From Lysobacter sp. KIS68-7 (GTDB lineage: Bacteria > Pseudomonadota > Gammaproteobacteria > Xanthomonadales > Xanthomonadaceae), in contig NZ_CP089925.1 of the NCBI RefSeq assembly GCF_021284745.1, positions 2,789,001 to 2,853,000 on the forward strand: DNA of 64,000 bases. Direction: 5' to 3'. A model generated the notes under the pieces. The model had not been told where the DNA came from. It ran no database searches and saw nothing but the letters and a program-made list of their open reading frames with translations. This document shows positions 1-64,000 of this stretch, piece by piece. The position numbers and the translations under genes were made by a program. Position 1 is the stretch's first letter. Each line of letters starts with the position of its first letter.

Positions 1-321
1 GAGGCCCTGCACACCGCGCTGATCGCCAGCGGCCTGCCCTTCCGCCCGGGTTTCTGTTCCGCCCCCAACCGCAGCTGGCGCGAGCCGAGCTGGGTGGTGA
101 TGGACATGACGGATGTCGATTTCGATGGCCTGGCCCTGCGCTACGGCCAGCTGGGCACTCTGGCCTGGCAACGCGGCCAGCCGGTGCGGCTTCGCATGTA
201 CGCGGCGCAGCCGCTGACGGCCAAGCCGCGCGATTTCGTCGACTGGACGGGCCGCATCGCCCCGGCCCGCGCGCCGACGGGGACCGCGCCCTCCGGCAAG
301 ACCGGCGCACCGACCCGGTAG
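1..321 (+). CDS. C-terminal part of a DUF3293-like protein (5' end outside window)
   Basis: An open frame runs from the first base to a TAG at 319-321, giving the last 106 residues of a protein whose start lies upstream. The visible part has hydrophobic strands ending SWVVMDM, then a segment with [16 protein letters not shown], which resembles the C-terminal end of DUF3293 proteins, a small family of unknown function. The tail after about residue 80 is Pro/Gly/Ala-rich and probably disordered. It is followed by a 53-bp gap and ccmA on the same strand. The family call is from memory of the motif pattern and is only moderately secure. Confidence 0.5.
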
Positions 322-374
322 AATGGCCGCTCCGGTCGGCCCCTGGCCGATCCCAATTCCTTGCCGACTCCGCG

Positions 375-1007
375 ATGTCCACGCCTCCGCCGCTGCTCGC
401 CGCACGCGGCCTGCGCTTCGCGCGCAACGAACAACCGGTCTTCGGCCCCCTCGCGTTCTCCGTCGACGCGGGCGAGGCCCTGCTGGTGCAAGGCGACAAC
501 GGCGCGGGCAAGACCACGCTGCTGCGCGTGCTCGCCGGCCTGCTGCGCGCCGATGAAGGCACGATCGATATCGACGGCCGCCCCGCGGCGCCGGGCCTGC
601 GCGCCCGCGCCATCGCCTACCTCGGCCACCTGCCGGCGCTGAAGGCGGATCTCACGGCACTGGAGAACCTGCATTTCCTGTGCGGCCTGCACGGCCGTCG
701 CAAGGGGCAGCTGCCCGAGCATGCGCTGGCGATCGTGGGCCTGGCCGGTTACGAGGACACGCTCGCGCGACAACTCTCGGCCGGGCAGAAGAAGCGTTTG
801 TCGCTCGCCCGCCTCTGGCTCGCACCCGCGCCGCTCTGGCTGCTCGACGAGCCCTACGCCAACCTGGACCTGGAAGGCATCAACCTCGTGAACCGCATGG
901 TGCAGGCGCACCTGCGCGAAGGCGGCGCGGTCCTGCTGACCACGCACGGCGCCTATGCGGCGCCGCCGGTGCGCACGCGCATGCTGCAGCTGGAGCGCGC
1001 CGCATGA
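375..1007 (+). CDS. ccmA: CcmA, haem exporter ATP-binding subunit
   Basis: This 210-residue protein is the cytoplasmic ATPase of the CcmABCD complex. In System I cytochrome c maturation, ATP hydrolysis by CcmA drives release of haem-loaded CcmE from CcmC/CcmD. All ABC hallmarks are visible: Walker [10 protein letters not shown] at 40-48, signature LSAGQ at 134-138, Walker B LWLLDEP at 154-160 and the switch His191. The length is typical of CcmA, which is short for an ABC ATPase. Its TGA stop overlaps the ccmB start, and it opens a nine-gene ccm operon, which makes the call secure. Confidence 0.97.
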
Positions 1008-1675
1008 TGGCGTCGGCGGCCAGGGCCCTGATCGCCCGCGACGCGCGCCTGTTGTGGCGCCGCCGCGGCGATGCGCTGCAGCCGGCGCTGTTCGCCTTGC
1101 TGGTGGTCGTGCTGTTTGCGCTCGCGCTCGGGGGCGAGGCGCGTGCGCTGGAACGCGTTGCCGCGCCGGTGTTGTGGCTCGCGGCCCTGCTCGCCGGCCT
1201 GCTCGCACTCGATACGCTGTTCCGCGGCGACGCCGAGGACGGCTCGCTCGAGCAATGGATGCTGGCCCCGGTGCCGCTGTCCTGGCTCGTGCTGGTGCGC
1301 ACCTTCATGCATTGGGCGACCACCGCCCTGCCCCTGCTCATCGCCACGCCCCTGCTCGGCGAACTCCTGCACCTGCCGCGCGAACAGCTGCCCGTCCTCC
1401 TGGGCTCGCTCGCGCTGGGCACCCCCCTCCTCAGCCTCCTCGGCGCGGTCGTCGCAGCGTTAACTGTCGGCATGCGTCGCTCCGGTATCCTTGTCGCGCT
1501 GCTCGCGCTGCCGCTGTACGTGCCCGTGCTGGTGTTCGGCGCAGGCAGCGTCGCGGTCGCGGCGCAGGGACTGGATGCCACCGCACCGTTGTTGCTGCTC
1601 GGCGCAGGCCTCGTGCTCGCGCTCGTGCTGGCACCGCTCGCCGCCGCTGCCGCGATCCGCATCGCACTGACCTGA
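1004..1675 (+). CDS. ccmB: CcmB, haem exporter membrane subunit
   Basis: This is a 223-residue integral membrane protein with about six hydrophobic segments, of the size and placement expected for CcmB, the membrane partner of CcmA. The frame is open far upstream, but the start is placed at the ATG at 1004, which overlaps the ccmA stop as ATGA. A second in-frame ATG at 1007 gives a protein one residue shorter. A stretch with [12 protein letters not shown] follows the third hydrophobic segment and resembles the conserved cytoplasmic loop of CcmB. It ends 6 bp before ccmC. Confidence 0.93.
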
Positions 1676-1681
1676 CCCGAC

Positions 1682-2440
1682 ATGCATCCGCTCGTCCGCT
1701 GGTTCCACCAACTCGGCTCGCCGCCCTACTTCGATCGCTTCGCCGCGCGCTGGACGCCGGTCGCCTACATCCTCGGCGCCCTGGTCATGGCCTACGGGCT
1801 GTGGGCCGCGCTGTTCCAGGTGCCGGCCGATTACCAGCAGGGCGACAGCTTCCGCATCCTCTATATCCACGTGCCCGCCGCGTGGATGAGCCTGTTCGTG
1901 TTCGGGCTCATGGCGTTCTATTCGGCGATCGCGCTCATCTGGCGCATCAAGCTGTGCGAGATCCTCGCGATGGCTTGCGCGCCGATCGGGGCCGCGTTCA
2001 CCGTGATCACGCTCGCCACCGGTTCGATCTGGGGCAAGCCGATGTGGGGCACGTGGTGGGACTGGGATCCGCGCCTGACGACGGAACTGATCCTGCTGTT
2101 CCTCTACCTCGGCGTGATCGGCCTGTACAACGCGATCGAGGACCGACGTAGCGCCGCGCGCGCCGCGGGCCTGCTCGCCATCGTCGGCGTCGCGCTGTTG
2201 CCGGTGATCCGTTACTCGGTGGTGTGGTGGAACTCGCTGCACCAGGGCCAGACGATCAGCCTGTTCGGCAAGTCGCACATGGACGCGAGCATGTTGCCGC
2301 CGCTGTTCGCGATGATCATCGCCACCAAGCTGTGGTTCATCGGTTCGCTGCTGGCGCGTGCGCGCGCCGACAACCTGCGCCGCGAAGCCGGCAAGGACTG
2401 GGTGCTGCGCCTGGCGCGCGGCACGGAGGCGTCGCGATGA
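1682..2440 (+). CDS. ccmC: CcmC, haem-handling protein that loads CcmE
   Basis: This 252-residue polytopic membrane protein has the periplasmic tryptophan-rich haem-handling (WWD) motif WGTWWDWDP at residues 122-130. Conserved histidines lie on the flanking loops, for example His63 in YIHVPAAW. CcmC binds haem and attaches it to the histidine of apo-CcmE. The length and about six membrane segments match the family. The C-terminal TGA overlaps the ccmD start (ATGA at 2437-2440), so the two genes are probably translationally coupled. Confidence 0.96.
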   Translation: MHPLVRWFHQLGSPPYFDRFAARWTPVAYILGALVMAYGLWAALFQVPADYQQGDSFRILYIHVPAAWMSLFVFGLMAFYSAIALIWRIKLCEILAMACAPIGAAFTVITLATGSIWGKPMWGTWWDWDPRLTTELILLFLYLGVIGLYNAIEDRRSAARAAGLLAIVGVALLPVIRYSVVWWNSLHQGQTISLFGKSHMDASMLPPLFAMIIATKLWFIGSLLARARADNLRREAGKDWVLRLARGTEASR

Positions 2441-2613
2441 GCTACCAGAACTACGTCATCGCCGCGTACGGGGTGTTCTTCCTCGTGCTGCTGTGGGATT
2501 TCGTCGCGCCGCGCATCGATCTGGCACGACAACTTCGGGCCGCCCGCCTGCGCGCCGCGCGCGCGCAGTCGCGTCCCGCTTCCGATGAATTGAGCAGGTC
2601 TGTTTCCGAATGA
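2437..2613 (+). CDS. ccmD: CcmD, small membrane subunit of the CcmABCD complex
   Basis: This is a 58-residue protein with one N-terminal membrane span (about residues 5-22) followed by a strongly basic cytoplasmic tail rich in Arg and Ala. That matches CcmD, which is needed to release holo-CcmE from CcmC. Identification rests mainly on size, topology and position between ccmC and ccmE, because CcmD sequences diverge. The start overlaps ccmC and the stop overlaps ccmE (ATGA at 2610-2613). Confidence 0.9.
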
Positions 2614-3098
2614 ACCCCACCCGCAAGCGCCGCCTCTGGCTGGTCGTCGCCATCGTGATCGCCGCCGGCATCGCCACCGCGCTCGTCGCCCTCGCCCTGC
2701 AGCGCAACGTCGCCTATCTCTACACGCCGTCGGAAGTGACCAGCGGCAGCGCCGGCGACGCCGTGCGTTCGGGCCAGGCGCGCTTCCGCCTCGGCGGCAT
2801 GGTCGCCGCGGGTTCGTTCACGCGTGCGCAGGGGTCGATGGAAGCGCACTTCCGCGTCGACGACGGCGATGCGCAACTGCCCGTCGTCTTCACCGGCATC
2901 CTGCCCGACCTGTTCCGCGAGAAGCAGGCCGTCGTCGCCACCGGCCGCATGCGCGGCGACACCTTCGTGGCCGAGGAAGTGCTGGCCAAGCACGACGAGA
3001 CCTACATGCCGAAGGAAGTCGCGGACAAGATGGGCAAGGCGCACCGCAAGCACGACGTCGCGCCTGCCGCGGACCTGCCCGCCGAGGGCGCGCAGTAA
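2610..3098 (+). CDS. ccmE: CcmE, periplasmic haem chaperone
   Basis: This 162-residue protein has an N-terminal signal anchor (about 8-30) and a periplasmic beta-barrel domain. The family's covalent haem-binding site is present as [10 protein letters not shown], with His128 as the haem-attaching residue and Tyr132 as the expected axial ligand. CcmE takes haem from CcmC and passes it to the CcmF/H lyase. The tail after about 135 is charged and likely flexible. The TAA stop directly abuts the GTG start of ccmF. Confidence 0.97.
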
Positions 3099-5015
3099 GT
3101 GCTCGCCGAACTCGGACAAGTCGCGCTCGTCCTCGCCCTGCTCGTCGCCGGCATGCAGGCGGTGCTGCCGCTGCTCGGCGCGCAGCGTGGACGCACCTCG
3201 TGGATGCAGGTCGCGCGGCCCGCGGCCTACCTGCAGTTCGGGCTCGTCGCGCTCGCCTTCGCGATCCTGACGCACGCCTTCACCACGCAGGATTTCTCGC
3301 TGCGCTACGTGGCGACCAACAGCAACTCCTTGCTGCCGATGGTGTATCGCTACACCGCTGTGTGGGGCGCGCACGAAGGCTCGCTGCTGTTGTGGGCGCT
3401 GATCCTCTCGCTGTGGACCGCGGCGGTCGCGCGCTTCTCGCAGCGCCTGCCGTTGCCGGTGATCGCGCGCGTGCTCGGCGTGATGGGCCTGGTCGCGGTG
3501 GGCTTCCTCGCGTTCCTGCTGTTCACCAGCAATCCCTTCGAACGCCTGCTGCCTGCCGCGATGGAAGGCCGCGATCTGAATCCCCTGCTGCAGGACCCGG
3601 GGATGATCATCCACCCGCCGATGCTGTACCTCGGCTACGTGGGCTTCTCGGTGCCGTTCGCCTTCGCGATCGCGGCGCTGCTCGACGGCAAGGTCGATAC
3701 GCGCTGGCTGCGCTGGACGCGGCCGTGGACCAACGTCGCGTGGGGCTTCCTCACCTGCGGCATCGCGCTCGGTTCGTGGTGGGCCTATTACGAACTCGGT
3801 TGGGGCGGCTGGTGGTTCTGGGATCCGGTGGAGAACGCGAGCTTCATGCCGTGGCTCGCCGGCGCGGCGCTGCTGCATTCGCAGGCCGTGACGGAAAAGC
3901 GCGGGAGCTTCCGCGGCTGGACCCTGCTGCTCGCCATCGCCACGTTCTCGCTCTCGCTGCTCGGCACCTTCCTCGTGCGTTCGGGCGTGCTGACCAGCGT
4001 GCATGCCTTCGCCGCGGATCCGATGCGCGGCTTGTTCATCCTGATCTTCCTGGGCACGGTCGTCGGTGGCTCGCTGCTGCTGTACGCGCTGCGCGCGCCG
4101 AGCGACAACGATGGCGCACCGTTCGCGGCCTCCTCGCGCGAAACGCTGCTGCTCGCGAACAACCTCCTGCTCTCCACCGCGTGCGCGATGGTGCTGATCG
4201 GCACGCTGTATCCGCTGCTCGCCGATGCACTGGAACTCGGCAAGATTTCCGTCGGGCCGCCCTACTTCGCGCTGTTGTTCACTTTGCTGATGGCGCCGCT
4301 GGTGGCCCTGCTGCCGTTCGGGCCGCTGACGAAGTGGCAGCGCGAACAGGCCTCGCGTCCGTTCGCGATGCTCGTGCCGTGGGCGGGTCTCGCCATCGGC
4401 GTGGGCGTTGCGACGTTCTTCCTCGCGCCGCAAGGGCCATGGAAAGTCGCCGCCGGTCTCGCGGGTGCGACGTGGGTCGCCGCGGGCACCGCGCGCTTCG
4501 TGTGGACGCGCTTCAATTCGCAGGGCCGTCGCTTCACGCCCGAAATGGTCGGCATGACCTTTGCGCACGTGGGCATCGCCGTGTTCCTGATCGGCGCGCT
4601 GCTGGTCGAAGGCCTGGCGCAGCAGCGTGAACTCGCGCTCGCACCGGGCGGCACGGTCGCCCTCGGCAACAAGACCTTCGTGTTCGATGGCGTGCAGCAT
4701 CGCCAGGGCCCGAACTACGAAGCCGACCACGGCACCGTGCGCATCTTCGACGGCGATCGCCTGATCACCACGCTGCATCCGGAGAAGCGCCGCTACGCGA
4801 GCGGCGGCCAGGTGATGACCGAGGCGGGCATCGCACCGGGCCTGCGCGGCGACCTGTACGTCGCGCTGGGCGAACCGCTCGGCGGCGAGGCCTGGGCCGT
4901 GCGCGTGCACGAGAAACCCTTCGTGCGCTGGATCTGGCTCGGTGCGCTGTTCATGGCACTCGGTGGTTTCATCACCGCCACCGATCGTCGCTTCCGTCGC
5001 GAGGAGAAGGCATGA
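3099..5015 (+). CDS. ccmF: CcmF, haem lyase subunit
   Basis: This 638-residue polytopic protein starts at a GTG immediately after the ccmE stop. The haem-handling (WWD) motif is present as WGGWWFWDPVENASFMPW at about residues 235-252, and many membrane segments surround it, as in CcmF. It joins haem from CcmE to the CXXCH cysteines of apocytochromes, together with CcmH and CcmI. The length fits the family. The C-terminus overlaps ccmG by 4 bp (ATGA at 5012-5015). Confidence 0.97.
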   Translation: MLAELGQVALVLALLVAGMQAVLPLLGAQRGRTSWMQVARPAAYLQFGLVALAFAILTHAFTTQDFSLRYVATNSNSLLPMVYRYTAVWGAHEGSLLLWALILSLWTAAVARFSQRLPLPVIARVLGVMGLVAVGFLAFLLFTSNPFERLLPAAMEGRDLNPLLQDPGMIIHPPMLYLGYVGFSVPFAFAIAALLDGKVDTRWLRWTRPWTNVAWGFLTCGIALGSWWAYYELGWGGWWFWDPVENASFMPWLAGAALLHSQAVTEKRGSFRGWTLLLAIATFSLSLLGTFLVRSGVLTSVHAFAADPMRGLFILIFLGTVVGGSLLLYALRAPSDNDGAPFAASSRETLLLANNLLLSTACAMVLIGTLYPLLADALELGKISVGPPYFALLFTLLMAPLVALLPFGPLTKWQREQASRPFAMLVPWAGLAIGVGVATFFLAPQGPWKVAAGLAGATWVAAGTARFVWTRFNSQGRRFTPEMVGMTFAHVGIAVFLIGALLVEGLAQQRELALAPGGTVALGNKTFVFDGVQHRQGPNYEADHGTVRIFDGDRLITTLHPEKRRYASGGQVMTEAGIAPGLRGDLYVALGEPLGGEAWAVRVHEKPFVRWIWLGALFMALGGFITATDRRFRREEKA

Positions 5016-5587
5016 GCACGCCGTCCACGCCCGCCGCGCGCTGGATTCCGCTGGCGATCTTCGCCGCGCTCGCATTGCTGCTCGCCGCCGGCGTGTGGCT
5101 GAGCCGCAACCCGGATCGCGAAGCGCTGCCCTCGCCGCTCATCGACAAGCCCGCGCCGCAATTCTCGCTGCCGGTGCTGCACGAACCCGAACGCCACGTC
5201 ACCCTCGCCGACCTCAAGGGCGCGCCCTTCGTGCTCAACGTGTGGGGCAGCTGGTGCCCGTCGTGCCGCGACGAACATCCGGTGCTCACGCGCTTCGCCG
5301 AAACCAAGCGCGTGCGCATCGTCGGTTTCAACTGGAAGGACGAACGCGGCGATGCGCTGCGCTGGCTCGACCAGTTCGGCAATCCCTACTGGGTGGTCAT
5401 CGCCGACATCGAAGGCAAATCGGCCATCGACTGGGGCATCTACGGCGCGCCGGAAACCTTCCTCGTCGATGCGAACGGCACGATCCGCTGGAAGCACGTG
5501 GGCCCGCTCACCGACGCGTTGATCGCAGGCGAACTGGTCCCGGCGCTGGATGCCATCGACCCGCAGCACGAAGGGGCGAAGCCGTGA
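5012..5587 (+). CDS. ccmG: CcmG/DsbE, membrane-anchored thioredoxin for apocytochrome reduction
   Basis: This 191-residue protein has an N-terminal anchor (about 12-30) and a periplasmic thioredoxin fold with the active site WCPSC (Cys82, Cys85). CcmG keeps the CXXCH cysteines of apocytochromes reduced before haem attachment. A GAPETFLVD segment corresponds to the cis-proline loop region seen in DsbE proteins. No ccdA gene lies in this operon. The DsbD/CcdA-like N-terminal half of the protein encoded at 20226-21983 is a possible electron donor, which is inference. Confidence 0.96.
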   Translation: MSTPSTPAARWIPLAIFAALALLLAAGVWLSRNPDREALPSPLIDKPAPQFSLPVLHEPERHVTLADLKGAPFVLNVWGSWCPSCRDEHPVLTRFAETKRVRIVGFNWKDERGDALRWLDQFGNPYWVVIADIEGKSAIDWGIYGAPETFLVDANGTIRWKHVGPLTDALIAGELVPALDAIDPQHEGAKP

Positions 5588-6033
5588 AGCTCGTGCTCGC
5601 GTGCCTGCTGGCGATCGCCGCGCTGTTCGCCGCGCCGTTCGCGCATGCGCAGGTCGGCACCGACGTCGCACCGCTGCAATTCCACGACGCGCGCGAAGAA
5701 GCCCGCTTCCACGCGCTCGTCAGCGAACTGCGCTGCGTGATGTGCCAGAACCAGTCGCTCGCCGACTCCAACGCGCAGATCGCCTTCGACCTGCGCCGCG
5801 AAGTGCTCGCGCTGATGCGCGAAGGGCGCAGCGATGCGGAGATCAAGGAATTCCTGGTCGCGCGTTACGGCGAGTTCGTGCTGTACCGCCCGCGGGTGGA
5901 ACGCAGCACCTGGCTGTTGTGGCTCGGACCGGGCCTGCTGCTGCTCGGCGGCGGCTTCGTGCTGTCGCGCATCGTGCGCAAGCGCGCCACCGCGCGCGGC
6001 CCCGTCGCCGACGACACGGACCAGGAGTGGTGA
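5584..6033 (+). CDS. ccmH: CcmH, thiol oxidoreductase of the haem lyase complex
   Basis: The protein starts at a GTG overlapping the ccmG stop and is 149 residues long. A signal peptide ends near AHAQ (residue 22). The redox motif LRCVMCQNQ follows (Cys51, Cys54), and a single C-terminal membrane span lies near residues 107-123. This is the short CcmH form; the TPR module is a separate gene, ccmI, directly downstream. CcmH works with CcmG to reduce apocytochromes for ligation by CcmF. The alternative frame upstream of 5584 is a shadow of ccmG. Confidence 0.95.
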   Translation: MKLVLACLLAIAALFAAPFAHAQVGTDVAPLQFHDAREEARFHALVSELRCVMCQNQSLADSNAQIAFDLRREVLALMREGRSDAEIKEFLVARYGEFVLYRPRVERSTWLLWLGPGLLLLGGGFVLSRIVRKRATARGPVADDTDQEW

Positions 6034-7058
6034 TGTCCATGACGTTGCAATTCGCCGCCCTGGGCGCGGCGCTTTCCCTTGGCGTGCTCGCCGTCCTGCT
6101 GCATCCGCTGTGGCGCGAATCGCGCGGCGCGGTGATCGGCATCGCGCTGGCCTTCGCCCTCGCGACCTTCGCGCTGTATCGCGTGGTCGGCACGCCGGCG
6201 GCGCTGGATTCGGCCAACCTCGTCGCGCAGCCGCAGACGCTCGACGATGCGATCTCCGAATTGCAGGCGCAGCTGGCGAAGGATCCGAAACAGGCCGACG
6301 GCTGGCGCCTGCTCGGCCAGGCGCTCACCACCGAACAACGCTTCGCCGAAGCGCGGGATGCCTATGCGCATGCGGCTTCGCTCGCGCCGAAGGAACCCGA
6401 CGTGCTGGTCGAGGCCGCGCAGTCGCGCGCGCTCGCCGGGCCGCAGCGCATGTTCGACGAACAGGGCGTGCGTTACCTCGAGCAGGCCATCGCGCTGCAA
6501 CCGCAGCACCAGCGCGCGCGCTGGTTCCTCGGCATCGCGCAGCGCCAGGCCGGACACGATGCGGAAGCGGCGAAGACCTGGGAGCCCTTGCTCGCGATGG
6601 TCGATGCGAACACCGCGGCGACGCTGCGCCCGCAGATCGACGATGCACGCAAGGCCGCGGGGCTCGCACCGCTGCCGAAACCCGTGGCCACGGCCGCGCC
6701 CGCACAAGGCGGCCTGCGCGTGCGCGTGGCACTCGATCCCGACCTCGCGGCGCGCGTGCGCCTGCGCGGTGACGCCACGGTCTTCGTGATCGCGCGTGCG
6801 GCCGGCGGCCCGCCGATGCCGGTCGCGGTCGAACGCCACACGCTGCAGGAGCTCCCGCTGGACATCGTGCTCGACGACAGCGACAGCCCGATGCCGACGG
6901 CAAAGCTCTCCGCGGCCGGCGAAGTCGAAGTGCTCGCGCGCATCTCCGCCAGCGGCGATGCGATCCCGGCAACCGGCGACCTCGAATCGCGCCCGGCGCG
7001 CGTCAGCCTGCCGAGCGCCAATCCGGTCGACCTGACGATCTCAGCCGTTCGCGATTAA
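6033..7058 (+). CDS. ccmI: CcmI, TPR protein presenting apocytochrome to the haem lyase
   Basis: This is a 341-residue protein with two N-terminal membrane spans (about 7-25 and 34-52), then a TPR region (about 70-210) and a C-terminal periplasmic domain. CcmI binds the C-terminal end of apocytochromes and hands them to CcmF/CcmH. The ATG at 6033 overlaps the ccmH stop (TGATG); a second ATG is at 6039. This is the last gene of the ccm operon; a 39-bp gap without an obvious hairpin separates it from the next gene. Confidence 0.93.
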   Translation: MSMTLQFAALGAALSLGVLAVLLHPLWRESRGAVIGIALAFALATFALYRVVGTPAALDSANLVAQPQTLDDAISELQAQLAKDPKQADGWRLLGQALTTEQRFAEARDAYAHAASLAPKEPDVLVEAAQSRALAGPQRMFDEQGVRYLEQAIALQPQHQRARWFLGIAQRQAGHDAEAAKTWEPLLAMVDANTAATLRPQIDDARKAAGLAPLPKPVATAAPAQGGLRVRVALDPDLAARVRLRGDATVFVIARAAGGPPMPVAVERHTLQELPLDIVLDDSDSPMPTAKLSAAGEVEVLARISASGDAIPATGDLESRPARVSLPSANPVDLTISAVRD

Positions 7059-7097
7059 GCTAAACCGCGCCAAGCCCGCCACGGAACGACGGACCGC

Positions 7098-8216
7098 ATG
7101 ACCGAATTCATCCCGCCCGGCACGCAGTTCTTCGCCCTGCCCTCGCCTTTCGCGATGAAGCGCGGCGGCGCGCTGCATGGCGCGCGCATGGCCTATGAAA
7201 CCTGGGGCACGCTCAACGCGGCGCGCGACAACGCCATCCTCATCCTCACCGGCCTGTCGCCCGACGCGCACGCCGCCTCCAGCGAAGCCAATCCGGAACC
7301 GGGCTGGTGGGATGCGATGGTCGGGCCCGACAAGCCCATCGATACGAACCGCTGGTTCGTCGTGTGCACCAACTCGCTCGGCAGTTGCAAAGGGTCCACC
7401 GGGCCCGCCTCGTTGAACCCGGACACCGGTGAGCGGTATCGACTCGCGTTTCCCGAGTTGAGCATCGAGGACGGCGCGAATGCCGCATTCGAAGTGGTGA
7501 AGGGTTTGGGCATCGAGCGCCTGGCGTGCCTCATCGGCAATTCGATGGGCGGCATGGTGGCGCTTGCCTACCTGGCGCTGCATCCCGGTTCGGCACGCAC
7601 GCACATCAATATTTCCGGCGCGACGCGCGCATTGCCGTTCTCCATCGCGATCCGCTCGCTGCAACGCGAAGCAATCCGACTGGACCCGCAGTGGGACCAC
7701 GGCAACTACAACGACGAAACGCATTACCCCGAAGCGGGCATGCGCATGGCGCGCAAGCTCGGCGTCATCACGTATCGCTCGGCGCTGGAGTGGGACGGCC
7801 GCTTCGGGCGCGTGCGGCTGGATTCGGACCGGCGCGAGGACGAGGAACCGTTCGGGCTCGAGTTCGAAGTGGAGAGTTACCTCGAAGGCCATGCGCGCCG
7901 CTTCGTGCGCCGCTTCGATCCCAACTGTTATCTCTACCTCAGCCGTTCGATGGATTGGTTCGACCTCGCCGAGCATGGCAACGGCACGGTGGAAACCGCC
8001 CTCGGCCGCATCCGCGTGGAACGCGCGTTGGCGATCGGGGTGCAGACCGACATTTTGTTCCCGCTGCAGCAACAGGAAGAGATCGCACACGGCCTGGGCG
8101 CCGCGGGCGCCTCTGCCGGGTTCCTGCCGCTGCCCTCCCCGCAGGGCCACGACGCGTTCCTGGTGGACATTGCGCGTTTCGGGCCGGCGGTTCGCGATTT
8201 CCTGTCGGCGGCCTGA
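7098..8216 (+). CDS. metX: MetX-family O-acyltransferase (homoserine or serine O-succinyl/acetyltransferase)
   Basis: This is a 372-residue alpha/beta-hydrolase-fold enzyme. The nucleophile elbow GNSMGG places Ser149; the likely rest of the triad is Asp318 (QTDILF) and His351 (QGHDAF). MetX enzymes acylate homoserine for methionine synthesis. Some xanthomonad members have been described as succinyltransferases, including a serine O-succinyltransferase acting in cysteine synthesis. The region here reads LGSCKGSTGPAS rather than the GGCxGTTGPxS of classical acetyltransferases. A cysteine dioxygenase gene next door fits a role in serine/cysteine metabolism, but the acyl donor and acceptor cannot be settled from sequence alone. 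Confidence 0.88.
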   Translation: MTEFIPPGTQFFALPSPFAMKRGGALHGARMAYETWGTLNAARDNAILILTGLSPDAHAASSEANPEPGWWDAMVGPDKPIDTNRWFVVCTNSLGSCKGSTGPASLNPDTGERYRLAFPELSIEDGANAAFEVVKGLGIERLACLIGNSMGGMVALAYLALHPGSARTHINISGATRALPFSIAIRSLQREAIRLDPQWDHGNYNDETHYPEAGMRMARKLGVITYRSALEWDGRFGRVRLDSDRREDEEPFGLEFEVESYLEGHARRFVRRFDPNCYLYLSRSMDWFDLAEHGNGTVETALGRIRVERALAIGVQTDILFPLQQQEEIAHGLGAAGASAGFLPLPSPQGHDAFLVDIARFGPAVRDFLSAA

Positions 8217-8268
8217 GTAGAATCGCCCCCGCCCCCCACCTGAACGACCGACCGCAGAAGGCACCACC

Positions 8269-8874
8269 ATGAACGCGCAACCTGCCAGCCACGACTGTCC
8301 GGACGTCGACTTCCCGGGGCGCGACAAGTTCGTGGCCGCCATCGACGCCGCCGTTGCCGCGGGCGACGAGCATGCGATCACCGCCGCGCTGCGCAACACG
8401 CTGTGCCGGATGATCAAGGACCGCGACGTGCAGCTGCCCGCCTGCGTGCACGACCCGATCCAGGACCACTACGCGCGCCGCGAGCTCTACCGCAGCGCCG
8501 AACACGGCTACAGCGTCGTCGCGATGACCTGGGGTCCCGGCCAGGGCACCCCTCTGCACGACCATTCGGGTCTGTGGTGCGTGGAAGGCGTGTGGGACGG
8601 CGAACTGGAGATCGTGCAGTTCGAACTGCTCGAACGCGATGGCGAGCGCTTCCATTTCCGCGCCGCCGGCGGCATCCATGCGGGCCCCGGCAGCGCCGGC
8701 AGCCTGATCCCGCCGCACGAGTACCACACCATCCGCAACGCCAGCGCCGACCAGATCGCCGTCTCGCTGCACATCTACAAGGCGCCGATGGAGTGCTGCT
8801 CCAAGTTCGTGCCGCAGCGCGGTGAATGGTTCGTGCGCGAAAGCGCCGAACTCGCCACCGACGAAGCGGCCTGA
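8269..8874 (+). CDS. cdo: Cysteine dioxygenase, type I
   Basis: This 201-residue cupin oxidises L-cysteine to cysteine sulfinate with non-haem iron. The iron ligands are visible as HDH (His97, His99) and His153 in EYHTIRN. The Ser-His-Tyr triad appears as SLHIY (Ser166, His168, Tyr170). The cysteine that crosslinks to the tyrosine in animal enzymes is replaced by glycine (GTPLHDH), as usual in bacterial forms. It follows the MetX-family gene by 52 bp and precedes the DUF2214 gene by 5 bp, suggesting one transcript. Confidence 0.93.
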   Translation: MNAQPASHDCPDVDFPGRDKFVAAIDAAVAAGDEHAITAALRNTLCRMIKDRDVQLPACVHDPIQDHYARRELYRSAEHGYSVVAMTWGPGQGTPLHDHSGLWCVEGVWDGELEIVQFELLERDGERFHFRAAGGIHAGPGSAGSLIPPHEYHTIRNASADQIAVSLHIYKAPMECCSKFVPQRGEWFVRESAELATDEAA

Positions 8875-8879
8875 CCCGC

Positions 8880-9332
8880 GTGGCGACGGACCTCGGCCTC
8901 GCCGCCCTCCACCATCTGCTGGTTTTCGCGCTGACAGCGATGCTCGTCGCCCAGGCCGTGCTGCTGCGCGGCCCGCTCGAAGCCGCCACCGTTCCCCGCC
9001 TCGCGAAGCTCGACGCCGGCTACGGCGCCTGCGCGGGTGCCTTGCTCATCGTCGGCCTGTGCCGCGTGTTCTTCGGCCTGAAGGGCGCGGACTTCTACCT
9101 GCACAACCCCTGGTTCCACGCCAAGTTCGGCACCTTCGTGCTGGTGGGGTTGCTGTCGATCATTCCGACCGTGCGCTACTCGCGGTGGCGGAAGGCGCAG
9201 CGGACGCAGCCCGGCTTCGTCCCCGACACCGCCATGCTGGCCCGCACGCGCACGATCCTGCGGATCGAACTGGCGGGGGTGGCGGCGATCTTCGTGCTGG
9301 CTGCAGCGATGGCCCGTTACGGCGGCTTCTGA
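8880..9332 (+). CDS. DUF2214 family membrane protein
   Basis: Starting at the GTG at 8880, just after the cdo stop, this encodes about 150 residues with four hydrophobic spans. The pattern DLGLAALHHLLVFALTAML near the N-terminus and the FGLKGADFYLHNPWFHAKF segment in the middle are characteristic of DUF2214. The family's function is not established. The frame is open back to 8826, but that part overlaps cdo, so the GTG is preferred. It lies just before the tRNA-Leu promoter. Confidence 0.8.
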   Translation: MATDLGLAALHHLLVFALTAMLVAQAVLLRGPLEAATVPRLAKLDAGYGACAGALLIVGLCRVFFGLKGADFYLHNPWFHAKFGTFVLVGLLSIIPTVRYSRWRKAQRTQPGFVPDTAMLARTRTILRIELAGVAAIFVLAAAMARYGGF

Positions 9333-9356
9333 CTGGCGAAGCGGCTCGGCTATACT
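9328..9356 (+). promoter_or_regulatory. Probable sigma-70 promoter of tRNA-Leu
   Basis: A -10 box TATACT lies at 9351-9356, and a partial -35 match TCTGAC lies at 9328-9333, 17 bp upstream. The mature tRNA begins 11 bases after the -10 box, which is a usual spacing for a short tRNA leader. The -35 overlaps the end of the DUF2214 gene. Confidence 0.55.
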
Positions 9357-9366
9357 GCGCGCCCGC

Positions 9367-9453
9367 GCCGGAATGGCGGAATCGGTAGACGCAGCGGACT
9401 CAAAATCCGCCGCCCTTAAAAGCGTGTGGGTTCGAGTCCCACTTCCGGCACCA
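9367..9453 (+). tRNA. tRNA-Leu, anticodon CAA
   Basis: This is an 87-nt class II tRNA with encoded CCA. The acceptor GCCGGAA (9367-9373) pairs with TTCCGGC (9443-9449); A9450 is the discriminator and CCA is 9451-9453. The anticodon stem GCGGA/TCCGC closes the loop CTCAAAA, giving anticodon CAA, which reads UUG. The long variable arm typical of leucine tRNAs precedes the T arm GTGGG/TTCGAGT/CCCAC. The last 16 bases form the left copy of the integration repeat, so the 3' end now visible was supplied by the inserted element. Confidence 0.96.
9438..9453 (+). repeat. attL: 16-bp integration repeat at the 3' end of tRNA-Leu
   Basis: The sequence CCCACTTCCGGCACCA covers the T-arm 3' strand, acceptor 3' strand and CCA of the tRNA. 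The same 16 bases recur at 18553-18568. Integrases of the P4 type commonly recombine at such tRNA 3' ends, so this is read as the left attachment site. Confidence 0.88.
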
Positions 9454-9460
9454 AAGCCAA

Positions 9461-9490
9461 GTTCCAGAAGGTTCCAAGAAGTTCCAGACG
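9461..9490 (+). repeat. Three tandem 10-bp repeats next to attL
   Basis: Three consecutive decamers of the form GTTCCAGAAG begin at 9461, 9471 and 9481 (GTTCCAGAAG, GTTCCAAGAA, GTTCCAGACG). They are spaced by one helical turn and lie 8 bp inside attL. Their position suits arm-type integrase or excisionase binding sites; that role is inferred. Confidence 0.7.
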
Positions 9491-9500
9491 TTCATAAAAG

Positions 9501-9522
9501 CCCCGCAAATGCGGGGTTTTTT
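9501..9522 (+). terminator. Rho-independent terminator after tRNA-Leu (element-borne copy)
   Basis: CCCCGC (9501-9506), loop AAAT and GCGGGG (9511-9516) are followed by six T. It lies inside the element, 48 bp after the tRNA, so it restores termination for the interrupted tRNA gene. Confidence 0.85.
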
Positions 9523-9563
9523 GTTTCTTGCGAGTTCGCGAGATACCATGGAGTCTCAACGCG

Positions 9564-9584
9564 GCGGGGGTAGATTTGGGGATA
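9564..9584 (+). repeat. G-rich 21-bp motif upstream of the integrase, matched at the right end of the element
   Basis: The 21-mer at 9564-9584 (GCGGGGGTA, then ATT, then GGGG and ATA) matches 18 of 21 positions of the motif at 18470-18490. A further GGGGGTACC lies at 9608-9616, just before the integrase start. Presence at both ends suggests integrase or excisionase arm sites. Confidence 0.55.
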
Positions 9585-9617
9585 TCCCCCCGCCCCGCCC
9601 CGAAGTTGGGGGTACCG

Positions 9618-10829
9618 ATGTCGACCGGGAAATTGACCGCCACAGGGATCAAAACCGCAGCGCCGGGCAAACATTTCGACGGTGGTGGGTTGCACTTGGA
9701 CGTGAAGCCAAACGGCGCGCGCTACTGGCGCCTGAAGTATCGCCACGACGGGCGCGAACGGCTGATGGCGCTCGGCGTGTTCCCCGAGGTCGCGCTTTCT
9801 GAGGCGCGACTACGCCGCGACGAAGCCCGACGCGCTATGCGGGATGGCCGCGACCCGATGGCGGAACGTCAGCGGGTCAAGATTGCCGAGCGCGCGGCAG
9901 CGACCACGTTCGGGGTCGTCGCCGACGAGTGGCTTGGCCGCCAGCGCGATGTTCTGGCCCCCGTTACCCTCGCGAAAACGGAGTGGCTGTTCGGTCTGGC
10001 GCCCGATCTAAGCGCGGTGCCGATCGCAGAACTAACTGCCCCGCGCGTGCTGGCGGCGCTGCGCAAGGTCGAAGCGCGCGGACACCTAGAAACGGCACAC
10101 CGCCTGAAAGTTAAGGTTGGGCAAGTGTGTCGATACGCGGTCGCCACCGGCCGCGCCGAGCGTGACCCGACCGCCGACCTGCGCGGCGCGCTGAAGGCGA
10201 AAGCGACGCGGAGTCGGGCGGCCATCACTGAGCCTCGCCAGGTTGCTGCACTGTTGCGCGCGTGCTGGGGGTACACCGGCCAGCCCGTCACGCTCGCCGC
10301 GCTCAAGTTGTCGGTCTACTTGTTTCAGCGGCCCGGCGAGCTGCGCGCGATGCGCTGGGAAGAATTGGACCTCGACGCGGCGCTGTGGCGACTTCCCGCC
10401 GCGCGCATGAAAATGAGGCGTGAGCATCTCGTGCCGCTGCCCCCGCAAGTAATTTCAATCTTGCGCGACTTGCACGTGCTGACCGGCGACGGTCCGTACG
10501 TCTTTCCGTCGCTGCGCGGCCACGCGCGGCCCATGTCCGAGAACACACTCAACGCGGCCCTGCGCGCGCTGGGCTTCGACGGCGATCAACACGTCGCGCA
10601 CGGATTCCGCAGCACCGCCAGCACCTTGCTCCACGAACTCGGCTGGGATAGCGCCTTGATCGAACTACAGCTCGCGCACGTGGACAAGAATCAGGTTCGC
10701 GGCATCTACAACCGTTCCCACCGCCTGCCCGAGCGGACGGGGATGATGGCTGCATGGGCCGACCACTGCGACATGCTGCGCACCGGCGGCACCGTCACAC
10801 CCATTAGGCGCAAGACGCGCCGGACATGA
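9618..10829 (+). CDS. int: Tyrosine recombinase (P4-type integrase)
   Basis: This is a 403-residue integrase with an N-terminal DUF4102 arm-binding domain (about 1-90), a SAM-like core-binding domain (about 95-190) and a C-terminal catalytic domain. The catalytic residues are visible: Arg238 (FQRPGELR), His328 and Arg331 (HGFR), His354 (LAHVD) and the nucleophile Tyr364 (GIYNR). The frame is open from 9528, but the ATG at 9618 matches the usual N-terminus (KLTATGIKTAAPGKHF) and follows a G-rich stretch. Its position beside tRNA-Leu and the att repeat implies that it inserted the element. The stop overlaps the next gene by 4 bp. Confidence 0.95.
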   Translation: MSTGKLTATGIKTAAPGKHFDGGGLHLDVKPNGARYWRLKYRHDGRERLMALGVFPEVALSEARLRRDEARRAMRDGRDPMAERQRVKIAERAAATTFGVVADEWLGRQRDVLAPVTLAKTEWLFGLAPDLSAVPIAELTAPRVLAALRKVEARGHLETAHRLKVKVGQVCRYAVATGRAERDPTADLRGALKAKATRSRAAITEPRQVAALLRACWGYTGQPVTLAALKLSVYLFQRPGELRAMRWEELDLDAALWRLPAARMKMRREHLVPLPPQVISILRDLHVLTGDGPYVFPSLRGHARPMSENTLNAALRALGFDGDQHVAHGFRSTASTLLHELGWDSALIELQLAHVDKNQVRGIYNRSHRLPERTGMMAAWADHCDMLRTGGTVTPIRRKTRRT

Positions 10830-11254
10830 AGCGCCTGCCACCGCTTTCAGAAGGGGCGAAGTTGCGCGCGCTGTATCAGGCGTTGCAGTGGCGCGCGCGC
10901 GCGCTGTTGCCGGTCGGCAGCGAAAAAGGGTATTCGACGGACGCGGAGCGGGCCGAGTGCCAGGAACTCGCAGCGGTGCTGGAACGGGAGAGCGGCCGGC
11001 GCGGCACCGCCGACGATGGGCGGGTGCTATGGGTGGTCGACGTGATGGTTGCAACCGGCATGGGACGCATGGCCGCCTGTCGGTGGGTGCTGGCCGCAAT
11101 CGACGCCCAGGACGCGGAACCGAACGCGGCGCAGATCGACGCGATCAATAGGCGACGCGTCGAGACCCTGTCGGCGAATGTGCGCAAGCACCTTGAATCG
11201 ACCACAACACTACGTTCCCAACTGCTCGGCAGAACCGAGGACCCCAACCCGTAG
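10826..11254 (+). CDS. Hypothetical protein of the integrative element
   Basis: This 142-residue protein is translated from an ATG that overlaps the integrase stop (ATGA), so it is probably coupled to integrase. I do not recognise the family. It is predicted largely helical and polar, without a signal peptide or membrane span. The middle part (VVDVMVATGMGRMAACRWVL) looks like a helical bundle or a helix-turn-helix-like segment. Its stop codon lies at the edge of the 18-bp palindrome at 11254-11271. A role in regulation or excision is possible but unsupported. Confidence 0.75.
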   Translation: MKRLPPLSEGAKLRALYQALQWRARALLPVGSEKGYSTDAERAECQELAAVLERESGRRGTADDGRVLWVVDVMVATGMGRMAACRWVLAAIDAQDAEPNAAQIDAINRRRVETLSANVRKHLESTTTLRSQLLGRTEDPNP

Positions 11255-11271
11255 GCTTAGTGCACTAAGCC
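11254..11271. promoter_or_regulatory. 18-bp perfect palindrome, candidate operator
   Basis: GGCTTAGTGCACTAAGCC is a perfect palindrome centred at 11262/11263. It starts at the last base of the preceding stop codon and lies 63 bp upstream of the alpA-like gene. There is no T-run after it, so an operator for a dimeric regulator fits better than a terminator. The regulator is not known; the AlpA-like protein is one candidate. Confidence 0.6.
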
Positions 11272-11334
11272 CACGGTTACACGGCAGGGAAAATCGGACT
11301 ATTTAGGTGGCACCCGCTCCATGAGGTGCCGCAA

Positions 11335-11622
11335 ATGTCCAGACGGACCGCCCCACGCTTACTACGTTTCCCCGAGGTCAAGCACCGTACCGGGCTGTCC
11401 CGAACTTCGCTCTTCCGCGCGGTGCGCGCCGGGCGCTTTCCCGCACCGATCCACCTTGAACTTGGCGAGCGAAGTCGCTGCGTCGCATGGCCCGAAGCCA
11501 GTGTCGACGCATGGATCGAAGCGCGCGTTGCTGCCGCTGCGTCGCCGGAGCCCCAACCTGCCGCACCCGTGAAGCGCGGCCGCGGTAGGCCGCAGAAGCA
11601 CCCGCCGCCGGTGGGGACTTGA
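11335..11622 (+). CDS. alpA: AlpA-family helix-turn-helix regulator / excisionase-like protein
   Basis: This is a 95-residue DNA-binding protein. The segment LLRFPEVKHRTGLSRTSLFR is the winged-helix N-terminus of AlpA/MerR-like proteins, followed by RAGRFPAPIHL and WPEASVDAWI, all typical of AlpA. The C-terminus ends in a basic AT-hook-like KRGRGRPQK. The start is set at the ATG at 11335, because GAGGTG at 11323-11328 gives a well-spaced ribosome site; a GTG at 11326 would add three residues. AlpA proteins often control integrase or excision in P4-type islands. It abuts the DUF3631 gene. Confidence 0.85.
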   Translation: MSRRTAPRLLRFPEVKHRTGLSRTSLFRAVRAGRFPAPIHLELGERSRCVAWPEASVDAWIEARVAAAASPEPQPAAPVKRGRGRPQKHPPPVGT

Positions 11623-11623
11623 G

Positions 11624-12907
11624 ATGGTCAGCCCAGCCGACTCAGTGACGCGCGACTGGCGCAAGGCGCTGGAAATGAAAGCGCTGATCGACGGCGACGA
11701 AGTCGTTGAGGCCGCTTGGCACGAGACCGCAGCGACCGTGCCGCCACCCACACATGCAGCGCCCGATCCATTGCGGCAAGCGACGGCGGGGGCCGAGCTG
11801 CTCGATGAGGCAGAGCAATTCGTTCGCCGCTTCTGCGCGCTCCCGACGTCCGCGGACTATGTAGCGGTCACGCTCTGGGCCGCGCATTCGCATCTTGCCC
11901 AGCACCTACACACCTCTCCGCGGCTAGCTCTGCTCAGCCCTGAGCCCGGATCGGGTAAGACACGCGTGCTGGAGGTCCTCAACCTACTGGTACGCGCTCC
12001 GATGTTCGCGTTCGGCGCGAGTGCGGCCGCCATCTTCCGCAGCATGGGCGCGGGCCCGGTGTCTTTGCTGTTCGACGAGGTCGACACGATCTTCGGCAGC
12101 ACCGGCAAGAACGACACGCACGAGGATCTTCGCGCGCTGATCAATGTCGGCTACAAGCGCGGCGCCAAGGTGCCTCGTTGCGTCGGCCCCAAGCACGACG
12201 TTCATCACTTCGACGTGTTTGCGCCGGTCGCACTTGCCGGGCTAGGCAACCTGCCCGAGACGGTGCTGTCCCGCGCGCTGATCGTGAAGATGCGCCGTCG
12301 CGCCCCGAGCGAGCCGGTCGAACCGTTCCGCGAGCGGGTGCATGAGCCGCAAGGACATGCGATCCGCGACCGCCTGGCGTTATGGGCGGAGACAGTCGGT
12401 TCTATTGTCGGGGCCGCGTACCCAGATCTGCCCCCCGGTGTAACAGACCGCGTCGCCGAGCTCTGGGAGCCGTTGATCGCGATCGCCGACGAAGTCGGCG
12501 GCGCCTGGCCGGAGCGTGCACGCGCTGCTTCCGTCGATTTTGCGGAGCGAAATGCCCAATCCGTGACCTTGGGGGTGCGTTTGCTGGCTGACATCCGGCT
12601 GGTCTTCGCCACCGCGGACTTTCTACCCACCGCCGAACTACTGGCCCGCTTGACCGGGGAGGCTTCCTACGGCCGCGACGGCGCCGGTGACGAGCTGAGT
12701 TTGAACGATGCCCCTTGGGCGGATCTGAAGGGCGCGCCGCTGGACGCCCGCGGCCTGGCACGCATGCTCCGCCGCTATGACATTGCCGCCGAGCGCACGC
12801 GCCCTGACGGCAAGAATCAGGTTCGGGGTTACCGGCGCGCGACCTTCAACGATACGTTCGCGCGCTACCTGCCCGTGAACTCACCGCCAAACTGCCCGCC
12901 CAGATAG
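11624..12907 (+). CDS. DUF3631 ATPase of the integrative element
   Basis: This 427-residue protein has a P-loop ATPase core with Walker A PEPGSGKT at 106-113 and Walker B LLFDEVD at 148-154. A C-terminal DUF3631 region follows (about 230-415, with DELSLNDAPW and LARMLRRYDI). DUF3631 proteins occur in phages and integrative elements and are often fused or linked to primase/helicase modules. Here the N-terminus is short and shows no obvious primase domain. A role in element replication or maintenance is inferred from family and context. It starts 1 bp after the alpA stop. Confidence 0.82.
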   Translation: MVSPADSVTRDWRKALEMKALIDGDEVVEAAWHETAATVPPPTHAAPDPLRQATAGAELLDEAEQFVRRFCALPTSADYVAVTLWAAHSHLAQHLHTSPRLALLSPEPGSGKTRVLEVLNLLVRAPMFAFGASAAAIFRSMGAGPVSLLFDEVDTIFGSTGKNDTHEDLRALINVGYKRGAKVPRCVGPKHDVHHFDVFAPVALAGLGNLPETVLSRALIVKMRRRAPSEPVEPFRERVHEPQGHAIRDRLALWAETVGSIVGAAYPDLPPGVTDRVAELWEPLIAIADEVGGAWPERARAASVDFAERNAQSVTLGVRLLADIRLVFATADFLPTAELLARLTGEASYGRDGAGDELSLNDAPWADLKGAPLDARGLARMLRRYDIAAERTRPDGKNQVRGYRRATFNDTFARYLPVNSPPNCPPR

Positions 12908-12914
12908 CCCGCTG

Positions 12915-13205
12915 GTGGGATTGACAGCCGTGCGTCGCTACGCATCATTTGCGCCGTCCGACAGTCGCTCGATCGACATGGGCTCTCAGCGAATCACGCC
13001 GCCGAAGATGCGCGAAATGCCATTGCTCACACATGGCGCCTTCTCATTGTTCGTCCTGAAAGTCCCAAACGAATATCGAAGCACCGAGATCACCGTGGGC
13101 TTCGTGGTGCGCGGCCCAAACAACTACTCCACTCAATTCGGTTACACCCAGTACGTCGAAGCCCAGGCGCATTTGCACGAGAAGGCCTGCGCCAGTCCTG
13201 ACTGA
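12915..13205 (+). CDS. Small hypothetical protein (uncertain start)
   Basis: This is an open frame of up to 96 residues just after the DUF3631 gene. The first start is a GTG at 12915; GTG 12930 and ATG 12978 are alternatives, and none has a clear ribosome site. The C-terminal part (FSLFVLKVPNEYRSTEI, then GFVVRGPNNY) alternates strands and polar turns and looks like a real small domain. I do not recognise it. It could be a minor element gene or non-coding. Confidence 0.4.
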   Translation: MGLTAVRRYASFAPSDSRSIDMGSQRITPPKMREMPLLTHGAFSLFVLKVPNEYRSTEITVGFVVRGPNNYSTQFGYTQYVEAQAHLHEKACASPD

Positions 13206-13564
13206 CTCCCCCGCGGACACGTCACATTCGTCACAAGCGTCACCCGCCGAAGGTGAATTGGCCGGCCGCGACACTTGTGACGCTTGTGACGGCAATCCGG
13301 CCCCCAAGGGGTGCTCTGGGTGAGCTGCGAAACCGTGCGCGGACTGTCGCGCATCCGCTCACGCGTCGGATGCGGTTCGCGCGGGCTGACAACGTGACCT
13401 TGCCGCCGCTGGGACGGACATACCGGGGGGGGGATAGAAATAAAACCTGCGGGTCGACGCCAACCGGCCGCCCACAGCCGTTCAAATAAAACCCAACCGC
13501 TCAGTAGGCAATGACGCGACCCGTTGCCGCCGTTTACCTGCCCCCGGCAACGCAAACGTTGAAA
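13206..13564. other. 359-bp non-coding interval of the element
   Basis: The stretch separates the left-hand plus-strand genes from the minus-strand mod/res pair. It holds the iteron-like cluster at 13220-13291 and a run of nine G at 13425-13433. Short open frames here lack ribosome sites and recognisable protein character. I see no clear terminator hairpin after res. Confidence 0.6.
13220..13291. repeat. Iteron-like cluster of CGTCACA units in direct and inverted orientation
   Basis: Three consecutive 9-bp units start with CGTCAC (13220, 13229, 13238). They are followed 27 bp later by two inverted units CTTGTGACG (13274-13282, 13283-13291). A perfect 15-bp inverted repeat, CGTCACAAGCGTCAC at 13229-13243 against its complement at 13277-13291, spans the cluster. 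The arrangement resembles replication-origin iterons or a multi-site operator. Confidence 0.72.
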
Positions 13565-16249
13565 CTACTTCTCCTGCGGTTCGGCCGCATTGGCAAGCAG
13601 CCAATCCCACCCGGGACCGAGGTTATCCCAGTCGAGCACCAAGCCTAGGCTCCCGTCGTCGTTCACAACACGCAGGGTCTCGTTATCGCGGGTCACAAAC
13701 ATGACCTTGCCATACACCTTCGGAACCCGCCGTGATTTGCGCGCCGCATCCTTGGTGCTCTCCTTGGTCTCAACCAGGCGCGTCATGATTTTCTGGCCTG
13801 CGGGATATTCCAAACAGACTACGAAGTCAGGATAGAAATAGTTGCTGTGGTCGCCCCGAACGAGGCGCACGGACCACGGCTTTCGATCAGGATTGCGGTG
13901 CCACCATAAGACAGCATCGTCACGATCGAGGGCCTCAATGAACTCTCGCTCTTCTTGGTTGAGCGCTGTTGATCCGTCGTAACTGCCAACCCGAAGCACG
14001 CCGCCGGCGTGCGCGAGAGTGCTGGCCGCCAATGCGGTTTGCGCATCGATGCCGAGGTCATTACGGTCCGCCTCGACTCGATCCTTTAGCGGGGGAACTG
14101 CACCGTATAGGTTTCGCCGTGAGGGCTTCAGTGCATGCGCCAACGGATACAACATGGCATCAGGAAGGGGGCCGGCATCGTTGACGGTGGCGAAGCGCGC
14201 GACCATTTCCTGCATAACCTCAGCGAGGACTTGGGACTGACGGCGGATCACCCAACAAGCCGCATCACGCGCGAGCCGATCCAATTGTTTTTCGTCGCGC
14301 GTGGCGTCCCCTACATCGACGGGTGGCTGCTCCACGTGTGGTCGCAAGCGGTTGGCGAGGGTGCCAATGATGATTCGCACGTCTGCATCTTCAACCTGCG
14401 GCATCCTACGAAGGCAGGCTTCTGCCTCGCGCAGAAGTGCGCCTCGATCGGTAATGATGGTCACCTCGGCTTCCCGACGCGAGCCCACCGTCAGCTCTGT
14501 GTGAACTTCTCTTTCGCGAAGAAGGTTATATGCAGCCCTGGTGGCAACCGCGACGAGCGAGTCGTCAATGGGCAAGTGCGTTGACGCTTGTCGCGAAACC
14601 TCACCCATGTTTGCGAGGATTGGCCGCGTCTCTTGTTGGAGGACACCCGGCGCCATGCGCAGACCGTTGTTGCGCGGATAGGCTTTGAGACCCTTTGCCT
14701 GAAGGTAATCCAGCAACGCCTTTTCATCGATCGGCGGAGAAGTTGGAGACGAGCCCTCCGTCGCAACGCGATCCCGAGCCATCAGCGTCGAACCGAAATC
14801 GTCCGCGACATCACCGGCACCTACACCGAACAAGTTGCCTTGATCACGTGAATCACTCGTCGCGAACGCCTCAGACTGTGGCAATGGCTCCCAAGCGGAC
14901 GGCGGTTGCTCGTACGTGATCGGAAACTGCGGCGTGATGCGGTTCGTATAGACCGCCGCGCCGGAAAGAGTTCTGCGCTCGACCATGTGCTCGGTTTGGC
15001 CTTCCAATTGGCTTTTGACCGCCAAGCTCGCGTTCACCGCCGACTGAAAGCCTTGTTGCGCTTCGGCGTCGGCGAGGTAGACGTAGGCGGTATCCAACTC
15101 TGGCGGGATTGGGGTCGGTTTCGGATACGCCATCCTGATTGCGGCAGCGACTCGCATAACTCGACCTATGAACTGCATCGCGAAGTCAGCGTCATTGACC
15201 GGTTTCGTGGACGCAAGGACGAACGCCCGCGGCGCGTCGAACCCCGTACCCGCCGACTGTTTGAAAATCAATACTTCCTTCGAATGGTCGTTCGCAATCG
15301 CCGCCATTAGGACGGGGTCAGGGTCGTCGGCCGAGTGCGTGCCAATTACATTCGCGGGAACTCGGCAAAGCTGCACAAGTTCACGTTGAGCATCTTCGAC
15401 AGTTTTTTCACCATTCGCTACTTGCACCAGCAAAAGAGGCGTGAGGTCGATGCCCGCTTCACGCAGCCGATGCTTCAGCCATTGGTGCTGAAGCCAGGCC
15501 TGACGCAGCACGGTGCGTTTGAGGTCCGCGATTGAAGAAACGCTGTGGCGAAGATCGTAAACAACTGCCTCGACGTAGCGCTTGTTAAGACGCGCTTCTA
15601 CAACTTGAGCCCGGCTGACAACGAAAACCTCCCGAGTCCCCTTACCCGCCTTTGCGAAGAATTCATCCAGCCGCGCATCTTTTGGGGTGGCGGTGGCCAT
15701 AACGAGGTAATCAGGCTCCAACCAATACGCGAACTGGCCGAACTCCGTTCCATGGTCTAGACCGATATGCGCCTCGTCCACTACCAATCCGATTTTCAAT
15801 CCACGCGCACGCGCCAGCGCGACAAATGCCTCCATCGTCGTTCTTTCGTCGTCTGCGTCGTTGGCGTATCCGGCGCGCCGGTCCTTCGCGCGCGCTACTG
15901 CCTGCGCAGTTGATAGCAAGACCGTGCCTGCGGCGGGCTCTTGATTGCGACCGCGCGTCAGCAATGTCGGCGCAAGCCCCGGCGCGTTGGCCAACAACGA
16001 GTCTTCGGTTTGATGCACAAGGTTGACAAACGGCACAAACCACAGCCAGATCGTTGGGCTTGCAGCCGACACTTTGTCGAGCACGCCAGCCAACATGAAG
16101 GTCTTGCCAGAGCCCGTGGGCGCCCTCAGAAGGCAAGGAGGTGAAGGCTGACGCAGTAGAGCGGCAGACATGTTGTCGATGATCGCGCGCTGGAACCCAA
16201 CCGGCACCAACGCGTCGGACTGCGCCGTTGTGATGCTGAGCGCGCTCAT
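13565..16249 (-). CDS. res: Type III restriction enzyme, Res subunit
   Basis: This is an 894-residue SF2-type translocase/nuclease. Walker A RAPTGSGKT lies at 42-50 and the DEAH box (VVDEAH) at 158-161. Helicase motifs continue to about 380, including the IGRVMR-type motif VI. A C-terminal PD-(D/E)xK nuclease is visible as YPDF (Pro807-Asp808) with ETK at 827-829. Together with Mod it would form an ATP-dependent restriction complex needing two inversely oriented sites. The start overlaps the mod stop by 4 bp, so the subunits are co-translated. All key motifs are intact, which suggests an active enzyme. Confidence 0.94.
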   Translation of the reverse strand: MSALSITTAQSDALVPVGFQRAIIDNMSAALLRQPSPPCLLRAPTGSGKTFMLAGVLDKVSAASPTIWLWFVPFVNLVHQTEDSLLANAPGLAPTLLTRGRNQEPAAGTVLLSTAQAVARAKDRRAGYANDADDERTTMEAFVALARARGLKIGLVVDEAHIGLDHGTEFGQFAYWLEPDYLVMATATPKDARLDEFFAKAGKGTREVFVVSRAQVVEARLNKRYVEAVVYDLRHSVSSIADLKRTVLRQAWLQHQWLKHRLREAGIDLTPLLLVQVANGEKTVEDAQRELVQLCRVPANVIGTHSADDPDPVLMAAIANDHSKEVLIFKQSAGTGFDAPRAFVLASTKPVNDADFAMQFIGRVMRVAAAIRMAYPKPTPIPPELDTAYVYLADAEAQQGFQSAVNASLAVKSQLEGQTEHMVERRTLSGAAVYTNRITPQFPITYEQPPSAWEPLPQSEAFATSDSRDQGNLFGVGAGDVADDFGSTLMARDRVATEGSSPTSPPIDEKALLDYLQAKGLKAYPRNNGLRMAPGVLQQETRPILANMGEVSRQASTHLPIDDSLVAVATRAAYNLLREREVHTELTVGSRREAEVTIITDRGALLREAEACLRRMPQVEDADVRIIIGTLANRLRPHVEQPPVDVGDATRDEKQLDRLARDAACWVIRRQSQVLAEVMQEMVARFATVNDAGPLPDAMLYPLAHALKPSRRNLYGAVPPLKDRVEADRNDLGIDAQTALAASTLAHAGGVLRVGSYDGSTALNQEEREFIEALDRDDAVLWWHRNPDRKPWSVRLVRGDHSNYFYPDFVVCLEYPAGQKIMTRLVETKESTKDAARKSRRVPKVYGKVMFVTRDNETLRVVNDDGSLGLVLDWDNLGPGWDWLLANAAEPQEK

Positions 16250-18198
16250 GCCTTACCTCCAGCCTGGCCTTGACGCAACGCATCGTAGATTCCGTAGCAC
16301 TCAGCATCGGTGCCTCGATCCGCCAACACTTCAGCCAAGGAATCCGGCCGCTCGGTGTAAACGGCGATTCGGGCAACGCCATGCACGTTTGACCAACCCG
16401 TCAGTGTGGCAATCGACTCCGCACTAACCTCGTTGCACAACAGGATGTCGCAGTCACCCGCGCGTGCGATGCGTCTAACCGGCATAGCTTCGGCATCCGC
16501 GGGCACCGTTTGCGTTAGCCTGAGGCTCAAAAGCGCGGTTACGTGTTCGGGAGTTGTCTCAAAGGGGATGTCAGCCGGCGCGACCCGGTCAAGCTGGACA
16601 TAAGCGAATTCGCCGCCCTGCTCCACCGTGAAACCCGGCTCACCGGCCAACCCAGAACTGATCCTGCGCACGCGTTCGGCGCACACGTCGCGACACAAAT
16701 TTTTGTCGGGCTCCTTGCTAGTAGCCTCGGTACTAGCGCAAAGAATGAAACGCCGCTTCCCATTGTCTTCGGAATTCAGTTCTAAAACCGCATGAGCCGT
16801 AGTTCCGGAACCTGCAAAGAAGTCGAGGACCACATCGGTTGGCCGCATCGATTGGGCCAACAGGCCCTTGATGAGCGACAACGGCTTCGGATAAGGGAAG
16901 TCCTTGTTGCCCAGAATCTGACTGAGCATCGCTGTGCCTTCGGACGTTCCGCCGGTAACGAGCTGCACGACGTCGTCGAGACCCTCATCATCCCGGGTTG
17001 GCTCTGCGGCCGATTGCAGCCAGGACGACAACGGGTTGGCATCGCGCTTAAGGCTTTCCCTGAAGCGCTTGTAGCGGGGGCGCCCGTAACCGAGTTTCCG
17101 TCCGACCCAAACGTCAATTGGTTCAATGTAGGTGAGTAGGCGGGCGACCTTCTCATCCTTGGGGGCCAGCTTTTCAAGGGCTTTTATTTGGGTGTAGATG
17201 CGCAACTCCTTCGGCGCCGTGCCTGCTTTAATTGCAGCCATCAACGCCTCCTTGCTCTCGTACACCACGACGTCTTCGTTCGCAGGCCAGAGAATCCGCT
17301 CCTCTTGAATGATGGTTTCAATCGGATCAGCCTGGAGCTTCTTTTTCTTCAGCGGGCGGGTCTTGGACGAGAAGCGCCACACGGTGTCGGGGTCGCACAA
17401 GTACCAAGTATCTGTTGCCGGATTTCGGATTGGGTAATAGGCCTCGGGCCGCTGTTTTGCATTTTTTGACTGAATCAACATTTGATTGCCCCACGGCCCG
17501 CGGGGATCATTGTCGGGGTTGGTGTACTTCGTTTCGTCGCGGGCATTGCCAACGAACTCGAAACCGGGATTGCAGTACACGAGCACATGCTCATGGTCGC
17601 CACTAAAACCATTTGTAGCGTCCATCGACCCTTGGCGCGTACGCCAAACAAGGCTCCCAAGTCGTCGCCCCGGAAACACCTCGTCCATCAGCAACTCTAG
17701 ACGCGCGCGGTTGTCATCGTTGATTGACACCAAGATCACGCCATCAGGCGCGAGCAGGTCACGGGCCAACATCAGCCGTTGATACAGCCATTCCAACCAT
17801 TGCGAATGCCGCCAGCGATCTGTCTTACTGACGAAGCGATCGTTGTAGACCCAGTCCTTGTTACCTGTGTTGTACGGTGGGTCGATATAGATCACGCGGA
17901 TACGCCCGGTGTGCGTCGACTTCAGCAGCCGCAGCGCGTCGAAGTTGTCGCCCTCAATGACGAGATTGTGGTGACAGGCGTCGGCAGACATCCCTTGCGG
18001 ACGCAGACTCCACGCGGGCACTTGTCTCGGCAAGACGATGTCGGCATTAAGGGCGGCATCGTGGGCAATTAGGTCACGTTCCCAAGTCAGCCCCAGCCTG
18101 CGTTTCGTAAGGTGCTCAACAAGTAGGCGTCTCAGCTCCGGGGCGGACAGGCCATCCAAGCGAGAAAGCAGGGTCGTAGGGCTGGAAGCTTCGGTCAT
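16246..18198 (-). CDS. mod: Type III restriction-modification methyltransferase, Mod subunit
   Basis: This is a 650-residue adenine-N6 methyltransferase of the beta class. The catalytic DPPYNTG (106-112) comes before the AdoMet-binding FAGSG motif (VLDFFAGSGTT, near residue 470). The region between them holds the target recognition domain. The start is placed at the ATG at 18198 because the sequence from there (LLSRLDGLSAPELRRLLVEHL) has the usual Mod N-terminus. The frame is open to 18465, but that extension is low-complexity and contains a C7 tract. Mod provides specificity and methylation for the complex with Res and can protect DNA alone. Confidence 0.93.
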   Translation of the reverse strand: MTEASSPTTLLSRLDGLSAPELRRLLVEHLTKRRLGLTWERDLIAHDAALNADIVLPRQVPAWSLRPQGMSADACHHNLVIEGDNFDALRLLKSTHTGRIRVIYIDPPYNTGNKDWVYNDRFVSKTDRWRHSQWLEWLYQRLMLARDLLAPDGVILVSINDDNRARLELLMDEVFPGRRLGSLVWRTRQGSMDATNGFSGDHEHVLVYCNPGFEFVGNARDETKYTNPDNDPRGPWGNQMLIQSKNAKQRPEAYYPIRNPATDTWYLCDPDTVWRFSSKTRPLKKKKLQADPIETIIQEERILWPANEDVVVYESKEALMAAIKAGTAPKELRIYTQIKALEKLAPKDEKVARLLTYIEPIDVWVGRKLGYGRPRYKRFRESLKRDANPLSSWLQSAAEPTRDDEGLDDVVQLVTGGTSEGTAMLSQILGNKDFPYPKPLSLIKGLLAQSMRPTDVVLDFFAGSGTTAHAVLELNSEDNGKRRFILCASTEATSKEPDKNLCRDVCAERVRRISSGLAGEPGFTVEQGGEFAYVQLDRVAPADIPFETTPEHVTALLSLRLTQTVPADAEAMPVRRIARAGDCDILLCNEVSAESIATLTGWSNVHGVARIAVYTERPDSLAEVLADRGTDAECYGIYDALRQGQAGGKA

Positions 18199-18469
18199 GT
18201 AGCGGCTCGCGGCGCCAGGACCGAAAGGGTCCAGCGCAAGGGAAATGGGTTGCCCGGGAGTGTAGAGTTCGTCGTCCTCCGGGAACAGCGCGAGGGGCCT
18301 CCGCCGCCCGAACGCAAAGGCGCGCGCGCCCCCCCTGAAGCGCCTGGGTGGGCGGCGCGGCGGGGGTGGCGTGCGCGACGGGCACCGCTTAAGCCCGCGT
18401 TGTGGTCTCACAATTTGCCGGCCGCGGAGCGTTGATTGGCCCTGCCAACGATCATCCCCCCGCAACGAC

Positions 18470-18490
18470 GCGGGGGTACATTCGGGGGTA
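18470..18490 (+). repeat. G-rich 21-bp motif near attR, matching the left end
   Basis: It carries two GGGGGTA cores 12 bp apart (18472 and 18484) and matches the motif at 9564-9584 at 18 of 21 positions. A nearby ATCCCCCCGC (18454-18463) also recurs on the left at 9584-9593. This fits a shared integrase or excisionase binding site. Confidence 0.55.
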
Positions 18491-18552
18491 CGGCAACCAG
18501 CCGATACATTGATATGTCCGGAAGATCAGCAAGTTAAGTTGCCTGTGCGGTG

Positions 18553-18568
18553 CCCACTTCCGGCACCA
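18553..18568 (+). repeat. attR: 16-bp copy of the tRNA-Leu 3' end
   Basis: Identical to 9438-9453. No tRNA body precedes it, so it is the displaced original 3' end of the chromosomal tRNA-Leu. The native tRNA terminator follows at once. Confidence 0.88.
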
Positions 18569-18573
18569 GGAAA

Positions 18574-18595
18574 CCCCGCATGCGCGGGGTTTTTT
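18574..18595 (+). terminator. Original chromosomal terminator of tRNA-Leu, displaced by the insertion
   Basis: CCCCGC (18574-18579), loop ATGC and GCGGGG (18584-18589) are followed by six T. The stem is identical to the terminator at 9501-9522; only the loop differs. Confidence 0.8.
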
Positions 18596-18620
18596 GTGGC
18601 CATCAAGCATTCGGCGAATC

Positions 18621-18968
18621 ATGAAGAAGCCACCGTTTCCGCTTGCCGCCGTTGCCATCGCCTACCTTGGCCTGGAGATCTGGCTGCTGGCGCGTGGCGC
18701 CGAGGCTGCAGTCTGGGTGCGGTTCGCGCTTTCGCTGTGGCTCGTCGTGTTCCTGCTTCGCGGAAGCAGGATCGCTGGCGGAATCTGGCTCGTGTGCAAC
18801 CTGCTGTCGGCGCTTTACACCGCGGTCGCTACGTTCCGGGTCATCCAGACCGACGTCACCGCGGCCGGACTATTTGCTGTGCTCACCGCCGCGATTCTGG
18901 CGCACTGCGTCTATCTCTTCTTCAGCCCAGCGGTCAGGCGCTTCCAGTCGCCGGCTCGTTCGCACTGA
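18621..18968 (+). CDS. Small polytopic membrane protein, unknown function
   Basis: This is a 115-residue protein with about four hydrophobic spans covering most of its length and a short basic C-terminus. The start is set at the ATG at 18621, followed by MKKPPFPLAA, a normal positive-inside N-terminus. It begins about 50 bp after attR, so it is the first chromosomal gene beyond the element. I do not recognise a family. The next gene follows after 6 bp, so the two may be co-transcribed. Confidence 0.7.
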   Translation: MKKPPFPLAAVAIAYLGLEIWLLARGAEAAVWVRFALSLWLVVFLLRGSRIAGGIWLVCNLLSALYTAVATFRVIQTDVTAAGLFAVLTAAILAHCVYLFFSPAVRRFQSPARSH

Positions 18969-18974
18969 GAAAAC

Positions 18975-19445
18975 ATGACTTCTTGCGTCTACTGCGGGGC
19001 GGAGATCGCCGTTGGGTTCTGGGACTACGCTCCCAGCGCTGTATCCGGAATCCTCTACTGTCCGAAGTGCGCCGGTCGCCATGAGATCAATCGTGCATCT
19101 CGCCTCATCGCCACAGCGACCTGGATGCTGGTCGCGCTTCTCGGCGTTGCGCTTGCCAAGATCCTTCCCGACGAACACGCCGCGCTCGTCATCCTGGCAT
19201 CTACTTTGCTTGGAATGTGCGCGGCCGCACTGGCTGGGTCACGTAGACCTGGCTTGGTCAAGGCCGCTCGTGGGTGGAAACGAAAGCGTCCCGCAATATC
19301 CGACGCGGACCGGGAGTCGATGAGGAAGCTTGGGATCGTCGACAACGGACAGTATTTCATTGTCGGCAGCATCCACTTCGACCACTTGCACGAGGCCTTG
19401 GCCTTCGCTCGAAGAAGGCAACACGTGTCGGCCATCGATCGGTAA
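18975..19445 (+). CDS. Zinc-ribbon membrane protein, unknown function
   Basis: This is a 156-residue protein. The N-terminus holds two CxxC pairs (CVYC at 4-7 and CPKC at 29-32) that look like a zinc ribbon. Two hydrophobic spans follow (about 45-62 and 68-88), then a basic soluble tail with a DNGQYFIVGSIHFDHLHEAL segment. No family is recognised. It ends 41 bp from the convergent msrA, with no clear terminator between. Confidence 0.7.
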   Translation: MTSCVYCGAEIAVGFWDYAPSAVSGILYCPKCAGRHEINRASRLIATATWMLVALLGVALAKILPDEHAALVILASTLLGMCAAALAGSRRPGLVKAARGWKRKRPAISDADRESMRKLGIVDNGQYFIVGSIHFDHLHEALAFARRRQHVSAIDR

Positions 19446-19486
19446 TGCTCAGAAGCCCGGTGCTTGAGATTGGCGACAAGTCTTCG

Positions 19487-20209
19487 TCAATTCGCAAGAA
19501 CCGGCCTCGCTCGATACAAAGTCGGGTACGTGCTCTTCAAGGCCGCCAGTTTCGGCGCGTCCCAGTAGCGGATGTACGCAGCCTCCGGGTTCAATGCCAT
19601 GTAATCCTGGTGATAGTCCTCCGCTGCATAGAACGGCTTGGCCATCGCCACCAGCGTGACGATCGGTGCGCGGAACGTTCCGGCCTTGCTGAGCTGCGCG
19701 ATGTAGGCCTTCGTGGCCTGCAACTGCGCGGGCGTCGTCGTGTAGATCGCGGAACGATACTGGGTGCCGTGGTCGGGCCCCTGGTAGTTCAACTCGGTGG
19801 GATCGTGCACGACCGAGAAGAACACGCGCATCAACTGCGCGTAGCTCACCTGCGACGGGTCGTAGGTGACCTGCACCGATTCGGCGTGGCCGGTGGTGCC
19901 CGTGCTCACGAGTTCGTAATGCGCCGTGGACGCCGCGCCGCCGATGTAACCGGACACGGCACGCTGCACGCCCTTCACGTGCTCGAACACACCTTGCACG
20001 CCCCAGAAGCAGCCGCCGGCGAACACCACGGTTTCCGGGTGCGTCGGCGCTGCGAGTTTTGTCGAACCCGTCTCGACCATCGCGGGCACCGCGACGGCCT
20101 GCGACGCTGCGATCGCAGGGTTCCTGATCGTCGACAGCCCGGCCAGCAGCAACACGACCACCCCGGCCGCCGCCGCACCCGCCACGATTTTTTCCGATGC
20201 CACTTGCAT
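19487..20209 (-). CDS. msrA: Peptide methionine-S-sulfoxide reductase MsrA, signal-anchored
   Basis: This 240-residue enzyme reduces methionine-S-sulfoxide in proteins. The active site GGCFWG places the catalytic Cys67. An N-terminal membrane segment (about 8-26) indicates export or anchoring in the periplasm, unlike the common cytoplasmic MsrA. The ATG at 20209 is chosen because the upstream frame overlaps dipZ. It lies 16 bp after dipZ and is the last gene of the msrB-dipZ-msrA operon. C-terminal residues such as DYHQDYM match the family. Confidence 0.94.
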   Translation of the reverse strand: MQVASEKIVAGAAAAGVVVLLLAGLSTIRNPAIAASQAVAVPAMVETGSTKLAAPTHPETVVFAGGCFWGVQGVFEHVKGVQRAVSGYIGGAASTAHYELVSTGTTGHAESVQVTYDPSQVSYAQLMRVFFSVVHDPTELNYQGPDHGTQYRSAIYTTTPAQLQATKAYIAQLSKAGTFRAPIVTLVAMAKPFYAAEDYHQDYMALNPEAAYIRYWDAPKLAALKSTYPTLYRARPVLAN

Positions 20210-20225
20210 CACGGACTCCTTGCGC

Positions 20226-21983
20226 TCAACCGAAAGTGAACGCGTATGCGTGCACGCCAGGATCGAGGAAGCGGATCTCGAACGTGCGTTCCTGGACGGC
20301 ACTGCGCTGCCGAACCAGTTGATAGAGGCGATGCCCGTCGACCACGCCCGCGCCGGAGGCATCGGTGTCGACGCCATGGTCGCCACCGGGCGCCTTGCCG
20401 TCGATCAGGACGCGGAAGCGGATCGGCTTCCCATCCTTGTCGGGCGCGAGCACGAGATGCAGGTCGCGCGCATGGAAGCGGTACACGATGTCGCCGTCCG
20501 CCGATGCAAGGTGCGCGTCTTCTTCGCCGACGTTCCAGTCGCCCTGCAAGGCCCAGTGATTGAGCGACATGCCTGGCGCAGCGCCGTAGCGCTTCACCGC
20601 ATCCCGTGCGAACCCGCCGGCGGAGTCGAAGTTCTCCGCACGCGCGTAGCCGATGTACGTCTCGGGTGACCTGAGCTGCGCCACGTCCGCATCGGCTTCG
20701 ATGCCCGTCGTCGTGGCCTTCGTCGCGACCATTGCGGGAAGCGCATGTCCGGCCTCGCGCAACAGCGCACGGATGATCTGCTCCGACTTGTCGTACTCGC
20801 CTTCACCGAAGTGGTGTGCGCGGATCCGCCCTTGCGCATCGATGAAGTAATGCGCCGGCCAATATTGATTGTTGAATCCGCGCCAGATCGCATATTGATT
20901 GTCGATGGCGACCGGATACGTGACGCCCAGGTCCTTGGTGGCCTTCCTGACGTTGTCCATGTCGCGCTCGAACGCGAACTCCGGCGCGTGGACACCGATC
21001 ACCACCAGGCCGGCGTCGCGATACTTGTCGGCCCACTGGCGCACGTACGGCAAGGTGCGCAGGCAGTTGATGCACGAATACGTCCAGAAATCGACCAGCA
21101 CCACCTTGCCGCGCAAGGACTCCGCCGTCAGCGGCGCGGAGTTCAACCACGCGGTCGCACCGCTCAACGCAGGCAGCGTGCCTTCCACCGGCAATGCCGT
21201 CGCATCCGTCCTGTTCGCCACCGTCATCATGGTGCCGCCCGGTTCGGCGCGCGCTTGCGGCGGCTGCAGGCGATCGACGAGGTGCTGCTCGATGCGCCCG
21301 GTGCTCGCGAGCGAGATCTTCGTGAGCACGCCCGTGTCGGCGCCCGTCGCAATGGCGACCACGGCCACCAGCATGGCCATGCCCAAGCCACGGCGCACCC
21401 ACTCACCCGCCCCGAGCGAGCGCTTCAGTGCGGCAAACACGCGGCCACCAATCAGCAACGCGATCGCAAGCGAAGTCGCGGCGCCGGCGCCGTAGGCCAG
21501 CAACAGCACGGTGGTTCCGACACTCGCGCCTTGCAACGCGGCGCCCGTGAGCACGAGGCCCAGGATCGGGCCCGCGCAAGGCGCCCACAACAAGCCGGTC
21601 GCGATGCCGAGCAGCAAGGATCCACCGAATCCCGCATGCGTGCCCTGCCCATCCACGGAGGTCGTCAGCTTTCCGCCCAACCATTGGAACGGCTTGCCGA
21701 GTTGCTGCGCCAGACCCGGCCACAACAAGGCCAGCGCGAACGCGGCCATCAGGATCAATGCGATCCAACGCCCCACGTGGTTGGCCTGCACCACCCACTG
21801 GCTGCCGACCGCGGCAAGCGTGGCGACGGCCGCGAAGGTCGTCGCCAAGCCGATGAGCAGTGGAAGACCGCTCTTCGCGAAAGGCTGGTCCGAACGTGCG
21901 AACACGAACGGAAGGACCGGCAGGATGCACGGGCTGACGATCGTCAGCGCGCCACCCAGGTAAGCGAGGACGAGCAGGAGCAT
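20226..21983 (-). CDS. dipZ: DipZ-like thiol electron carrier: CcdA/DsbD membrane domain fused to a thioredoxin domain
   Basis: This is a 585-residue fusion. Residues 1-215 form a CcdA/DsbD-type membrane domain with the two redox cysteines of that family (Cys19 in SPCILP, Cys136 in APCAGP). A periplasmic thioredoxin-like domain (about 265-410) has CINC (Cys304, Cys307). A C-terminal beta-rich domain (about 430-585) is of the kind found in DipZ proteins. The protein should carry electrons from cytoplasmic thioredoxin to periplasmic partners. Here the likely partners are MsrB upstream and MsrA downstream, 24 and 16 bp away. Confidence 0.88.
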   Translation of the reverse strand: MLLLVLAYLGGALTIVSPCILPVLPFVFARSDQPFAKSGLPLLIGLATTFAAVATLAAVGSQWVVQANHVGRWIALILMAAFALALLWPGLAQQLGKPFQWLGGKLTTSVDGQGTHAGFGGSLLLGIATGLLWAPCAGPILGLVLTGAALQGASVGTTVLLLAYGAGAATSLAIALLIGGRVFAALKRSLGAGEWVRRGLGMAMLVAVVAIATGADTGVLTKISLASTGRIEQHLVDRLQPPQARAEPGGTMMTVANRTDATALPVEGTLPALSGATAWLNSAPLTAESLRGKVVLVDFWTYSCINCLRTLPYVRQWADKYRDAGLVVIGVHAPEFAFERDMDNVRKATKDLGVTYPVAIDNQYAIWRGFNNQYWPAHYFIDAQGRIRAHHFGEGEYDKSEQIIRALLREAGHALPAMVATKATTTGIEADADVAQLRSPETYIGYARAENFDSAGGFARDAVKRYGAAPGMSLNHWALQGDWNVGEEDAHLASADGDIVYRFHARDLHLVLAPDKDGKPIRFRVLIDGKAPGGDHGVDTDASGAGVVDGHRLYQLVRQRSAVQERTFEIRFLDPGVHAYAFTFG

Positions 21984-22007
21984 GTGGGGATCCTTGTTGG
22001 CGCGTCG

Positions 22008-22517
22008 TCAGGCGGGGATGAACGTCATCGCCACGCCATTCATGCAGTAGCGCAGGCCGGTGGGCTTCGGGCCGTCGTCGAAGACATGGCCCAGGTGACC
22101 GCCGCAGCGTCGGCAGTAAACCGCCGTGCGCGGGATGCCTAGGAGCATATCGGTGTCCTCGCCGACGGCATTGGCCAAGGGCGCCCAGAAACTCGGCCAG
22201 CCCGTACCGCTATCGAACTTGGTGGCGGAGGAGAACAAAGGCAATGCGCAGCCCGCGCAGGCGAACGTCCCCTTTCGGTGTTCGTCGTTCAGCGGGCTCG
22301 AATACGGACGTTCGGTCCCTGCCTGTCGCAGCACCGCGTACTGGGCGGGCGTCAGGCGCTCGCGCCATTGCGCATCGCTCAGCATGACTTCGAAACGTTT
22401 GCGGTCGGTCGTGGCCGCCATTGCGGGGGGCTGGTCGCAGCCGCCCAGGCCGAACAGGCACCCGGCCATGGCCAGGCCGCCGGTGCGGAGCATGTCGCGT
22501 CGGGACATTGTGTTCAT
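22008..22517 (-). CDS. msrB: Peptide methionine-R-sulfoxide reductase MsrB, exported
   Basis: This is a 169-residue protein. The N-terminus SRRDMLRTGG looks like a Tat signal, and LFGLGGC (Cys27) could be a lipobox, so the protein is probably exported and perhaps lipidated. The MsrB domain follows: zinc ligands Cys87, Cys90, Cys135 and Cys138, GTGWPSF, HLGHVFDDGP and catalytic Cys158 in RYCMNG. It is the first gene of the msrB-dipZ-msrA operon. The ATG at 22517 is preferred; ATG 22508 would shorten it by three residues. Tat and lipoprotein calls are inference. Confidence 0.93.
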   Translation of the reverse strand: MNTMSRRDMLRTGGLAMAGCLFGLGGCDQPPAMAATTDRKRFEVMLSDAQWRERLTPAQYAVLRQAGTERPYSSPLNDEHRKGTFACAGCALPLFSSATKFDSGTGWPSFWAPLANAVGEDTDMLLGIPRTAVYCRRCGGHLGHVFDDGPKPTGLRYCMNGVAMTFIPA

Positions 22518-22593
22518 GGATCCAGATACGGGCACAGACGCCCGGCGGATTCAGCGGAATCCATCTTCCGGAACAACATGAACCGATGCCGTG

Positions 22594-22625
22594 AAAAAAG
22601 AGGAGGCGGGTTTCCCCACCTCCTC
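22594..22625 (-). terminator. Rho-independent terminator of the S8 protease gene
   Basis: Read on the minus strand: an 11-bp stem starting GAGGAGG with one G-T pair, a GAAA loop, the complementary arm, then six T (22599-22594). It lies 27 bp after the protease stop and separates it from msrB. Confidence 0.85.
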
Positions 22626-22652
22626 GAACACCCTTGGGAGGGATGAAGCAGC

Positions 22653-24470
22653 TCAATAAACGCCCATCACGGTCAGGTTGCCGAACGCCACCTCGCCCAC
22701 CACCGTCAGGTAATACGTCCCCGCCGGCGGATTGGTGATCACCACCGTTTCGCTGTTGCCGGCCTTCACCGACTTGCGGTCGTAGCTCGCCACGGTCGGC
22801 ACGCGGTCGCGCGCGACGTACAAGGACACGTCACCGGTGCCGCCGTAGGTGCGCAGGTTGATGCTGGTGCGACCCGCCGGCACCACGATCTTGTAGGTCA
22901 GCACGTCGCCCGCGCCGCCGGTCTGGCCGCTCAACGCGGTGCGGTTCGTGAGCAGTTCGCTCGTATCCACTGGGAAGTCCTGCGTGGCCGCGTACACCGC
23001 AGCAGCGGCATCGAGGATGCCCGCTCCCTGCGGCTTGTTGGTCGGCGGAATCACCGTCCACGGCTTGGCGGTACTGCGCAGCAGCGACTTCACCTGGGAC
23101 GGCGTCAGCACCGGCTTGCCGGCGGCCACCGCGGCGCTCTGCATCAGCGCGACCACGCCCGCGACGTGCGGTGTCGCCTGCGAGGTGCCGATGTATCCCA
23201 TGAGGACGTCGCCGCCCGGGCTCGCAACCGGCGTCGTCGTGCCGCTGTTGCCGAGCGACCAGATCCAGCGATCATCGGGATCCGAACCGCTCGTGGCGTT
23301 GCCGCCCGGTGCCGAGATCGCGACACCCGGGCCGAAGTTGGAGAAGTACGAACGCGCTCCGTCGACGCCGCTCGCCCCCACCGCGATCACACCCTTGCAA
23401 CTCGCCGGCGAGTGAAAAGCCGAATCGTCGTTGTCGTTGCCGGCCGCGACCACCACGACCGAGCCGCGACTGATCGCGCCATCGATGGCGGCCTGCGTGA
23501 CCGGGTCTTCACTGCACGAACCATAGCCACCGAGGCTGAGGTTCAGCACTTCGGCCGGATTGCCGTTGGCGGGAACCCCCGCAACGGTGCCGCCCGACGC
23601 CCAGGTGATCGCATCGGCGATGTCGGAGGTGTAGCCGCCGCCATGGCCCAGCACGCGGATCGGTTCCACCTTCGCGCCGAACGCGACGCCGGCGATGCCC
23701 TTCGCATTGTTGGCCACGGCAGCCACGGTGCCCGCGACGTGCGTCCCGTGCCAGGAGCTGTAGTCGGAACCGACCCAGTCGCCCGGATCGTGCGCGTCCG
23801 CGTCACGGCCGTTACCGTCACCGGCGACGTCGGTGTCGGCGATGAAGTCGTAACCGGGCACAAGGTTGGCATTGAGGTCGGCATGGTCGACGTAACCGGT
23901 GTCGATGACCGCAACGACGACACCGGTACCGGTCGAGGTGTCCCATGCGGTCGGCGCGCCGATGCCGGTGCCCGGATTGGTGTAATCCCACTGCAGATCG
24001 AAGCGCGTGTCGTTCGGAATGAAGTCCATGCGCTTCTTGATGTAGTCGGGCTGCGCGAACTGCACCGACGGATCCGTGCGCAGCTGCGCGATGAAGGCAT
24101 CGGCCTGCGCCTGCGTCAGCTTGCGCGAGGTGCGGAGCAGGTCCGCGCCGATCGCAAGGCGACGCACGCGCGCGATCGTCAGCGCCGAGCTCGTGCCGTC
24201 GGCGTTACGCATCACGCCGGCGATGCCGGCGCGCGCGGCGGCGGCATCGGCGGCGCTCATCAGCATGGTCTGATTCGCAACGGTGGCCGCGCCATCCCTG
24301 TAGCGAACGATGAAGCGATCGAACGAGGCGGGCTTCACGGCGGTGGTGAGCAGGACCTTGCGCCCCTGCTTGTTCGGCGAAACGGGCGGCGTCGCCGCCT
24401 GCGCGAACATCGCGACCATCAGGCTGGTGGCGAGCGTGCCGGCGCAAAGATTGCGGGTGTTCTTCTTCAT
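22653..24470 (-). CDS. Secreted subtilisin-like (S8) serine protease with C-terminal PPC domain
   Basis: This is a 605-residue extracellular protease. A signal peptide (1-26, MFAQA end) is followed by a propeptide (about 35-150). The S8 domain has the catalytic triad Asp190 (VIDTG), His241 (HGTHVAG) and Ser430 (GTSQATPHVAG). The C-terminal part (about 495-605) is a pre-peptidase-type beta domain ending TYYLTVVGEVAFGNLTVMGVY, often removed during maturation. The ATG at 24470 is chosen for its MKKNTRN signal start. The layout matches the secreted proteases common in Lysobacter and Xanthomonas. It lies next to the adhesin gene on the same strand. Confidence 0.94.
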   Translation of the reverse strand: MKKNTRNLCAGTLATSLMVAMFAQAATPPVSPNKQGRKVLLTTAVKPASFDRFIVRYRDGAATVANQTMLMSAADAAAARAGIAGVMRNADGTSSALTIARVRRLAIGADLLRTSRKLTQAQADAFIAQLRTDPSVQFAQPDYIKKRMDFIPNDTRFDLQWDYTNPGTGIGAPTAWDTSTGTGVVVAVIDTGYVDHADLNANLVPGYDFIADTDVAGDGNGRDADAHDPGDWVGSDYSSWHGTHVAGTVAAVANNAKGIAGVAFGAKVEPIRVLGHGGGYTSDIADAITWASGGTVAGVPANGNPAEVLNLSLGGYGSCSEDPVTQAAIDGAISRGSVVVVAAGNDNDDSAFHSPASCKGVIAVGASGVDGARSYFSNFGPGVAISAPGGNATSGSDPDDRWIWSLGNSGTTTPVASPGGDVLMGYIGTSQATPHVAGVVALMQSAAVAAGKPVLTPSQVKSLLRSTAKPWTVIPPTNKPQGAGILDAAAAVYAATQDFPVDTSELLTNRTALSGQTGGAGDVLTYKIVVPAGRTSINLRTYGGTGDVSLYVARDRVPTVASYDRKSVKAGNSETVVITNPPAGTYYLTVVGEVAFGNLTVMGVY

Positions 24471-24559
24471 GAGCAGTTCTCTCTGGTGAGCTCGAGTAGG
24501 GGCGAAGGACGCCAGTGCCTTCAGGGGGTGATCGCAGCTGGCGCCTTCGCTTGAAGTGG

Positions 24560-27500
24560 TTACAGGTCGATGCCGAAGCCGACGCCCGCCGACTGGTCGT
24601 CGCTGCTGAACGCACCGCCGACGCTGAAGGACGCGCGATCGCCGATCTGCTTCGTGTAGCCGATCGACAACGCGCTTTCGCCGTTCTGCCAACCCGCGCC
24701 GACGCCGAGGCGGCCACGCTCGCTGCGGCCGTTCGCCGCGTTCATCGCCATGTTCGTCATCGCCGCGCTCATCGCGCCTTCGCGATCGATGCGCTGGTCC
24801 TGCTCGCCGAGGCGACGCCACACGTCGTCATGGAGCTGGTTGAACTGGTCGCCGAAGGCCTGGAACTTCGCGTCGGTGTAGGCGTTGGCGGAACTCAACG
24901 TCCGCGTCGCGCTGTTGTCGGTGTAGGTGTGCGCGCTGGCGAGCGCTGCGGCATCGCCGGCCTGCATCTGACCGACATTCGCCGCGTCGGTCGCGGCCGT
25001 GCCGGAGGCGACGTTGGTGACGCGCCGTTCGTTGCCGGCGCTGCCGACCGACACCGTGTTCGCCTGGTCCGCCACCGAGCCCTGGCCGATGGCGACCGAA
25101 CCCGATGCCGTGACCGATGCGCCCTGCCCGATCGCCGTGCCATTCGCCGCGGTGACGCTGGCATCGGCACCGACCGCCACCGCATTCGTCGCCGCCGCAT
25201 CGATCGATGCATTGGTGCCGAGCGCCGTGCTGCCGGAGGCGCCGACCGTCGCACCGGTGCCGACCGCGGTGTCGTTGCCGTCCGCCGCGTGGCTGCCGCT
25301 GCCGATCGCAAGTCCGTTGCCGGTACCGACCGGTATGTTGCTCAGGCCACCGACGGTTTGTTCGAGGGTGGTCATGCGCGTGCTCAGGATGCTCAGCGCA
25401 CCGTCGATCGCACCGAAGGCCGTTCCGACATTGGCGTAGCTGCTGCCCTGGATGGTGTAGCTGGGCATCTGCAGGAGGCCCATCGCATCGATGCTCGCGC
25501 CGCCACCGAAGGCGGATGCGACCGCATCGAGCTGCGGGCTGAAGTTGCCGACCACGACATTCGCGATGGCCTGGTCGAGCTGGCCCTTGTTGATCGCATC
25601 GGTGTCTTCCGTGCCCGCAGCGACGTTGGTGATCTGGCGGTCGATGGCCGCATGCACCACGCGCGCCGCATCGGTCCAGTCCGCGCCTGCGCCGACCGAA
25701 ACGCTGTTGGCGCGATCGGCGTAGGAGCCCTGCCCCAGCGCGACGCTGTCGCTCGCAGAATCCGACGTCCACGCATTCGCACCGAACACCGACGCGTTGT
25801 CGGCTTGCGCATAGCTGTTGTAGCCGAGCGCCGTGGCTGCGTGACCGACCGCCCACGCTTCCGAACCCACCGCCGTGGTGTAGTCGCCGACGAGCGTGCT
25901 GCTCCACAGCGAACCGGCATACGCGCCAGCGCCCAGGGCGGTGCTGTTGCGGCCCGCTGCACCCGCGGCGGCGAACGAACCGTCGGAGAAGCCGCCGAGC
26001 GCAGTCGCGTACAAGCCGCTGGCGATCGCGTTTTCGCCAACCGCCGTGCCGGAGCCCACGAAGAAGTCTTCGCCGCTGGTGTCGTCATGGATCCATTGGC
26101 CGGCCATCGCACCGCCGCCGATCGCCACGCCACCATCGCTGGCCTGCGTGCCCGCACCGATCGCCGTGGAGTCCCAGCCCAGCGCGGTGGCGCCGCTGCC
26201 CACGGCGGTGCTCTGCCATTGCGAGGCCGTGGCGAAGGAACCGAGCGCAGTGGAGAACGGCGCATCGGCGAGCGACAGACCACCGATCGCCATCGAAAAG
26301 AAACCATTCGACTCGCTCGACTGACCAATCGAGATGCCGCCGAAGCCGTTGGCGACGCTGGCCGCGCCCAACGCAACGCTGCTTCCGCCGTTGGCCATCG
26401 CACTGTCGCCGGCGGCGAGGCTCGAGATGCCTTCCGCATCGGCGTTGTAGCCGAATGCACTGCTGTTGGTGCCCGATGCGATCGCACCGTAACCATTCGC
26501 CGTGCTGTAGTCGCCGATCGCATTCGAACCGCTGCCGATCGCCGACGACCCCGCACCCAACGCCAGGCTGTTGCTTCCCATCGCCGTCGCGTAGTCGCCT
26601 TCCGCATCGCTCTGGAAACCGTTGGCGCTGCTTTCCACGCCATTGGCGACGCTGTTGGCACCGGCCGCCACCGCGTGCTCGCCGACCGCGATCGCGTCGT
26701 CGCTGCCATCGGCCGCGCCGTCGGCGGCGAAGTAATGGTTGTCGGCACCGATGCTCGCAGCCACCGCGTCGAGCTGCGCCTTGTTCACCGCGTCGTTCGC
26801 TTCGGTGCCGTCGGCCAGGCCGGTGATCGTGCGGTTCATGCCGGTCCATTCGCTGCCAACGGTCACCGTGTCGGCGCGCGAGGTCACCGAGTCGGCGCCG
26901 ATGGCGACGGAGTTGTCCGCCATCGCCAGCGCGCGCGCGCCGATCGCCGTCGCGTTGTCGTTCCAGGCATTCGCGTCGTAACCGAGGGCGACCGAGCCGA
27001 TGCCGAATGCGCCGGCACCACTGCCCAGCGCGGTGCCACCTTCGGCCTGCGTCTGCGCACCGGCACCGAGCGCGACGCTGTTGATGCCCCACGCGGCGGT
27101 GTTCTGTTCGATGCACATGAAGGCGGTGCACGCCTTCGTGCCGCCGATCGCGATCGAACTGTCGGCGCCTGCGGTCGTCCACAAACTGCCCATGGCGATG
27201 GAGTACTGGCCCAACGCGGACACCTGGCTGCCGATCGCGATGCCGACGAAGGCATTGGTGTCGACGTAGCTTTGGGTGCCGATCGCGATGCCGCCCTCGG
27301 CGAGCGACATGGACCCTGCGCCCATCGCCAGCGAGAACGTGTTCGTCGCCATCGCGCCATCGCCGAACGCGCTGGACGCGTAACCGGAGGCCATGCTCAG
27401 CGTGCCGACGCTCGTGGCGTAGTCGCTCGCGTAACCGCCGGCGCCCATCACGATGCTGTCGGTGCCATCGGCGATGCTCTCCGCGCCGACCGCGATCGAG

Positions 27501-28117
27501 GCTTCACCGTTCGCCTGCGCGGCTTCGCCCTGCGCGATCGCCCATTGCGCATTGGCGACGCTGCCGTAGCCGTTGGCGATGCTGTAATCGCCGAGCGCAT
27601 TGGCGCCTGTGCCAAGTGCCGTCGAGCCGATGCCGAGCGCGAGGCTGCTGCTGCCGAGTGCGGTCGAGTAATCCCCTTCGGCGTCGCTCTGGAAGCCTAA
27701 GGCGGTGCTTTCGACACCGTTGGCCGCGCTGTTGGCCCCGCCCGCGGTGCCGCCCGCGCCGGACACCACCGCATCGTCGCTGCCATCGCCGGCACCATCG
27801 GCCTTGAAGTAAGCGTTGCCAGTGACCGTCTGCGGCGTCGCGTTCGCCTGCTCGAACACCGCGCAATCGATCTTCCGCGCCACCTGCTTGCCGGCCACGC
27901 GCGCCGTGCAGGTGTTGCCGTTACGCTCGATGGTGATCTGCTGCGCATGCGCCGAAGGCGGCACCAGCGCAACGCCCAACCCGATCATCACCGTGCCGAG
28001 CGCCGCATCGCGCAGCTTCGGCCGCGCGTCCTTCCTGCCGCCCGCACTGGCCAGTTCCGAGGTGACCACCATCGCCTGCCTGGCATGGCTCCACACCAGG
28101 CCGAATACCTTGTTCAT
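24560..28117 (-). CDS. Trimeric autotransporter adhesin (YadA-like)
   Basis: This is a 1185-residue surface adhesin. It begins with an ESPR extension (MNKVFGLVWSHARQAMVV), then a signal peptide ending near AHAQ (58/59). A long passenger is built from short Ala/Gly/Ser repeats of the YadA head type (for example STALGSSSLALG, SIAIG). Stalk insertions of the form ITGLADGTEANDAVNKAQLDA and VTNVASGTAATDAANVGQM recur. The last 60 residues form the YadA anchor that trimerises in the outer membrane. The passenger contains two similar halves, suggesting an internal duplication. The ATG at 28117 is fixed by the ESPR. It faces a histidine kinase gene across a 195-bp spacer. Confidence 0.95.
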   Translation of the reverse strand: MNKVFGLVWSHARQAMVVTSELASAGGRKDARPKLRDAALGTVMIGLGVALVPPSAHAQQITIERNGNTCTARVAGKQVARKIDCAVFEQANATPQTVTGNAYFKADGAGDGSDDAVVSGAGGTAGGANSAANGVESTALGFQSDAEGDYSTALGSSSLALGIGSTALGTGANALGDYSIANGYGSVANAQWAIAQGEAAQANGEASIAVGAESIADGTDSIVMGAGGYASDYATSVGTLSMASGYASSAFGDGAMATNTFSLAMGAGSMSLAEGGIAIGTQSYVDTNAFVGIAIGSQVSALGQYSIAMGSLWTTAGADSSIAIGGTKACTAFMCIEQNTAAWGINSVALGAGAQTQAEGGTALGSGAGAFGIGSVALGYDANAWNDNATAIGARALAMADNSVAIGADSVTSRADTVTVGSEWTGMNRTITGLADGTEANDAVNKAQLDAVAASIGADNHYFAADGAADGSDDAIAVGEHAVAAGANSVANGVESSANGFQSDAEGDYATAMGSNSLALGAGSSAIGSGSNAIGDYSTANGYGAIASGTNSSAFGYNADAEGISSLAAGDSAMANGGSSVALGAASVANGFGGISIGQSSESNGFFSMAIGGLSLADAPFSTALGSFATASQWQSTAVGSGATALGWDSTAIGAGTQASDGGVAIGGGAMAGQWIHDDTSGEDFFVGSGTAVGENAIASGLYATALGGFSDGSFAAAGAAGRNSTALGAGAYAGSLWSSTLVGDYTTAVGSEAWAVGHAATALGYNSYAQADNASVFGANAWTSDSASDSVALGQGSYADRANSVSVGAGADWTDAARVVHAAIDRQITNVAAGTEDTDAINKGQLDQAIANVVVGNFSPQLDAVASAFGGGASIDAMGLLQMPSYTIQGSSYANVGTAFGAIDGALSILSTRMTTLEQTVGGLSNIPVGTGNGLAIGSGSHAADGNDTAVGTGATVGASGSTALGTNASIDAAATNAVAVGADASVTAANGTAIGQGASVTASGSVAIGQGSVADQANTVSVGSAGNERRVTNVASGTAATDAANVGQMQAGDAAALASAHTYTDNSATRTLSSANAYTDAKFQAFGDQFNQLHDDVWRRLGEQDQRIDREGAMSAAMTNMAMNAANGRSERGRLGVGAGWQNGESALSIGYTKQIGDRASFSVGGAFSSDDQSAGVGFGIDL

Positions 28118-28312
28118 CGACTCCCCTCTCAAGATCGATACTTTTTCTGGAAACAGACGACCCCGCGGCCGGTTTGCACCGGTCGTTCGGCCCCCCATTC
28201 GGATCCCCTCGCCCAAGACCCCCAGCGGCGACGGCTGTTGGCGAAACTAGGCGGCGGGCACGTACCCTGTCACGCACGCACGGCTCACCGATTCCTCACC
28301 GAGTTCTCACCA

Positions 28313-29686
28313 ATGCCCGGATTCACCCACTGGCTGCGCAGCGCTCCCATCGCCGATCCCATCGATCGGCGCAATGCGCCGGTGATGCAGTTGCTGCTGT
28401 TGTTCTACGCGCTGCTGTTGCCGGCGAACTGGGCCTGGCGCCTGGCCAGCGGCGGCGAGATCAACGAGGACCGGATGCTCATCTTCCTGGTGGACATGGT
28501 CGTCTCCGCACTGGCCGTGGTGAGCATCGTCATGATCCGTCGCGGCCGCTTCCGGCCCGCGGTGATGCTGTTCCTTGCGATGCAGCTGATCTCGCTGGAA
28601 CTCACGTTTTCCATGTCCGGCGTGTTGTCGCAGACCATCGATCCCGCGCCCACGATGCTCACTTTGGTGATCAGTGGCCTGGTGCTGGGGCGGCGTGCGT
28701 TGTGGATCGCCTTCGGCCTGCTGATGCTGGTGTTCACCACCGGCTTCGGCGTCGAAATCCAGGAGGCGATCGACCAATGTGTTCCGATCTCGGTGGCCTT
28801 GGTCAACGTGCCGGCCGTGGTGATCAGCTACTCGATCATCACCATCATCCTCGACCGCTCGATCAAGGCGCTGCGCGAAAGCCTGGACGAATCCAATGCG
28901 CACCGCAGCGAGTTGCAACGCGAGATGGCCGAGCGCGAACGCACGCAGGCGCAGTTGATCCATTCGCAGAAGATGGAAGCCACCGGCCGCCTGGCCAGCG
29001 GCATCGCGCACGACTTCGGCAACATCCTCGGCGTGATCGGCGGCTTCGCTTCGCAGGGCAATCGCATCCGCGACATCGAGCGCCGCGAGGAGCAGGAGAC
29101 CGCCATGCTGCGGGCCTTCGACGCCATCGAGGACGCGACCGCGCGCGGCACGTCGCTCACGCGCAAGCTCCTGGCCTTCAGCCGCTACGAACTCGTGCGA
29201 CCGCAATCGTTCGACGCGCGCCAGGCCATCGCGGACATGGAGCCGTTGCTGCGCCAGTTGTTGCCGCGCGCCATGCGCCTGCAACTGCCGGACCCCGACG
29301 GGCCGATGCCCGTGTGGTTCGACCGCGCCGAGTTCGAATTGATGATTCTCAACATCGCCACCAATGCGCGCGAGGCCATGGCCTCCGAGGGTGGCGTCTT
29401 CCGCCTGGCGCTGTCGCGACCGGACGAGGACAGCACCCTCATCGCGCTGAGCGACACCGGACACGGCATGGACGCGGCCACGCGCGAGCGCATCTTCGAG
29501 CCCTTCTTCAGCACGCGCGCCGACACCGGCGGCACCGGACTCGGCCTGTCGCTGATCCGCGACATGATCCTCGCCGGCGGCGGCGACATCTCGGTCACGA
29601 GCATGCCGGGGCAAGGCAGCACCTTCCGCATCCGGCTACCTGCGGTGGACGCTCACTCTGCGACGGCTTCGTCGCCCAGTACGTAA
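28313..29686 (+). CDS. Membrane-bound sensor histidine kinase
   Basis: This is a 457-residue protein. The N-terminal half has about five to six membrane spans (25-180) and no large periplasmic domain. A coiled region (185-215) leads to the HisKA domain with the phosphorylated His233 in IAHDFGN. The HATPase domain has the N box (NIATNAREAM), DTGHGMD, FFSTR and GTGLGLS. The ATG at 28313 gives a sensible N-terminus; the frame is open further upstream across the spacer. Its partner is probably the convergent response regulator, whose 3' end it overlaps by 34 bp. Confidence 0.92.
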   Translation: MPGFTHWLRSAPIADPIDRRNAPVMQLLLLFYALLLPANWAWRLASGGEINEDRMLIFLVDMVVSALAVVSIVMIRRGRFRPAVMLFLAMQLISLELTFSMSGVLSQTIDPAPTMLTLVISGLVLGRRALWIAFGLLMLVFTTGFGVEIQEAIDQCVPISVALVNVPAVVISYSIITIILDRSIKALRESLDESNAHRSELQREMAERERTQAQLIHSQKMEATGRLASGIAHDFGNILGVIGGFASQGNRIRDIERREEQETAMLRAFDAIEDATARGTSLTRKLLAFSRYELVRPQSFDARQAIADMEPLLRQLLPRAMRLQLPDPDGPMPVWFDRAEFELMILNIATNAREAMASEGGVFRLALSRPDEDSTLIALSDTGHGMDAATRERIFEPFFSTRADTGGTGLGLSLIRDMILAGGGDISVTSMPGQGSTFRIRLPAVDAHSATASSPST

Positions 29687-30366
29687 CCCTTGCCGTGCAC
29701 CGACGTGAGCGGCAGCGATTTGCCGCTCTGCGTGCGTACTTTGCGGCGCAGTCGATGGATCACCATTTCGATGCGGTGCGGATCGAAGTCGTGCACGTTG
29801 TCGGCGACGACAGCGACCAGTTGTTCGCGCGTCACCAGTTCGCCCAGGCTCGACGCGAGCCGTGCGACCACGCGGTGCTCGGTCCTGGTCAGCAGGACCG
29901 TCAGCCCCTGCGGCGACACCATGCACCAGTCGCTGATGTCGTACTGCCAGCGCTTCGCCGGCGCGGGGGCGCCGCGTCCGCTGAGGCGCCGCATGAGGCT
30001 GTGCAGCGTGGCGGCCAGTACATCGATGTGCACCGGTTTCACCAGGTAAGCGTCGGCGCCCTGGCGCAGGCCGCGCACCTGGTCGGCGGGTTCGCCGTGT
30101 CCGGTGAGCATGATGATGCCGATGTCCGACAACAGCGCGCGCACCGCCTGCGCGACGCTGAAGCCGTCGGCATCCGGCAGTCCGACGTCGAGCACGACGA
30201 TGTCGAAGGTCTGCGCGCGCAAGGTTTCGTACAACGCCGCCGCCGTGTCCACGCCGACCACGGAGAAGCCGTAATCGGCGAGCCCCGGCAGCAGGACATC
30301 GTTGAGAAGTTCGGTGTCGTCCTCGAGCAGGACGGCGCGGGTGGCGCGACGGGCCGGAGCGGGCAT
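29653..30366 (-). CDS. OmpR-family response regulator
   Basis: This is a 237-residue regulator. The receiver domain (about 11-125) has acidic residues EDD at 15-17, phospho-acceptor Asp60 (VVLDVGLPDADG) and Lys in LVKPVH. The C-terminal winged helix (about 140-232) includes TRTEHRVVARL and HRLRRKV, as in OmpR/PhoB proteins. It is on the strand opposite to the kinase and the two reading frames overlap tail to tail by 34 bp. The start at 30366 is used because residues upstream of it are low-complexity. Confidence 0.92.
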   Translation of the reverse strand: MPAPARRATRAVLLEDDTELLNDVLLPGLADYGFSVVGVDTAAALYETLRAQTFDIVVLDVGLPDADGFSVAQAVRALLSDIGIIMLTGHGEPADQVRGLRQGADAYLVKPVHIDVLAATLHSLMRRLSGRGAPAPAKRWQYDISDWCMVSPQGLTVLLTRTEHRVVARLASSLGELVTREQLVAVVADNVHDFDPHRIEMVIHRLRRKVRTQSGKSLPLTSVHGKGYVLGDEAVAE

Positions 30367-30475
30367 GGGGCAAGGATAGCCCGGACCACCCCGCCGGAGC
30401 CCCCGTTCGGGGGATGTTCGCCCCGGGGCGCATCGCGGATGGTCCTGCGCTCTCGTTTCCGCGAAGGACCCCCTC

Positions 30476-31024
30476 ATGCGCACCAGCAGGTTCACGATTG
30501 CGATGGCGGCAGTGGGGTGCATCGTCGCGCTCGGCGGCTCGGCGCTCTACGCGCAGGCCAAACAGGACAAGTACGCGCTCAAGTCGGCGAGCGGCATCCC
30601 CTTCTCCGAATGGAAGGGCTACGAAGACTGGTCGGTGGTCTCCTCAGCCAGGACCGACGACGTCCTCAAGGTCATCGTTGCCAATCCGACCATGATCGCG
30701 GCCTACAAGTCCGGCATTCCCGGCAACGGCAAGCCCTTTCCCGACGGCTCGAAGATCGCGAAGTTGCAGTGGTCGCAGAAGAAGAGCACCGAGGCGCCCT
30801 TCGTCGTCGATGTGCCGGACGCCTACAAGCAGGCCTTCCTCATGCAGCGGGACAGCAAGCGTTTCGCCAAGAGCGATGGTTGGGGCTACGCGGTGTTCAA
30901 CTACGATGCCAAGGCCGGCACGTTCACGGCCGATCCCACCGGTGTGCAGGATTGCGGGCAGTCATGCCATGTGAAGGTGAAAGAAAGCAAGGACAGTATC
31001 TTCCACCCCTACCAGATGCGTTGA
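30476..31024 (+). CDS. Cytochrome P460-family protein with a CX3CH haem motif
   Basis: This is a 182-residue exported protein with a signal peptide (1-26, LYAQA end). The fold region with SEWKGYEDWSVV, IAAYKSGIPGNGKPFPDGSKI and the aromatic GWGYAVFNYD is that of the cytochrome P460 family. The candidate haem site near the C-terminus is CGQSCH (Cys160, Cys164, His165), which has three residues between cysteines rather than the usual two. P460 proteins oxidise hydroxylamine or related compounds, but most family members outside nitrifiers are uncharacterised. Haem attachment would depend on the ccm operon at the start of the window. Confidence 0.8.
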   Translation: MRTSRFTIAMAAVGCIVALGGSALYAQAKQDKYALKSASGIPFSEWKGYEDWSVVSSARTDDVLKVIVANPTMIAAYKSGIPGNGKPFPDGSKIAKLQWSQKKSTEAPFVVDVPDAYKQAFLMQRDSKRFAKSDGWGYAVFNYDAKAGTFTADPTGVQDCGQSCHVKVKESKDSIFHPYQMR

Positions 31025-31038
31025 ACGGAGCGAGCACC

Positions 31039-31389
31039 ATGCAATACCAGGGAAGCTGCCAGTGCGGCCAGGTGGCCTTCGATGTGGAAGGCGAGATCGA
31101 AGGCGGCATGGCCTGCAACTGTTCGATGTGCGGGCGGCGCGCGTCGCTGCTCTGGTTCGTGCCGCGCGAGAAGCTGGTCATGCGCACGCCCGAATCGGCG
31201 ATGGCGACCTACAAGTTCAACAAGCACGTCATCGAGCACCACTTCTGCCCGACCTGCGGCATCCATACCTTCGGGGAAGCCAACGATCCCAAAACGGGCC
31301 ACGCCGTCGCGGCGGTGAACCTGCGCGTCATCGAGGGACTGGACCTGTCGACGATCCCCGTGCAGACCTACGACGGCAAGGCGCTCTAG
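31039..31389 (+). CDS. GFA-family (glutathione-dependent formaldehyde-activating-like) zinc protein
   Basis: This 116-residue protein has the family's zinc cysteines: CQCGQVAF at 8-11, CNCSMCGRR at 27-32 and CPTCGIHTFG near 70-73. Such proteins bind zinc and some bind glutathione, though a true formaldehyde-activating role is rarely shown. The start at 31039 follows GGAG at a suitable distance. It lies 14 bp after the P460 gene on the same strand, so the two may be co-transcribed. A second GFA gene lies at 60609. Confidence 0.88.
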   Translation: MQYQGSCQCGQVAFDVEGEIEGGMACNCSMCGRRASLLWFVPREKLVMRTPESAMATYKFNKHVIEHHFCPTCGIHTFGEANDPKTGHAVAAVNLRVIEGLDLSTIPVQTYDGKAL

Positions 31390-31408
31390 CGCGCTTCCGT
31401 GCGCGGCG

Positions 31409-31687
31409 TCAGGTCGTTGCGCGGTTGCGCACGATCCGCAGGAACATTTCGCGCAGGTCTTCGTAGTGCAGGCGCGCGGCCTGGCTTTCGTCGCTGCGCT
31501 CGTGCATCGGCAGTTCGTCGGTTTCGTCTTCGCGCAAGGTGCGCTCGAGCGCCGCGAGCAGGCGCTCGGGATCCGGATGCGAGCGCGCGACGGCGGTCGC
31601 GAACGTGAGGAGGAGTTTCTGTCGCTCCCAGATGTGCGGGATGACCTGGAAGACGGCTTCTTCTTCGGCTTCGGCTTCGGCGTTCAT
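31409..31687 (-). CDS. Small hypothetical protein
   Basis: This is a 92-residue acidic protein beginning MNAEAEAEEEAVFQV. It is predicted to be mostly helical, with many Glu, Arg and Leu and no signal or membrane span. I do not recognise the family. A longer form from an ATG at 31750 is possible. Its stop lies 19 bp from the convergent GFA gene. Confidence 0.55.
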   Translation of the reverse strand: MNAEAEAEEEAVFQVIPHIWERQKLLLTFATAVARSHPDPERLLAALERTLREDETDELPMHERSDESQAARLHYEDLREMFLRIVRNRATT

Positions 31688-31816
31688 GCGGTTCTGATAC
31701 GGGCCCCTGTGTTGGGCGCGATCATCCCACGCTCGCGAAGCGAGTTTCATGCGGAAGGCGGTATCCGAGAATTTTTCCCGGATGCGGTTTGTGCGGCTTG
31801 GAAAAGTACGCGCGCT

Positions 31817-31975
31817 TCAGCGCAGTTCGTGCTCGCGCGATGTCGGCGCGAGGCGCGCCGGATGCTGCGTTGCCGCGACGATGCGACGCGCGATGTCCAC
31901 GCCCACGGCGACGAGGACGGGCAGCACCACGGCGATGACGAGGAACAACGCGAACTGGATCGAGCGATCGTCCAT
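31817..31975 (-). CDS. Small single-span membrane protein
   Basis: This is a 52-residue protein with one clear hydrophobic span (about 6-27, FALFLVIAVVLPVLVAVGV) and a basic polar tail. The start is set at the ATG at 31975 (MDDRSIQF), which gives a clean N-terminal anchor. The frame in the other phase has no such character. No family is recognised. It is divergent from the gene at 32093. Confidence 0.6.
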   Translation of the reverse strand: MDDRSIQFALFLVIAVVLPVLVAVGVDIARRIVAATQHPARLAPTSREHELR

Positions 31976-32092
31976 GGCACCCCTCCGAGACCTTCCGTGT
32001 GTGGGCAATCTCGGCGTTGTGCGGACGCACAATTGAGACTTACGTCACAATCCGCATGTGAAAGCGAACTTCATGCCTGCGATGATCCCGCC

Positions 32093-32419
32093 ATGGACCT
32101 GACGCGCTGGCCCCAACTCGTCTACGCCGCCTCCTCGCTCCCGATGGCGGCGCTGACCGCCTTCGCGGCGTGGCTGTTCTTCTTCGTGCCCGGCGGCGTC
32201 GCCGGGGTGTCCAGCGGGCGCTACCTCGTGCTGTTCGCGCTGATCGCCTACCCGCTCACCCTGGCGATGCAGGTCTGGGCGACGGTCGGGCTCTATCGCC
32301 AGGCCAAGGCCGGCCGGGACGAGCCGACGGCGCGCACGCGCGGGCTGATCGGCGTGTCCTTCCTGTCCCTCGCAGGGCCGGTCATCGTGTTCCTGGCCTA
32401 CGCGCTCATGCGGCGCTGA
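32093..32419 (+). CDS. Small polytopic membrane protein, unknown function
   Basis: This is a 108-residue protein with three hydrophobic spans (about 10-30, 42-66 and 88-106) separated by short loops, one with RQAKAGRDEPTARTRG. No family is recognised. The ATG at 32093 is the first that gives a membrane-protein N-terminus. The TGA stop ends at 32419 and the convergent sdhE stop begins at 32420, so the two genes abut with no spacer. Confidence 0.7.
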   Translation: MDLTRWPQLVYAASSLPMAALTAFAAWLFFFVPGGVAGVSSGRYLVLFALIAYPLTLAMQVWATVGLYRQAKAGRDEPTARTRGLIGVSFLSLAGPVIVFLAYALMRR

Positions 32420-32671
32420 TCAGGCGTCGAGCTGGCGCATCCGTTCCACGAGCGATTGCAGCGCGGCGTCGGGCGCCGTTTCGTGGCCGAGGAACCAGCG
32501 CCACAGGCGATCGTCTTCGCAGTCGAGCAAGCGCTGGAACGTCTCGCGGTCCTCGGCGGACGACGCGCGCCAGTGCGCATCGAGCCAGCCTTCGAACAAA
32601 CGATCGAGCTCGCGCATGCCGCGGCGGGATCGCCACCGCAGCCTGCGGATCTCGGTCTCGTCGTCGTGCAA
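32420..32671 (-). CDS. sdhE: SdhE, succinate dehydrogenase flavinylation factor
   Basis: This 83-residue protein promotes covalent attachment of FAD to SdhA. The signature RGMRELD is at residues 17-23, followed by the helical SdhE fold with LDCEDDRLWRW. The start is a TTG at 32671, 1 bp after the sdhB stop, with GAGG five bases upstream. It is the last gene of the sdh operon. Confidence 0.93.
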   Translation of the reverse strand: MHDDETEIRRLRWRSRRGMRELDRLFEGWLDAHWRASSAEDRETFQRLLDCEDDRLWRWFLGHETAPDAALQSLVERMRQLDA

Positions 32672-32672
32672 C

Positions 32673-33458
32673 TCAGCCTCGGCGCGCGAGCATCAGTTGC
32701 TTGATCTCACCGATCGCACGCGCCGGGTTCAGCCCCTTCGGGCAGGTGCGCGCGCAGTTCATGATCGTGTGGCAGCGGTAGAGCTTGAAGGGATCTTCGA
32801 GCTCGTCCAGGCGCGCGCCGGTGTCTTCGTCGCGCGAGTCGACGATCCAGCGGTAGGCCTGCAGCAGGATCGCCGGGCCCAGGTAACGGTCGCCGTTCCA
32901 CCAGTAGCTCGGGCAGCTCGTGGAGCAGCACGCGCACAGGATGCATTCGTACAGGCCGTCGAGCAGCGCGCGGTCTTCCTTCGACTGCAGGCGTTCGCGG
33001 TCCGGCGGCGCGGGCGTCTGCGTGCGCAGCCACGGGCGGATGGACGCGTACTGCGCGTAGAAGTGCGTGAGGTCGGGGACGAGGTCCTTGACCACCGCCA
33101 TGTGCGGCAGCGGATAGATCGGCACTTCCTTCTTCGCGCAGTCGGAGATCGCGCGCGTGCAGGCCAGCGTGTTCGTGCCGTCGATGTTCATCGCGCACGA
33201 ACCGCAGATGCCTTCGCGGCAGGAGCGACGGAAGGTAAGCGTCGGGTCGATCTCGTTCTTGATCTTGATCAGCGCGTCCAGGACCATCGGGCCGCACGTG
33301 TCGAGGTCGACGTCGTACGTGTCCGTGCGCGGGTTCGCCGCGTCGTCCGGATTCCAGCGGTACACCTTGAAGGTGCGCACGTTCTTCGCGCCGGCGGGCG
33401 CGGGGAAGTGCTTGCCCGCGGTGATCTTCGAGTTCTTGGGGAGCGTGAATTCGGCCAT
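32673..33458 (-). CDS. sdhB: Succinate dehydrogenase iron-sulfur subunit
   Basis: This is the 261-residue electron-transfer subunit of complex II. Cysteines for all three clusters are present: 2Fe-2S at Cys80, 85, 88 and 100; 4Fe-4S at Cys172, 175, 178 and 182; 3Fe-4S around Cys229, 235 and 239. The N-terminal 25 residues ([18 protein letters not shown]) extend beyond the E. coli protein, as in xanthomonads. It lies 15 bp after sdhA and 1 bp before sdhE. Confidence 0.97.
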
Positions 33459-33473
33459 GGTGTCGTTCCCCGG

Positions 33474-35264
33474 TCAGTAGACGCGCGGCTTGGGCGGCAC
33501 GACGTCGACGTCGCTGCTCAACGTGTACATGTGCACCGGGCGGTAGTCGATGTGCGTGTTGCCCGCATCGTCCACCCAGCACACGGTGTGCTTCTGCCAG
33601 TTCGCGTCGTCGCGGTCCGGGAAGTCCTCGCGCGCATGCGCGCCGCGCGATTCGGTGCGGTTCTCGGCCGACACGATCGTGGTCAGCGCCTGGCCAAGCA
33701 GGTTCTGCAGTTCCAGCGTTTCGACCAGGTCGGAGTTCCACACCAGCGAGCGGTCGCTCACACGCACGTCGTTGAAGGACGCGTAAATGTCGCGGATCTT
33801 CGCCACGCCTTCGGCCAGCGTTTCGCCGGTGCGGAACACCGCGGCGTCGGCCTGCATGGCGCGCTGCATGTTGTTGCGGATCTCGGCGGTCGGCATGGAG
33901 CCGCTCGCATTGCGCAGGCGGTCGAGGTTGGCCAGCGACTTGTCGCAGGCATCGGACGCGAGTGTCTTGTGCGGCGCGCCCGGCTTGATCGTCTCGGCGC
34001 AGCGGTTGGCCACGGCGCGGCCGAACACCACCAGGTCGAGCAGCGAGTTGGAGCCCAGGCGGTTCGCGCCGTGCACCGACACGCAGGCCGCCTCGCCGAT
34101 GGCATACAGGCCCGGCACCACTGCGTCGGGGTTGCCGTTGCGCAGCTGCACGACTTCGCCGTGGTAGTTGGTCGGGATGCCGCCCATGTTGTAGTGGACG
34201 GTCGGGATCACCGGGATCGGCTGCTTTTCGACGTCGACGCCCGCGAAGATCTTCGCGCTCTCGGCGATGCCCGGCAGCTTCTCGTGGATGTCCTTCGGAT
34301 CCAGGTGCGTCAGGTCGAGGTTGATGTGGTCCTTGTGCGGGCCCACGCCGCGGCCTTCGCGGATTTCGATGGTCATCGAGCGCGAGACGACGTCGCGCGA
34401 GGCGAGGTCCTTCGCGTTCGGCGCATAGCGCTCCATGAAACGCTCGCCGTTGCTGTTGCGCAGGATGCCGCCTTCGCCGCGCACGCCTTCGGTGATCAGG
34501 CAGCCCGCGCCGTAGATGCCGGTCGGATGGAACTGCACGAACTCCATGTCCTGCATGCCCAGGCCCGCGCGCAGCGCCATGCCGCCGCCGTCGCCCGTGC
34601 AGGTGTGCGCGGAGGTCGCGGAGAAGTACGCGCGGCCGTAGCCGCCGGTGGCGAGCACCACGCCCTGCGCGCGGAACAGGTGCAGCGTGCCTTCGGCGAG
34701 GTCGAGTGCGAGCACGCCGCGGCAGGCGCCCTCCTCGTCCATGATCAGGTCGAGGGCGAAGTATTCGATGAAGAAGCGCGCATCGTGCGCGAGCGACTGC
34801 TGGTACAGCGTGTGCAGGATCGCGTGGCCGGTGCGGTCGGCGGCGGCGCAGGTGCGCTGCGCGATGCCCTTGCCGTAATGCGTGGTCATGCCGCCGAACG
34901 GACGCTGGTAGATCTTGCCGTCGTCGGTGCGCGAGAACGGCACGCCCTGGTGTTCGAGCTCGATGATCGCGGGGATCGCCTCGCGGCACATGTACTCGAT
35001 CGCGTCCTGGTCGCCCAGCCAGTCCGACCCCTTGATGGTGTCGTAGAAGTGGAAGCGCCAGTCGTCCTCGCCCATGTTGCCGAGCGCGGCGGAAATGCCG
35101 CCCTGCGCCGCGACGGTGTGCGAGCGCGTCGGGAACACCTTGGTGATGCACGCCGTCTGCAGGCCCTTCTGCGCGAGGCCGAAGGTGGCGCGCAGGCCGG
35201 CGCCGCCGGCGCCGACGACGATCATGTCGTACTTGTGTTCGGTGATCTTGTAGGCAGAGGTCAT
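33474..35264 (-). CDS. sdhA: Succinate dehydrogenase flavoprotein subunit
   Basis: This is a 596-residue catalytic subunit oxidising succinate to fumarate. The FAD-binding GAGGAG lies at 18-23 and the covalent FAD site is His49 in [11 protein letters not shown]. The substrate region includes [15 protein letters not shown] and GGIPTNYHG. The length matches the family. The ATG at 35264 is 5 bp after the sdhD stop. Confidence 0.97.
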
Positions 35265-35269
35265 GGCAA

Positions 35270-35653
35270 TCAGGCCGTCAGCGCGATGCGAGCGATCGCG
35301 TACACCGACGCGATCGCGCCGAGCGTGCAAAGGAACATGTTGAGCAGGTGCAGCGTGATTTCGACGCCGCGCGTGTGCACGTAGTCCTCGATCACGACCT
35401 GCACGCCGAGCTTGGCGTGCCAGAACATCGCCACGCAGAACGCGGCGAGCAGGATGGCGTTCCAGGGGCGCGCGAGGGTCGCGCGCACCGATTCGACATC
35501 GCCGCCGGCCATCGAGGCGAGCATCCACACCAGCCACGGCACCAGCAGCATCAGCGCCACCGCGGTGACGCGCTGGTACCAGAAGTGCGACGTGCCGGTC
35601 TTGCCGGAACCCAGGCCGCGCGCGCGGGCCAGCGGAGTACGCAGGTCGGTCAT
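35270..35653 (-). CDS. sdhD: Succinate dehydrogenase membrane anchor SdhD
   Basis: This 127-residue protein has three membrane spans and forms the quinone site with SdhC. The conserved [15 protein letters not shown] (79-93) contains the Asp-Tyr pair (90-91) expected near the quinone. It starts 1 bp after sdhC. Confidence 0.94.
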
Positions 35654-35654
35654 G

Positions 35655-36041
35655 TCAGTGGCCTCCCAGCGCCAGGAACCAGATCAATGCGGTGAACACG
35701 ACGGTGAGCGCCGCGACGGTGTAACCGGTCTTGTAGACCGAAGGAATATCGAAGCCGCGCCCGGCATCCCACAGCAGGTGACGGATGCCGTTGAGGAAGT
35801 GGTAGACGAGCGCGAGCGAGAACAGGAAGACGACGACCATGCCCAGGGGCGACGACACGCACGCCATCGCGCGCCCTGCCGTTTCGCCGCCCGCAGCCAT
35901 CGACACCAGCCACCAGGCCAGGCCGAATGCGCCGACCGCCAGCGCCACGCCGGTGGCGCGGTGCAGGATCGACATGACCATCGTGATCTGCCAGCTGTAA
36001 ACCTGCAGGTGTGGTGACAGTGGGCGTTCGCGGGTCGCCAT
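35655..36041 (-). CDS. sdhC: Succinate dehydrogenase cytochrome b556 subunit SdhC
   Basis: This is a 128-residue subunit with three membrane spans. The N-terminus RPLSPHLQVY is typical. SILHRATG (24-31) and the haem ligand His88 in GIRHLLWD are present. It is the first structural gene of the sdh operon, 33 bp after the SDHAF4-like gene. Confidence 0.95.
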   Translation of the reverse strand: MATRERPLSPHLQVYSWQITMVMSILHRATGVALAVGAFGLAWWLVSMAAGGETAGRAMACVSSPLGMVVVFLFSLALVYHFLNGIRHLLWDAGRGFDIPSVYKTGYTVAALTVVFTALIWFLALGGH

Positions 36042-36074
36042 CGGCAGGTCCTTGTTGGTGCGTCGAGCAGGGGG

Positions 36075-36266
36075 TCAGAAATCGATGCAACGGCCGTTTT
36101 TTTCCCAATCGCCGTAGCGCACGGGATCGGGACCCTTGCGGCCACCGATCTCGACCGGCACGGGCTTGGGCGTCGACCGTGCCTGTTCGTCCGCGGGCGT
36201 TGCACCATCGGGCAGCGCGTTCGCGTCGGCGGGGGCGTCGGATTGACCTATGATTTGCGGCGTCAC
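36075..36266 (-). CDS. DUF1674 / SDHAF4-like succinate dehydrogenase assembly factor
   Basis: This is a 63-residue protein. The N-terminal 40 residues are low-complexity, and the C-terminus has the family signature PVRYGDWEKNGRCIDF. In eukaryotes and alphaproteobacteria this family (SDHAF4) binds flavinated SDHA and aids assembly of complex II. Its place at the head of the sdh operon, 33 bp from sdhC, supports that role here. It is divergent from ygfZ with a 28-bp gap. Confidence 0.88.
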   Translation of the reverse strand: MTPQIIGQSDAPADANALPDGATPADEQARSTPKPVPVEIGGRKGPDPVRYGDWEKNGRCIDF

Positions 36267-36294
36267 AGCCCGCGAAGTTTAAGTCCCGCCCCGG

Positions 36295-37164
36295 ATGTCT
36301 CACAACCCAGAGTCCTCGCCCTCCCCCCGATTCGCCCTGCCGGGCCATCGCGTGATCTCGCTTTCCGGCCGCGACGCGGTCGCCTTCGCGCAGGCGCAGC
36401 TGATGAACGACGTGGATGCAGCGCCCGTCGGGCGCTGGCAATGGAGCGGCTGGCTGACGCCCAAGGGCCGCGTGATTGCGCTGTTTGCGCTGGTCCGCGT
36501 CGCCAAGGACACGCTGTGGCTCGTGGTGGCCGACGCCGATGCCGCCACCCTGGCCGCGCAATTGCAGCGCTTCGTGCTGCGCCGCCAGCTCAAGGTCGAG
36601 TGGCGCGAGGATCTTCACGTCTCCGGTCGATTCGCGCAGGCCGAACGCGCCACCGGCGCCTCTTTCGATGGCGATCCGGCCACGGGCATCGAACTCGACG
36701 TCAGCGGCTTCGGCATCCGCCGCACCCTGTGCATCGCACCCGACGCCGGCGCGCACGACGCGCCGGCCGACACGCAGTGGCGCGCAAGCGACCTGCGCCT
36801 GGGCTTCCCGCGCCTGTCGCCTTCGCAAGCCGAGCAATGGACGCCGCAGATGCTCTCGCTCGAGCGCCTGCATGCCTACAGCGTGAAGAAGGGCTGCTAC
36901 CCCGGCCAGGAAATCGTCGCGCGCACGCATTTCCTCGGCCAGGTGAAGCGCGGGCTCACCTTGTTCGAAGCCGCCGAGGCCCCCGAGGACGGCGCGAACG
37001 TCGACGTCGGCGCCGCTGCACTCGGCCAGATCGTCTGCGTGGCGCCCAACGGCGACCACTGGGTCGCGCTGGCGGTGATGCCGTCGGATCGCCCGGATGT
37101 CCCCACCGCGACGAACGGCATCGTGCTGAAGGAACGCGCGCTTCTCGCGGGACTCGCGCGCTAG
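36295..37164 (+). CDS. ygfZ: YgfZ/GcvT-like folate-binding protein for Fe-S maintenance
   Basis: This is a 289-residue protein related to the GcvT fold. The signature KGCYPGQE is at 199-206 with the conserved Cys201. YgfZ binds tetrahydrofolate and helps assemble or repair some Fe-S enzymes. The ATG at 36295 lies 28 bp from the divergent DUF1674 gene. Proximity to sdh and assembly genes fits a role in respiratory cofactor maturation. Confidence 0.93.
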   Translation: MSHNPESSPSPRFALPGHRVISLSGRDAVAFAQAQLMNDVDAAPVGRWQWSGWLTPKGRVIALFALVRVAKDTLWLVVADADAATLAAQLQRFVLRRQLKVEWREDLHVSGRFAQAERATGASFDGDPATGIELDVSGFGIRRTLCIAPDAGAHDAPADTQWRASDLRLGFPRLSPSQAEQWTPQMLSLERLHAYSVKKGCYPGQEIVARTHFLGQVKRGLTLFEAAEAPEDGANVDVGAAALGQIVCVAPNGDHWVALAVMPSDRPDVPTATNGIVLKERALLAGLAR

Positions 37165-37166
37165 CG

Positions 37167-37583
37167 CTAGTGGTGCGCCGGCTTGGGCAGCAGTGCGACG
37201 AAATCCTGCTCGGCCTTCTTCACTAGCCCATCGCCCTGCTGGATGTCGCCGCGCTTGTAGGCCATGTAGGCATCCACCAGCGTCGCGCGGCAACGATCGA
37301 TGTGCGCCGCGCGTTCGGTCGACGCCGTCAGCGCGTGCAATCGACCCAGCCCCTGCAACGCCATGCTGTAGCCGACTTCGATGTCGTACTCCGGCTCGCT
37401 GTGCATGCGGTAATCCGGCGCACGCACGACCAGCGCCGCGATCGCATCGTGGACCTGCGAGTACTTGTGCGGCACGGGAAAGCCGAGTTCCGCCAGCTGC
37501 GCTTCATCGAGCAACCAGGCCCGATGGCGGCGCACGAACGTGCGCCACCAGCTTGCGAGCGCGGGCGGGATCCGCAGGGTCAT
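37167..37583 (-). CDS. Hypothetical protein coupled to the fused E1 gene
   Basis: This is a 138-residue soluble protein predicted to be mainly helical, with no signal peptide. The N-terminus MTLRIPPALASWWRTF is amphipathic; the rest has IEVGYSMALQGLGRLHAL and a helical C-terminus. I do not recognise the family. The ATG at 37583 overlaps the stop of the E1 gene by 4 bp. It ends 2 bp from the convergent ygfZ. Confidence 0.75.
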   Translation of the reverse strand: MTLRIPPALASWWRTFVRRHRAWLLDEAQLAELGFPVPHKYSQVHDAIAALVVRAPDYRMHSEPEYDIEVGYSMALQGLGRLHALTASTERAAHIDRCRATLVDAYMAYKRGDIQQGDGLVKKAEQDFVALLPKPAHH

Positions 37584-39847
37584 GCCTTGGCGAGCAGGTC
37601 CGCCGCCGCGACGATGTCCTCGTCCGACGGAATCACCAGGAACGCGGCGCCCGCGAGCGGCGTGAACGTATCGGCGCCGACGACGCGATGGAACGGTCGC
37701 GCCCCGTAGCCGCCTTCCACGATCGCCGTGACGATGCCCTCGCCCACGCCCGCGCTGCGGCGGCCCTCGTCGACGATGAGGATGCGCCTGGCGTTCTTCG
37801 CCTGCGCACGGATGAAGGTTTCGTTGAGCGGCACCAGCCAACGCAGGTCGACCACGCGGGTCTTCCAGCCATGCTGCTTCTCGATGGTGCGCGCCGCGCG
37901 CAGGCTCATCGGCACGCCGTTGCCGAAGGTGAAGATCACCAGGTCCTCGCCCTTGCCGTAGACGCGGCCTTCGCCAAGCTCCATGGTTTCGTTCGGCGCC
38001 GGGTATTCGGTGAGCCACTGGCCATCGCCGGCTTCGTACAGGTCCTTGGTCATGTATAGCGCGATCGGTTCGAGGAACGCGCACACGCGGCCGTCCACCT
38101 TCGCCAGCGCCGCGAGCGTGCGCAGCATCGTCGCCGCATCGTCGCCGCGCGACGGGCAACCGACCACCAGGCCCGGGATGTCGCGCAGCGCGGTGATCGA
38201 GTTGTCGTTGTGGAAATGCCCGCCGAAGCCGCGCTGGTAACCCAGCGAGGCGATGCGCATCACCATCGGGTTGCGGTACTGGCCGTTGCTGAAGAACTGC
38301 AGGCTCGAGGCTTCGCCGCGGATCTGGTCGCAGGCGTTGTGGAAATACGCCAGGTACTGGATTTCCGGGAACGGCAGCATCCCCATGTTGGCGTAGCCCT
38401 GCGCCAGGCCGAGGATGACCGTCTCGTCGAGCAGCGTGTTGAACACGCGCTTGCCGGAGAACGCCTTCTGCAAGCCCTTGGTCACGGTGTACACGCCGCC
38501 CTTCTGCGCCACGTCTTCGCCGAAGAGCAAGGCTTCCGGGTACTTCGCGAAAAGATCGTGAAGTGCGTTGTTGATCTGGATCGCGAGGTGACGCGCGGGC
38601 TGCTTCTCGGGCAGCTTCGCTTCGCCACCGAACACTTGCTCGCGACGCGCGGCATCCGCCGTGCGCGCGGCTTCGGCGCGCACCTTGTCCGGCGTGTAGG
38701 GCGCGAGCGGCGCGATCACGTCCTCGAGCTTGGTCAGGCGCGGGCGGCTGTCGGCGTCCTCGGCGGCGGCGAAGCACTTCTTCCGCGTGTCTTCGTACAG
38801 CGCGAGGATCTGGTCCTTGCTCATCAGGCCCGATTCGAGCGCGATCGCGGCCGAGCGCAGCAGGGGATCGGTCGCCTCCACCGCACACAGTTCTTCGATC
38901 GAACGCCATTCGATTTCGAAGTCGGTGCCGGCGTGTCCCATGATGCGCGTGGTGCGCAGGTGCAGGAAGGTCGGGCGGCGCGTGCGGCGGCAATGCTCGA
39001 TCGCGGCCTGCACCTGGCCATAGCCTTCGGCGAGGTCGAGTCCGTCGGCGGCGAAGTAATCCAGGTCCTGGCGGTTGGCGAAATTGCGCGCGACCCAGCC
39101 GTCAGGCGTCTTCACCGAAATGCCGATGCCGTTGTCTTCGCACACGAAAAGCACGGGTGCGGGGAGCTTCTGGTAGGCGGTCCACGCCGCGGCGTTGAAC
39201 GCGGTCTGCGCGGTCGCGTGGTTGCTCGACGCATCGCCGAAGGAGCACACGACGATGCTGTCGTTCGGAATCGGCAGTGCATGGCCGATGCGCGGGCCTT
39301 GTTCGATCGCGAGCGCCGTGCCCAGCGCCTTCGGCAGGTGCGAGGCGATGGTCGAGGTCTGCGGCAACACCCACAAAGGCTTGCTGCCCCACACCTTGTG
39401 GCGGCCGCCGCTGGCGGGATCGTCCGCGCTGGCGGCGAAGGACAGCGCCGAATCCATGATCGGATCCATGCCCGGCAGCTTGCGGAAGCGTTCGGCCATG
39501 AAGCCGCCCGAGCGGTAATGCAGGAACGCAGGATCGGTGTGGCGCGTCAGGCGCGCGACCATCGCGTTGCCTTCGTGGCCGCTGGAACCGATGGTGTAGA
39601 AGACCTTGTTCTGCACGCGCAACACGCGTGCCATCAGGTCGAGATGACGCGAGATCAGCTGCGATTCGAAGAGGTCGCGGAAGCCCTGCGCATCCAGCGC
39701 GCTGCCGTCCAGGATCGCTTCGTTCGGCGCGGGCGCGACATCGGCATGGCCGTTCCAGTCGCGCACGAATTCCTGGAAGTTGACGTCGCAGATCTCGGCG
39801 CGGTTGAGGCCCTTCATGCGGGCGGGAATGGGCTTGACGGCGGTCAT
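37580..39847 (-). CDS. Fused E1 alpha-beta component of a branched-chain-type 2-oxoacid dehydrogenase
   Basis: This 755-residue thiamine-diphosphate enzyme joins the alpha and beta chains that are usually separate. Residues about 50-370 form the alpha domain with the TPP/Mg motif GDASSN at 204-209. Residues about 410-755 form the beta domain (AIQINNALHDLF, LFGEDVAQKGGVY, TLLDE). It would decarboxylate a branched-chain or related 2-oxoacid and pass the acyl group to an E2 lipoyl protein. No E2 or E3 gene lies nearby. The ATG at 39847 is preferred over an upstream 39895. It is part of a tightly packed minus-strand run. Confidence 0.87.
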   Translation of the reverse strand: MTAVKPIPARMKGLNRAEICDVNFQEFVRDWNGHADVAPAPNEAILDGSALDAQGFRDLFESQLISRHLDLMARVLRVQNKVFYTIGSSGHEGNAMVARLTRHTDPAFLHYRSGGFMAERFRKLPGMDPIMDSALSFAASADDPASGGRHKVWGSKPLWVLPQTSTIASHLPKALGTALAIEQGPRIGHALPIPNDSIVVCSFGDASSNHATAQTAFNAAAWTAYQKLPAPVLFVCEDNGIGISVKTPDGWVARNFANRQDLDYFAADGLDLAEGYGQVQAAIEHCRRTRRPTFLHLRTTRIMGHAGTDFEIEWRSIEELCAVEATDPLLRSAAIALESGLMSKDQILALYEDTRKKCFAAAEDADSRPRLTKLEDVIAPLAPYTPDKVRAEAARTADAARREQVFGGEAKLPEKQPARHLAIQINNALHDLFAKYPEALLFGEDVAQKGGVYTVTKGLQKAFSGKRVFNTLLDETVILGLAQGYANMGMLPFPEIQYLAYFHNACDQIRGEASSLQFFSNGQYRNPMVMRIASLGYQRGFGGHFHNDNSITALRDIPGLVVGCPSRGDDAATMLRTLAALAKVDGRVCAFLEPIALYMTKDLYEAGDGQWLTEYPAPNETMELGEGRVYGKGEDLVIFTFGNGVPMSLRAARTIEKQHGWKTRVVDLRWLVPLNETFIRAQAKNARRILIVDEGRRSAGVGEGIVTAIVEGGYGARPFHRVVGADTFTPLAGAAFLVIPSDEDIVAAADLLAKA

Positions 39848-39866
39848 GCGGAGGCCTCGGAACGAA

Positions 39867-41942
39867 TCAATTCGGGGGGATGGGTTTTGCGGCACGCAGG
39901 CGGCGCAGTTGCGCGTCCTTGCGGAACAGGCCCCACGCCAGCAAGGCGCTGAGGGCGATCAAGGCGAAGGCGAGCAGGCGCCAGGCGTGGCTGGTGTCGG
40001 CCTGCACCTCGGTGTCTTCGCCGCCGCCGATGTCGACATCGAAGGACAGCAGGTGGCGTACGCGATCGACGTCGTCGCGCACCTTCGCATAATCGGCGGC
40101 CGGTACTTCGTCGGCGAAGCGGCGCCATTCGCCGATGACTTCGAGGCGATCGCCCTTCGCGCGCACGATGCGGCGGAACGAGAAGTAGGCGTTGGCGACG
40201 GTATCGTCTTCGGACTTGATGTCCCAGCCGCCCGGCAGGTGCGTGCGGATGGTCTGGCGCGCGAAGGTCGGGCCGTCGAGTGCGAGCGGCGTGCTGCGCG
40301 TATCCAGGTCGAGGTCGGGCATCCAGTCGAGCAACTGGAACAACACGATCGAAAAATCGGAGTCCGACGAACGCAGGGAATAGTGTTCGATGGCGCGCAC
40401 GCCGGAGCCGCCCGCCCCGCCCTCGTGCATCGACGGCGTCCCGCGGATTCGCAGGTCGTCGTAGAACTTGCGCATGTAGCTCAGGTAGCGCTTGCCGAGG
40501 TCCTCTTCGCCGTCGAGGAAATCGTCGCGCACGCTGTCCGCGTTCTCGTTGCGGTAATCGGTGACGACGGTGAAGTCGGCACGGTAGCCCTTGTCGGCCG
40601 CCACCAGGTCGATGCGCTGGCCGACGTCCACTTCGGGCAGGCGCGGCGGCGGCTGTGGAATGTCGACGAGCCGGTCGCAGGTGGCGCACAGCGGCAGGCC
40701 GAGGCGGAATTCCAGCGGCGAGCGGTCTTCCAGCGGACCGGATTCGGGATCGCGGGTCGGGTCGATCCACACCGGCTTGCCGTCCAGGTGCGCGCGCACG
40801 ACGACGTGGTCGAAGGCCACCGCGCTCGGCTGGCGCACGGCGAGCGATTGGCGGCCTTCGGTGTCCACCAGCACGGGTTCGGCCTCGATGCCGGCTTCAT
40901 GCAACAACGCCGACAGCAGCACCGCCTTGTCCTTGCAATCGCCGAAGCGGCGCGAGATCACGAGTTCCGGCGGATGCGGCTCGTGCGAGTTCGTGCCCAT
41001 GTCCAGCGCGGTGTAGCGGATCTCGCCTTCCACGAACGCGATGGCGCGCAGCATGGCCGCGCGCTTGTCGGGATCGTGCAGTTTCAGCGAGTCGATCAGC
41101 CCGTCGGCGACGGCGCGGTCCTTCAGGCGCGCGGCGTACATCGGCAAGGCCCAGTGCACCACGTCGGACCACGAACTGGCGGTCGACAGTTCGATCTGCC
41201 CGTAGGGATCGAAGCTGTCGGGCATGTCCGATTCGGTGCGCACGCGCGGGAGGCGACGCGCGGTGAATTCGACGAAGCGCTCCGCGCCCTGCCCGCCTTC
41301 GCGACGAACGAAATCCTTCGGCCCGCGCGCATGCACCGGACGCGCGGCATCGAACAGCACGCGCACCCGGCGATAGCCCAGCGTCGTGCCGAAGCGCGCA
41401 GTGTACGCATCGTGGTAGGCGTTGCCGAACACCGGGTTTTCGCCGACGACGCTGTAGCTGTAATCGACGATGTCGCCGACGCGCAGGTCCGGCAGCGTGA
41501 TCGTGACGGTCTGCTCGCCATCGAACATCGCATCGTCGAGGTCTTCTTCGCGATGCAGCACTTCGATGCGCGCGTCGGGGCGGCGATCGGTGGCCTTGCC
41601 GTCGCGCCAGACGTTGATCGCGTGGATCAGGACGTGCTGGTAGTCCGGCTGGAAGTCGATGCGGATCTGCCCGCCGTCCGACAGCGCGCGCACGTTTTCC
41701 AGGCGCGAGGCGATACGGCGGTAGGCCACGGTGTCGGCGGTGCGCGCGTCGACCTGGTCGTCGAGCAGCAGGTAGCGCGTGCCGTCGGCCGTGGGCATCG
41801 CATCGCCCGGATCCGGTCGCGGTGTTGGCTGCACCCACGTCGGCACGGGCGCGAAGCGGTAGCCCTCCTGCGCGAACGCGGGCACGGCCGCGACGAGGCA
41901 GAGGCACCACAGGACGCATGCGCGCAGCACGATCGCCTTCAT
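39867..41942 (-). CDS. DUF3857 and transglutaminase-like exported protein
   Basis: This is a 691-residue protein with a signal peptide (1-24), an N-terminal DUF3857 domain (about 70-250) and a transglutaminase-like domain. The papain-like triad is visible as Cys336 (RFGDCKDKA), His379 (FDHVVV) and Asp394 (VWIDPT). A C-terminal membrane span (about 665-682) is followed by a basic tail. The protein should be periplasmic or anchored there. Its substrate is not known. The start overlaps the GST stop by 4 bp. Confidence 0.88.
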   Translation of the reverse strand: MKAIVLRACVLWCLCLVAAVPAFAQEGYRFAPVPTWVQPTPRPDPGDAMPTADGTRYLLLDDQVDARTADTVAYRRIASRLENVRALSDGGQIRIDFQPDYQHVLIHAINVWRDGKATDRRPDARIEVLHREEDLDDAMFDGEQTVTITLPDLRVGDIVDYSYSVVGENPVFGNAYHDAYTARFGTTLGYRRVRVLFDAARPVHARGPKDFVRREGGQGAERFVEFTARRLPRVRTESDMPDSFDPYGQIELSTASSWSDVVHWALPMYAARLKDRAVADGLIDSLKLHDPDKRAAMLRAIAFVEGEIRYTALDMGTNSHEPHPPELVISRRFGDCKDKAVLLSALLHEAGIEAEPVLVDTEGRQSLAVRQPSAVAFDHVVVRAHLDGKPVWIDPTRDPESGPLEDRSPLEFRLGLPLCATCDRLVDIPQPPPRLPEVDVGQRIDLVAADKGYRADFTVVTDYRNENADSVRDDFLDGEEDLGKRYLSYMRKFYDDLRIRGTPSMHEGGAGGSGVRAIEHYSLRSSDSDFSIVLFQLLDWMPDLDLDTRSTPLALDGPTFARQTIRTHLPGGWDIKSEDDTVANAYFSFRRIVRAKGDRLEVIGEWRRFADEVPAADYAKVRDDVDRVRHLLSFDVDIGGGEDTEVQADTSHAWRLLAFALIALSALLAWGLFRKDAQLRRLRAAKPIPPN

Positions 41943-42589
41943 GCACTCGCCGCCAGGCGTGCGCGCACGTCGGCGTCGTTGTCGGGCAGGCCGATGAAGC
42001 GCGGCGTTCCGCGCACACGGGCCAGCCAGTCGTTGATGGCGGGATAGCGCGCAAGCGACACGCCGCCCTCGTCGGCCACCGCCGTGTAGGCGAAAAGCGC
42101 GATGTCGGCGATGCCGTAGGCCTCGCCCGTGAACCAGGCGTGCGATGCGAGATGGCGTTCCATCACCGCGAGCGCAGCGTGCGCGCGTTCGCGCAGGCGC
42201 GGCAGGTCCGCGCGACGCGGCGAATCCAGCGGCGTCCACCCGCAGATGAAGCGCGCGACCGCCACGTAAGGCTCGTGGCTGTACTGCTCGAAGAACATCC
42301 ACGACAGCGCCTGCGCACGCGCCCACGCATCGGCGGGCAGGAAGGCGCTGCCTTCGGCGAGCCAGCACAGCATCGCGTTGGACTCGGTGAGCACGGCGCC
42401 GTCTTCGCGCACGAGCACGGGGACCTTCGCGTTCGGATTCAACGCGAGGAACGCGGGCGTGCGCGTGGCGCCCTGGTCGCTGCGCGTTTCCACCCAGCGA
42501 TACGGGCGGCCGAGCTGCTCCAGCAGCAGGCGCACCTTGTGGCAATTGCCCGAAGGCGAGAATCCGTGGACGGTGACCGTATCGCTCAC
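41939..42589 (-). CDS. Glutathione S-transferase
   Basis: This is a 216-residue protein with a thioredoxin-like N-domain (VHGFSPSGNCHKVRLLLE, NPNAKVPVLV, LTESNAMLCWLA) and an all-alpha C-domain with the N-capping GIADIALFAYT. It probably conjugates or reduces electrophiles with glutathione. The start is a GTG at 42589 with a strong GGAGG upstream; it overlaps the GNAT stop. The substrate cannot be inferred. Confidence 0.92.
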   Translation of the reverse strand: MSDTVTVHGFSPSGNCHKVRLLLEQLGRPYRWVETRSDQGATRTPAFLALNPNAKVPVLVREDGAVLTESNAMLCWLAEGSAFLPADAWARAQALSWMFFEQYSHEPYVAVARFICGWTPLDSPRRADLPRLRERAHAALAVMERHLASHAWFTGEAYGIADIALFAYTAVADEGGVSLARYPAINDWLARVRGTPRFIGLPDNDADVRARLAASA

Positions 42590-43146
42590 TTGTTCCTCCG
42601 CGCGCGCCACTCCTCGCGCGTCTGTCCCCAGATTTCGATGGCGACGTCCTCGAACGGCGCGGGCAACTTGCCCGGCCCGCGATTCGTCGACCCCAGGCGC
42701 CGCGCGAGTTCCTGCGAGGCGGCGTTGTCGTAGTCGATCGAATGGATCACGTCGGTCCATCCCAGTTCGTCGAAGGCCCAGTCGATCGCGGCGGTCGCGG
42801 CTTCCAGGGCGTAACCCTTGCCCCACGCCTGGCGGCGCAGCGCCCAGCCCACTTCGGTCCCGGGCCAGCCTTCGGGTTGCCACGGGCCGATGTTGCCGAC
42901 CCATTCTCCGCTCGATTTCTCGATCACCGCGAACATGCCGAAGCCCTGCAACACCCAGGCGCCGGGCATCTGCAGGAACTTGCGCCAGGCCGCGGCGCGC
43001 GGCGAGGTGCCGCCGATGTAACGGCACGCTTCTTCGTCGGCCTGCAGCTCGGCGAAATACGGAAAGTCCGACGCCTGCTGCACGCGCAGCAGCAGGCGCG
43101 GGGTTTCGATGCGGGTCTGAAGCCTGGACAACGTCACGACGGACAT
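42586..43146 (-). CDS. GNAT-family N-acetyltransferase (RimJ/RimL-like)
   Basis: This is a 186-residue acetyltransferase. The N-terminus LQTRIETPRLLLR and the acetyl-CoA loop (VGWALRRQAWGKGYALEA) are typical. The conserved NAASQELARRLG follows. Such proteins acetylate ribosomal proteins, amino acids or antibiotics; the target here is unknown. It lies 14 bp after the acyl-CoA dehydrogenase and overlaps the GST gene. Confidence 0.9.
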   Translation of the reverse strand: MSVVTLSRLQTRIETPRLLLRVQQASDFPYFAELQADEEACRYIGGTSPRAAAWRKFLQMPGAWVLQGFGMFAVIEKSSGEWVGNIGPWQPEGWPGTEVGWALRRQAWGKGYALEAATAAIDWAFDELGWTDVIHSIDYDNAASQELARRLGSTNRGPGKLPAPFEDVAIEIWGQTREEWRARRNK

Positions 43147-43160
43147 CCCCGACTCCCGGA

Positions 43161-44324
43161 TCAGAACGCGTTGATGCCCGTCAGCTCGCGGCCGATCACC
43201 AGCTGGTGCACGGTTTCCGTGCCTTCGTAGGTGATGACCGATTCGAGGTTCAGCGCATGGCGGATCGCCGAATGCTCGGTGGTGATGCCCGCGCCGCCGA
43301 GCAGGTCGCGGCATTCGCGCGCGATGTCGATGGCCATGCGGCAGTTGTTCCACTTGGCGAGCGAGACCTGCGCGGGCGCCATCTTGCCGGCGTCCTTCAG
43401 GCGGCCGAGCTGCACGACGAGCAACTGCGCCAGCGTGATGCGGCGGGCCATCTCGGCCATCTTGATCTGCGCGCTCTGCGTGGCCGCGACGGGGCGGTCG
43501 AACAGGATGCGTTCCTTCGTGTAGTGCAGCACCTCGTCCAGGCACGCGATGGCGGCGCCGATCGGGCCCCAGGTGATGCCGTAGCGGGCCTGCGTGAGGC
43601 AGCCGAGCGGACCCTTCAGGCCCTTCACGTTGGGCAGGCGGTTGGCTTCGGGCACGCGCACGTTGTCGAAGAACAACGCGCTGGTCACCGACGCGCGCAG
43701 CGACATCTTGTGCTTGATCTCCTGCGCGGCGAAACCGGGCATGCCCTTTTCGACCACGAAGCCCTGGATGCCGTCTTCGGTCTGCGCCCAGACGATCGCG
43801 ATGTCGGCCAGGTTGCCGTTGGTGATCCACATCTTCGAACCGTTGAGGACCCAATCGTCGCCGTCGCGCTTCGCATGGGTCTTCATGTTCGCCGGATCCG
43901 AGCCGCCGTGCGGTTCGGTCAGGCCGAAGCAGCCGATCACCTTGCCCGCGGCCATGTCCGGCAACCAGCGCATGCGCTGTTCTTCGGAGCCGTAGGCATA
44001 GATCGGATACATGCACAGCGAGGACTGCACGCTGACGAAGCTGCGGATGCCGCTGTCGCCGCGTTCGAGTTCCTGGCAGATCAGACCGTAGCTGACGGCG
44101 TTGAGGCCGGCGCAGCCGTACTTTTCAGGCAACGAGGAACCGAGCAGGCCGAGTTCGGCGATTTCGCCCACCAGTTCGCGCGGGAAGCGCCCCTGGTCGA
44201 AGGCGTCGCCGATGATCGGGATGACGCGTTCATCGGTGAAGCGTGCCACGGTGTCCTGGACTGCGCGCTCTTCTTCCGTGAGCAGGGAACGGACGTCGTA
44301 CAGATCGTAGGGATGCAGGGCCAT
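43161..44324 (-). CDS. gcdH: Acyl-CoA dehydrogenase, glutaryl-CoA dehydrogenase type
   Basis: This is a 387-residue FAD enzyme. The pattern CFGLTEPHGGSDP and WITNG is shared with acyl-CoA dehydrogenases. Arg94 (RSFVSVQSS) and Glu367 in TYEGTETVHQLVIGR match the carboxylate-binding and catalytic residues of glutaryl-CoA dehydrogenase. That enzyme converts glutaryl-CoA to crotonyl-CoA in lysine and tryptophan breakdown. The ATG at 44324 is chosen over an upstream extension. It is the first gene of the minus-strand run ending at 37167. Confidence 0.9.
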   Translation of the reverse strand: MALHPYDLYDVRSLLTEEERAVQDTVARFTDERVIPIIGDAFDQGRFPRELVGEIAELGLLGSSLPEKYGCAGLNAVSYGLICQELERGDSGIRSFVSVQSSLCMYPIYAYGSEEQRMRWLPDMAAGKVIGCFGLTEPHGGSDPANMKTHAKRDGDDWVLNGSKMWITNGNLADIAIVWAQTEDGIQGFVVEKGMPGFAAQEIKHKMSLRASVTSALFFDNVRVPEANRLPNVKGLKGPLGCLTQARYGITWGPIGAAIACLDEVLHYTKERILFDRPVAATQSAQIKMAEMARRITLAQLLVVQLGRLKDAGKMAPAQVSLAKWNNCRMAIDIARECRDLLGGAGITTEHSAIRHALNLESVITYEGTETVHQLVIGRELTGINAF

Positions 44325-44364
44325 TGGGGGGAATCGCGGGCGGAAAGCGCGACATTGTAGAGAC

Positions 44365-44392
44365 AAAAAAGGGGCCGGATCGCTCCGGCCCC
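44365..44392 (-). terminator. Rho-independent terminator of the glycine-zipper gene
   Basis: A 9-bp perfect stem GGGGCCGGA/TCCGGCCCC (44371-44392) with a 4-base loop is followed, on the minus strand, by six T (44370-44365). It lies 60 bp after the stop of the gene at 44453. Confidence 0.88.
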
Positions 44393-44452
44393 TCGGGGAA
44401 TCACCCACTTGGCGCGTCCTGCGCCGTGCCCTCATCAGGCACTTGCAGGCAA

Positions 44453-45277
44453 TTAACCGTTTTCGTCGCTGCTGGCGGCCGCGGCCGTCATCACCTGGCC
44501 GTCGATCACCGGCAGGCGGTTGCCCGGCTTGTCGTCCATGCGGACGGTGTGCTCGGCGCCCTGGTAGCGGTAGGTCACGTCGTAGCCGACGGTCTTGGTC
44601 TCGCTGCCCAGCGAGATGCGGCTGCCGGGCTTGTCGCCGGTGCGCATGGTGCCGGTCGTGCCGTCCGGGTTCCGGTAGGTCACGTTGTAGGCGACGGTGC
44701 GCGAGCTCTGCGAGGTCGAGGTCTCGGTGTGGCACTGGCGCTCGGTCTTGTTCACGACCTGGCCGCCGACGTGGCGCTTGTCGATCTCGCGACCGGCGAA
44801 GCCACCGGCCACCGCACCGGCGACGGTCGCGGCCTTCTTGCCGTTGCCGCTGCCGACCTGGTTGCCCAGCAGGCCGCCGACGACCGCGCCGACCACCGTA
44901 CCGCCGACGTTGCCGTCCTTCTCGGGCAGGCGCTCCTGCACCACGACGTCGTTGCAGACTTCGCGCGGGCTGGAGGTGGTGCTGGTTTCCTTCACCGGGT
45001 CGGTGCCGATGACCTGTGCGTACATCGCTTCCTTCTTGGTGATCGGCTTGACGTCGATCACGTCGGCGTATTCGACCTTGCCGCTGGCCGGCACGCCCGC
45101 TTCGTCGACCGGCTGGTCGGCGGCCGGGTTGGCGCCTGCATCCGTGGCGAGGGAGGCCGGCGGCGCGACGGTCGGCGCGGCGTCGGTCTTGGCGCGATTG
45201 TTCATGAAGGCCGCGGTGGCGACGCCACCCACGAGCAACGCAGCGAGGGCAATGGCGAGGGTGTTGTTCTTCAACAT
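44453..45277 (-). CDS. Glycine-zipper (2TM) envelope protein
   Basis: This is a 274-residue protein with an N-terminal membrane anchor (about 7-25) and a linker rich in Ala and Pro. Two glycine-zipper segments (about 125-164, GGTVVGAVVGGLLGNQVG and AGAVAGGFAG) follow. The C-terminal part has two similar stretches, VAYNVTYRNPDG and VGYDVTYRYQGAEHTVRMD, which look like repeated beta domains. Function is unknown; related proteins sit in the envelope. The ATG at 45277 has GGAGG eight bases upstream. Confidence 0.85.
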   Translation of the reverse strand: MLKNNTLAIALAALLVGGVATAAFMNNRAKTDAAPTVAPPASLATDAGANPAADQPVDEAGVPASGKVEYADVIDVKPITKKEAMYAQVIGTDPVKETSTTSSPREVCNDVVVQERLPEKDGNVGGTVVGAVVGGLLGNQVGSGNGKKAATVAGAVAGGFAGREIDKRHVGGQVVNKTERQCHTETSTSQSSRTVAYNVTYRNPDGTTGTMRTGDKPGSRISLGSETKTVGYDVTYRYQGAEHTVRMDDKPGNRLPVIDGQVMTAAAASSDENG

Positions 45278-45481
45278 GGCGGGCCTCCTTGGGCCTTGTT
45301 CCTTTTCACGTGCGGCGCATGACTGCGCTTTGTCGGAGCGGATTCCAACACGTCCTTGCTGAACGGCCACCCCAACTTTTCACGGGTTTTTAACTGAATC
45401 GTGAAGCACGGCACGCCTGATGCTTGCGCGTGCTAGCGTTTGCCCCACATCGGGATGCACGCGTCCCGGAGAACTGCCTCG

Positions 45482-45700
45482 ATGGCCAATCCCCTGCTCA
45501 GCCCCGTCATGCGGTACCTGGAGAAGCTGAGTTACCCGCGCTTGTTCCTCGTGATGGCGAGCTTGTTCGTGGTCGACACGGCCATTCCGGACTTCATTCC
45601 CTTCGCCGACGAAATCCTGCTCGGCCTGGGCACGCTGCTGCTGGCCGGCCTGCGCAAACGCAAGGCCCCGAACGTGGTCGACGCGCCTTCGCGACGCTGA
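45482..45700 (+). CDS. DUF6116 family small membrane protein
   Basis: This is a 72-residue protein with LSYPRLFLVMASLFVVDTAIPDFIPFADEILLGLGTLLLAGL, two hydrophobic segments and a basic C-terminus. The pattern is that of DUF6116, a family I associate with Xanthomonadaceae. Function is unknown. The stop overlaps the tatD start by one base (TGATG). Confidence 0.8.
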   Translation: MANPLLSPVMRYLEKLSYPRLFLVMASLFVVDTAIPDFIPFADEILLGLGTLLLAGLRKRKAPNVVDAPSRR

Positions 45701-46491
45701 TGGGCGCTCGCCCGATGCACGCGCTCGTCGATACGCACTGCCATCTCGACGTCCAGGAATTCGACGCGGACCGCGACGCCGTGGTCGCGCGTGCGCGCGA
45801 GGCGGGCGTGGTGCGGCAGATCGTGCCCGCGATCGAAGCGGCGACCTGGCCCGGCCTGCGCGATGCCTGCGCAAACGACCCCGGTCTGTTCCCCGCCTAC
45901 GGCCTGCATCCGCTCCTCATCGCCTCGCATCGCGAACAGCACCTGCGCGAATTGCGCGACTGGATCGAACGCGAACGCCCCGTCGCCATCGGCGAATGCG
46001 GCCTGGACTACTGGGTGGAAGGCCTCGATCGCGAGCTGCAGGCGACGTATTTCGATGCGCAACTGCGCCTGGCGCGCGAGTTCGACCTGCCGGTCGTGGT
46101 GCATGCGCGCCGCGCGGTGGATGCGGTGATCGCCTCCATCAAACGCGTCGGCGGGTTGCGCGGCGTCATCCACAGTTACCCGGGCAGCGAGGAACAGGCG
46201 CGGCAGTTGGCCGACCTCGGCTTCCTGGTCGGGCTCGGCGGGCCGGTCACTTACGAGCGCGCGAACAAGGTGCGTCGCGTCGCCGCCAGCATTCCGCTCG
46301 ACACGCTGTTGCTCGAAACCGATGCGCCCGACCAGCCCGACAGCGAACACCGTGGGCAGCGCAACGAGCCCGCGCGCATCGTGCGGGTACTCGAGGTCAT
46401 CGCGGCATTGCGCGGCGTGACACCCGACGTCATCGCAGAGGCGACCACGCGCAACGCCGAACGCCTGTTCGCGTTGCCCGCGACGGCTTAA
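45700..46491 (+). CDS. tatD: TatD-family metal-dependent hydrolase (DNase)
   Basis: This is a 263-residue TIM-barrel hydrolase. The metal site is visible: HCH (His13, His15 in VDTHCHLD), Glu in GECGLD, His in VVVHARRAV, His in VIHSYPG and Asp in ETDAPD. TatD proteins have 3'-5' DNase/RNase activity. The ATG at 45700 overlaps the previous stop; ATG 45715 is an alternative giving MHALVDTHCH. Its TAA stop and that of convergent tcdA share the tetranucleotide TTAA. Confidence 0.92.
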   Translation: MGARPMHALVDTHCHLDVQEFDADRDAVVARAREAGVVRQIVPAIEAATWPGLRDACANDPGLFPAYGLHPLLIASHREQHLRELRDWIERERPVAIGECGLDYWVEGLDRELQATYFDAQLRLAREFDLPVVVHARRAVDAVIASIKRVGGLRGVIHSYPGSEEQARQLADLGFLVGLGGPVTYERANKVRRVAASIPLDTLLLETDAPDQPDSEHRGQRNEPARIVRVLEVIAALRGVTPDVIAEATTRNAERLFALPATA

Positions 46492-47321
46492 CCCGCTTCG
46501 GTTTCCGCCGCCGTCGTTGCGGCGTGCGCGGGCTTGTCGGGCTTCAACAACAACTCCATCGCGCGCCCCACCGCCGCGAACGCGAACGCCCCGGTGACAT
46601 GCGTGGCTGCGCCCAGCCCCGCGCCGCAATCGAGCTTCAGCGCCGCATCCGGCTCCAGCTGCGGGCGCACGCCGCACACGCTGCCATCGGCCTGCGGATA
46701 GCGCACGTTCTGCAACGAGTACACCGCCGACACGCCGAAGTAACGATCCGGGCTGCGCGGGAATTTGAACTCGCCGCGCAGCTTCTTGCGGATCAGCGAC
46801 AACATCGCATCGTGTTCCGTGCGCGACAGATCGCGCACGCGCACCATCGTCGGATCCGTGCGTCCGCCGGCCGATCCCACCGTCACCATCGGCAGCTTGC
46901 GGCGCCGGCACCAGGCGATGGAGACGACCTTGGTGCGGAAGCTGTCGCAGGCATCGAGCACGAGGTCGAAGTTGCGGTCCAGCAAGGTGTCGATGTTCGA
47001 CTGCGTCAGGAAATGGGCGACGGGATCGACGTCGATCTGCGGATGGATCGCGCGGCAGCGCTCGGCCATCACCTCGGCCTTGTTGCGGCCGTACTGTCCC
47101 GTCAGCGCCGGCAGCTGGCGGTTGGTGTTCGACAGGCACAGGTCGTCGGCATCGATCAGCGTCAGGTGCCCCACCCCGCTGCGGGCGAAGGCCTCGGCCG
47201 CCCAGGCGCCGACACCACCCAGCCCGACGACGGCCACGCGGCGTCCGTCGAGCCGTTCGACGGCCCCTTTTCCATAGAGCCGGTCGATGCCGGCGAAGCG
47301 CTCGCGCAGGTCGTGTCGCAT
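46488..47321 (-). CDS. tcdA: TcdA, tRNA threonylcarbamoyladenosine dehydratase
   Basis: This is a 277-residue member of the E1/ThiF family. The nucleotide motif GLGGVG lies at 33-38. LTLIDADDLCLSNTNRQLPAL and DACDSFRTK match TcdA (CsdL), which cyclises t6A in tRNA in an ATP-dependent step. The C-terminus is Ala/Thr-rich. The start at 47321 fits the family N-terminus (RERFAGIDRLYG). Confidence 0.93.
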   Translation of the reverse strand: MRHDLRERFAGIDRLYGKGAVERLDGRRVAVVGLGGVGAWAAEAFARSGVGHLTLIDADDLCLSNTNRQLPALTGQYGRNKAEVMAERCRAIHPQIDVDPVAHFLTQSNIDTLLDRNFDLVLDACDSFRTKVVSIAWCRRRKLPMVTVGSAGGRTDPTMVRVRDLSRTEHDAMLSLIRKKLRGEFKFPRSPDRYFGVSAVYSLQNVRYPQADGSVCGVRPQLEPDAALKLDCGAGLGAATHVTGAFAFAAVGRAMELLLKPDKPAHAATTAAETEAG

Positions 47322-47394
47322 GGGGGCGCATTCTAGTCTGGTAAGGTCTGCGCCCATGCGGTCCGCAGGATCGCCCCCACGGTGGAGCATGGAC

Positions 47395-47811
47395 ATGGCA
47401 GGAACCGGCGCGCGGTACTTCTTCCTCTTCCTGGTCGGTCTGGTGGTCGGCGTGATCGCCACCGTGATGGGCCTGCGCGCGTTGAACGCACGCAAGGATC
47501 CCTTCCCGGAAGCGCTGATGCACGTGCAGCAGTGGCACCTGGGCGAACTGAAGAAGGACGTCGAAGCGAATCGCTGCAACGCGACCGATACCCTGCCGCA
47601 CCTGTCCGCGCTGCGCATGACCGCCGACGACATCGAGCAGGCCTTCCCGGACCTCCGCGACGACGCGCGCTTCACCAAGGCGGCCGGCCAGTTGCGCGCC
47701 ACGCTCGACACCGCACGCAACAACCCACCCTTGAACTGCGCCGCCGTGGGCACGGTGCTGCAGGACATCGGCAACGCGTGCAAGGCCTGCCACCAGGATT
47801 TCCGGAACTGA
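47395..47811 (+). CDS. Membrane-anchored c-type cytochrome (four-helix, monohaem)
   Basis: This is a 138-residue protein with an N-terminal membrane anchor (about 8-26), a predicted helical periplasmic domain and a single haem site CKACH at 129-133 near the C-terminus. A C-terminal CXXCH after a helical bundle resembles class II cytochrome c or cytochrome c-prime. The ATG at 47395 is preferred over 47389 because GGAG is then eight bases upstream. The partner is unknown; haem attachment would use the ccm products. Confidence 0.85.
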   Translation: MAGTGARYFFLFLVGLVVGVIATVMGLRALNARKDPFPEALMHVQQWHLGELKKDVEANRCNATDTLPHLSALRMTADDIEQAFPDLRDDARFTKAAGQLRATLDTARNNPPLNCAAVGTVLQDIGNACKACHQDFRN

Positions 47812-47929
47812 AGTTGCGGCAACTGAATCGCCGCTGATGCGCGCGCGCCGAAACGCGCGCGCTTGATGCCCCATTCACCGCGCACGCCACAGCATCGACC
47901 GCGTACCCCCGACAAGGAAGGAGTCACGC

Positions 47930-48400
47930 ATGAAGATGCATCTGATGGCCGCGGCCGTCGCGACGATGGCGCTCGCGGGTTGCGCGTCGACGACGCCGAG
48001 CAACGGTTATGGCAATTCCGGTTACAACACGCCCGCCCCCACCACGGCCAACTGCTACGACTGCGGCGTGGTGACGCGCATCGATGCGGTCGGCAACACC
48101 ACGCAGAACAACGCCGCCACCGGCGCCGTGCTCGGCGGTGTCGTCGGCGCGGTCGCCGGCCATGAACTGGCGAAGGATTCGAGCAAGGGCAAGCAGAACA
48201 CCGCCACCGTCGCGGGCGCCGCGGCCGGCGCACTCGCAGGCCACGCGATCCAGAAGAACATGCAGAACCAGGCGCAGAGCTACAACGTGTACGTGCGCAT
48301 GGACGACGGCAACACGGTCACCTTGAACCAGGCCGACATCGGCGGGATCCGCGAAGGGTCCTACGTGCGCGTGTACGACGGGCGCGTCTGGGCGCGCTGA
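47930..48400 (+). CDS. Glycine-zipper outer-membrane lipoprotein (SlyB-like)
   Basis: This is a 156-residue protein with a lipobox LAGC (Cys18), a glycine-zipper segment (about 62-105, GAVLGGVVGAVAGHELAKDS) and a C-terminal beta region (YNVYVRMDDGNTVTL). It resembles SlyB/Pcp-like lipoproteins. Function is unknown beyond envelope association. It shares a general layout with the larger protein at 44453. Confidence 0.88.
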   Translation: MKMHLMAAAVATMALAGCASTTPSNGYGNSGYNTPAPTTANCYDCGVVTRIDAVGNTTQNNAATGAVLGGVVGAVAGHELAKDSSKGKQNTATVAGAAAGALAGHAIQKNMQNQAQSYNVYVRMDDGNTVTLNQADIGGIREGSYVRVYDGRVWAR

Positions 48401-48428
48401 GGGCACGCCACATCGCTTCGTGAATCCA

Positions 48429-48458
48429 GGGCCGTCCTTCGGGGCGGCCCTTTCTTTT
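48429..48458 (+). terminator. Rho-independent terminator after the glycine-zipper lipoprotein
   Basis: GGGCCGTCC (48429-48437), a TTCG tetraloop and GGGCGGCCC (48442-48450) form a 9-bp stem with one T-G pair. They are followed by TTTCTTTT. Confidence 0.82.
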
Positions 48459-48582
48459 CGCCATCGTCACGCGCCTGTCGGGCAAATGCCCCTGCAGCGT
48501 CCCGCCGAGGCGGGCAGCTGCGTTCCCCCATTTGCAGTCTTCCTGCATTTCCACGCATTTCTCTTCCGGGGTACTCACTCGC

Positions 48583-49701
48583 ATGAAACTGTCCCTCAGC
48601 AGTCTCGTCGCCGGTTCGGCCGTCCTCGCCGGTGCCATCGCAGCGGCCGTCGCCGCGCCTCCCGCCGCCCGCACCAACCCGTTGCGCGTCAGCCTGGTCG
48701 CCTCCACGGGCAAGGCCAGCGATTTCCTCGGCGCGGTCGAAGTGACCGTGACCAACACCAGCAACCGCGCAGTGCGCGTGCCGAAGTGGGAACTGCCCTC
48801 GGATTTCGTCGAAGGCAAGCTCTTCCTGGTCACGCGCGACGGCAAGCCGGTTCAGTACGAAGGGCCGATGATCAAGCGTCCGCTGCCGACGGCGGAGGAT
48901 TTCGCGGTGCTGCGCCCGGGTGAAACGCGTCGCGTCGTGGTCGACCTGTCGGGTGCCTACGATCTGTCGCAGACGGGCGATTACACAGTGACGTTCGCCT
49001 CGCCGTTGCAGCACGCATCGCTCTCGGGCGGCGGCGGGATGCTCAAGCAGGCGACGGGCATCCCGATGATCGCCAAGTCCGCGCCGCTGCGCCTGTGGGT
49101 GGACGGCAGCGACCAATTGCTCGGCAAGCGCGGCGGCAACGGCAACGGCGCCAAGAAGCCGCCGTCCGGTGGCGGCACGGTGGTCAACGGCGTGAGTTTC
49201 GTCGGCTGCACGACGACGCAGATCAGCCAGGCGGGCACCGCGGTCGTGAACGCGCGCAGCTACACGGAAGAGTCGAAGGGCTACCTCAATTCCAATACGC
49301 AGGGCCCGCGCTACACGACGTGGTTCGGTGCGTACACGAGCCAGCGCTATTCGACGATGCAGCAGCACTTCGCCAGCATCGACGCGGCGATGGACCAGAG
49401 CGCCGGCCAGGTCAAGATCAACTGCGGCTGCAACCAGAGCTACTACGCGTACGTGTATCCGACCCGCCCGTACGAAATCTTCGTGTGTCGTGCGTTCTGG
49501 TCCGCGCCTGCCACCGGCACCGATTCGAAGGCCGGCACGCTCGTGCACGAGATGAGCCATTTCAACGTCACCGCCGGCACCGACGATCACGTGTACGGCC
49601 AGGCGGGTGCGAAGAGCCTGGCGATCTCCGATCCGGCCGCGGCGATCGACAACGCCGACAGCCACGAGTATTTCGCCGAGAACAACCCGCACCAGAACTG
49701 A
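48583..49701 (+). CDS. Secreted M35-family (aspzincin) metalloprotease
   Basis: This is a 372-residue exported protease with a signal peptide (1-25). An N-terminal beta-sandwich region (about 30-175) is followed by a Gly/Lys-rich linker and the catalytic domain. The zinc site HEMSH places His322, Glu323 and His326. The aspzincin motif GTDDHVYG (332-339) supplies the third ligand, Asp335. M35 enzymes include deuterolysin and peptidyl-Lys metallopeptidases. The ATG at 48583 gives a clean signal peptide. Confidence 0.93.
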   Translation: MKLSLSSLVAGSAVLAGAIAAAVAAPPAARTNPLRVSLVASTGKASDFLGAVEVTVTNTSNRAVRVPKWELPSDFVEGKLFLVTRDGKPVQYEGPMIKRPLPTAEDFAVLRPGETRRVVVDLSGAYDLSQTGDYTVTFASPLQHASLSGGGGMLKQATGIPMIAKSAPLRLWVDGSDQLLGKRGGNGNGAKKPPSGGGTVVNGVSFVGCTTTQISQAGTAVVNARSYTEESKGYLNSNTQGPRYTTWFGAYTSQRYSTMQQHFASIDAAMDQSAGQVKINCGCNQSYYAYVYPTRPYEIFVCRAFWSAPATGTDSKAGTLVHEMSHFNVTAGTDDHVYGQAGAKSLAISDPAAAIDNADSHEYFAENNPHQN

Positions 49702-49713
49702 TGGCACGCGCAA

Positions 49714-49744
49714 CAAAAAACCCGGCCTCGCGGCCGGGTTTTTT
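49714..49744. terminator. Bidirectional Rho-independent terminator between the protease and csp
   Basis: AAAAAA, CCCGGCC, loop TCGC, GGCCGGG, then TTTTTT. It can serve both convergent genes (stops at 49701 on plus and 49786 on minus). Confidence 0.9.
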
Positions 49745-49785
49745 CATGCGCTGACGCTGCGACGGCATGCGCCGTCGCGCGAAGG

Positions 49786-49995
49786 TCACATCGGCTGGAC
49801 CTGGTCGGCCTGCAGGCCCTTCTGGCCCTGCACGACGACGAAGGAGACCTGCTGGCCTTCCTTCAGGCTCTTGAAACCCTGCGACTGGATCGCGCGGAAA
49901 TGCACGAACACGTCGTCGCCATTCTCACGGCTGATGAAGCCGAAGCCCTTGGCATCGTTGAACCATTTGACGGTCCCGGTTTCGCGGTTCGACAT
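49786..49995 (-). CDS. Cold-shock protein (CspA family)
   Basis: This is a 69-residue single-stranded nucleic-acid-binding protein. RNP1 KGFGFI (16-21) and RNP2 VFVHF (29-33) are intact, and the length is canonical. It probably acts as an RNA chaperone; whether it is cold-induced cannot be seen here. Confidence 0.96.
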
Positions 49996-50137
49996 CTGTG
50001 TAGCTCCCTCGGCGGTTGGGCGGTTCGCCGGGGTCCGGCGATACTCAGCGGCCGCAACCTACGCCCGCATTCGCGAAAATGCAACGGGCGTGAAGACCCC
50101 GCCCCCACCCCGTCCAAAACCCCCGGAAGGAGCCCGA

Positions 50138-50620
50138 ATGAGCCCGCAACTGATGTATGCCCTGGCCGCCCTGCTCGTCGTCGTCGGCCTGGCCGGCGTG
50201 GTGCTGCCGGCACTGCCGGGCTTGCCGCTGGTCTTCGTCGGCATGCTGATCGCGGCGTGGGCCGGGGGATTCGCGAAAGTCGGCGTTGCAACGCTGGTGG
50301 TGCTCGGCCTGCTCACCCTGTTTTCCTTCGTGGTCGACTTCTGGGCCACGGCCCACGGGGCCAAGCGGGTGGGCGCCAGCAAAAAGGCGATCGTCGGCGC
50401 CGTGCTGGGCACCTTCGCTGGCCTGTTCTTCGCGCCGATCGGCCTGTTCGTCGGACCCTTCGTCGGCGCGCTGGTCGGCGAACTGATCCACGGCCGCGAA
50501 CTGGGCGCGGCCGCGAAGGTGGGTTTCGGCACCTGGCTCGGGCTGGTGCTCGCCATCGTGCTCAAGCTCGGGCTTGCCTGCGCGATGCTCGGGATCTTCG
50601 CGTTCGCATGGTTTTTCTAG
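50138..50620 (+). CDS. DUF456 family membrane protein
   Basis: This is a 160-residue protein with about four to five hydrophobic spans. The N-terminal GVVLPALPGLPLVFVGML, the middle FWATAHGAKRVGASKKAI and the glycine-rich GPFVGALVGELIHGRE are the DUF456 pattern. Function is unknown. The ATG at 50138 has GGAAGGAG just upstream; the frame upstream is a shadow. Confidence 0.88.
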   Translation: MSPQLMYALAALLVVVGLAGVVLPALPGLPLVFVGMLIAAWAGGFAKVGVATLVVLGLLTLFSFVVDFWATAHGAKRVGASKKAIVGAVLGTFAGLFFAPIGLFVGPFVGALVGELIHGRELGAAAKVGFGTWLGLVLAIVLKLGLACAMLGIFAFAWFF

Positions 50621-50682
50621 CGGCATTCACGGCTGCTGCGCGAGCCCATCCGTAACGTGGCTTCCCCGTCGAGGGGGACGCC

Positions 50683-51969
50683 ATGGATTGGAGCAGCCAG
50701 CGCATGTGGACCGTCGTTATCGTCACGGTGGTGGTGACCGGCCTGCTCGTCGTCATCGGCCTCAACTTCGCCACGCCCGAGAAAAAGCTCGAGCGGAAAG
50801 TCGAACACCACTTCGCGGTCTCCGATCCGCAGTTCCGCCGCGAGATGGGCGTGCTGCTCGGCCCCGCGATCCTCCCGGGCAACACGGTGCAGGACCTGCA
50901 GAACGGCGACGAGATCTTCCCCGCGATGCTGTCGGCGATCGCCTCGGCGAAGAAGACGATCAGCTTCGAAACCTACATCTACTGGAACGGCGACGTCGGC
51001 AAGCGCTTCGCCGATGCGCTGTCGGAACGCGCGCGCCATGGCGTCAAGGTCCACGTCACCATCGACTGGGCCGGCAGCTACAGCATGGACGAAGCGCAGC
51101 TGAAGCAGATGGAAAGCGCGGGCGTGGAAGTCCAGCGTTACCGCCCGTTGCATTGGTACAACCTGGGGCGCATGAACAACCGCACGCATCGCAAACTGCT
51201 GATCGTCGACGGGCGCGTGGCGTTCACCGGCGGCGTGGGCATCGGCGATCCGTGGCAAGGCAACGCGCAGGACAAGGACCATTGGCGCGACGTGCATTTC
51301 CGCGTGGAAGGCCCGGTCGTGGCGCAGTTCCAGGCCGCCTTCAACGACAACTGGATCAAGACCACGGGGCGCGTCCTCAACGGCCCCGACAACTTCCCGC
51401 CGCTGGAACCGAAGGGCGAGGTGGCGGCGCACATGTTCGTCAGCTCGCCCGCCGGCGGCAGCGAGAGCATGCACCTGATGTACCTGATGGCCATCGCCGC
51501 GGCCGAACACAGCATCGACCTGGAAGCTGCTTACTTCATCCCCGATCCGCTGGTGGTGGCTGCGCTGCGTGATGCGCGCAAGCGCAACGTGCGCATCCGC
51601 GTGCTCGTGCCCGGCAAGAACACCGATTCGGACGCCGCGCGCCTGGCCTCGAAGTCCGGTTGGGGCCCGCTGCTGAAGGCCGGCATCGAGATCAGCGAAT
51701 ACGAACCGACCATGTTCCACAACAAGATGCTGATCGTGGACAGGCAGGTCGTCTCGGTGGGTTCGACCAATTTCGACCTGCGCAGCTTCCGGCTCAACGA
51801 CGAGGCGAGCCTCAACGTCTACGACGCGGCCTTCGCCGAACGCATGACGCAGGTGTTCGAACAGGACCTGGCCAAGGGCAAGCCCTACACCTACGAAACG
51901 TGGGAACAGCGACCGCTGAAGGAGAAGTTCATGGAGACCTTCGTCCTGCCCATCAAGTCGCAGTTGTAG
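50683..51969 (+). CDS. Phospholipase D-like enzyme, probable cardiolipin synthase
   Basis: This is a 428-residue protein with an N-terminal membrane anchor (about 10-28) and two HKD domains. The first has His169, Lys171 and Asp176 (HRKLLIVD); the second has His346, Lys348 and Asp353 (HNKMLIVD). A twin HKD enzyme of this size fits the ClsA/ClsB group, which joins phospholipids into cardiolipin. Other PLD functions are possible. It is 32 bp upstream of the MscS gene. Confidence 0.9.
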   Translation: MDWSSQRMWTVVIVTVVVTGLLVVIGLNFATPEKKLERKVEHHFAVSDPQFRREMGVLLGPAILPGNTVQDLQNGDEIFPAMLSAIASAKKTISFETYIYWNGDVGKRFADALSERARHGVKVHVTIDWAGSYSMDEAQLKQMESAGVEVQRYRPLHWYNLGRMNNRTHRKLLIVDGRVAFTGGVGIGDPWQGNAQDKDHWRDVHFRVEGPVVAQFQAAFNDNWIKTTGRVLNGPDNFPPLEPKGEVAAHMFVSSPAGGSESMHLMYLMAIAAAEHSIDLEAAYFIPDPLVVAALRDARKRNVRIRVLVPGKNTDSDAARLASKSGWGPLLKAGIEISEYEPTMFHNKMLIVDRQVVSVGSTNFDLRSFRLNDEASLNVYDAAFAERMTQVFEQDLAKGKPYTYETWEQRPLKEKFMETFVLPIKSQL

Positions 51970-52001
51970 ACTCGCCAGCTGGCCCGACCCCACGGTTTCC
52001 G

Positions 52002-53291
52002 ATGCTTCGATCCTTCATCGCGCGCGCTGCCCTCGCCTGTTCCTTCTGCCTCGCCTTCTGTGCGCAGGCGACGCCCGCGGCCCCCACGCTGCCGGCGCCG
52101 GCCTCGACCGTCGATGCGCACGATCGCGAGATCGGCCGCCGCGTCGATGCGCGATTGGACAAGGAGCCGGCATTGGGCCGCGTGGAAGCGAGCGTCGTGG
52201 ATGGCGTCGCCTTGCTGCACGGCGAAGTCGTCCGCCAGGAAGACGCGAAGCTCGCCGAATCCATCGCCGCGCAGACGCGGGGCGTGACGCGCGTGGAAAA
52301 CCGCATCGAACTGAGCACGCGCCTGAGCGACCGCTTCGGTGTTGCCTTGCAGGCGGTGGGCGACAAACTCGTGCGCCTGCTCGCGGCGACGCCGCTGCTG
52401 GTCATCGCGGTGGGCATCGTGTTCGCGGCCGCGTGGATCGGGCGCGTACTCTCGCGCCGCACGCGCTGGTGGCTCGGCCACGTGCACAGCCAGAATCCCT
52501 ACCTCGAAGGCCTCGTCCAACGCGTCGTGCAATGGCTCACGCTGGTGTGCGGCCTGCTGATCGCACTGGACCTGCTGGGCGCCTCGTCGCTCGTCGGTGC
52601 GGTCCTGGGGTCGGCGGGCGTCGCCGGTCTGGTGCTCGGCTTCGCCTTCAAGGACATCGCGGAGAACTATGTCGCAGGCATCCTGCTCAGCCTGCGCCGC
52701 CCCTTCGCGCCGGGCGACCACGTGCTGATCGATCGCGTGCACGAAGGCAAAGTCGTGGCGCTGACCTCGCGCGCCACGCTGCTGATGACGCTCGACGGCA
52801 ACCAGCTCGCGTTGCCCAACGCGCTGGTGTTCCGCTCGGTCGTGCTGAACTTCTCGGAGAACCCGAAGCGACGCTTCGATTTCCTGGTGCCGCTGGATCC
52901 GTCCGCGTCGGTCAGCGATGCGCAGCGCATCGGTCTCGCGGCGATGCAGGGGATCGACGGCCTGCTCGCCGATCCGCCGCCCTACACGCTGATCACCGAA
53001 TACCTGCCGGACCGCATGAGCGTGCAGTTCCTCGGCTGGGTGGACCAGAAGCGCACCAGCGTGCCGCGCGTGCGCAGCGAAGGAATGCGGCGGGTCAAGC
53101 GCGCGCTCGACGATGCGGGCATCCGCCGCGCGGGCGTGCCGGTGTCGGCCCCCAAGCCCGCGGTGCCCGACTACACACCGCCCGCCGATACCTCCGCGGA
53201 CAGGGAAATCGACGCGCAACTCGCGCAGGCGCAGCGCGCGAAGGATGCCGAGAACCTGCTGGACGACCGCGACACGCCGCCGTCGCCCTGA
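52002..53291 (+). CDS. MscS-family mechanosensitive channel with N-terminal BON domain
   Basis: This is a 429-residue protein with a signal peptide (1-25, CAQA end) and a periplasmic BON domain (about 40-105, EASVVDGVALLHGEV). Three membrane spans follow (about 130-235), including the pore-lining glycine/alanine helix GSAGVAGLVLGFAFKDIAENYVAG. The MscS beta and C-terminal domains extend to about 380, and the C-terminal tail is charged. It should release solutes on hypo-osmotic shock. A BON fusion suggests envelope or lipid contact. Confidence 0.9.
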   Translation: MLRSFIARAALACSFCLAFCAQATPAAPTLPAPASTVDAHDREIGRRVDARLDKEPALGRVEASVVDGVALLHGEVVRQEDAKLAESIAAQTRGVTRVENRIELSTRLSDRFGVALQAVGDKLVRLLAATPLLVIAVGIVFAAAWIGRVLSRRTRWWLGHVHSQNPYLEGLVQRVVQWLTLVCGLLIALDLLGASSLVGAVLGSAGVAGLVLGFAFKDIAENYVAGILLSLRRPFAPGDHVLIDRVHEGKVVALTSRATLLMTLDGNQLALPNALVFRSVVLNFSENPKRRFDFLVPLDPSASVSDAQRIGLAAMQGIDGLLADPPPYTLITEYLPDRMSVQFLGWVDQKRTSVPRVRSEGMRRVKRALDDAGIRRAGVPVSAPKPAVPDYTPPADTSADREIDAQLAQAQRAKDAENLLDDRDTPPSP

Positions 53292-53294
53292 GGC

Positions 53295-53705
53295 TTACTC
53301 GCCGTACATCAGCCAGTGGCGCGCGACGAATTCGTCGTTGGAGACGTGGATCGCGATGCCGCGTTCGGTGAGCAGGATGCCGCCGTGCTCGCTGCCCTGC
53401 AGGTCGTCCTGCATCTCGACGAAGGCGGTGCGGATGCTCGCGAAGCCGAAGTCGGCCATCGCGTCGATCACCTTCGGCACGTCGTCGCGGTCGACCGTCG
53501 CATCGAGGTCTTCGATCACCAGCAGCTTGCGCGCGCCATGCAGCGCGCACTGTTCGGCGAGCAGCTTCCACATCGCGATGGAGACCGCGAGCGAATCGCG
53601 GCCTTCGTGCACGTAGGCGCGCAGGAAACCGTGTTGCTGTTCGAGCCGGACCTTGAACGATTCGCCGCTGTCGAGGACGTGTTCCAGCAGTGTCGGGACG
53701 ATCAA
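53295..53705 (-). CDS. Hypothetical protein translationally coupled to fumarase
   Basis: This is a 136-residue protein with alternating strands and helices (LVIEDLDATVDRDDVPKVI, AFVEMQDDLQGSEHGGIL) and no signal. It looks like a small alpha/beta domain, perhaps STAS-like, but I do not recognise it. The likely start is a TTG at 53705 that overlaps the fumarase stop (TTGA). A start at 53744 is possible but less likely. Its stop lies 3 bp from the convergent MscS gene. Confidence 0.75.
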   Translation of the reverse strand: MIVPTLLEHVLDSGESFKVRLEQQHGFLRAYVHEGRDSLAVSIAMWKLLAEQCALHGARKLLVIEDLDATVDRDDVPKVIDAMADFGFASIRTAFVEMQDDLQGSEHGGILLTERGIAIHVSNDEFVARHWLMYGE

Positions 53706-55258
53706 GCGACCACCACCGGGATTTTCCCGATGCGGGCCGCCCACTCGCGCGGGCCGGTCTCGTGCACCGAGCTGCCGGTGGAATCCACCGCGACGGTCAC
53801 GGGCATGTCCTGCACGGTGAATTCATAGATGGCTTCCATGCCGAGGTCGGCGAAGGCGACGACCTTGGCGGCCTTGATGGCCTTCGACACGAGATAGGCC
53901 GCACCACCGACCGCCATGAGGTAGGCCGAACCGTGCTTGCGGATGGCCTCGATCGCCGCCGGACCGCGCTCGGCCTTGCCGACCATGCCCAGCAGGCCGG
54001 TCTGCGCGAGCACCTGTTCGGTGAACTTGTCCATGCGCGTGGCGGTGGTCGGACCCGCGGGGCCGACGACTTCATCGCGCACCGGATCGACGGGGCCGAC
54101 GTAGTAGATGAAACGTCCCTTCAGGTCGACGGGCAGTGCCTCGCCCTTGTTCAACATGTCGACCATGCGCTTGTGCGCGGCATCGCGGCCGGTGAGCAGC
54201 CTGCCGTTGAGCAACAGCACTTCGCCCGGCTTCCAGGAGGCGACGTCTTCCTTCGTCAGCGTGTCCAGGTCGACGCGACGGCCCTTGCTCGAATCGTAGG
54301 TGAGCTTCGGCCAGTCCTCGAGCGAGGGCGGATCCAGCATCACCGCGCCGCTGCCGTCGAGCACGAAGTGCGCGTGGCGCGTGGCGGCGCAGTTGGGGAT
54401 CATCGCGACCGGCAGGTTCGCCGCGTGCGTCGGGTAATCCTTGACCTTGATGTCGAGCACCGTGGTCAGGCCGCCCAGGCCCTGCGCCCCGATGCCGAGC
54501 GCGTTGACCTTTTCGTACAGCTCCAGGCGCAATTCCTCGGCACGATTGGACGCACCGCGCGCCTGCAGCTCGACGATGTCGATCGGCTCCATCAGCGCTT
54601 CCTTCGCCAGCAGCATCGCCTTCTCGGCGGTGCCGCCGATGCCGATGCCGAGCATGCCCGGCGGGCACCAGCCCGCGCCCATGGTCGGCACGGTCTTGAG
54701 CACCCAGTCGACGATGGAGTCGGAGGGGTTGAGCATCGCGAACTTCGACTTGGCTTCCGAACCACCGCCCTTCGCCGCGACGATCACTTCGACCGTGTTG
54801 CCCGGCACGACCTTCACGTTGACCACGCCGGGCGTGTTGTCCTTCGTGTTGGTGCGCTTGCCCGCGGGATCGGCGAGCACGCTGGCGCGCAGCTTGTTGT
54901 CGGGATGGTTGTAGGCGCGGCGCACGCCTTCATGGACCATGTCCTCCACGCCCATCGAGGCGTCGTCCCAGCGCACGTCCATGCCGATGGTGAGGAACAC
55001 CGTGACGATGCCCGTGTCCTGGCAGATCGGGCGATGGCCTTCGGCGCACATGCGCGAATTGATCAGGATCTGCGCGATGGCGTCCTTCGCCGCCGGGCTC
55101 TCTTCGCGCTCATAGGCGGCGGCGAGGTTCCGGATGTAGTCGACGGGGTGGTAGTACGAGATGTACTGCAGTGCGTCGGCCACCGACTGGATCAGGTCTT
55201 CCTGGCGGATCGACACCGGGCCGGGGGCCCGCGAGCTGGGGGAATGCTGGGAGGTCAC
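53702..55258 (-). CDS. fum: Fumarate hydratase, class I (4Fe-4S)
   Basis: This is a 518-residue TCA-cycle enzyme. The three cluster cysteines are visible: Cys79 (ICQDTG), Cys198 (GWCPPG) and Cys290 (PNCAATRH). The C-terminal beta domain (about 365-515) carries GPVDPVRDEVVGPAGPTTATRMD. It converts fumarate to malate and is oxygen-sensitive. The start is set at a GTG at 55258; no strong alternative is seen. It is followed by the coupled gene at 53295. Confidence 0.95.
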   Translation of the reverse strand: MTSQHSPSSRAPGPVSIRQEDLIQSVADALQYISYYHPVDYIRNLAAAYEREESPAAKDAIAQILINSRMCAEGHRPICQDTGIVTVFLTIGMDVRWDDASMGVEDMVHEGVRRAYNHPDNKLRASVLADPAGKRTNTKDNTPGVVNVKVVPGNTVEVIVAAKGGGSEAKSKFAMLNPSDSIVDWVLKTVPTMGAGWCPPGMLGIGIGGTAEKAMLLAKEALMEPIDIVELQARGASNRAEELRLELYEKVNALGIGAQGLGGLTTVLDIKVKDYPTHAANLPVAMIPNCAATRHAHFVLDGSGAVMLDPPSLEDWPKLTYDSSKGRRVDLDTLTKEDVASWKPGEVLLLNGRLLTGRDAAHKRMVDMLNKGEALPVDLKGRFIYYVGPVDPVRDEVVGPAGPTTATRMDKFTEQVLAQTGLLGMVGKAERGPAAIEAIRKHGSAYLMAVGGAAYLVSKAIKAAKVVAFADLGMEAIYEFTVQDMPVTVAVDSTGSSVHETGPREWAARIGKIPVVVA

Positions 55259-55363
55259 GAGGAAGCAGCGGAGCGGGAAAGCGGCGATTCTAGCCCCTCG
55301 CGGACCCATTCACCGGAGCCGGGCGCCTTAAACCTTGCCGGCCGATGCCGCATCGGAGTGGAT

Positions 55364-55966
55364 ATGCTGACCTCCGCCGTGACCGAATGGACACCTGCCG
55401 CGCCAGTCCTGACCCCTCCCGCCGAGGATGTCGACGGGCCGCTCGTTCGTTCCGCGGGCGCCGGCGACGCGATCGCCTTCGAGGCGCTCTACCGTCGCCA
55501 TAGCGGTCGCGTGCATGGCGTGATCCTCCGCCTCGTCGGCGGCAACGCCGGCCGCGCGGAGGACCTGACCCAGGAAGCCTTCGTGCGCGCTTGGCAGGCC
55601 CTGCCCGGGTATCGCTTCGAAAGTGCGTTCTCGACCTGGCTGCACCGGCTCGCGGTGAACACCGCGCTGATGGAACTGCGCTCGCGGCGCAGCCGCCCGC
55701 AGGCAAGCGACGACGAGGACGCCCTGGATTCGATCGGCACGCTGGATTCGGCGGGCCACGTGACCGCACTGACGATGGACCTGGAGCGCGCGGTCGCCAC
55801 CCTGCCCCCGCGGGCGCGTGCGGTCCTGGTGCTGCACGACGTGGAAGGTTGGAAACACGAGGAGATCGCCGCCGAACTCGGCATGGCGGTCGGCAGTTCG
55901 AAGGCCCAGTTGCATCGCGCGCGCGGATTGCTGCGCACGCGGCTTGGAGGTTCCCATGACGCATGA
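55364..55966 (+). CDS. ECF-type RNA polymerase sigma factor
   Basis: This is a 200-residue sigma factor. Region 2 (about 35-105) contains DLTQEAFVRAWQALPGY and the FSTWLHRLAVNTAL helix. Region 4 (about 135-195) contains LPPRARAVLVLHDVEGWKHEEIA and SSKAQLHRAR. The ATG at 55364 fits; a GTG two codons upstream is possible. It overlaps the anti-sigma-like gene by 11 bp. Its target promoters are unknown. Confidence 0.94.
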   Translation: MLTSAVTEWTPAAPVLTPPAEDVDGPLVRSAGAGDAIAFEALYRRHSGRVHGVILRLVGGNAGRAEDLTQEAFVRAWQALPGYRFESAFSTWLHRLAVNTALMELRSRRSRPQASDDEDALDSIGTLDSAGHVTALTMDLERAVATLPPRARAVLVLHDVEGWKHEEIAAELGMAVGSSKAQLHRARGLLRTRLGGSHDA

Positions 55967-56522
55967 CATGAAAAACGAAGAAGACAACGGCCTGCTGCCC
56001 GACGCGCTGCGCTGGGAATTGCGCGCGCTGCGCCAGGATGCCGAGCCCGCCCGCGACCTGTGGCCCTCGATCGCCGGACGCCTGGCGAGCACGCCGCAGG
56101 TGAAGCCTGCGCCGGTCGTCGCGCGCCGTCCGACGTGGCGCCGCTTCGCACCGCTGGCCACCGCCGCCTCGCTCGCGCTCGCGCTCGCCCTCGGCCTGGC
56201 CTGGCAGTTGCGCCCCGTGCAGGCACCGGCGGGACTCCCTGCCGCCAACGACCCGCACACGCAGCTGATCGCGAAGGAAGCCGACGCGATGACGCTGGAA
56301 TACCAGGCGGCGCTGAAGATCCTCGGCGCCGGCCGCCCCGCCCAGGTGCAGCCGGCCTCGAAGGAACTGCAGGTGCTCGACCAGAGCGCTGCGCAGATCC
56401 GCACCGCGCTCACGCGCGACCCCAACGCGCGTTTCCTGTTGAACCAGCTGCAACGCACCTACACGCGTCGCCTCGAACTCACGCAACGCCTGGCCGCGCA
56501 CGACGACGTGCTCGCCAGCTGA
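55956..56522 (+). CDS. Probable anti-sigma factor (membrane protein)
   Basis: This is a 188-residue protein with a cytoplasmic N-terminus (1-60), one membrane span (about 65-85) and a periplasmic part. It contains no cysteine, so it is not a zinc-type anti-sigma factor. The call rests on topology and on its position directly after and overlapping the sigma gene. GGAGG lies six bases before the ATG at 55956. Confidence 0.75.
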   Translation: MTHDMKNEEDNGLLPDALRWELRALRQDAEPARDLWPSIAGRLASTPQVKPAPVVARRPTWRRFAPLATAASLALALALGLAWQLRPVQAPAGLPAANDPHTQLIAKEADAMTLEYQAALKILGAGRPAQVQPASKELQVLDQSAAQIRTALTRDPNARFLLNQLQRTYTRRLELTQRLAAHDDVLAS

Positions 56523-56563
56523 CACATGCCGATGCCTTTCGCTGCACTTTTTGGAGAAGTCCC

Positions 56564-57472
56564 ATGACCCGCAAGCTGCTCACCCTCTCCCTCCTGGCCG
56601 CCCTGGTGGCCGCACCGACGGCGTGGGCCGCCACGCCGATCAACCAGTCCCGCCCGCTCGACGCGCGCGGCCACGTGGAAATCGACAACGTGAAGGGCAG
56701 CATCCAGGTCCGCACGTGGGATAAACCCGAAGTCCACATCGGCGGCAGCCTCGGCAAGGGCGTGGAAAAACTCGTCGTCGAAGGCGACGAGAACGACCTG
56801 GTCATCCGCGTCGAATACCCGAAGCGCGACAGCGGCTTCGGCCGCGACGAGAAGACCGAGCCGACCGACCTGATCATCAACGTGCCGGTGCTCGCGGGCC
56901 TGGAGATCGACGCGGTGTCGGCGACGGTGGATGTCGTCGGCGTGGCCGGCGAATCGCTGGAGATCGACAGCGTCAGCGGCGACGTCACCGTCGCGGCGGC
57001 GCCGCGCGAGGCGCACATCGAAAGCGTCAGCGGCGACCTGCAGCTCACGCTCAACACGAAGGAGGTCTCGGCCTCCACGGTGAGCGGCGACCTGCGCCTG
57101 AAGGGCAAGCTCAACGGCGAGATGTCGGTGGAGACGGTGTCCGGCAACATCGAAGCCGAAAGCAATGGCCTGCGCCTGCGCCGCATCTCGGCCTCCACGG
57201 TCTCCGGCGACGTCACCGTGCGCGCCGGCCTGGCCGATGGCGGCGAACTCAAAGCCGAGTCGGTGAGCGGCGACCTGCACCTGCGCATGCCGAAGGACAC
57301 CTCGGCCCGCGCCAGCGGCGAAACCTTCAGCGGCGACCTCAAGGCGCCCGGTGTGACGATCCAGCGTCCGAAGTACGGCCCCGGCGCGAGCTTCGAGCAT
57401 CGCTTCGGCACCGGCAACGGGCAGATCCGCATCGAAACCTTCTCGGGCGACGCCGAACTCGTTTTTGAATAA
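56564..57472 (+). CDS. DUF4097 beta-helix-like exported protein
   Basis: This is a 302-residue protein with a signal peptide (1-23, TAWAA end). The body is built from short repeats with the motif xVSGDx at positions near 138, 156, 174, 193, 214, 235, 256 and 294, about 18-21 residues apart. This spacing suggests a beta-helix or beta-solenoid of the DUF4097 (adhesin-like) type. It is the third gene of the sigma/anti-sigma cassette and is likely secreted or in the envelope. A terminator follows. Confidence 0.88.
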   Translation: MTRKLLTLSLLAALVAAPTAWAATPINQSRPLDARGHVEIDNVKGSIQVRTWDKPEVHIGGSLGKGVEKLVVEGDENDLVIRVEYPKRDSGFGRDEKTEPTDLIINVPVLAGLEIDAVSATVDVVGVAGESLEIDSVSGDVTVAAAPREAHIESVSGDLQLTLNTKEVSASTVSGDLRLKGKLNGEMSVETVSGNIEAESNGLRLRRISASTVSGDVTVRAGLADGGELKAESVSGDLHLRMPKDTSARASGETFSGDLKAPGVTIQRPKYGPGASFEHRFGTGNGQIRIETFSGDAELVFE

Positions 57473-57493
57473 ATCAACGACCACACCCCACCT

Positions 57494-57522
57494 GGGCGCG
57501 GAGCGATCCGCGCCCTTTTTTT
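57494..57522 (+). terminator. Rho-independent terminator after the DUF4097 gene
   Basis: GGGCGCGGA (57494-57502), loop GCGA and TCCGCGCCC (57507-57515) form a perfect 9-bp stem followed by seven T. It ends the sigma cassette and separates it from the ABC transporter gene. Confidence 0.92.
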
Positions 57523-57558
57523 GTTCCCGTCACCGGCCGTTCCGGAGACTAGCCGGCC

Positions 57559-59415
57559 ATGGCAGAGCCGGCCCGCACCGCGAACCCCTCCCTGCGCGAA
57601 CGCGTCGGCGCGCTGCGCAACCTGCCGCCGTTCCTGCGCGAGATCTGGGGAACCAGCCGCACGCTCACGTTGGTGAGCCTCGGCCTGCGCATGGTGCGTG
57701 CGCTGTTGCCGATCGCCACCTTGTACGTGGGCAAGCTGATCATCGACGAAGCCGTGCGCCTGGTCGGCCGCGGCCTGGGCTTCGATGCCTTCCTCGATGC
57801 CTGGCACAGCGGCGCGCTCGACCACCTGGTCGTGTTGCTGCTCGCCGAGTTCTCGCTGGCGATCCTCTCCGACCTGCTCGGCCGCATCGTGAGCTACGCC
57901 GACGCGGTGCTCTCGGAGATGTTCACCAACGCGACCAGCGTGCGCCTGATGGAACACGCAGCGACGCTCGACCTGGAAGACTTCGAGGATCCCGACCTGC
58001 AGGACCGGCTCGACCGCGCGCGCCGGCAAACGATGGGGCGCATGAACCTGCTCAGCCAGTTGTTCGGGCAGGCGCAGGACGCAGTGACGGTCGTCAGCTT
58101 CGCCGCCGGCCTGCTCATCTATGCGCCGTGGCTGATCGCCTTGCTCGCGGTGGCGCTGGTGCCCGCGTTCGTCGGCGAGTCGCACTTCAACGCGCTGAAC
58201 TACTCGCTCAACTTCCAGTGGACGCCGGAGCGCCGGCAGCTCGAATACCTGCGCCAGATGGGCGCGAGCGTCGAGACCGCGAAGGAAGTGAAGATCTTCG
58301 ACCTGCACAAGTACTTCATCGCGCGCTACCGCACGCTGGCCAAGCAGTTCCTGGATGCCAACCGCAGCCTCGCGCGGCGTCGCGCGGTGTGGGGCACGTT
58401 GCTCGCCGCGCTGGGCACCTTCGCGTATTACCTAGCGTATGCGTACATCGCGTGGCGCACGGTGCGCGGCGATTTCAGCATCGGCGACCTGACCTTCCTC
58501 GCCGGCAGCTTCCGGAGGCTGCGGCAGTTGCTCGAAGGCTTGCTCGTCGGGTTCTCGCAGGTCGCGGGGCAGGCCCTCTACCTCGACGATCTGTATTCGT
58601 TCTTCGAGATCGTGCCGGAGATCCGATCGAAGCCCGATGCGGTGCCGATCCCGCGCCCCATCGCGCGCGGCTTCGTGTTCGAGAACGTCGGCTTCCGTTA
58701 TCCCGACGCCGAGCGCTGGGCGCTGCGCAACCTCGATTTCGAACTGCGCGCAGGCGAAGTGCTCGCGCTCGTCGGCGAGAACGGCGCGGGCAAGACCACG
58801 CTGGTGAAACTGCTCGCGCGCCTGTACGAGCCGGACGAGGGCCGCATCCTGCTCGACGGCCGCGACCTGCGCGACTACAGCCTGGAAGACCTGCGCGCCA
58901 ACATCGGCGTGATCTTCCAGGACTTCGTGCGCTACCACCTCACCGTCGCGGAGAACATCGGCGTGGGACAGATCTCCGCAATGGACGACCGCACGCGCAT
59001 CGAAGGCGCCGCGCGCAGGGCGTTCGCCGATGAAGTCGTCGACACGCTGCCCAATCGTTACGACCAGGTGATCGGCCGGCGCTTCAAGAGCGGCGTGGAC
59101 CTGTCGGGCGGGCAATGGCAGAAGATCGCGATCGCGCGCGCGTACATGCGCGATGCGCAGGTGATGATCCTCGACGAACCCACGGCGGCGCTCGATGCGC
59201 GCAGCGAGTTCGAAGTCTTCCAGCGCTTCAAGGAACTCTCCGCGGGCCGCACCGCGGTGCTGATCTCGCATCGCTTCTCGAGCGTGCGCATGGCCGACCG
59301 CATCCTCGTCCTCGCCGAAGGGCGACTGGAGGCCAGCGGCACGCACGAAGCCCTGCTCGCGCAGGGCGGGCGCTATGCGGAACTCTTCGAACTGCAGGCT
59401 GCCGGATATCGGTAG
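57559..59415 (+). CDS. ABC exporter, fused membrane and ATPase domains
   Basis: This is a 618-residue half-transporter. The membrane domain (about 30-340) has six spans. The ATPase domain has Walker A GENGAGKTT (406-414), signature LSGGQ (515-519), Walker B MILDEP (536-541) and His571. It would work as a dimer. MsbA-type lipid or peptide export is possible; the cargo cannot be inferred. A 36-bp spacer separates it from the next gene. Confidence 0.93.
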   Translation: MAEPARTANPSLRERVGALRNLPPFLREIWGTSRTLTLVSLGLRMVRALLPIATLYVGKLIIDEAVRLVGRGLGFDAFLDAWHSGALDHLVVLLLAEFSLAILSDLLGRIVSYADAVLSEMFTNATSVRLMEHAATLDLEDFEDPDLQDRLDRARRQTMGRMNLLSQLFGQAQDAVTVVSFAAGLLIYAPWLIALLAVALVPAFVGESHFNALNYSLNFQWTPERRQLEYLRQMGASVETAKEVKIFDLHKYFIARYRTLAKQFLDANRSLARRRAVWGTLLAALGTFAYYLAYAYIAWRTVRGDFSIGDLTFLAGSFRRLRQLLEGLLVGFSQVAGQALYLDDLYSFFEIVPEIRSKPDAVPIPRPIARGFVFENVGFRYPDAERWALRNLDFELRAGEVLALVGENGAGKTTLVKLLARLYEPDEGRILLDGRDLRDYSLEDLRANIGVIFQDFVRYHLTVAENIGVGQISAMDDRTRIEGAARRAFADEVVDTLPNRYDQVIGRRFKSGVDLSGGQWQKIAIARAYMRDAQVMILDEPTAALDARSEFEVFQRFKELSAGRTAVLISHRFSSVRMADRILVLAEGRLEASGTHEALLAQGGRYAELFELQAAGYR

Positions 59416-59451
59416 TACCCTCTCCTCATCCCTCGCAGGAGTCGATCTTCG

Positions 59452-60609
59452 ATGAAACGCATTGGTGGATTGGCGCTGTGCCTGATGCTCGTCAGCGGAT
59501 GCAGCGCCGGCGAACAGAATGCGCAGGCGAGCGCCGCGAACACGCCGGCCGCGCCCTCGCCCGCCGGCATGCGCGTGGAGACCATCGCGCACGGGCTCGA
59601 ACATCCCTGGGCTGTCGCATTGATGCCCGATGGCAGTTTCCTAGTCACCGAACGCCCGGGGCGCATGCGCCGCATCGATGCAAAGGGCACGATCGGTCCG
59701 CCCATCAGCGGCGTGCCCACCGTCTTCGCGCAAGGCCAGGGCGGCCTGCTCGATGTCGAACTCGCACCGGATTACGCCACGTCGCACCGCATCTACTTCA
59801 GCTTCGCCGAACCCGGCGAGAACGACACCGCCGGCACCGCGGCCGCGATGGCGACGCTCGATGGCAACGCGTTGAAGGACGTGCGTGTGTTCTACCGCCA
59901 GATGCCGAAGCTCGATGGCGGTAACCACTTCGGTTCGCGCATCGCCTTCGACGGACACGGCCACGTGTTCATCAGCCAGGGCGAGCGCAACCATCGGCCG
60001 ACGGCGCAGAAGCTCGACATGCTGCAGGGCAAGGTCGTCCGCCTGAACCTCGACGGCAGCGTGCCGAAGGACAATCCTTTCGTCGGCCGCAAGGATGCGC
60101 GTCCGGAAATCTGGAGCTACGGGCATCGCAACATGCAGGGCCTGGCCATCGATCCGCGCACGGGCACGCTGTGGGAAAGCGAGCATGGGCCGCGCGGCGG
60201 CGACGAAATCAATCTTCCGAAGGCAGGCAAGAATTACGGTTGGCCGATCATCACTTACGGCATCGACTACTCGGGTTTGAAGATTTCCGAATCGGTGGGG
60301 ACGTCGGCGCCGGGGATGGAGCAACCGCATCATTACTGGCCGGTGTCGCCTGGCCTGTCGGGCATGGCGTTCTACACGGGCCGGCCGGGCTCGCCCTGGA
60401 ACGACAGCCTCTTCCTCGGTTCGCTCGCGCAATCCAACCTGATCCGGCTCTCGCTGAAGGGCGACGCGATCGTCGGCGAAGAGCGCTTGCTGCAGGACCT
60501 GGGCGCGCGCATTCGCGACGTGCGCGTCGGCAAGGACGGCAACGTGTACGTGCTGACGGACGAAGACAACGGCAAGCTGCTGCGCCTCACGCCGCCGGAG
60601 ACGAAGTGA
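59452..60609 (+). CDS. PQQ-dependent aldose sugar dehydrogenase-like lipoprotein
   Basis: This is a 385-residue protein with a lipoprotein signal (lipobox VSGC, Cys17) and a six-bladed GSDH-type propeller. GLEHPWAVALMPDGSFLVTERPGR, GGNHFGSRIAFDGHGHVFISQG and SEHGPRGGDEINL match the soluble aldose sugar dehydrogenase (YliI/Asd) family. It oxidises aldoses at the periplasmic face with PQQ. The stop overlaps the GFA start by one base. Confidence 0.92.
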   Translation: MKRIGGLALCLMLVSGCSAGEQNAQASAANTPAAPSPAGMRVETIAHGLEHPWAVALMPDGSFLVTERPGRMRRIDAKGTIGPPISGVPTVFAQGQGGLLDVELAPDYATSHRIYFSFAEPGENDTAGTAAAMATLDGNALKDVRVFYRQMPKLDGGNHFGSRIAFDGHGHVFISQGERNHRPTAQKLDMLQGKVVRLNLDGSVPKDNPFVGRKDARPEIWSYGHRNMQGLAIDPRTGTLWESEHGPRGGDEINLPKAGKNYGWPIITYGIDYSGLKISESVGTSAPGMEQPHHYWPVSPGLSGMAFYTGRPGSPWNDSLFLGSLAQSNLIRLSLKGDAIVGEERLLQDLGARIRDVRVGKDGNVYVLTDEDNGKLLRLTPPETK

Positions 60610-61028
60610 TGCAGATTCGCGGCGCCTGCCATTGCGGGAACGTGACGTTCGAACTCACGTGGCCGGACGACGTGCCGCGAATTCCCGCGCGCGCCTGCGG
60701 CTGCACCTTCTGCCGCAAGCACGGTGCGTCGTGGACCTCGAATCCCGACGCACGCCTGCAACTCGAGGTGCAGGACGCCGCCCTGCTCGAGCGCTACGCC
60801 TTCGGCACGCGCACCGCGGATTTCCTGGTGTGCAAGCGCTGCGGCGGCGTGCCGGCGGTGATCAGCCGCATCGATGGACGCGACTACGCCGTTGTCAACA
60901 TCAATACGTTCGAGGGCGTGGATCCGGCGGTGTTCGACCGCAGCAGCAGCGACTTCGACGGCGAGGCGACGGAAGATCGCCTCGCACGCCGGAAATCGCG
61001 CTGGATTGCGTCGGTCAGCGGGATCTGA
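60609..61028 (+). CDS. GFA-family zinc protein
   Basis: This 139-residue protein has zinc cysteines in ACHCGNVTF, CGCTFCRKHGA and CKRCGG. It is a second GFA-type protein in the window, distinct from that at 31039. Physiological role is uncertain. Its TGA stop is 2 bp from the convergent LysR stop. The ATG at 60609 overlaps the sugar dehydrogenase stop. Confidence 0.88.
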   Translation: MQIRGACHCGNVTFELTWPDDVPRIPARACGCTFCRKHGASWTSNPDARLQLEVQDAALLERYAFGTRTADFLVCKRCGGVPAVISRIDGRDYAVVNINTFEGVDPAVFDRSSSDFDGEATEDRLARRKSRWIASVSGI

Positions 61029-61030
61029 CC

Positions 61031-62086
61031 TCAGCCCTCGGCGACTTCGATTTCCTCTTCGGTCGCCGGCTTGGCCGTTTCGCCGACCTTGCGCAGCGCC
61101 AGGCGATACGCGTTGTCGACCGCCTTCGCCTGCTTGCCGACCTCGCTGCAGCTGCTGCCGGGACACACCGCCTGCTGCATGAAGCCTGCATCGAAGTCGA
61201 GGCGCTCGACCAGGAAGTCGACGAACGCACGCACCTTCGGCGACTGCACGCGACCGCGCGGGAACACGGCGTTCATCTCGTACTCCGGCCCGTTCCAGGC
61301 CGGCAGCACGCGACGCACGTAACCGGCTTCGGCGTAGGGCTTCATCATGATGTCGTTGGCGAGCATCAGGCCCTCGCCGCACAGCAGCGCGCCGCGGAGG
61401 CCGGCCGGATCGTTGGCGACGAACACCGGATCGATGCGGAATTCGGTGCTGCGCGTGCCGTCGTGCAGCGGCCAGGAGAAGCCGAAGCCGTTGCGCCGCT
61501 GCTTCACCATCGCCAGCGTGCGGTGGTGCTGCAGATCGTCGGGATGCAGCGGTTCGCCGTGGCGCTCGAGGTAACGCTGGCTGGCATAGACCTGCGTGCG
61601 CAGCACCGCCAGGCGGCGCGCGACGAGGTTGGAATCCGGCAGGTTGCCGATGCGCAGCGCGACATCGATTTCCTTGTCGATCAGATCCAGCGGTTCGTTG
61701 TTGAGCACCATCTCCACGCGCACTTCCGGATGGCGCGCATGGAACTCGCTCAGCAGCGGCGCGATCCATTCGATGCCCATCGAGTACGGCGTCGTGATGC
61801 GCAACCAGCCGCGCGGCCCGCCCTGCAACTGGCCGACGGCGCTTTCGGCTTCGTCCAGTTCGCGTGCAATGCGCTGGCAATGTTCGTAGTACACGTTGCC
61901 CGCTTCGGTGAGCCCGAGCTTGCGGGTCGTGCGATGCAACAGTTGCGCGCCGAGGCGCTGTTCCAGGTCCTGCACCTTGCGGCTGACCGTGGTCTTGGGC
62001 AGGCGCAATGCGCGCGCTGCGGAAATGAAGCTGCCGTGCTCGACCACCTTGACGAAAACCAGGGTGTCGTTGAGATCGCGGGCCAT
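61031..62086 (-). CDS. LysR-family transcriptional regulator with an extended C-terminus
   Basis: This is a 351-residue regulator. The winged helix (1-60) has FVKVVEHGSFISAARALRL and SRKVQDLE. The ligand-binding domain runs to about 300. About 45 further residues (from CPGSSC onward) are unusual for the family and end in an acidic tail. Such regulators often control a divergent or nearby efflux or catabolic operon; the divergent small gene and efflux genes start at 62237 and 63341. The inducer is unknown. Confidence 0.93.
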   Translation of the reverse strand: MARDLNDTLVFVKVVEHGSFISAARALRLPKTTVSRKVQDLEQRLGAQLLHRTTRKLGLTEAGNVYYEHCQRIARELDEAESAVGQLQGGPRGWLRITTPYSMGIEWIAPLLSEFHARHPEVRVEMVLNNEPLDLIDKEIDVALRIGNLPDSNLVARRLAVLRTQVYASQRYLERHGEPLHPDDLQHHRTLAMVKQRRNGFGFSWPLHDGTRSTEFRIDPVFVANDPAGLRGALLCGEGLMLANDIMMKPYAEAGYVRRVLPAWNGPEYEMNAVFPRGRVQSPKVRAFVDFLVERLDFDAGFMQQAVCPGSSCSEVGKQAKAVDNAYRLALRKVGETAKPATEEEIEVAEG

Positions 62087-62236
62087 GCGGACGCTCCTTC
62101 GCTGGGCGCCGGTGGGGGAACCGAATCGGCTGCTGCCGATTGGACCGGAGCCGGGACAATTATTCCCCGATTTGCCAGCTAATCAAGAGGGGGGCCGAGG
62201 CGTACGGTGTGCGGCATCCTCCCCGAGGTCCCCGTC

Positions 62237-62506
62237 ATGTCCGCCCCGCAAGCCGCCCGCCTCGCCGTCCTCCCGCTCCTGCCGATCGCCCTGGCGGTAT
62301 TGGCGTGGCTGGGTTTCGTGGCCATGCGCGAGTCCATCGCCAGCGGTGGCGCAGGGATCTGGCTGATGGCGTGGGTGCTGGCCTTCCTCGTCGGCATGCC
62401 CCTGCTGGTCCTCGGCCTGGCCGTGGCCGGTGCGGCGCAGCGCCATACATTGGCCCGAAATCTTGTCCCATATTCGGGAGAAACCATCCCGGGAGCGGGA
62501 CAGTGA
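62237..62506 (+). CDS. Small membrane protein preceding the SDR/efflux genes
   Basis: This is an 89-residue protein with two hydrophobic spans (about 8-30 and 38-65) and a polar tail. No family is recognised. The ATG at 62237 is chosen; a GTG at 62207 is an alternative. The stop overlaps the next start by 4 bp (GTGA). Confidence 0.7.
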   Translation: MSAPQAARLAVLPLLPIALAVLAWLGFVAMRESIASGGAGIWLMAWVLAFLVGMPLLVLGLAVAGAAQRHTLARNLVPYSGETIPGAGQ

Positions 62507-63363
62507 AGCCCGCTCTTCTCGTTCTCGGCGCGACCAGCGCCATCGGCCGCGGCGTGGTCCGCGCGGCGGTCGAAGCTGGTCGGCCCGTCGTCGCGATCTC
62601 CCCCGACCGCGACGGGTTGCGCGCATTGCAGGGATCGCATGCGCACGCCGACCTTTCCATCCTCGTCGCGCACCCGGGCGACGAACGCAGCGCCGCGGCC
62701 CTGGCCCGCGACATCCGCAAGCTCGACCGTCCGATCGACGGTGTCATCGCCGCGCTATGCACGGAACGCGAGCGCGGCCGCATCCTCGACAAGCCGGCCA
62801 GCGAACTGCGCGATGCGCTCGATGCGAACGTCGTGGCACACCTCGCGGCCGCGCGGCACCTGCTGCCGCTGCTGGTCGAAGGCCAGCGTGGCGGCGGTTA
62901 CATCCTGGTCGACGGCCCCGGTGCATCACACCCGTGGGCCGGTTACGGCCATCGCTCGGTCGGTGGCGCCGCGCTGCACATGCTCGCGCGCGTGCTGCAC
63001 GACGAAGCGCGCGCCCTGTCGGTCCGCCTGCAGTTGCTCTCGCTCGACTGGCCCGTGCGCACGCGCGAGAACGAACGCCACGCCTGCGCGCAGTGGCCGA
63101 GCGCGAACGGCGTCGGTCGCCGCGTGCTCGCGATGCTCGATCGCCGGGACCGCGCGCCGGCCGAAGCCATCGTGCATTGCGCGGGTCCGTGCTCCGACGC
63201 AAGCGACGAGGACGACCCACAAACATCGGATAGCGACCCACGCCTGCTGACATCACGCTGTCTGCAGGACGCGCGCACGCTGCTCGGCTCGCTCTCCCGC
63301 CCCCATTCCGCCTCCCCCCTCGAGAACAAGGAAGACAGTCATGAACCTCCGACCCGCCGTTGA
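62503..63363 (+). CDS. SDR-like protein lacking the usual catalytic lysine
   Basis: This is a 286-residue protein with a Rossmann fold (GATSAIG, 9-15, as in classical short-chain dehydrogenases). The expected YxxxK is Y148GHRS152, so the lysine is replaced by serine. The protein may be a degenerate or non-catalytic SDR. It starts at a GTG overlapping the previous gene. The C-terminal tail (about 240-286) is polar and low-complexity and overlaps the efflux gene by 23 bp. Confidence 0.8.
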   Translation: MKPALLVLGATSAIGRGVVRAAVEAGRPVVAISPDRDGLRALQGSHAHADLSILVAHPGDERSAAALARDIRKLDRPIDGVIAALCTERERGRILDKPASELRDALDANVVAHLAAARHLLPLLVEGQRGGGYILVDGPGASHPWAGYGHRSVGGAALHMLARVLHDEARALSVRLQLLSLDWPVRTRENERHACAQWPSANGVGRRVLAMLDRRDRAPAEAIVHCAGPCSDASDEDDPQTSDSDPRLLTSRCLQDARTLLGSLSRPHSASPLENKEDSHEPPTRR

Positions 63364-64000
63364 ACGCACGCGCGCACGGCACCCGGCCCCCATCGTGGTG
63401 CTGGCGCTTGCCGCGCTGTTGCCGATCGCCATCGCCGCCTGCTCCAGCGAAGCGGCCGCGCCGGAAGGCATGCCGCCTCCGCCGCAGGTCAGCGTCGCCC
63501 AGGTGCTCACCAAGGAAGTGGCCCAGTGGGATGAATTCACCGGCCGCGTGGCCGCGGTGGAAACCGTCGAGCTCCGCCCGCGCGTCAGCGGTTACGTGCA
63601 GCAGGTGGCGTATCGCGAAGGCCAGGACGTCCGCAAGGGCGACCTGCTGTTCGTGATCGACCCGCGCCCCTACAAGGCCGCGCTCGACCAGGCGCAGGCC
63701 AACCTCGAGCGCGCCCGCGCCGAGCAGTTGCTTGCGCAGACCCAGGACAAGCGCGCACAGACGCTGATCGACGCCAAGGCGATCTCGCGCGAAGAGTTCG
63801 AGATCCGCAAGGCCGCCTCCTCGCAGGGCAACGCCGGCGTGCGCGCCGCCGAAGCCGCCGTCGCCGCCGCGCGCCTGGACCTGCAGTTCACCGAAGTGCG
63901 TTCGCCCATCGACGGCCGTGCCGGCCGCGCGATGGTGACCGAAGGCAACCTCGCGCAGGCCGACGCCACGCTGCTCACCACGCTCGTCTCGCAGGACCCG
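63341..64000 (+). CDS. RND efflux periplasmic adaptor subunit (3' end outside window)
   Basis: The first 220 codons of a membrane fusion protein are visible. A lipoprotein signal ends at AIAAC (Cys34). The lipoyl/hairpin region has VSGYVQQVAYREGQDVRKGDLLFVIDPRPY, then a coiled coil (about 110-180) and the beta-barrel start with VRSPIDGRAGRA. This matches the MexA/MexE/AcrA family. A pump and outer-membrane channel gene probably follow beyond the window. The upstream LysR gene is a candidate regulator. Confidence 0.92.
   Translation, partial: MNLRPAVERTRARHPAPIVVLALAALLPIAIAACSSEAAAPEGMPPPPQVSVAQVLTKEVAQWDEFTGRVAAVETVELRPRVSGYVQQVAYREGQDVRKGDLLFVIDPRPYKAALDQAQANLERARAEQLLAQTQDKRAQTLIDAKAISREEFEIRKAASSQGNAGVRAAEAAVAAARLDLQFTEVRSPIDGRAGRAMVTEGNLAQADATLLTTLVSQDP

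Follow-up and report, generated by a model that had tools for sequence, protein, structure and literature searches.

We favor, with moderate confidence, the interpretation that the 9,115-bp element at tRNA-Leu(CAA) of Lysobacter sp. KIS68-7 is an integrative and probably excisable island that resembles a phage satellite without a capsid, replicates itself and carries a type III restriction system as cargo. It also appears rather probable that DUF3631 (RepAM) proteins, one of which the element encodes, are self-loading MCM-like initiator helicases that share a common form of origin, in which two arrays, each of two to three iterons (often CGNNAC) that recur every 8 or 9 bp, face each other where the initiator gene has its 3′ end. 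Under this proposal NN would be lineage specific and read by the C-terminal domain. One module would serve phages and phage satellites as well as conjugative elements of actinobacteria, would combine with differing transfer genes or defense cargo, and could be swapped for DUF3987 in otherwise close islands. Within the 64,000-nucleotide stretch of DNA that was analyzed (the window), the features are as follows.

9367..9453, plus strand: tRNA-Leu(CAA), attachment gene, intact despite the insertion (ARAGORN)
9438..9453, plus strand: left 16-bp direct repeat, attL core, tRNA 3′ end (exact-match count)
9496..9521, plus strand: terminator-like hairpin behind the tRNA, element-borne (repeat listing)
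9566..9614, plus strand: putative left integrase arm sites GGGGGTA, copies at 9566 and 9608
9618..10829, plus strand: P4-type tyrosine integrase, 403 aa from ATG (Pfam; PHROG integrase, 1.9e-60)
10826..11254, plus strand: int-overlapping gene, 142 aa, 4-nt overlap with int (ATGA, 10826-10829), in the position of the PICMI iolg
11326..11622, plus strand: AlpA-type excisionase/regulator, 98 aa, GTG start (Phage_AlpA, 2.6e-12; PHROG, 4.6e-11)
11624..12907, plus strand: DUF3631 AAA+ ATPase, 427 aa, proposed replication initiator helicase (Pfam DUF3631, 5.6e-54; MCM-like fold; RepAM in print, PMC3218068)
12915..13205, plus strand: 96-aa ORF, doubtful gene (ORF list)
13220..13291, no strand: proposed origin, facing iteron arrays, CGTCAC three times (13220-13243) against GTGACG twice (13277-13291), 9-bp period in both
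13565..16249, minus strand: Res, type III restriction subunit, 894 aa (Walker A, DEAH and PD...ETK visible)
16246..18465, minus strand: Mod, type III N6-adenine methyltransferase, likely start 18198 (650 aa), 4-nt overlap with res
18472..18490, plus strand: putative right integrase arm sites GGGGGTA, copies at 18472 and 18484, spaced 12 bp
18553..18568, plus strand: right 16-bp direct repeat, attR core (exact-match count)

The initial annotation, made from the sequence alone, had placed a 16-bp direct repeat around some 9.1 kb at tRNA-Leu(CAA), and this is confirmed by the 16-mer CCCACTTCCGGCACCA, which occurs at exactly two places in the 3,251,132-bp genome, the two element ends; the reversed pattern, counted across the same genome as a control, gave 0 matches. 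The hairpin behind the tRNA has its counterpart at 18571-18594, just beyond attR. The tRNA gene is 100% identical at the orthologous place of genomes G001-G004, and the genes behind it vary among four genus mates. Evidence for an empty site comes from one genome, G001, in which a terminator-like hairpin directly follows the tRNA and is followed by a gene on the opposite strand, and the site there looks unoccupied. A comparison by way of the right flank of the window was discarded, as this flank does not adjoin tRNA-Leu in genus mates. The window and loci L041, L113, L115, L116 and L124 have the putative arm word GGGGGTA at +113 to +167 past the tRNA, and L025 has it past the repeat; it is absent within 400 bp in 17 of the 24 tRNA entries, L024 included.

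Profile searches bore out the intact integrase (with Arm-DNA-bind_3, Phage_int_M and Phage_integrase domains in Pfam), the AlpA-like regulator and the DUF3631 ATPase of the initial annotation. Its single unknown gene is replaced by two such ORFs (10826-11254 and 12915-13205), the latter doubtful, and neither matched a family in the profile searches (for the former, none above the cut-off in searches that included Pfam, PADLOC and PHROG). By analogy only, the former may be an excision helper. That phage and conjugation genes are lacking holds for the seven ORFs scanned, among which there were no capsid, terminase, phage structural or conjugation families, no FtsK/SpoIIIE/TraB, relaxase or coupling protein, and no PHROG named as alpha primase-helicase, psu, sid or delta. 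The GC content is 59.4% in res-mod, 66.3% from int to DUF3631 and 67.7% outside the element.

The mod/res pair, also annotated as intact, stood, Mod strongly and Res by weaker profile matches. The Mod protein shows the DPPYNTGN and FAGSGTT motifs and matches PADLOC MTase_III at 6.8e-191, the Mod of PDB 6k0w at 9.6e-54 and EcoP15I Mod at 2.5e-30, whereas Res matches Pfam ResIII at 1.5e-9 and PADLOC REase_III at 2.4e-9, and falls under the cut-off for Pfam RE_endonuc (0.079). As phmmer matched no type III Res in the PDB, we consider Res divergent. The layout is that of a type III system, namely a Mod with DPPY and FxGxG motifs adjoining a Res with SF2 helicase motifs and a PD-(D/E)XK end. Homologs of Res, 46-51% identical, are found on six plasmid records; Mod has one locus in viral contigs, at 43%, and a close copy in a satellite thus appears to be missing among these contigs.

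At the orthologous tRNA-Leu(CAA), L024 is a 10,588 bp island with a 24-nt flanking repeat (one mismatch) that has the int, AlpA and DUF3631 genes of our element together with an HK97-type capsid gene. The sibling in G246, at the orthologous tRNA, has an integrase 84% and an AlpA 72% identical to those of the element, and bears CBASS-type genes flanked by the same repeat, in a tandem array in which the 16-mer recurs; its replication gene is DUF3987 in place of DUF3631. These two relatives, L024 and the G246 sibling, support the description of a minimal defense island or satellite in the initial annotation. Another island occupies the orthologous tRNA in G002. The sister element L017 has a capsid gene and a small terminase gene (TerS), and in viral contigs such as L056 DUF3631 adjoins packaging genes, L056 bearing capsid genes as well, as read by eye.

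Close relatives of the integrase occur at 24 other places, 23 of which were examined. The integrase gene lies directly behind a Leu or Thr tRNA in 21 of these and behind a copy of the tRNA end in L025, and no tRNA was seen alongside it in L118. The initial annotation had held that its reading would be refuted if related strains had this block, without the repeat, at sites unrelated to one another; no such case was encountered, 22 of the 23 relatives being at a tRNA or tRNA end. Among the 23 loci with a tRNA before the integrase (L017 left out), three (window, L024 and L123) have within the stretch a further copy of 14 nt or more of the tRNA end with at most one mismatch; each of the remaining 20 stretches represents a longer island, a cut at a contig end or a degenerate repeat.

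It could be argued that the element is a fixed defense island that arrived once and is no longer mobile, given that DUF3631 was found in this strain only among the five genomes of the genus searched, and that the nearest DUF3631 is 60% identical, with no closer copy found. We consider this rather unlikely, as the integrase, AlpA and DUF3631 reading frames and both repeats are intact, and one copy per genus fits a recent arrival too.

The region beyond the DUF3631 stop had been noted as a possible origin, and it looks to be both real and, from the loci described below, general; this is new in the present analysis. The facing array at 13220-13291 scores 38 of 42, the best of 90 half-overlapping windows in 64 kb (next, 36), and exceeds all 600 shuffles of its own region (maximum 35). 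Elsewhere, satellite-like elements, viral contigs and conjugative plasmids of Streptomyces have facing arrays of other words, often CGNNAC with an 8- or 9-bp period, at the 3′ ends of their DUF3631 genes, and both Streptomyces plasmids examined have facing 9-bp iteron arrays there.

Strict 9-bp triplets do not hold as a rule for every DUF3631 gene, as 24 of 40 loci of the first set miss and only 1 of 19 validation loci conforms. A relaxed rule (doublets of 7-mers, with a score of 26 out of 28), chosen after the strict rule had failed on the same 19 loci, finds arrays in 13 of them against 3/475 shuffles and 0/15 control windows; two of the 13 (L155 and L158) only tie with the top one of the 25 shuffles made for each, and six loci lack an array even by this rule. 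In the first set, level 26 is weak against controls (25/40 loci, 26/1000 shuffles, 21/325 windows), whereas level 27 separates (21/40 loci, 1/1000 shuffles, 2/325 windows), with a period of 9 bp in 16 and 8 bp in 5; in validation, level 27 gives 3/19 loci and 0/475 shuffles. The CGNNAC pattern, defined after both sets had been seen, occurs in 8/19 validation loci (0/760 shuffles, 0/15 windows) and in 12/40 loci of the first set (5/1600 shuffles, 0/325 windows). Two of the 21 class or phylum genomes with a match were left out of validation, the genome of L162, where the locus is at a contig edge and gave no ORF, and G972, where stops break the gene, and L164-L173, contigs already sampled, were excluded from the counts. 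In L058 an array that had seemed far off was discounted, as the locus has another DUF3631 gene (hmmsearch, 1.1e-117) and the array sits in its 3′ end. Where the iteron has T as its second N, the residue that follows the GY motif of the C-terminal domain is Y in seven of eight rows, as opposed to 1 of the 18 other rows; with iteron words assigned by hand and rows that include kin, this possible link between NN and the residue is a lead only.

The DUF3631 protein is a Walker A/B ATPase, and its structure model resembles MCM-type helicases (E-values to 3.8e-7); 46 of the 50 fold matches listed are MCM or MCM-containing entries, at weak TM-scores of 0.22-0.37 on the query. Its sequence has no match among solved structures. 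DUF3631 is listed as RepAM of AICEs, and RepAM of pMEA300 was predicted to initiate rolling-circle replication at a pC194-like nick site (PMC3218068). Because facing arrays lie at DUF3631 3′ ends and the model is MCM-like, DUF3631/RepAM looks like a SaPI-Rep-like initiator helicase and not the rolling-circle initiator predicted in print. We regard rolling-circle initiation, with the facing iterons as sites of self-regulation, as distinctly unlikely: it agrees with the pMEA300 prediction, and PICMI replication is likewise described as rolling-circle (PMC10803314), but it is at odds with a Walker A/B ATPase of MCM-like fold and with an array at the 3′ end of the gene that differs in its word between loci but keeps its position and its two arms.

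Since DUF3631 is also found in conjugative elements, it is by itself no proof of a phage route. Circular Streptomyces plasmids of 13-14 kb have the order int-HTH-DUF3631-primpol, and Streptomyces plasmids with int-HTH-DUF3631 also bear a TraB or FtsK/SpoIIIE protein. From these shared genes, and from DUF3631 being RepAM, the element might be a stripped cousin of actinobacterial AICEs, mobilized by conjugation with a transfer protein from another element. We judge this unlikely, as the seven ORFs scanned hold no FtsK/TraB, relaxase or coupling protein and the nearer relatives L017 and L024 instead bear a capsid gene, accompanied in L017 by one for a small terminase. On the favored satellite-like reading, AlpA and the int-overlapping gene would assist excision, and the DUF3631 protein would bind the facing CGTCAC iterons as two rings facing each other, open the DNA and start replication like SaPI Rep. 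Copies would exit the cell inside helper-phage particles, because no capsid, terminase or conjugation gene was found in the element. Against this reading, the capsid family PF05065 has no match in the host genome. Mod/Res would be exchangeable cargo that guards the host against other phages and ties the island to it.

The island adds to the increasing number of small hitchhiking elements known to bear restriction systems. Our proposal offers an answer, open to testing, to the question of how and from which origin replication is started by DUF3631, a "domain of unknown function" that occurs in AICEs, viral contigs and satellite-like islands. In many loci the origin can be recognized in the sequence, and differences in the iteron word permit direct tests of specificity. 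If true, the rolling-circle prediction for RepAM would be corrected and a search handle gained for satellites without capsid or terminase.

Among known systems, HK97-capsid satellites and capsid-forming PICIs are approached by L017, L024 and L056 (by eye), which combine the DUF3631 module with capsid genes. Capsid-forming PICIs have their own capsid and packaging genes and P4-like satellites have alpha primase-helicase, psu, sid and delta; neither set was found in the seven ORFs scanned. SaPI-Rep-like origins have an AT-rich stretch between the arrays, whereas the gap in the element (13244-13276) is 67% GC. Iterons directly downstream of an AAA+ initiator helicase gene are shared with SaPI Rep/ori and SCCmec Cch2, whose C-terminal domain binds the origin (PMC7581432), whereas the DUF3631 iteron word is often CGNNAC with an 8-9 bp period. 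The Pseudomonas tmRNA islands I23, I44 and I55 (PMC12595487) likewise combine integrase, AlpA and RM or defense cargo with short repeats and no transfer genes, and I55 was shown there to travel by jumbo phage; they differ in size (23-55 kb), site (tmRNA) and genes. AICEs of the RepAM type such as pMEA300 (PMC3218068) share the tyrosine integrase, HTH protein, DUF3631 initiator and tRNA 3′ end site, but the element lacks TraB/FtsK, no prim-pol was found in it, and another replication mode is predicted for AICEs in print. The PICMIs of Vibrionaceae (PMC10803314) differ in having DUF3987/DUF5906 where the element has DUF3631, a size of 6-7 kb as opposed to 9.1 kb, and integration beside fis, called their hallmark, as opposed to tRNA-Leu(CAA). 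Nevertheless, int, the int-overlapping gene, alpA and a replication ATPase gene, here DUF3631, follow one another as in PICMIs and precede variable cargo that includes defense, with short direct repeats and no capsid or capsid-remodeling gene, and the ATGA overlap matches the int-overlapping iolg of 21 of 35 PICMI subfamilies (PMC10803314), with its function assigned by analogy. The element is best read as a satellite that resembles PICMIs, lacks a capsid and has a type III RM system as its cargo, for which we infer excision, replication and transfer by phage.

The initial annotation had described a compact integrative element of about 9.1 kb, bounded by a 16-bp direct repeat and carrying an integrase, AlpA, a DUF3631 ATPase and mod/res. 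This reading holds: ends, gene set and a candidate origin array are all evident by sequence. The exact 16-mer that ends tRNA-Leu(CAA) occurs at only two places in the whole 3,251,132-bp genome (control pattern, none), spaced 9,115 bp apart. The tRNA gene is still intact because the left copy completes it, and a terminator-like hairpin follows each copy. The features are as follows.

9367-9453: tRNA-Leu(CAA)
9618-10829: integrase
overlapping the integrase gene by ATGA: 142-aa gene
11326-11622: AlpA
11624-12907: DUF3631 ATPase
13220-13243: CGTCAC three times, 9-bp period
13277-13291: GTGACG twice, 9-bp period, facing the former
opposite strand: Mod and Res, with a mutual 4-nt overlap
18553-18568: second copy of the last 16 bases of tRNA-Leu(CAA)
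also: a doubtful 96-aa ORF

Mod is clearly a methyltransferase of type III (PADLOC 6.8e-191; solved Mod 6k0w 9.6e-54; EcoP15I Mod 2.5e-30). Res is divergent (ResIII 1.5e-9, REase_III 2.4e-9), and phmmer against the PDB returned no type III Res. Six plasmid records encode proteins with 46-51% identity to Res across 96-98% of its length, and Walker A, DEAH and PD...ETK motifs can be read in the Res translation. With 59.4% GC, res-mod stands below both the stretch running from attL through DUF3631 (66.3%) and the DNA beyond the element (67.7%), a contrast which suggests that, by composition, the res-mod cargo differs in origin from the rest of the element.

Comparison with related genomes, which the initial annotation had proposed, supports insertion at this site. 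An identical tRNA-Leu(CAA) with the same upstream genes was present in all four genus mates found, none of which has a DUF3631 match; in one (G001) the site looks empty, and in another (G002) it holds a different island whose integrase is about 59% identical. In the genus mates, tRNA-Leu(CAA) is not followed by the genes right of attR (18594-21983); in G004, 18975-19445 has a homologue with 52% identity some 430 kb away from tRNA-Leu(CAA). In another genus, tRNA-Leu(CAA) of genome G270 bears a 10,588-bp element (locus L024) flanked by 24-nt repeats that differ at one base; it encodes an integrase, AlpA, DUF3631, an HK97-type capsid (Phage_capsid 3.1e-17) and Schlafen/AlbA_2. G246 belongs to the genus of G270 and has two tandem islands behind tRNA-Leu(CAA) (C1, 309153-339900; L132, L025, L133); the tRNA end recurs twice more, once between the islands and once after the second, which is a near sibling of the window element (integrase 84%, AlpA 72% identical) with CBASS-type cargo (DncV-like nucleotidyltransferase, ThiF/E2, JAB). 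In the replication gene of this second island (L025:9705-11417), an N-terminal stretch of 51 residues with 49% identity to the window DUF3631 protein is followed by DUF3987; judged by sequence, this is an ATPase module swap within the gene, between close islands.

The sister element L017 (DUF3631 60% identical) encodes a capsid protein (2.4e-28) and a small terminase (6.2e-6), and its integrase has no adjoining tRNA, a tRNA-Ser being about 7 kb off. Among loci found via DUF3631, L077 sits behind tRNA-Thr and, read by eye, has no packaging or known defence genes, and L023 has an MmeI-like type IIG RM gene nearby and no tRNA that we could see. On the viral contig L056 (2370-9238), DUF3631 is followed, by eye, by capsid, protease, portal, terminase and connector genes; we read this as a capsid-forming satellite or small phage.

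For the integrase, a search of 395 genomes of the family at a cut-off of 1e-120 gave matches in 22 (our own included) at 25 places. We examined 23 of the 24 outside our own genome, leaving out that in G317; 21 are directly behind Leu (CAA, UAA, GAG) or Thr tRNAs, L025 is behind a copy of a tRNA end, and L118 has no tRNA in its stretch. A putative integrase arm site, the word GGGGGTA, has six copies in the 64 kb (1.48 expected; six reached in 1 of 100 shuffles): twice near each end, once inside the integrase gene and once elsewhere. At +113 to +167 it also follows the tRNA in L041, L113, L115, L116 and L124 and, in L025, the repeat; in L113 and L115 a pair with 12-bp spacing recurs further down. 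It is absent within 400 bp in 17 of 24 tRNA rows, including L024 and L077.

The 142-aa gene recalls iolg of PICMIs, which is reported to overlap int by 1, 4 or 13 nt in 21 of 35 subfamilies and to be required for PICMI115 excision (PMC10803314). An int-overlapping gene is present in four of six DUF3631/DUF3987 elements (4 nt in the window, L025 and L077; 1 nt in L017); in L023 the next gene starts 4 nt on, and L024 has no overlap. None of 21 other loci has an overlapping frame of at least 80 aa or, within its stretch, a DUF3631 or DUF3987-like frame.

The iteron array begins 313 bp past the DUF3631 stop. Scored as facing 7-mer triplets with the period free between 6 and 15, it reaches 38 of a maximum 42, more than any other of 90 half-overlapping windows across the 64 kb (next 36) and above all 600 shuffles of its own region (maximum 35). 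In a first set of 40 loci (the window, L017, L023, L024, 26 viral contigs, eight genomes of the order and two Streptomyces plasmids), 16 score at least 38 within 700 bp of the DUF3631 gene end, all with period 9, versus 0 of 480 shuffles (maximum 35) and 0 of 322 other windows from the same loci (10 reach 36 or 37). The words vary, among them CGTCAC in the window, CGTAAC in L024, CGGAACC in L017, CGCCACA in L053 and CCGCTAC in AICE plasmids. Repeats were reportedly noted at the pMEA300 origin in the original work, and the facing array may therefore be partly known already for that element. In the DUF3987 sibling L025, a facing period-9 array just past the gene scores 35, which is below threshold.

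As a general rule the triplet failed, recovering 1 of 19 validation loci (class and phylum; one locus from each of 19 of 21 genomes with a DUF3631 match). A doublet rule chosen after this failure, a 7-mer twice facing its complement twice at 26 of 28, recovered 13 of 19; 3 of 475 shuffles and none of 15 windows scored as high. The period is 8 or 9 in each of the 13 loci, and their arrays start at -238 to +12 relative to the stop. With the threshold raised to 27, the rule recovered 3 of 19. The gap is 97-106 bp in 11 of 15 period-8 loci (10 validation loci at 26 or more, five first-set loci at 27 or more). A CGNNAC pattern, drawn up after both sets were seen, describes arrays at 20 of 59 loci versus 5 of 2360 shuffles and 0 of 340 windows, and its single array in the 64-kb window is that at 13220-13291. 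In L158, pairs of facing CGNNAC arrays occur twice, at -396 and at -198 relative to the DUF3631 stop, and both pairs have a gap of 99 bp. Contig L058 holds a second DUF3631 gene (12454-13944; 1.1e-117), whose 3' end bears a facing array of its own. In the C-terminal domain (about residues 298-420 of the window protein), the residue that follows the GY motif is Y in 7 of 8 rows whose second N is T and in 1 of the 18 other rows; on these alignments it seems to follow the variable iteron bases.

A model from an alignment of 22 DUF3631 proteins (mean pLDDT 84.0, pTM 0.72) points to a helicase-like fold. Of the 50 PDB matches listed, 46 are from MCM or MCM-containing entries and four are ORC/Cdc6 and RuvB (E 3.8e-7 to 4.1e-5; TM on query 0.22-0.37; identity 10-16%), and many named matches among viral models are primases or helicases. 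The protein sequence has no match among solved structures at E up to 1.

Ends, gene set and array are read directly; the steps joining them are those we infer. A cue would raise AlpA, and the integrase, with AlpA and the overlapping gene, would excise a circle. DUF3631 would assemble on the facing arrays and then unwind the DNA, a helper phage would pack element copies, and Mod/Res would guard the host. We propose the phage route because sister elements carry capsid and terminase genes and because the element resembles both PICMIs and the tmRNA islands; a jumbo phage is reported to carry one of the latter (PMC12595487). PF05065 has no match in the host genome; thus a helper of that capsid type would need to come from outside.

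The interest of the element lies in its origin design and the family-wide iteron pattern. It departs from PICMIs in two defining features, site and primase, and from AICEs in that the transfer gene is missing. Among the papers searched, DUF3631 is named in one, as RepAM of AICEs, a predicted rolling-circle initiator (PMC3218068). For SaPI Rep, iterons that immediately follow the gene are reported to be recognised by the C-terminal domain, the protein apparently acting as two hexamers (PMC7581432); the DUF3631 layout, with the array by the 3' end of the gene, is the same in kind.
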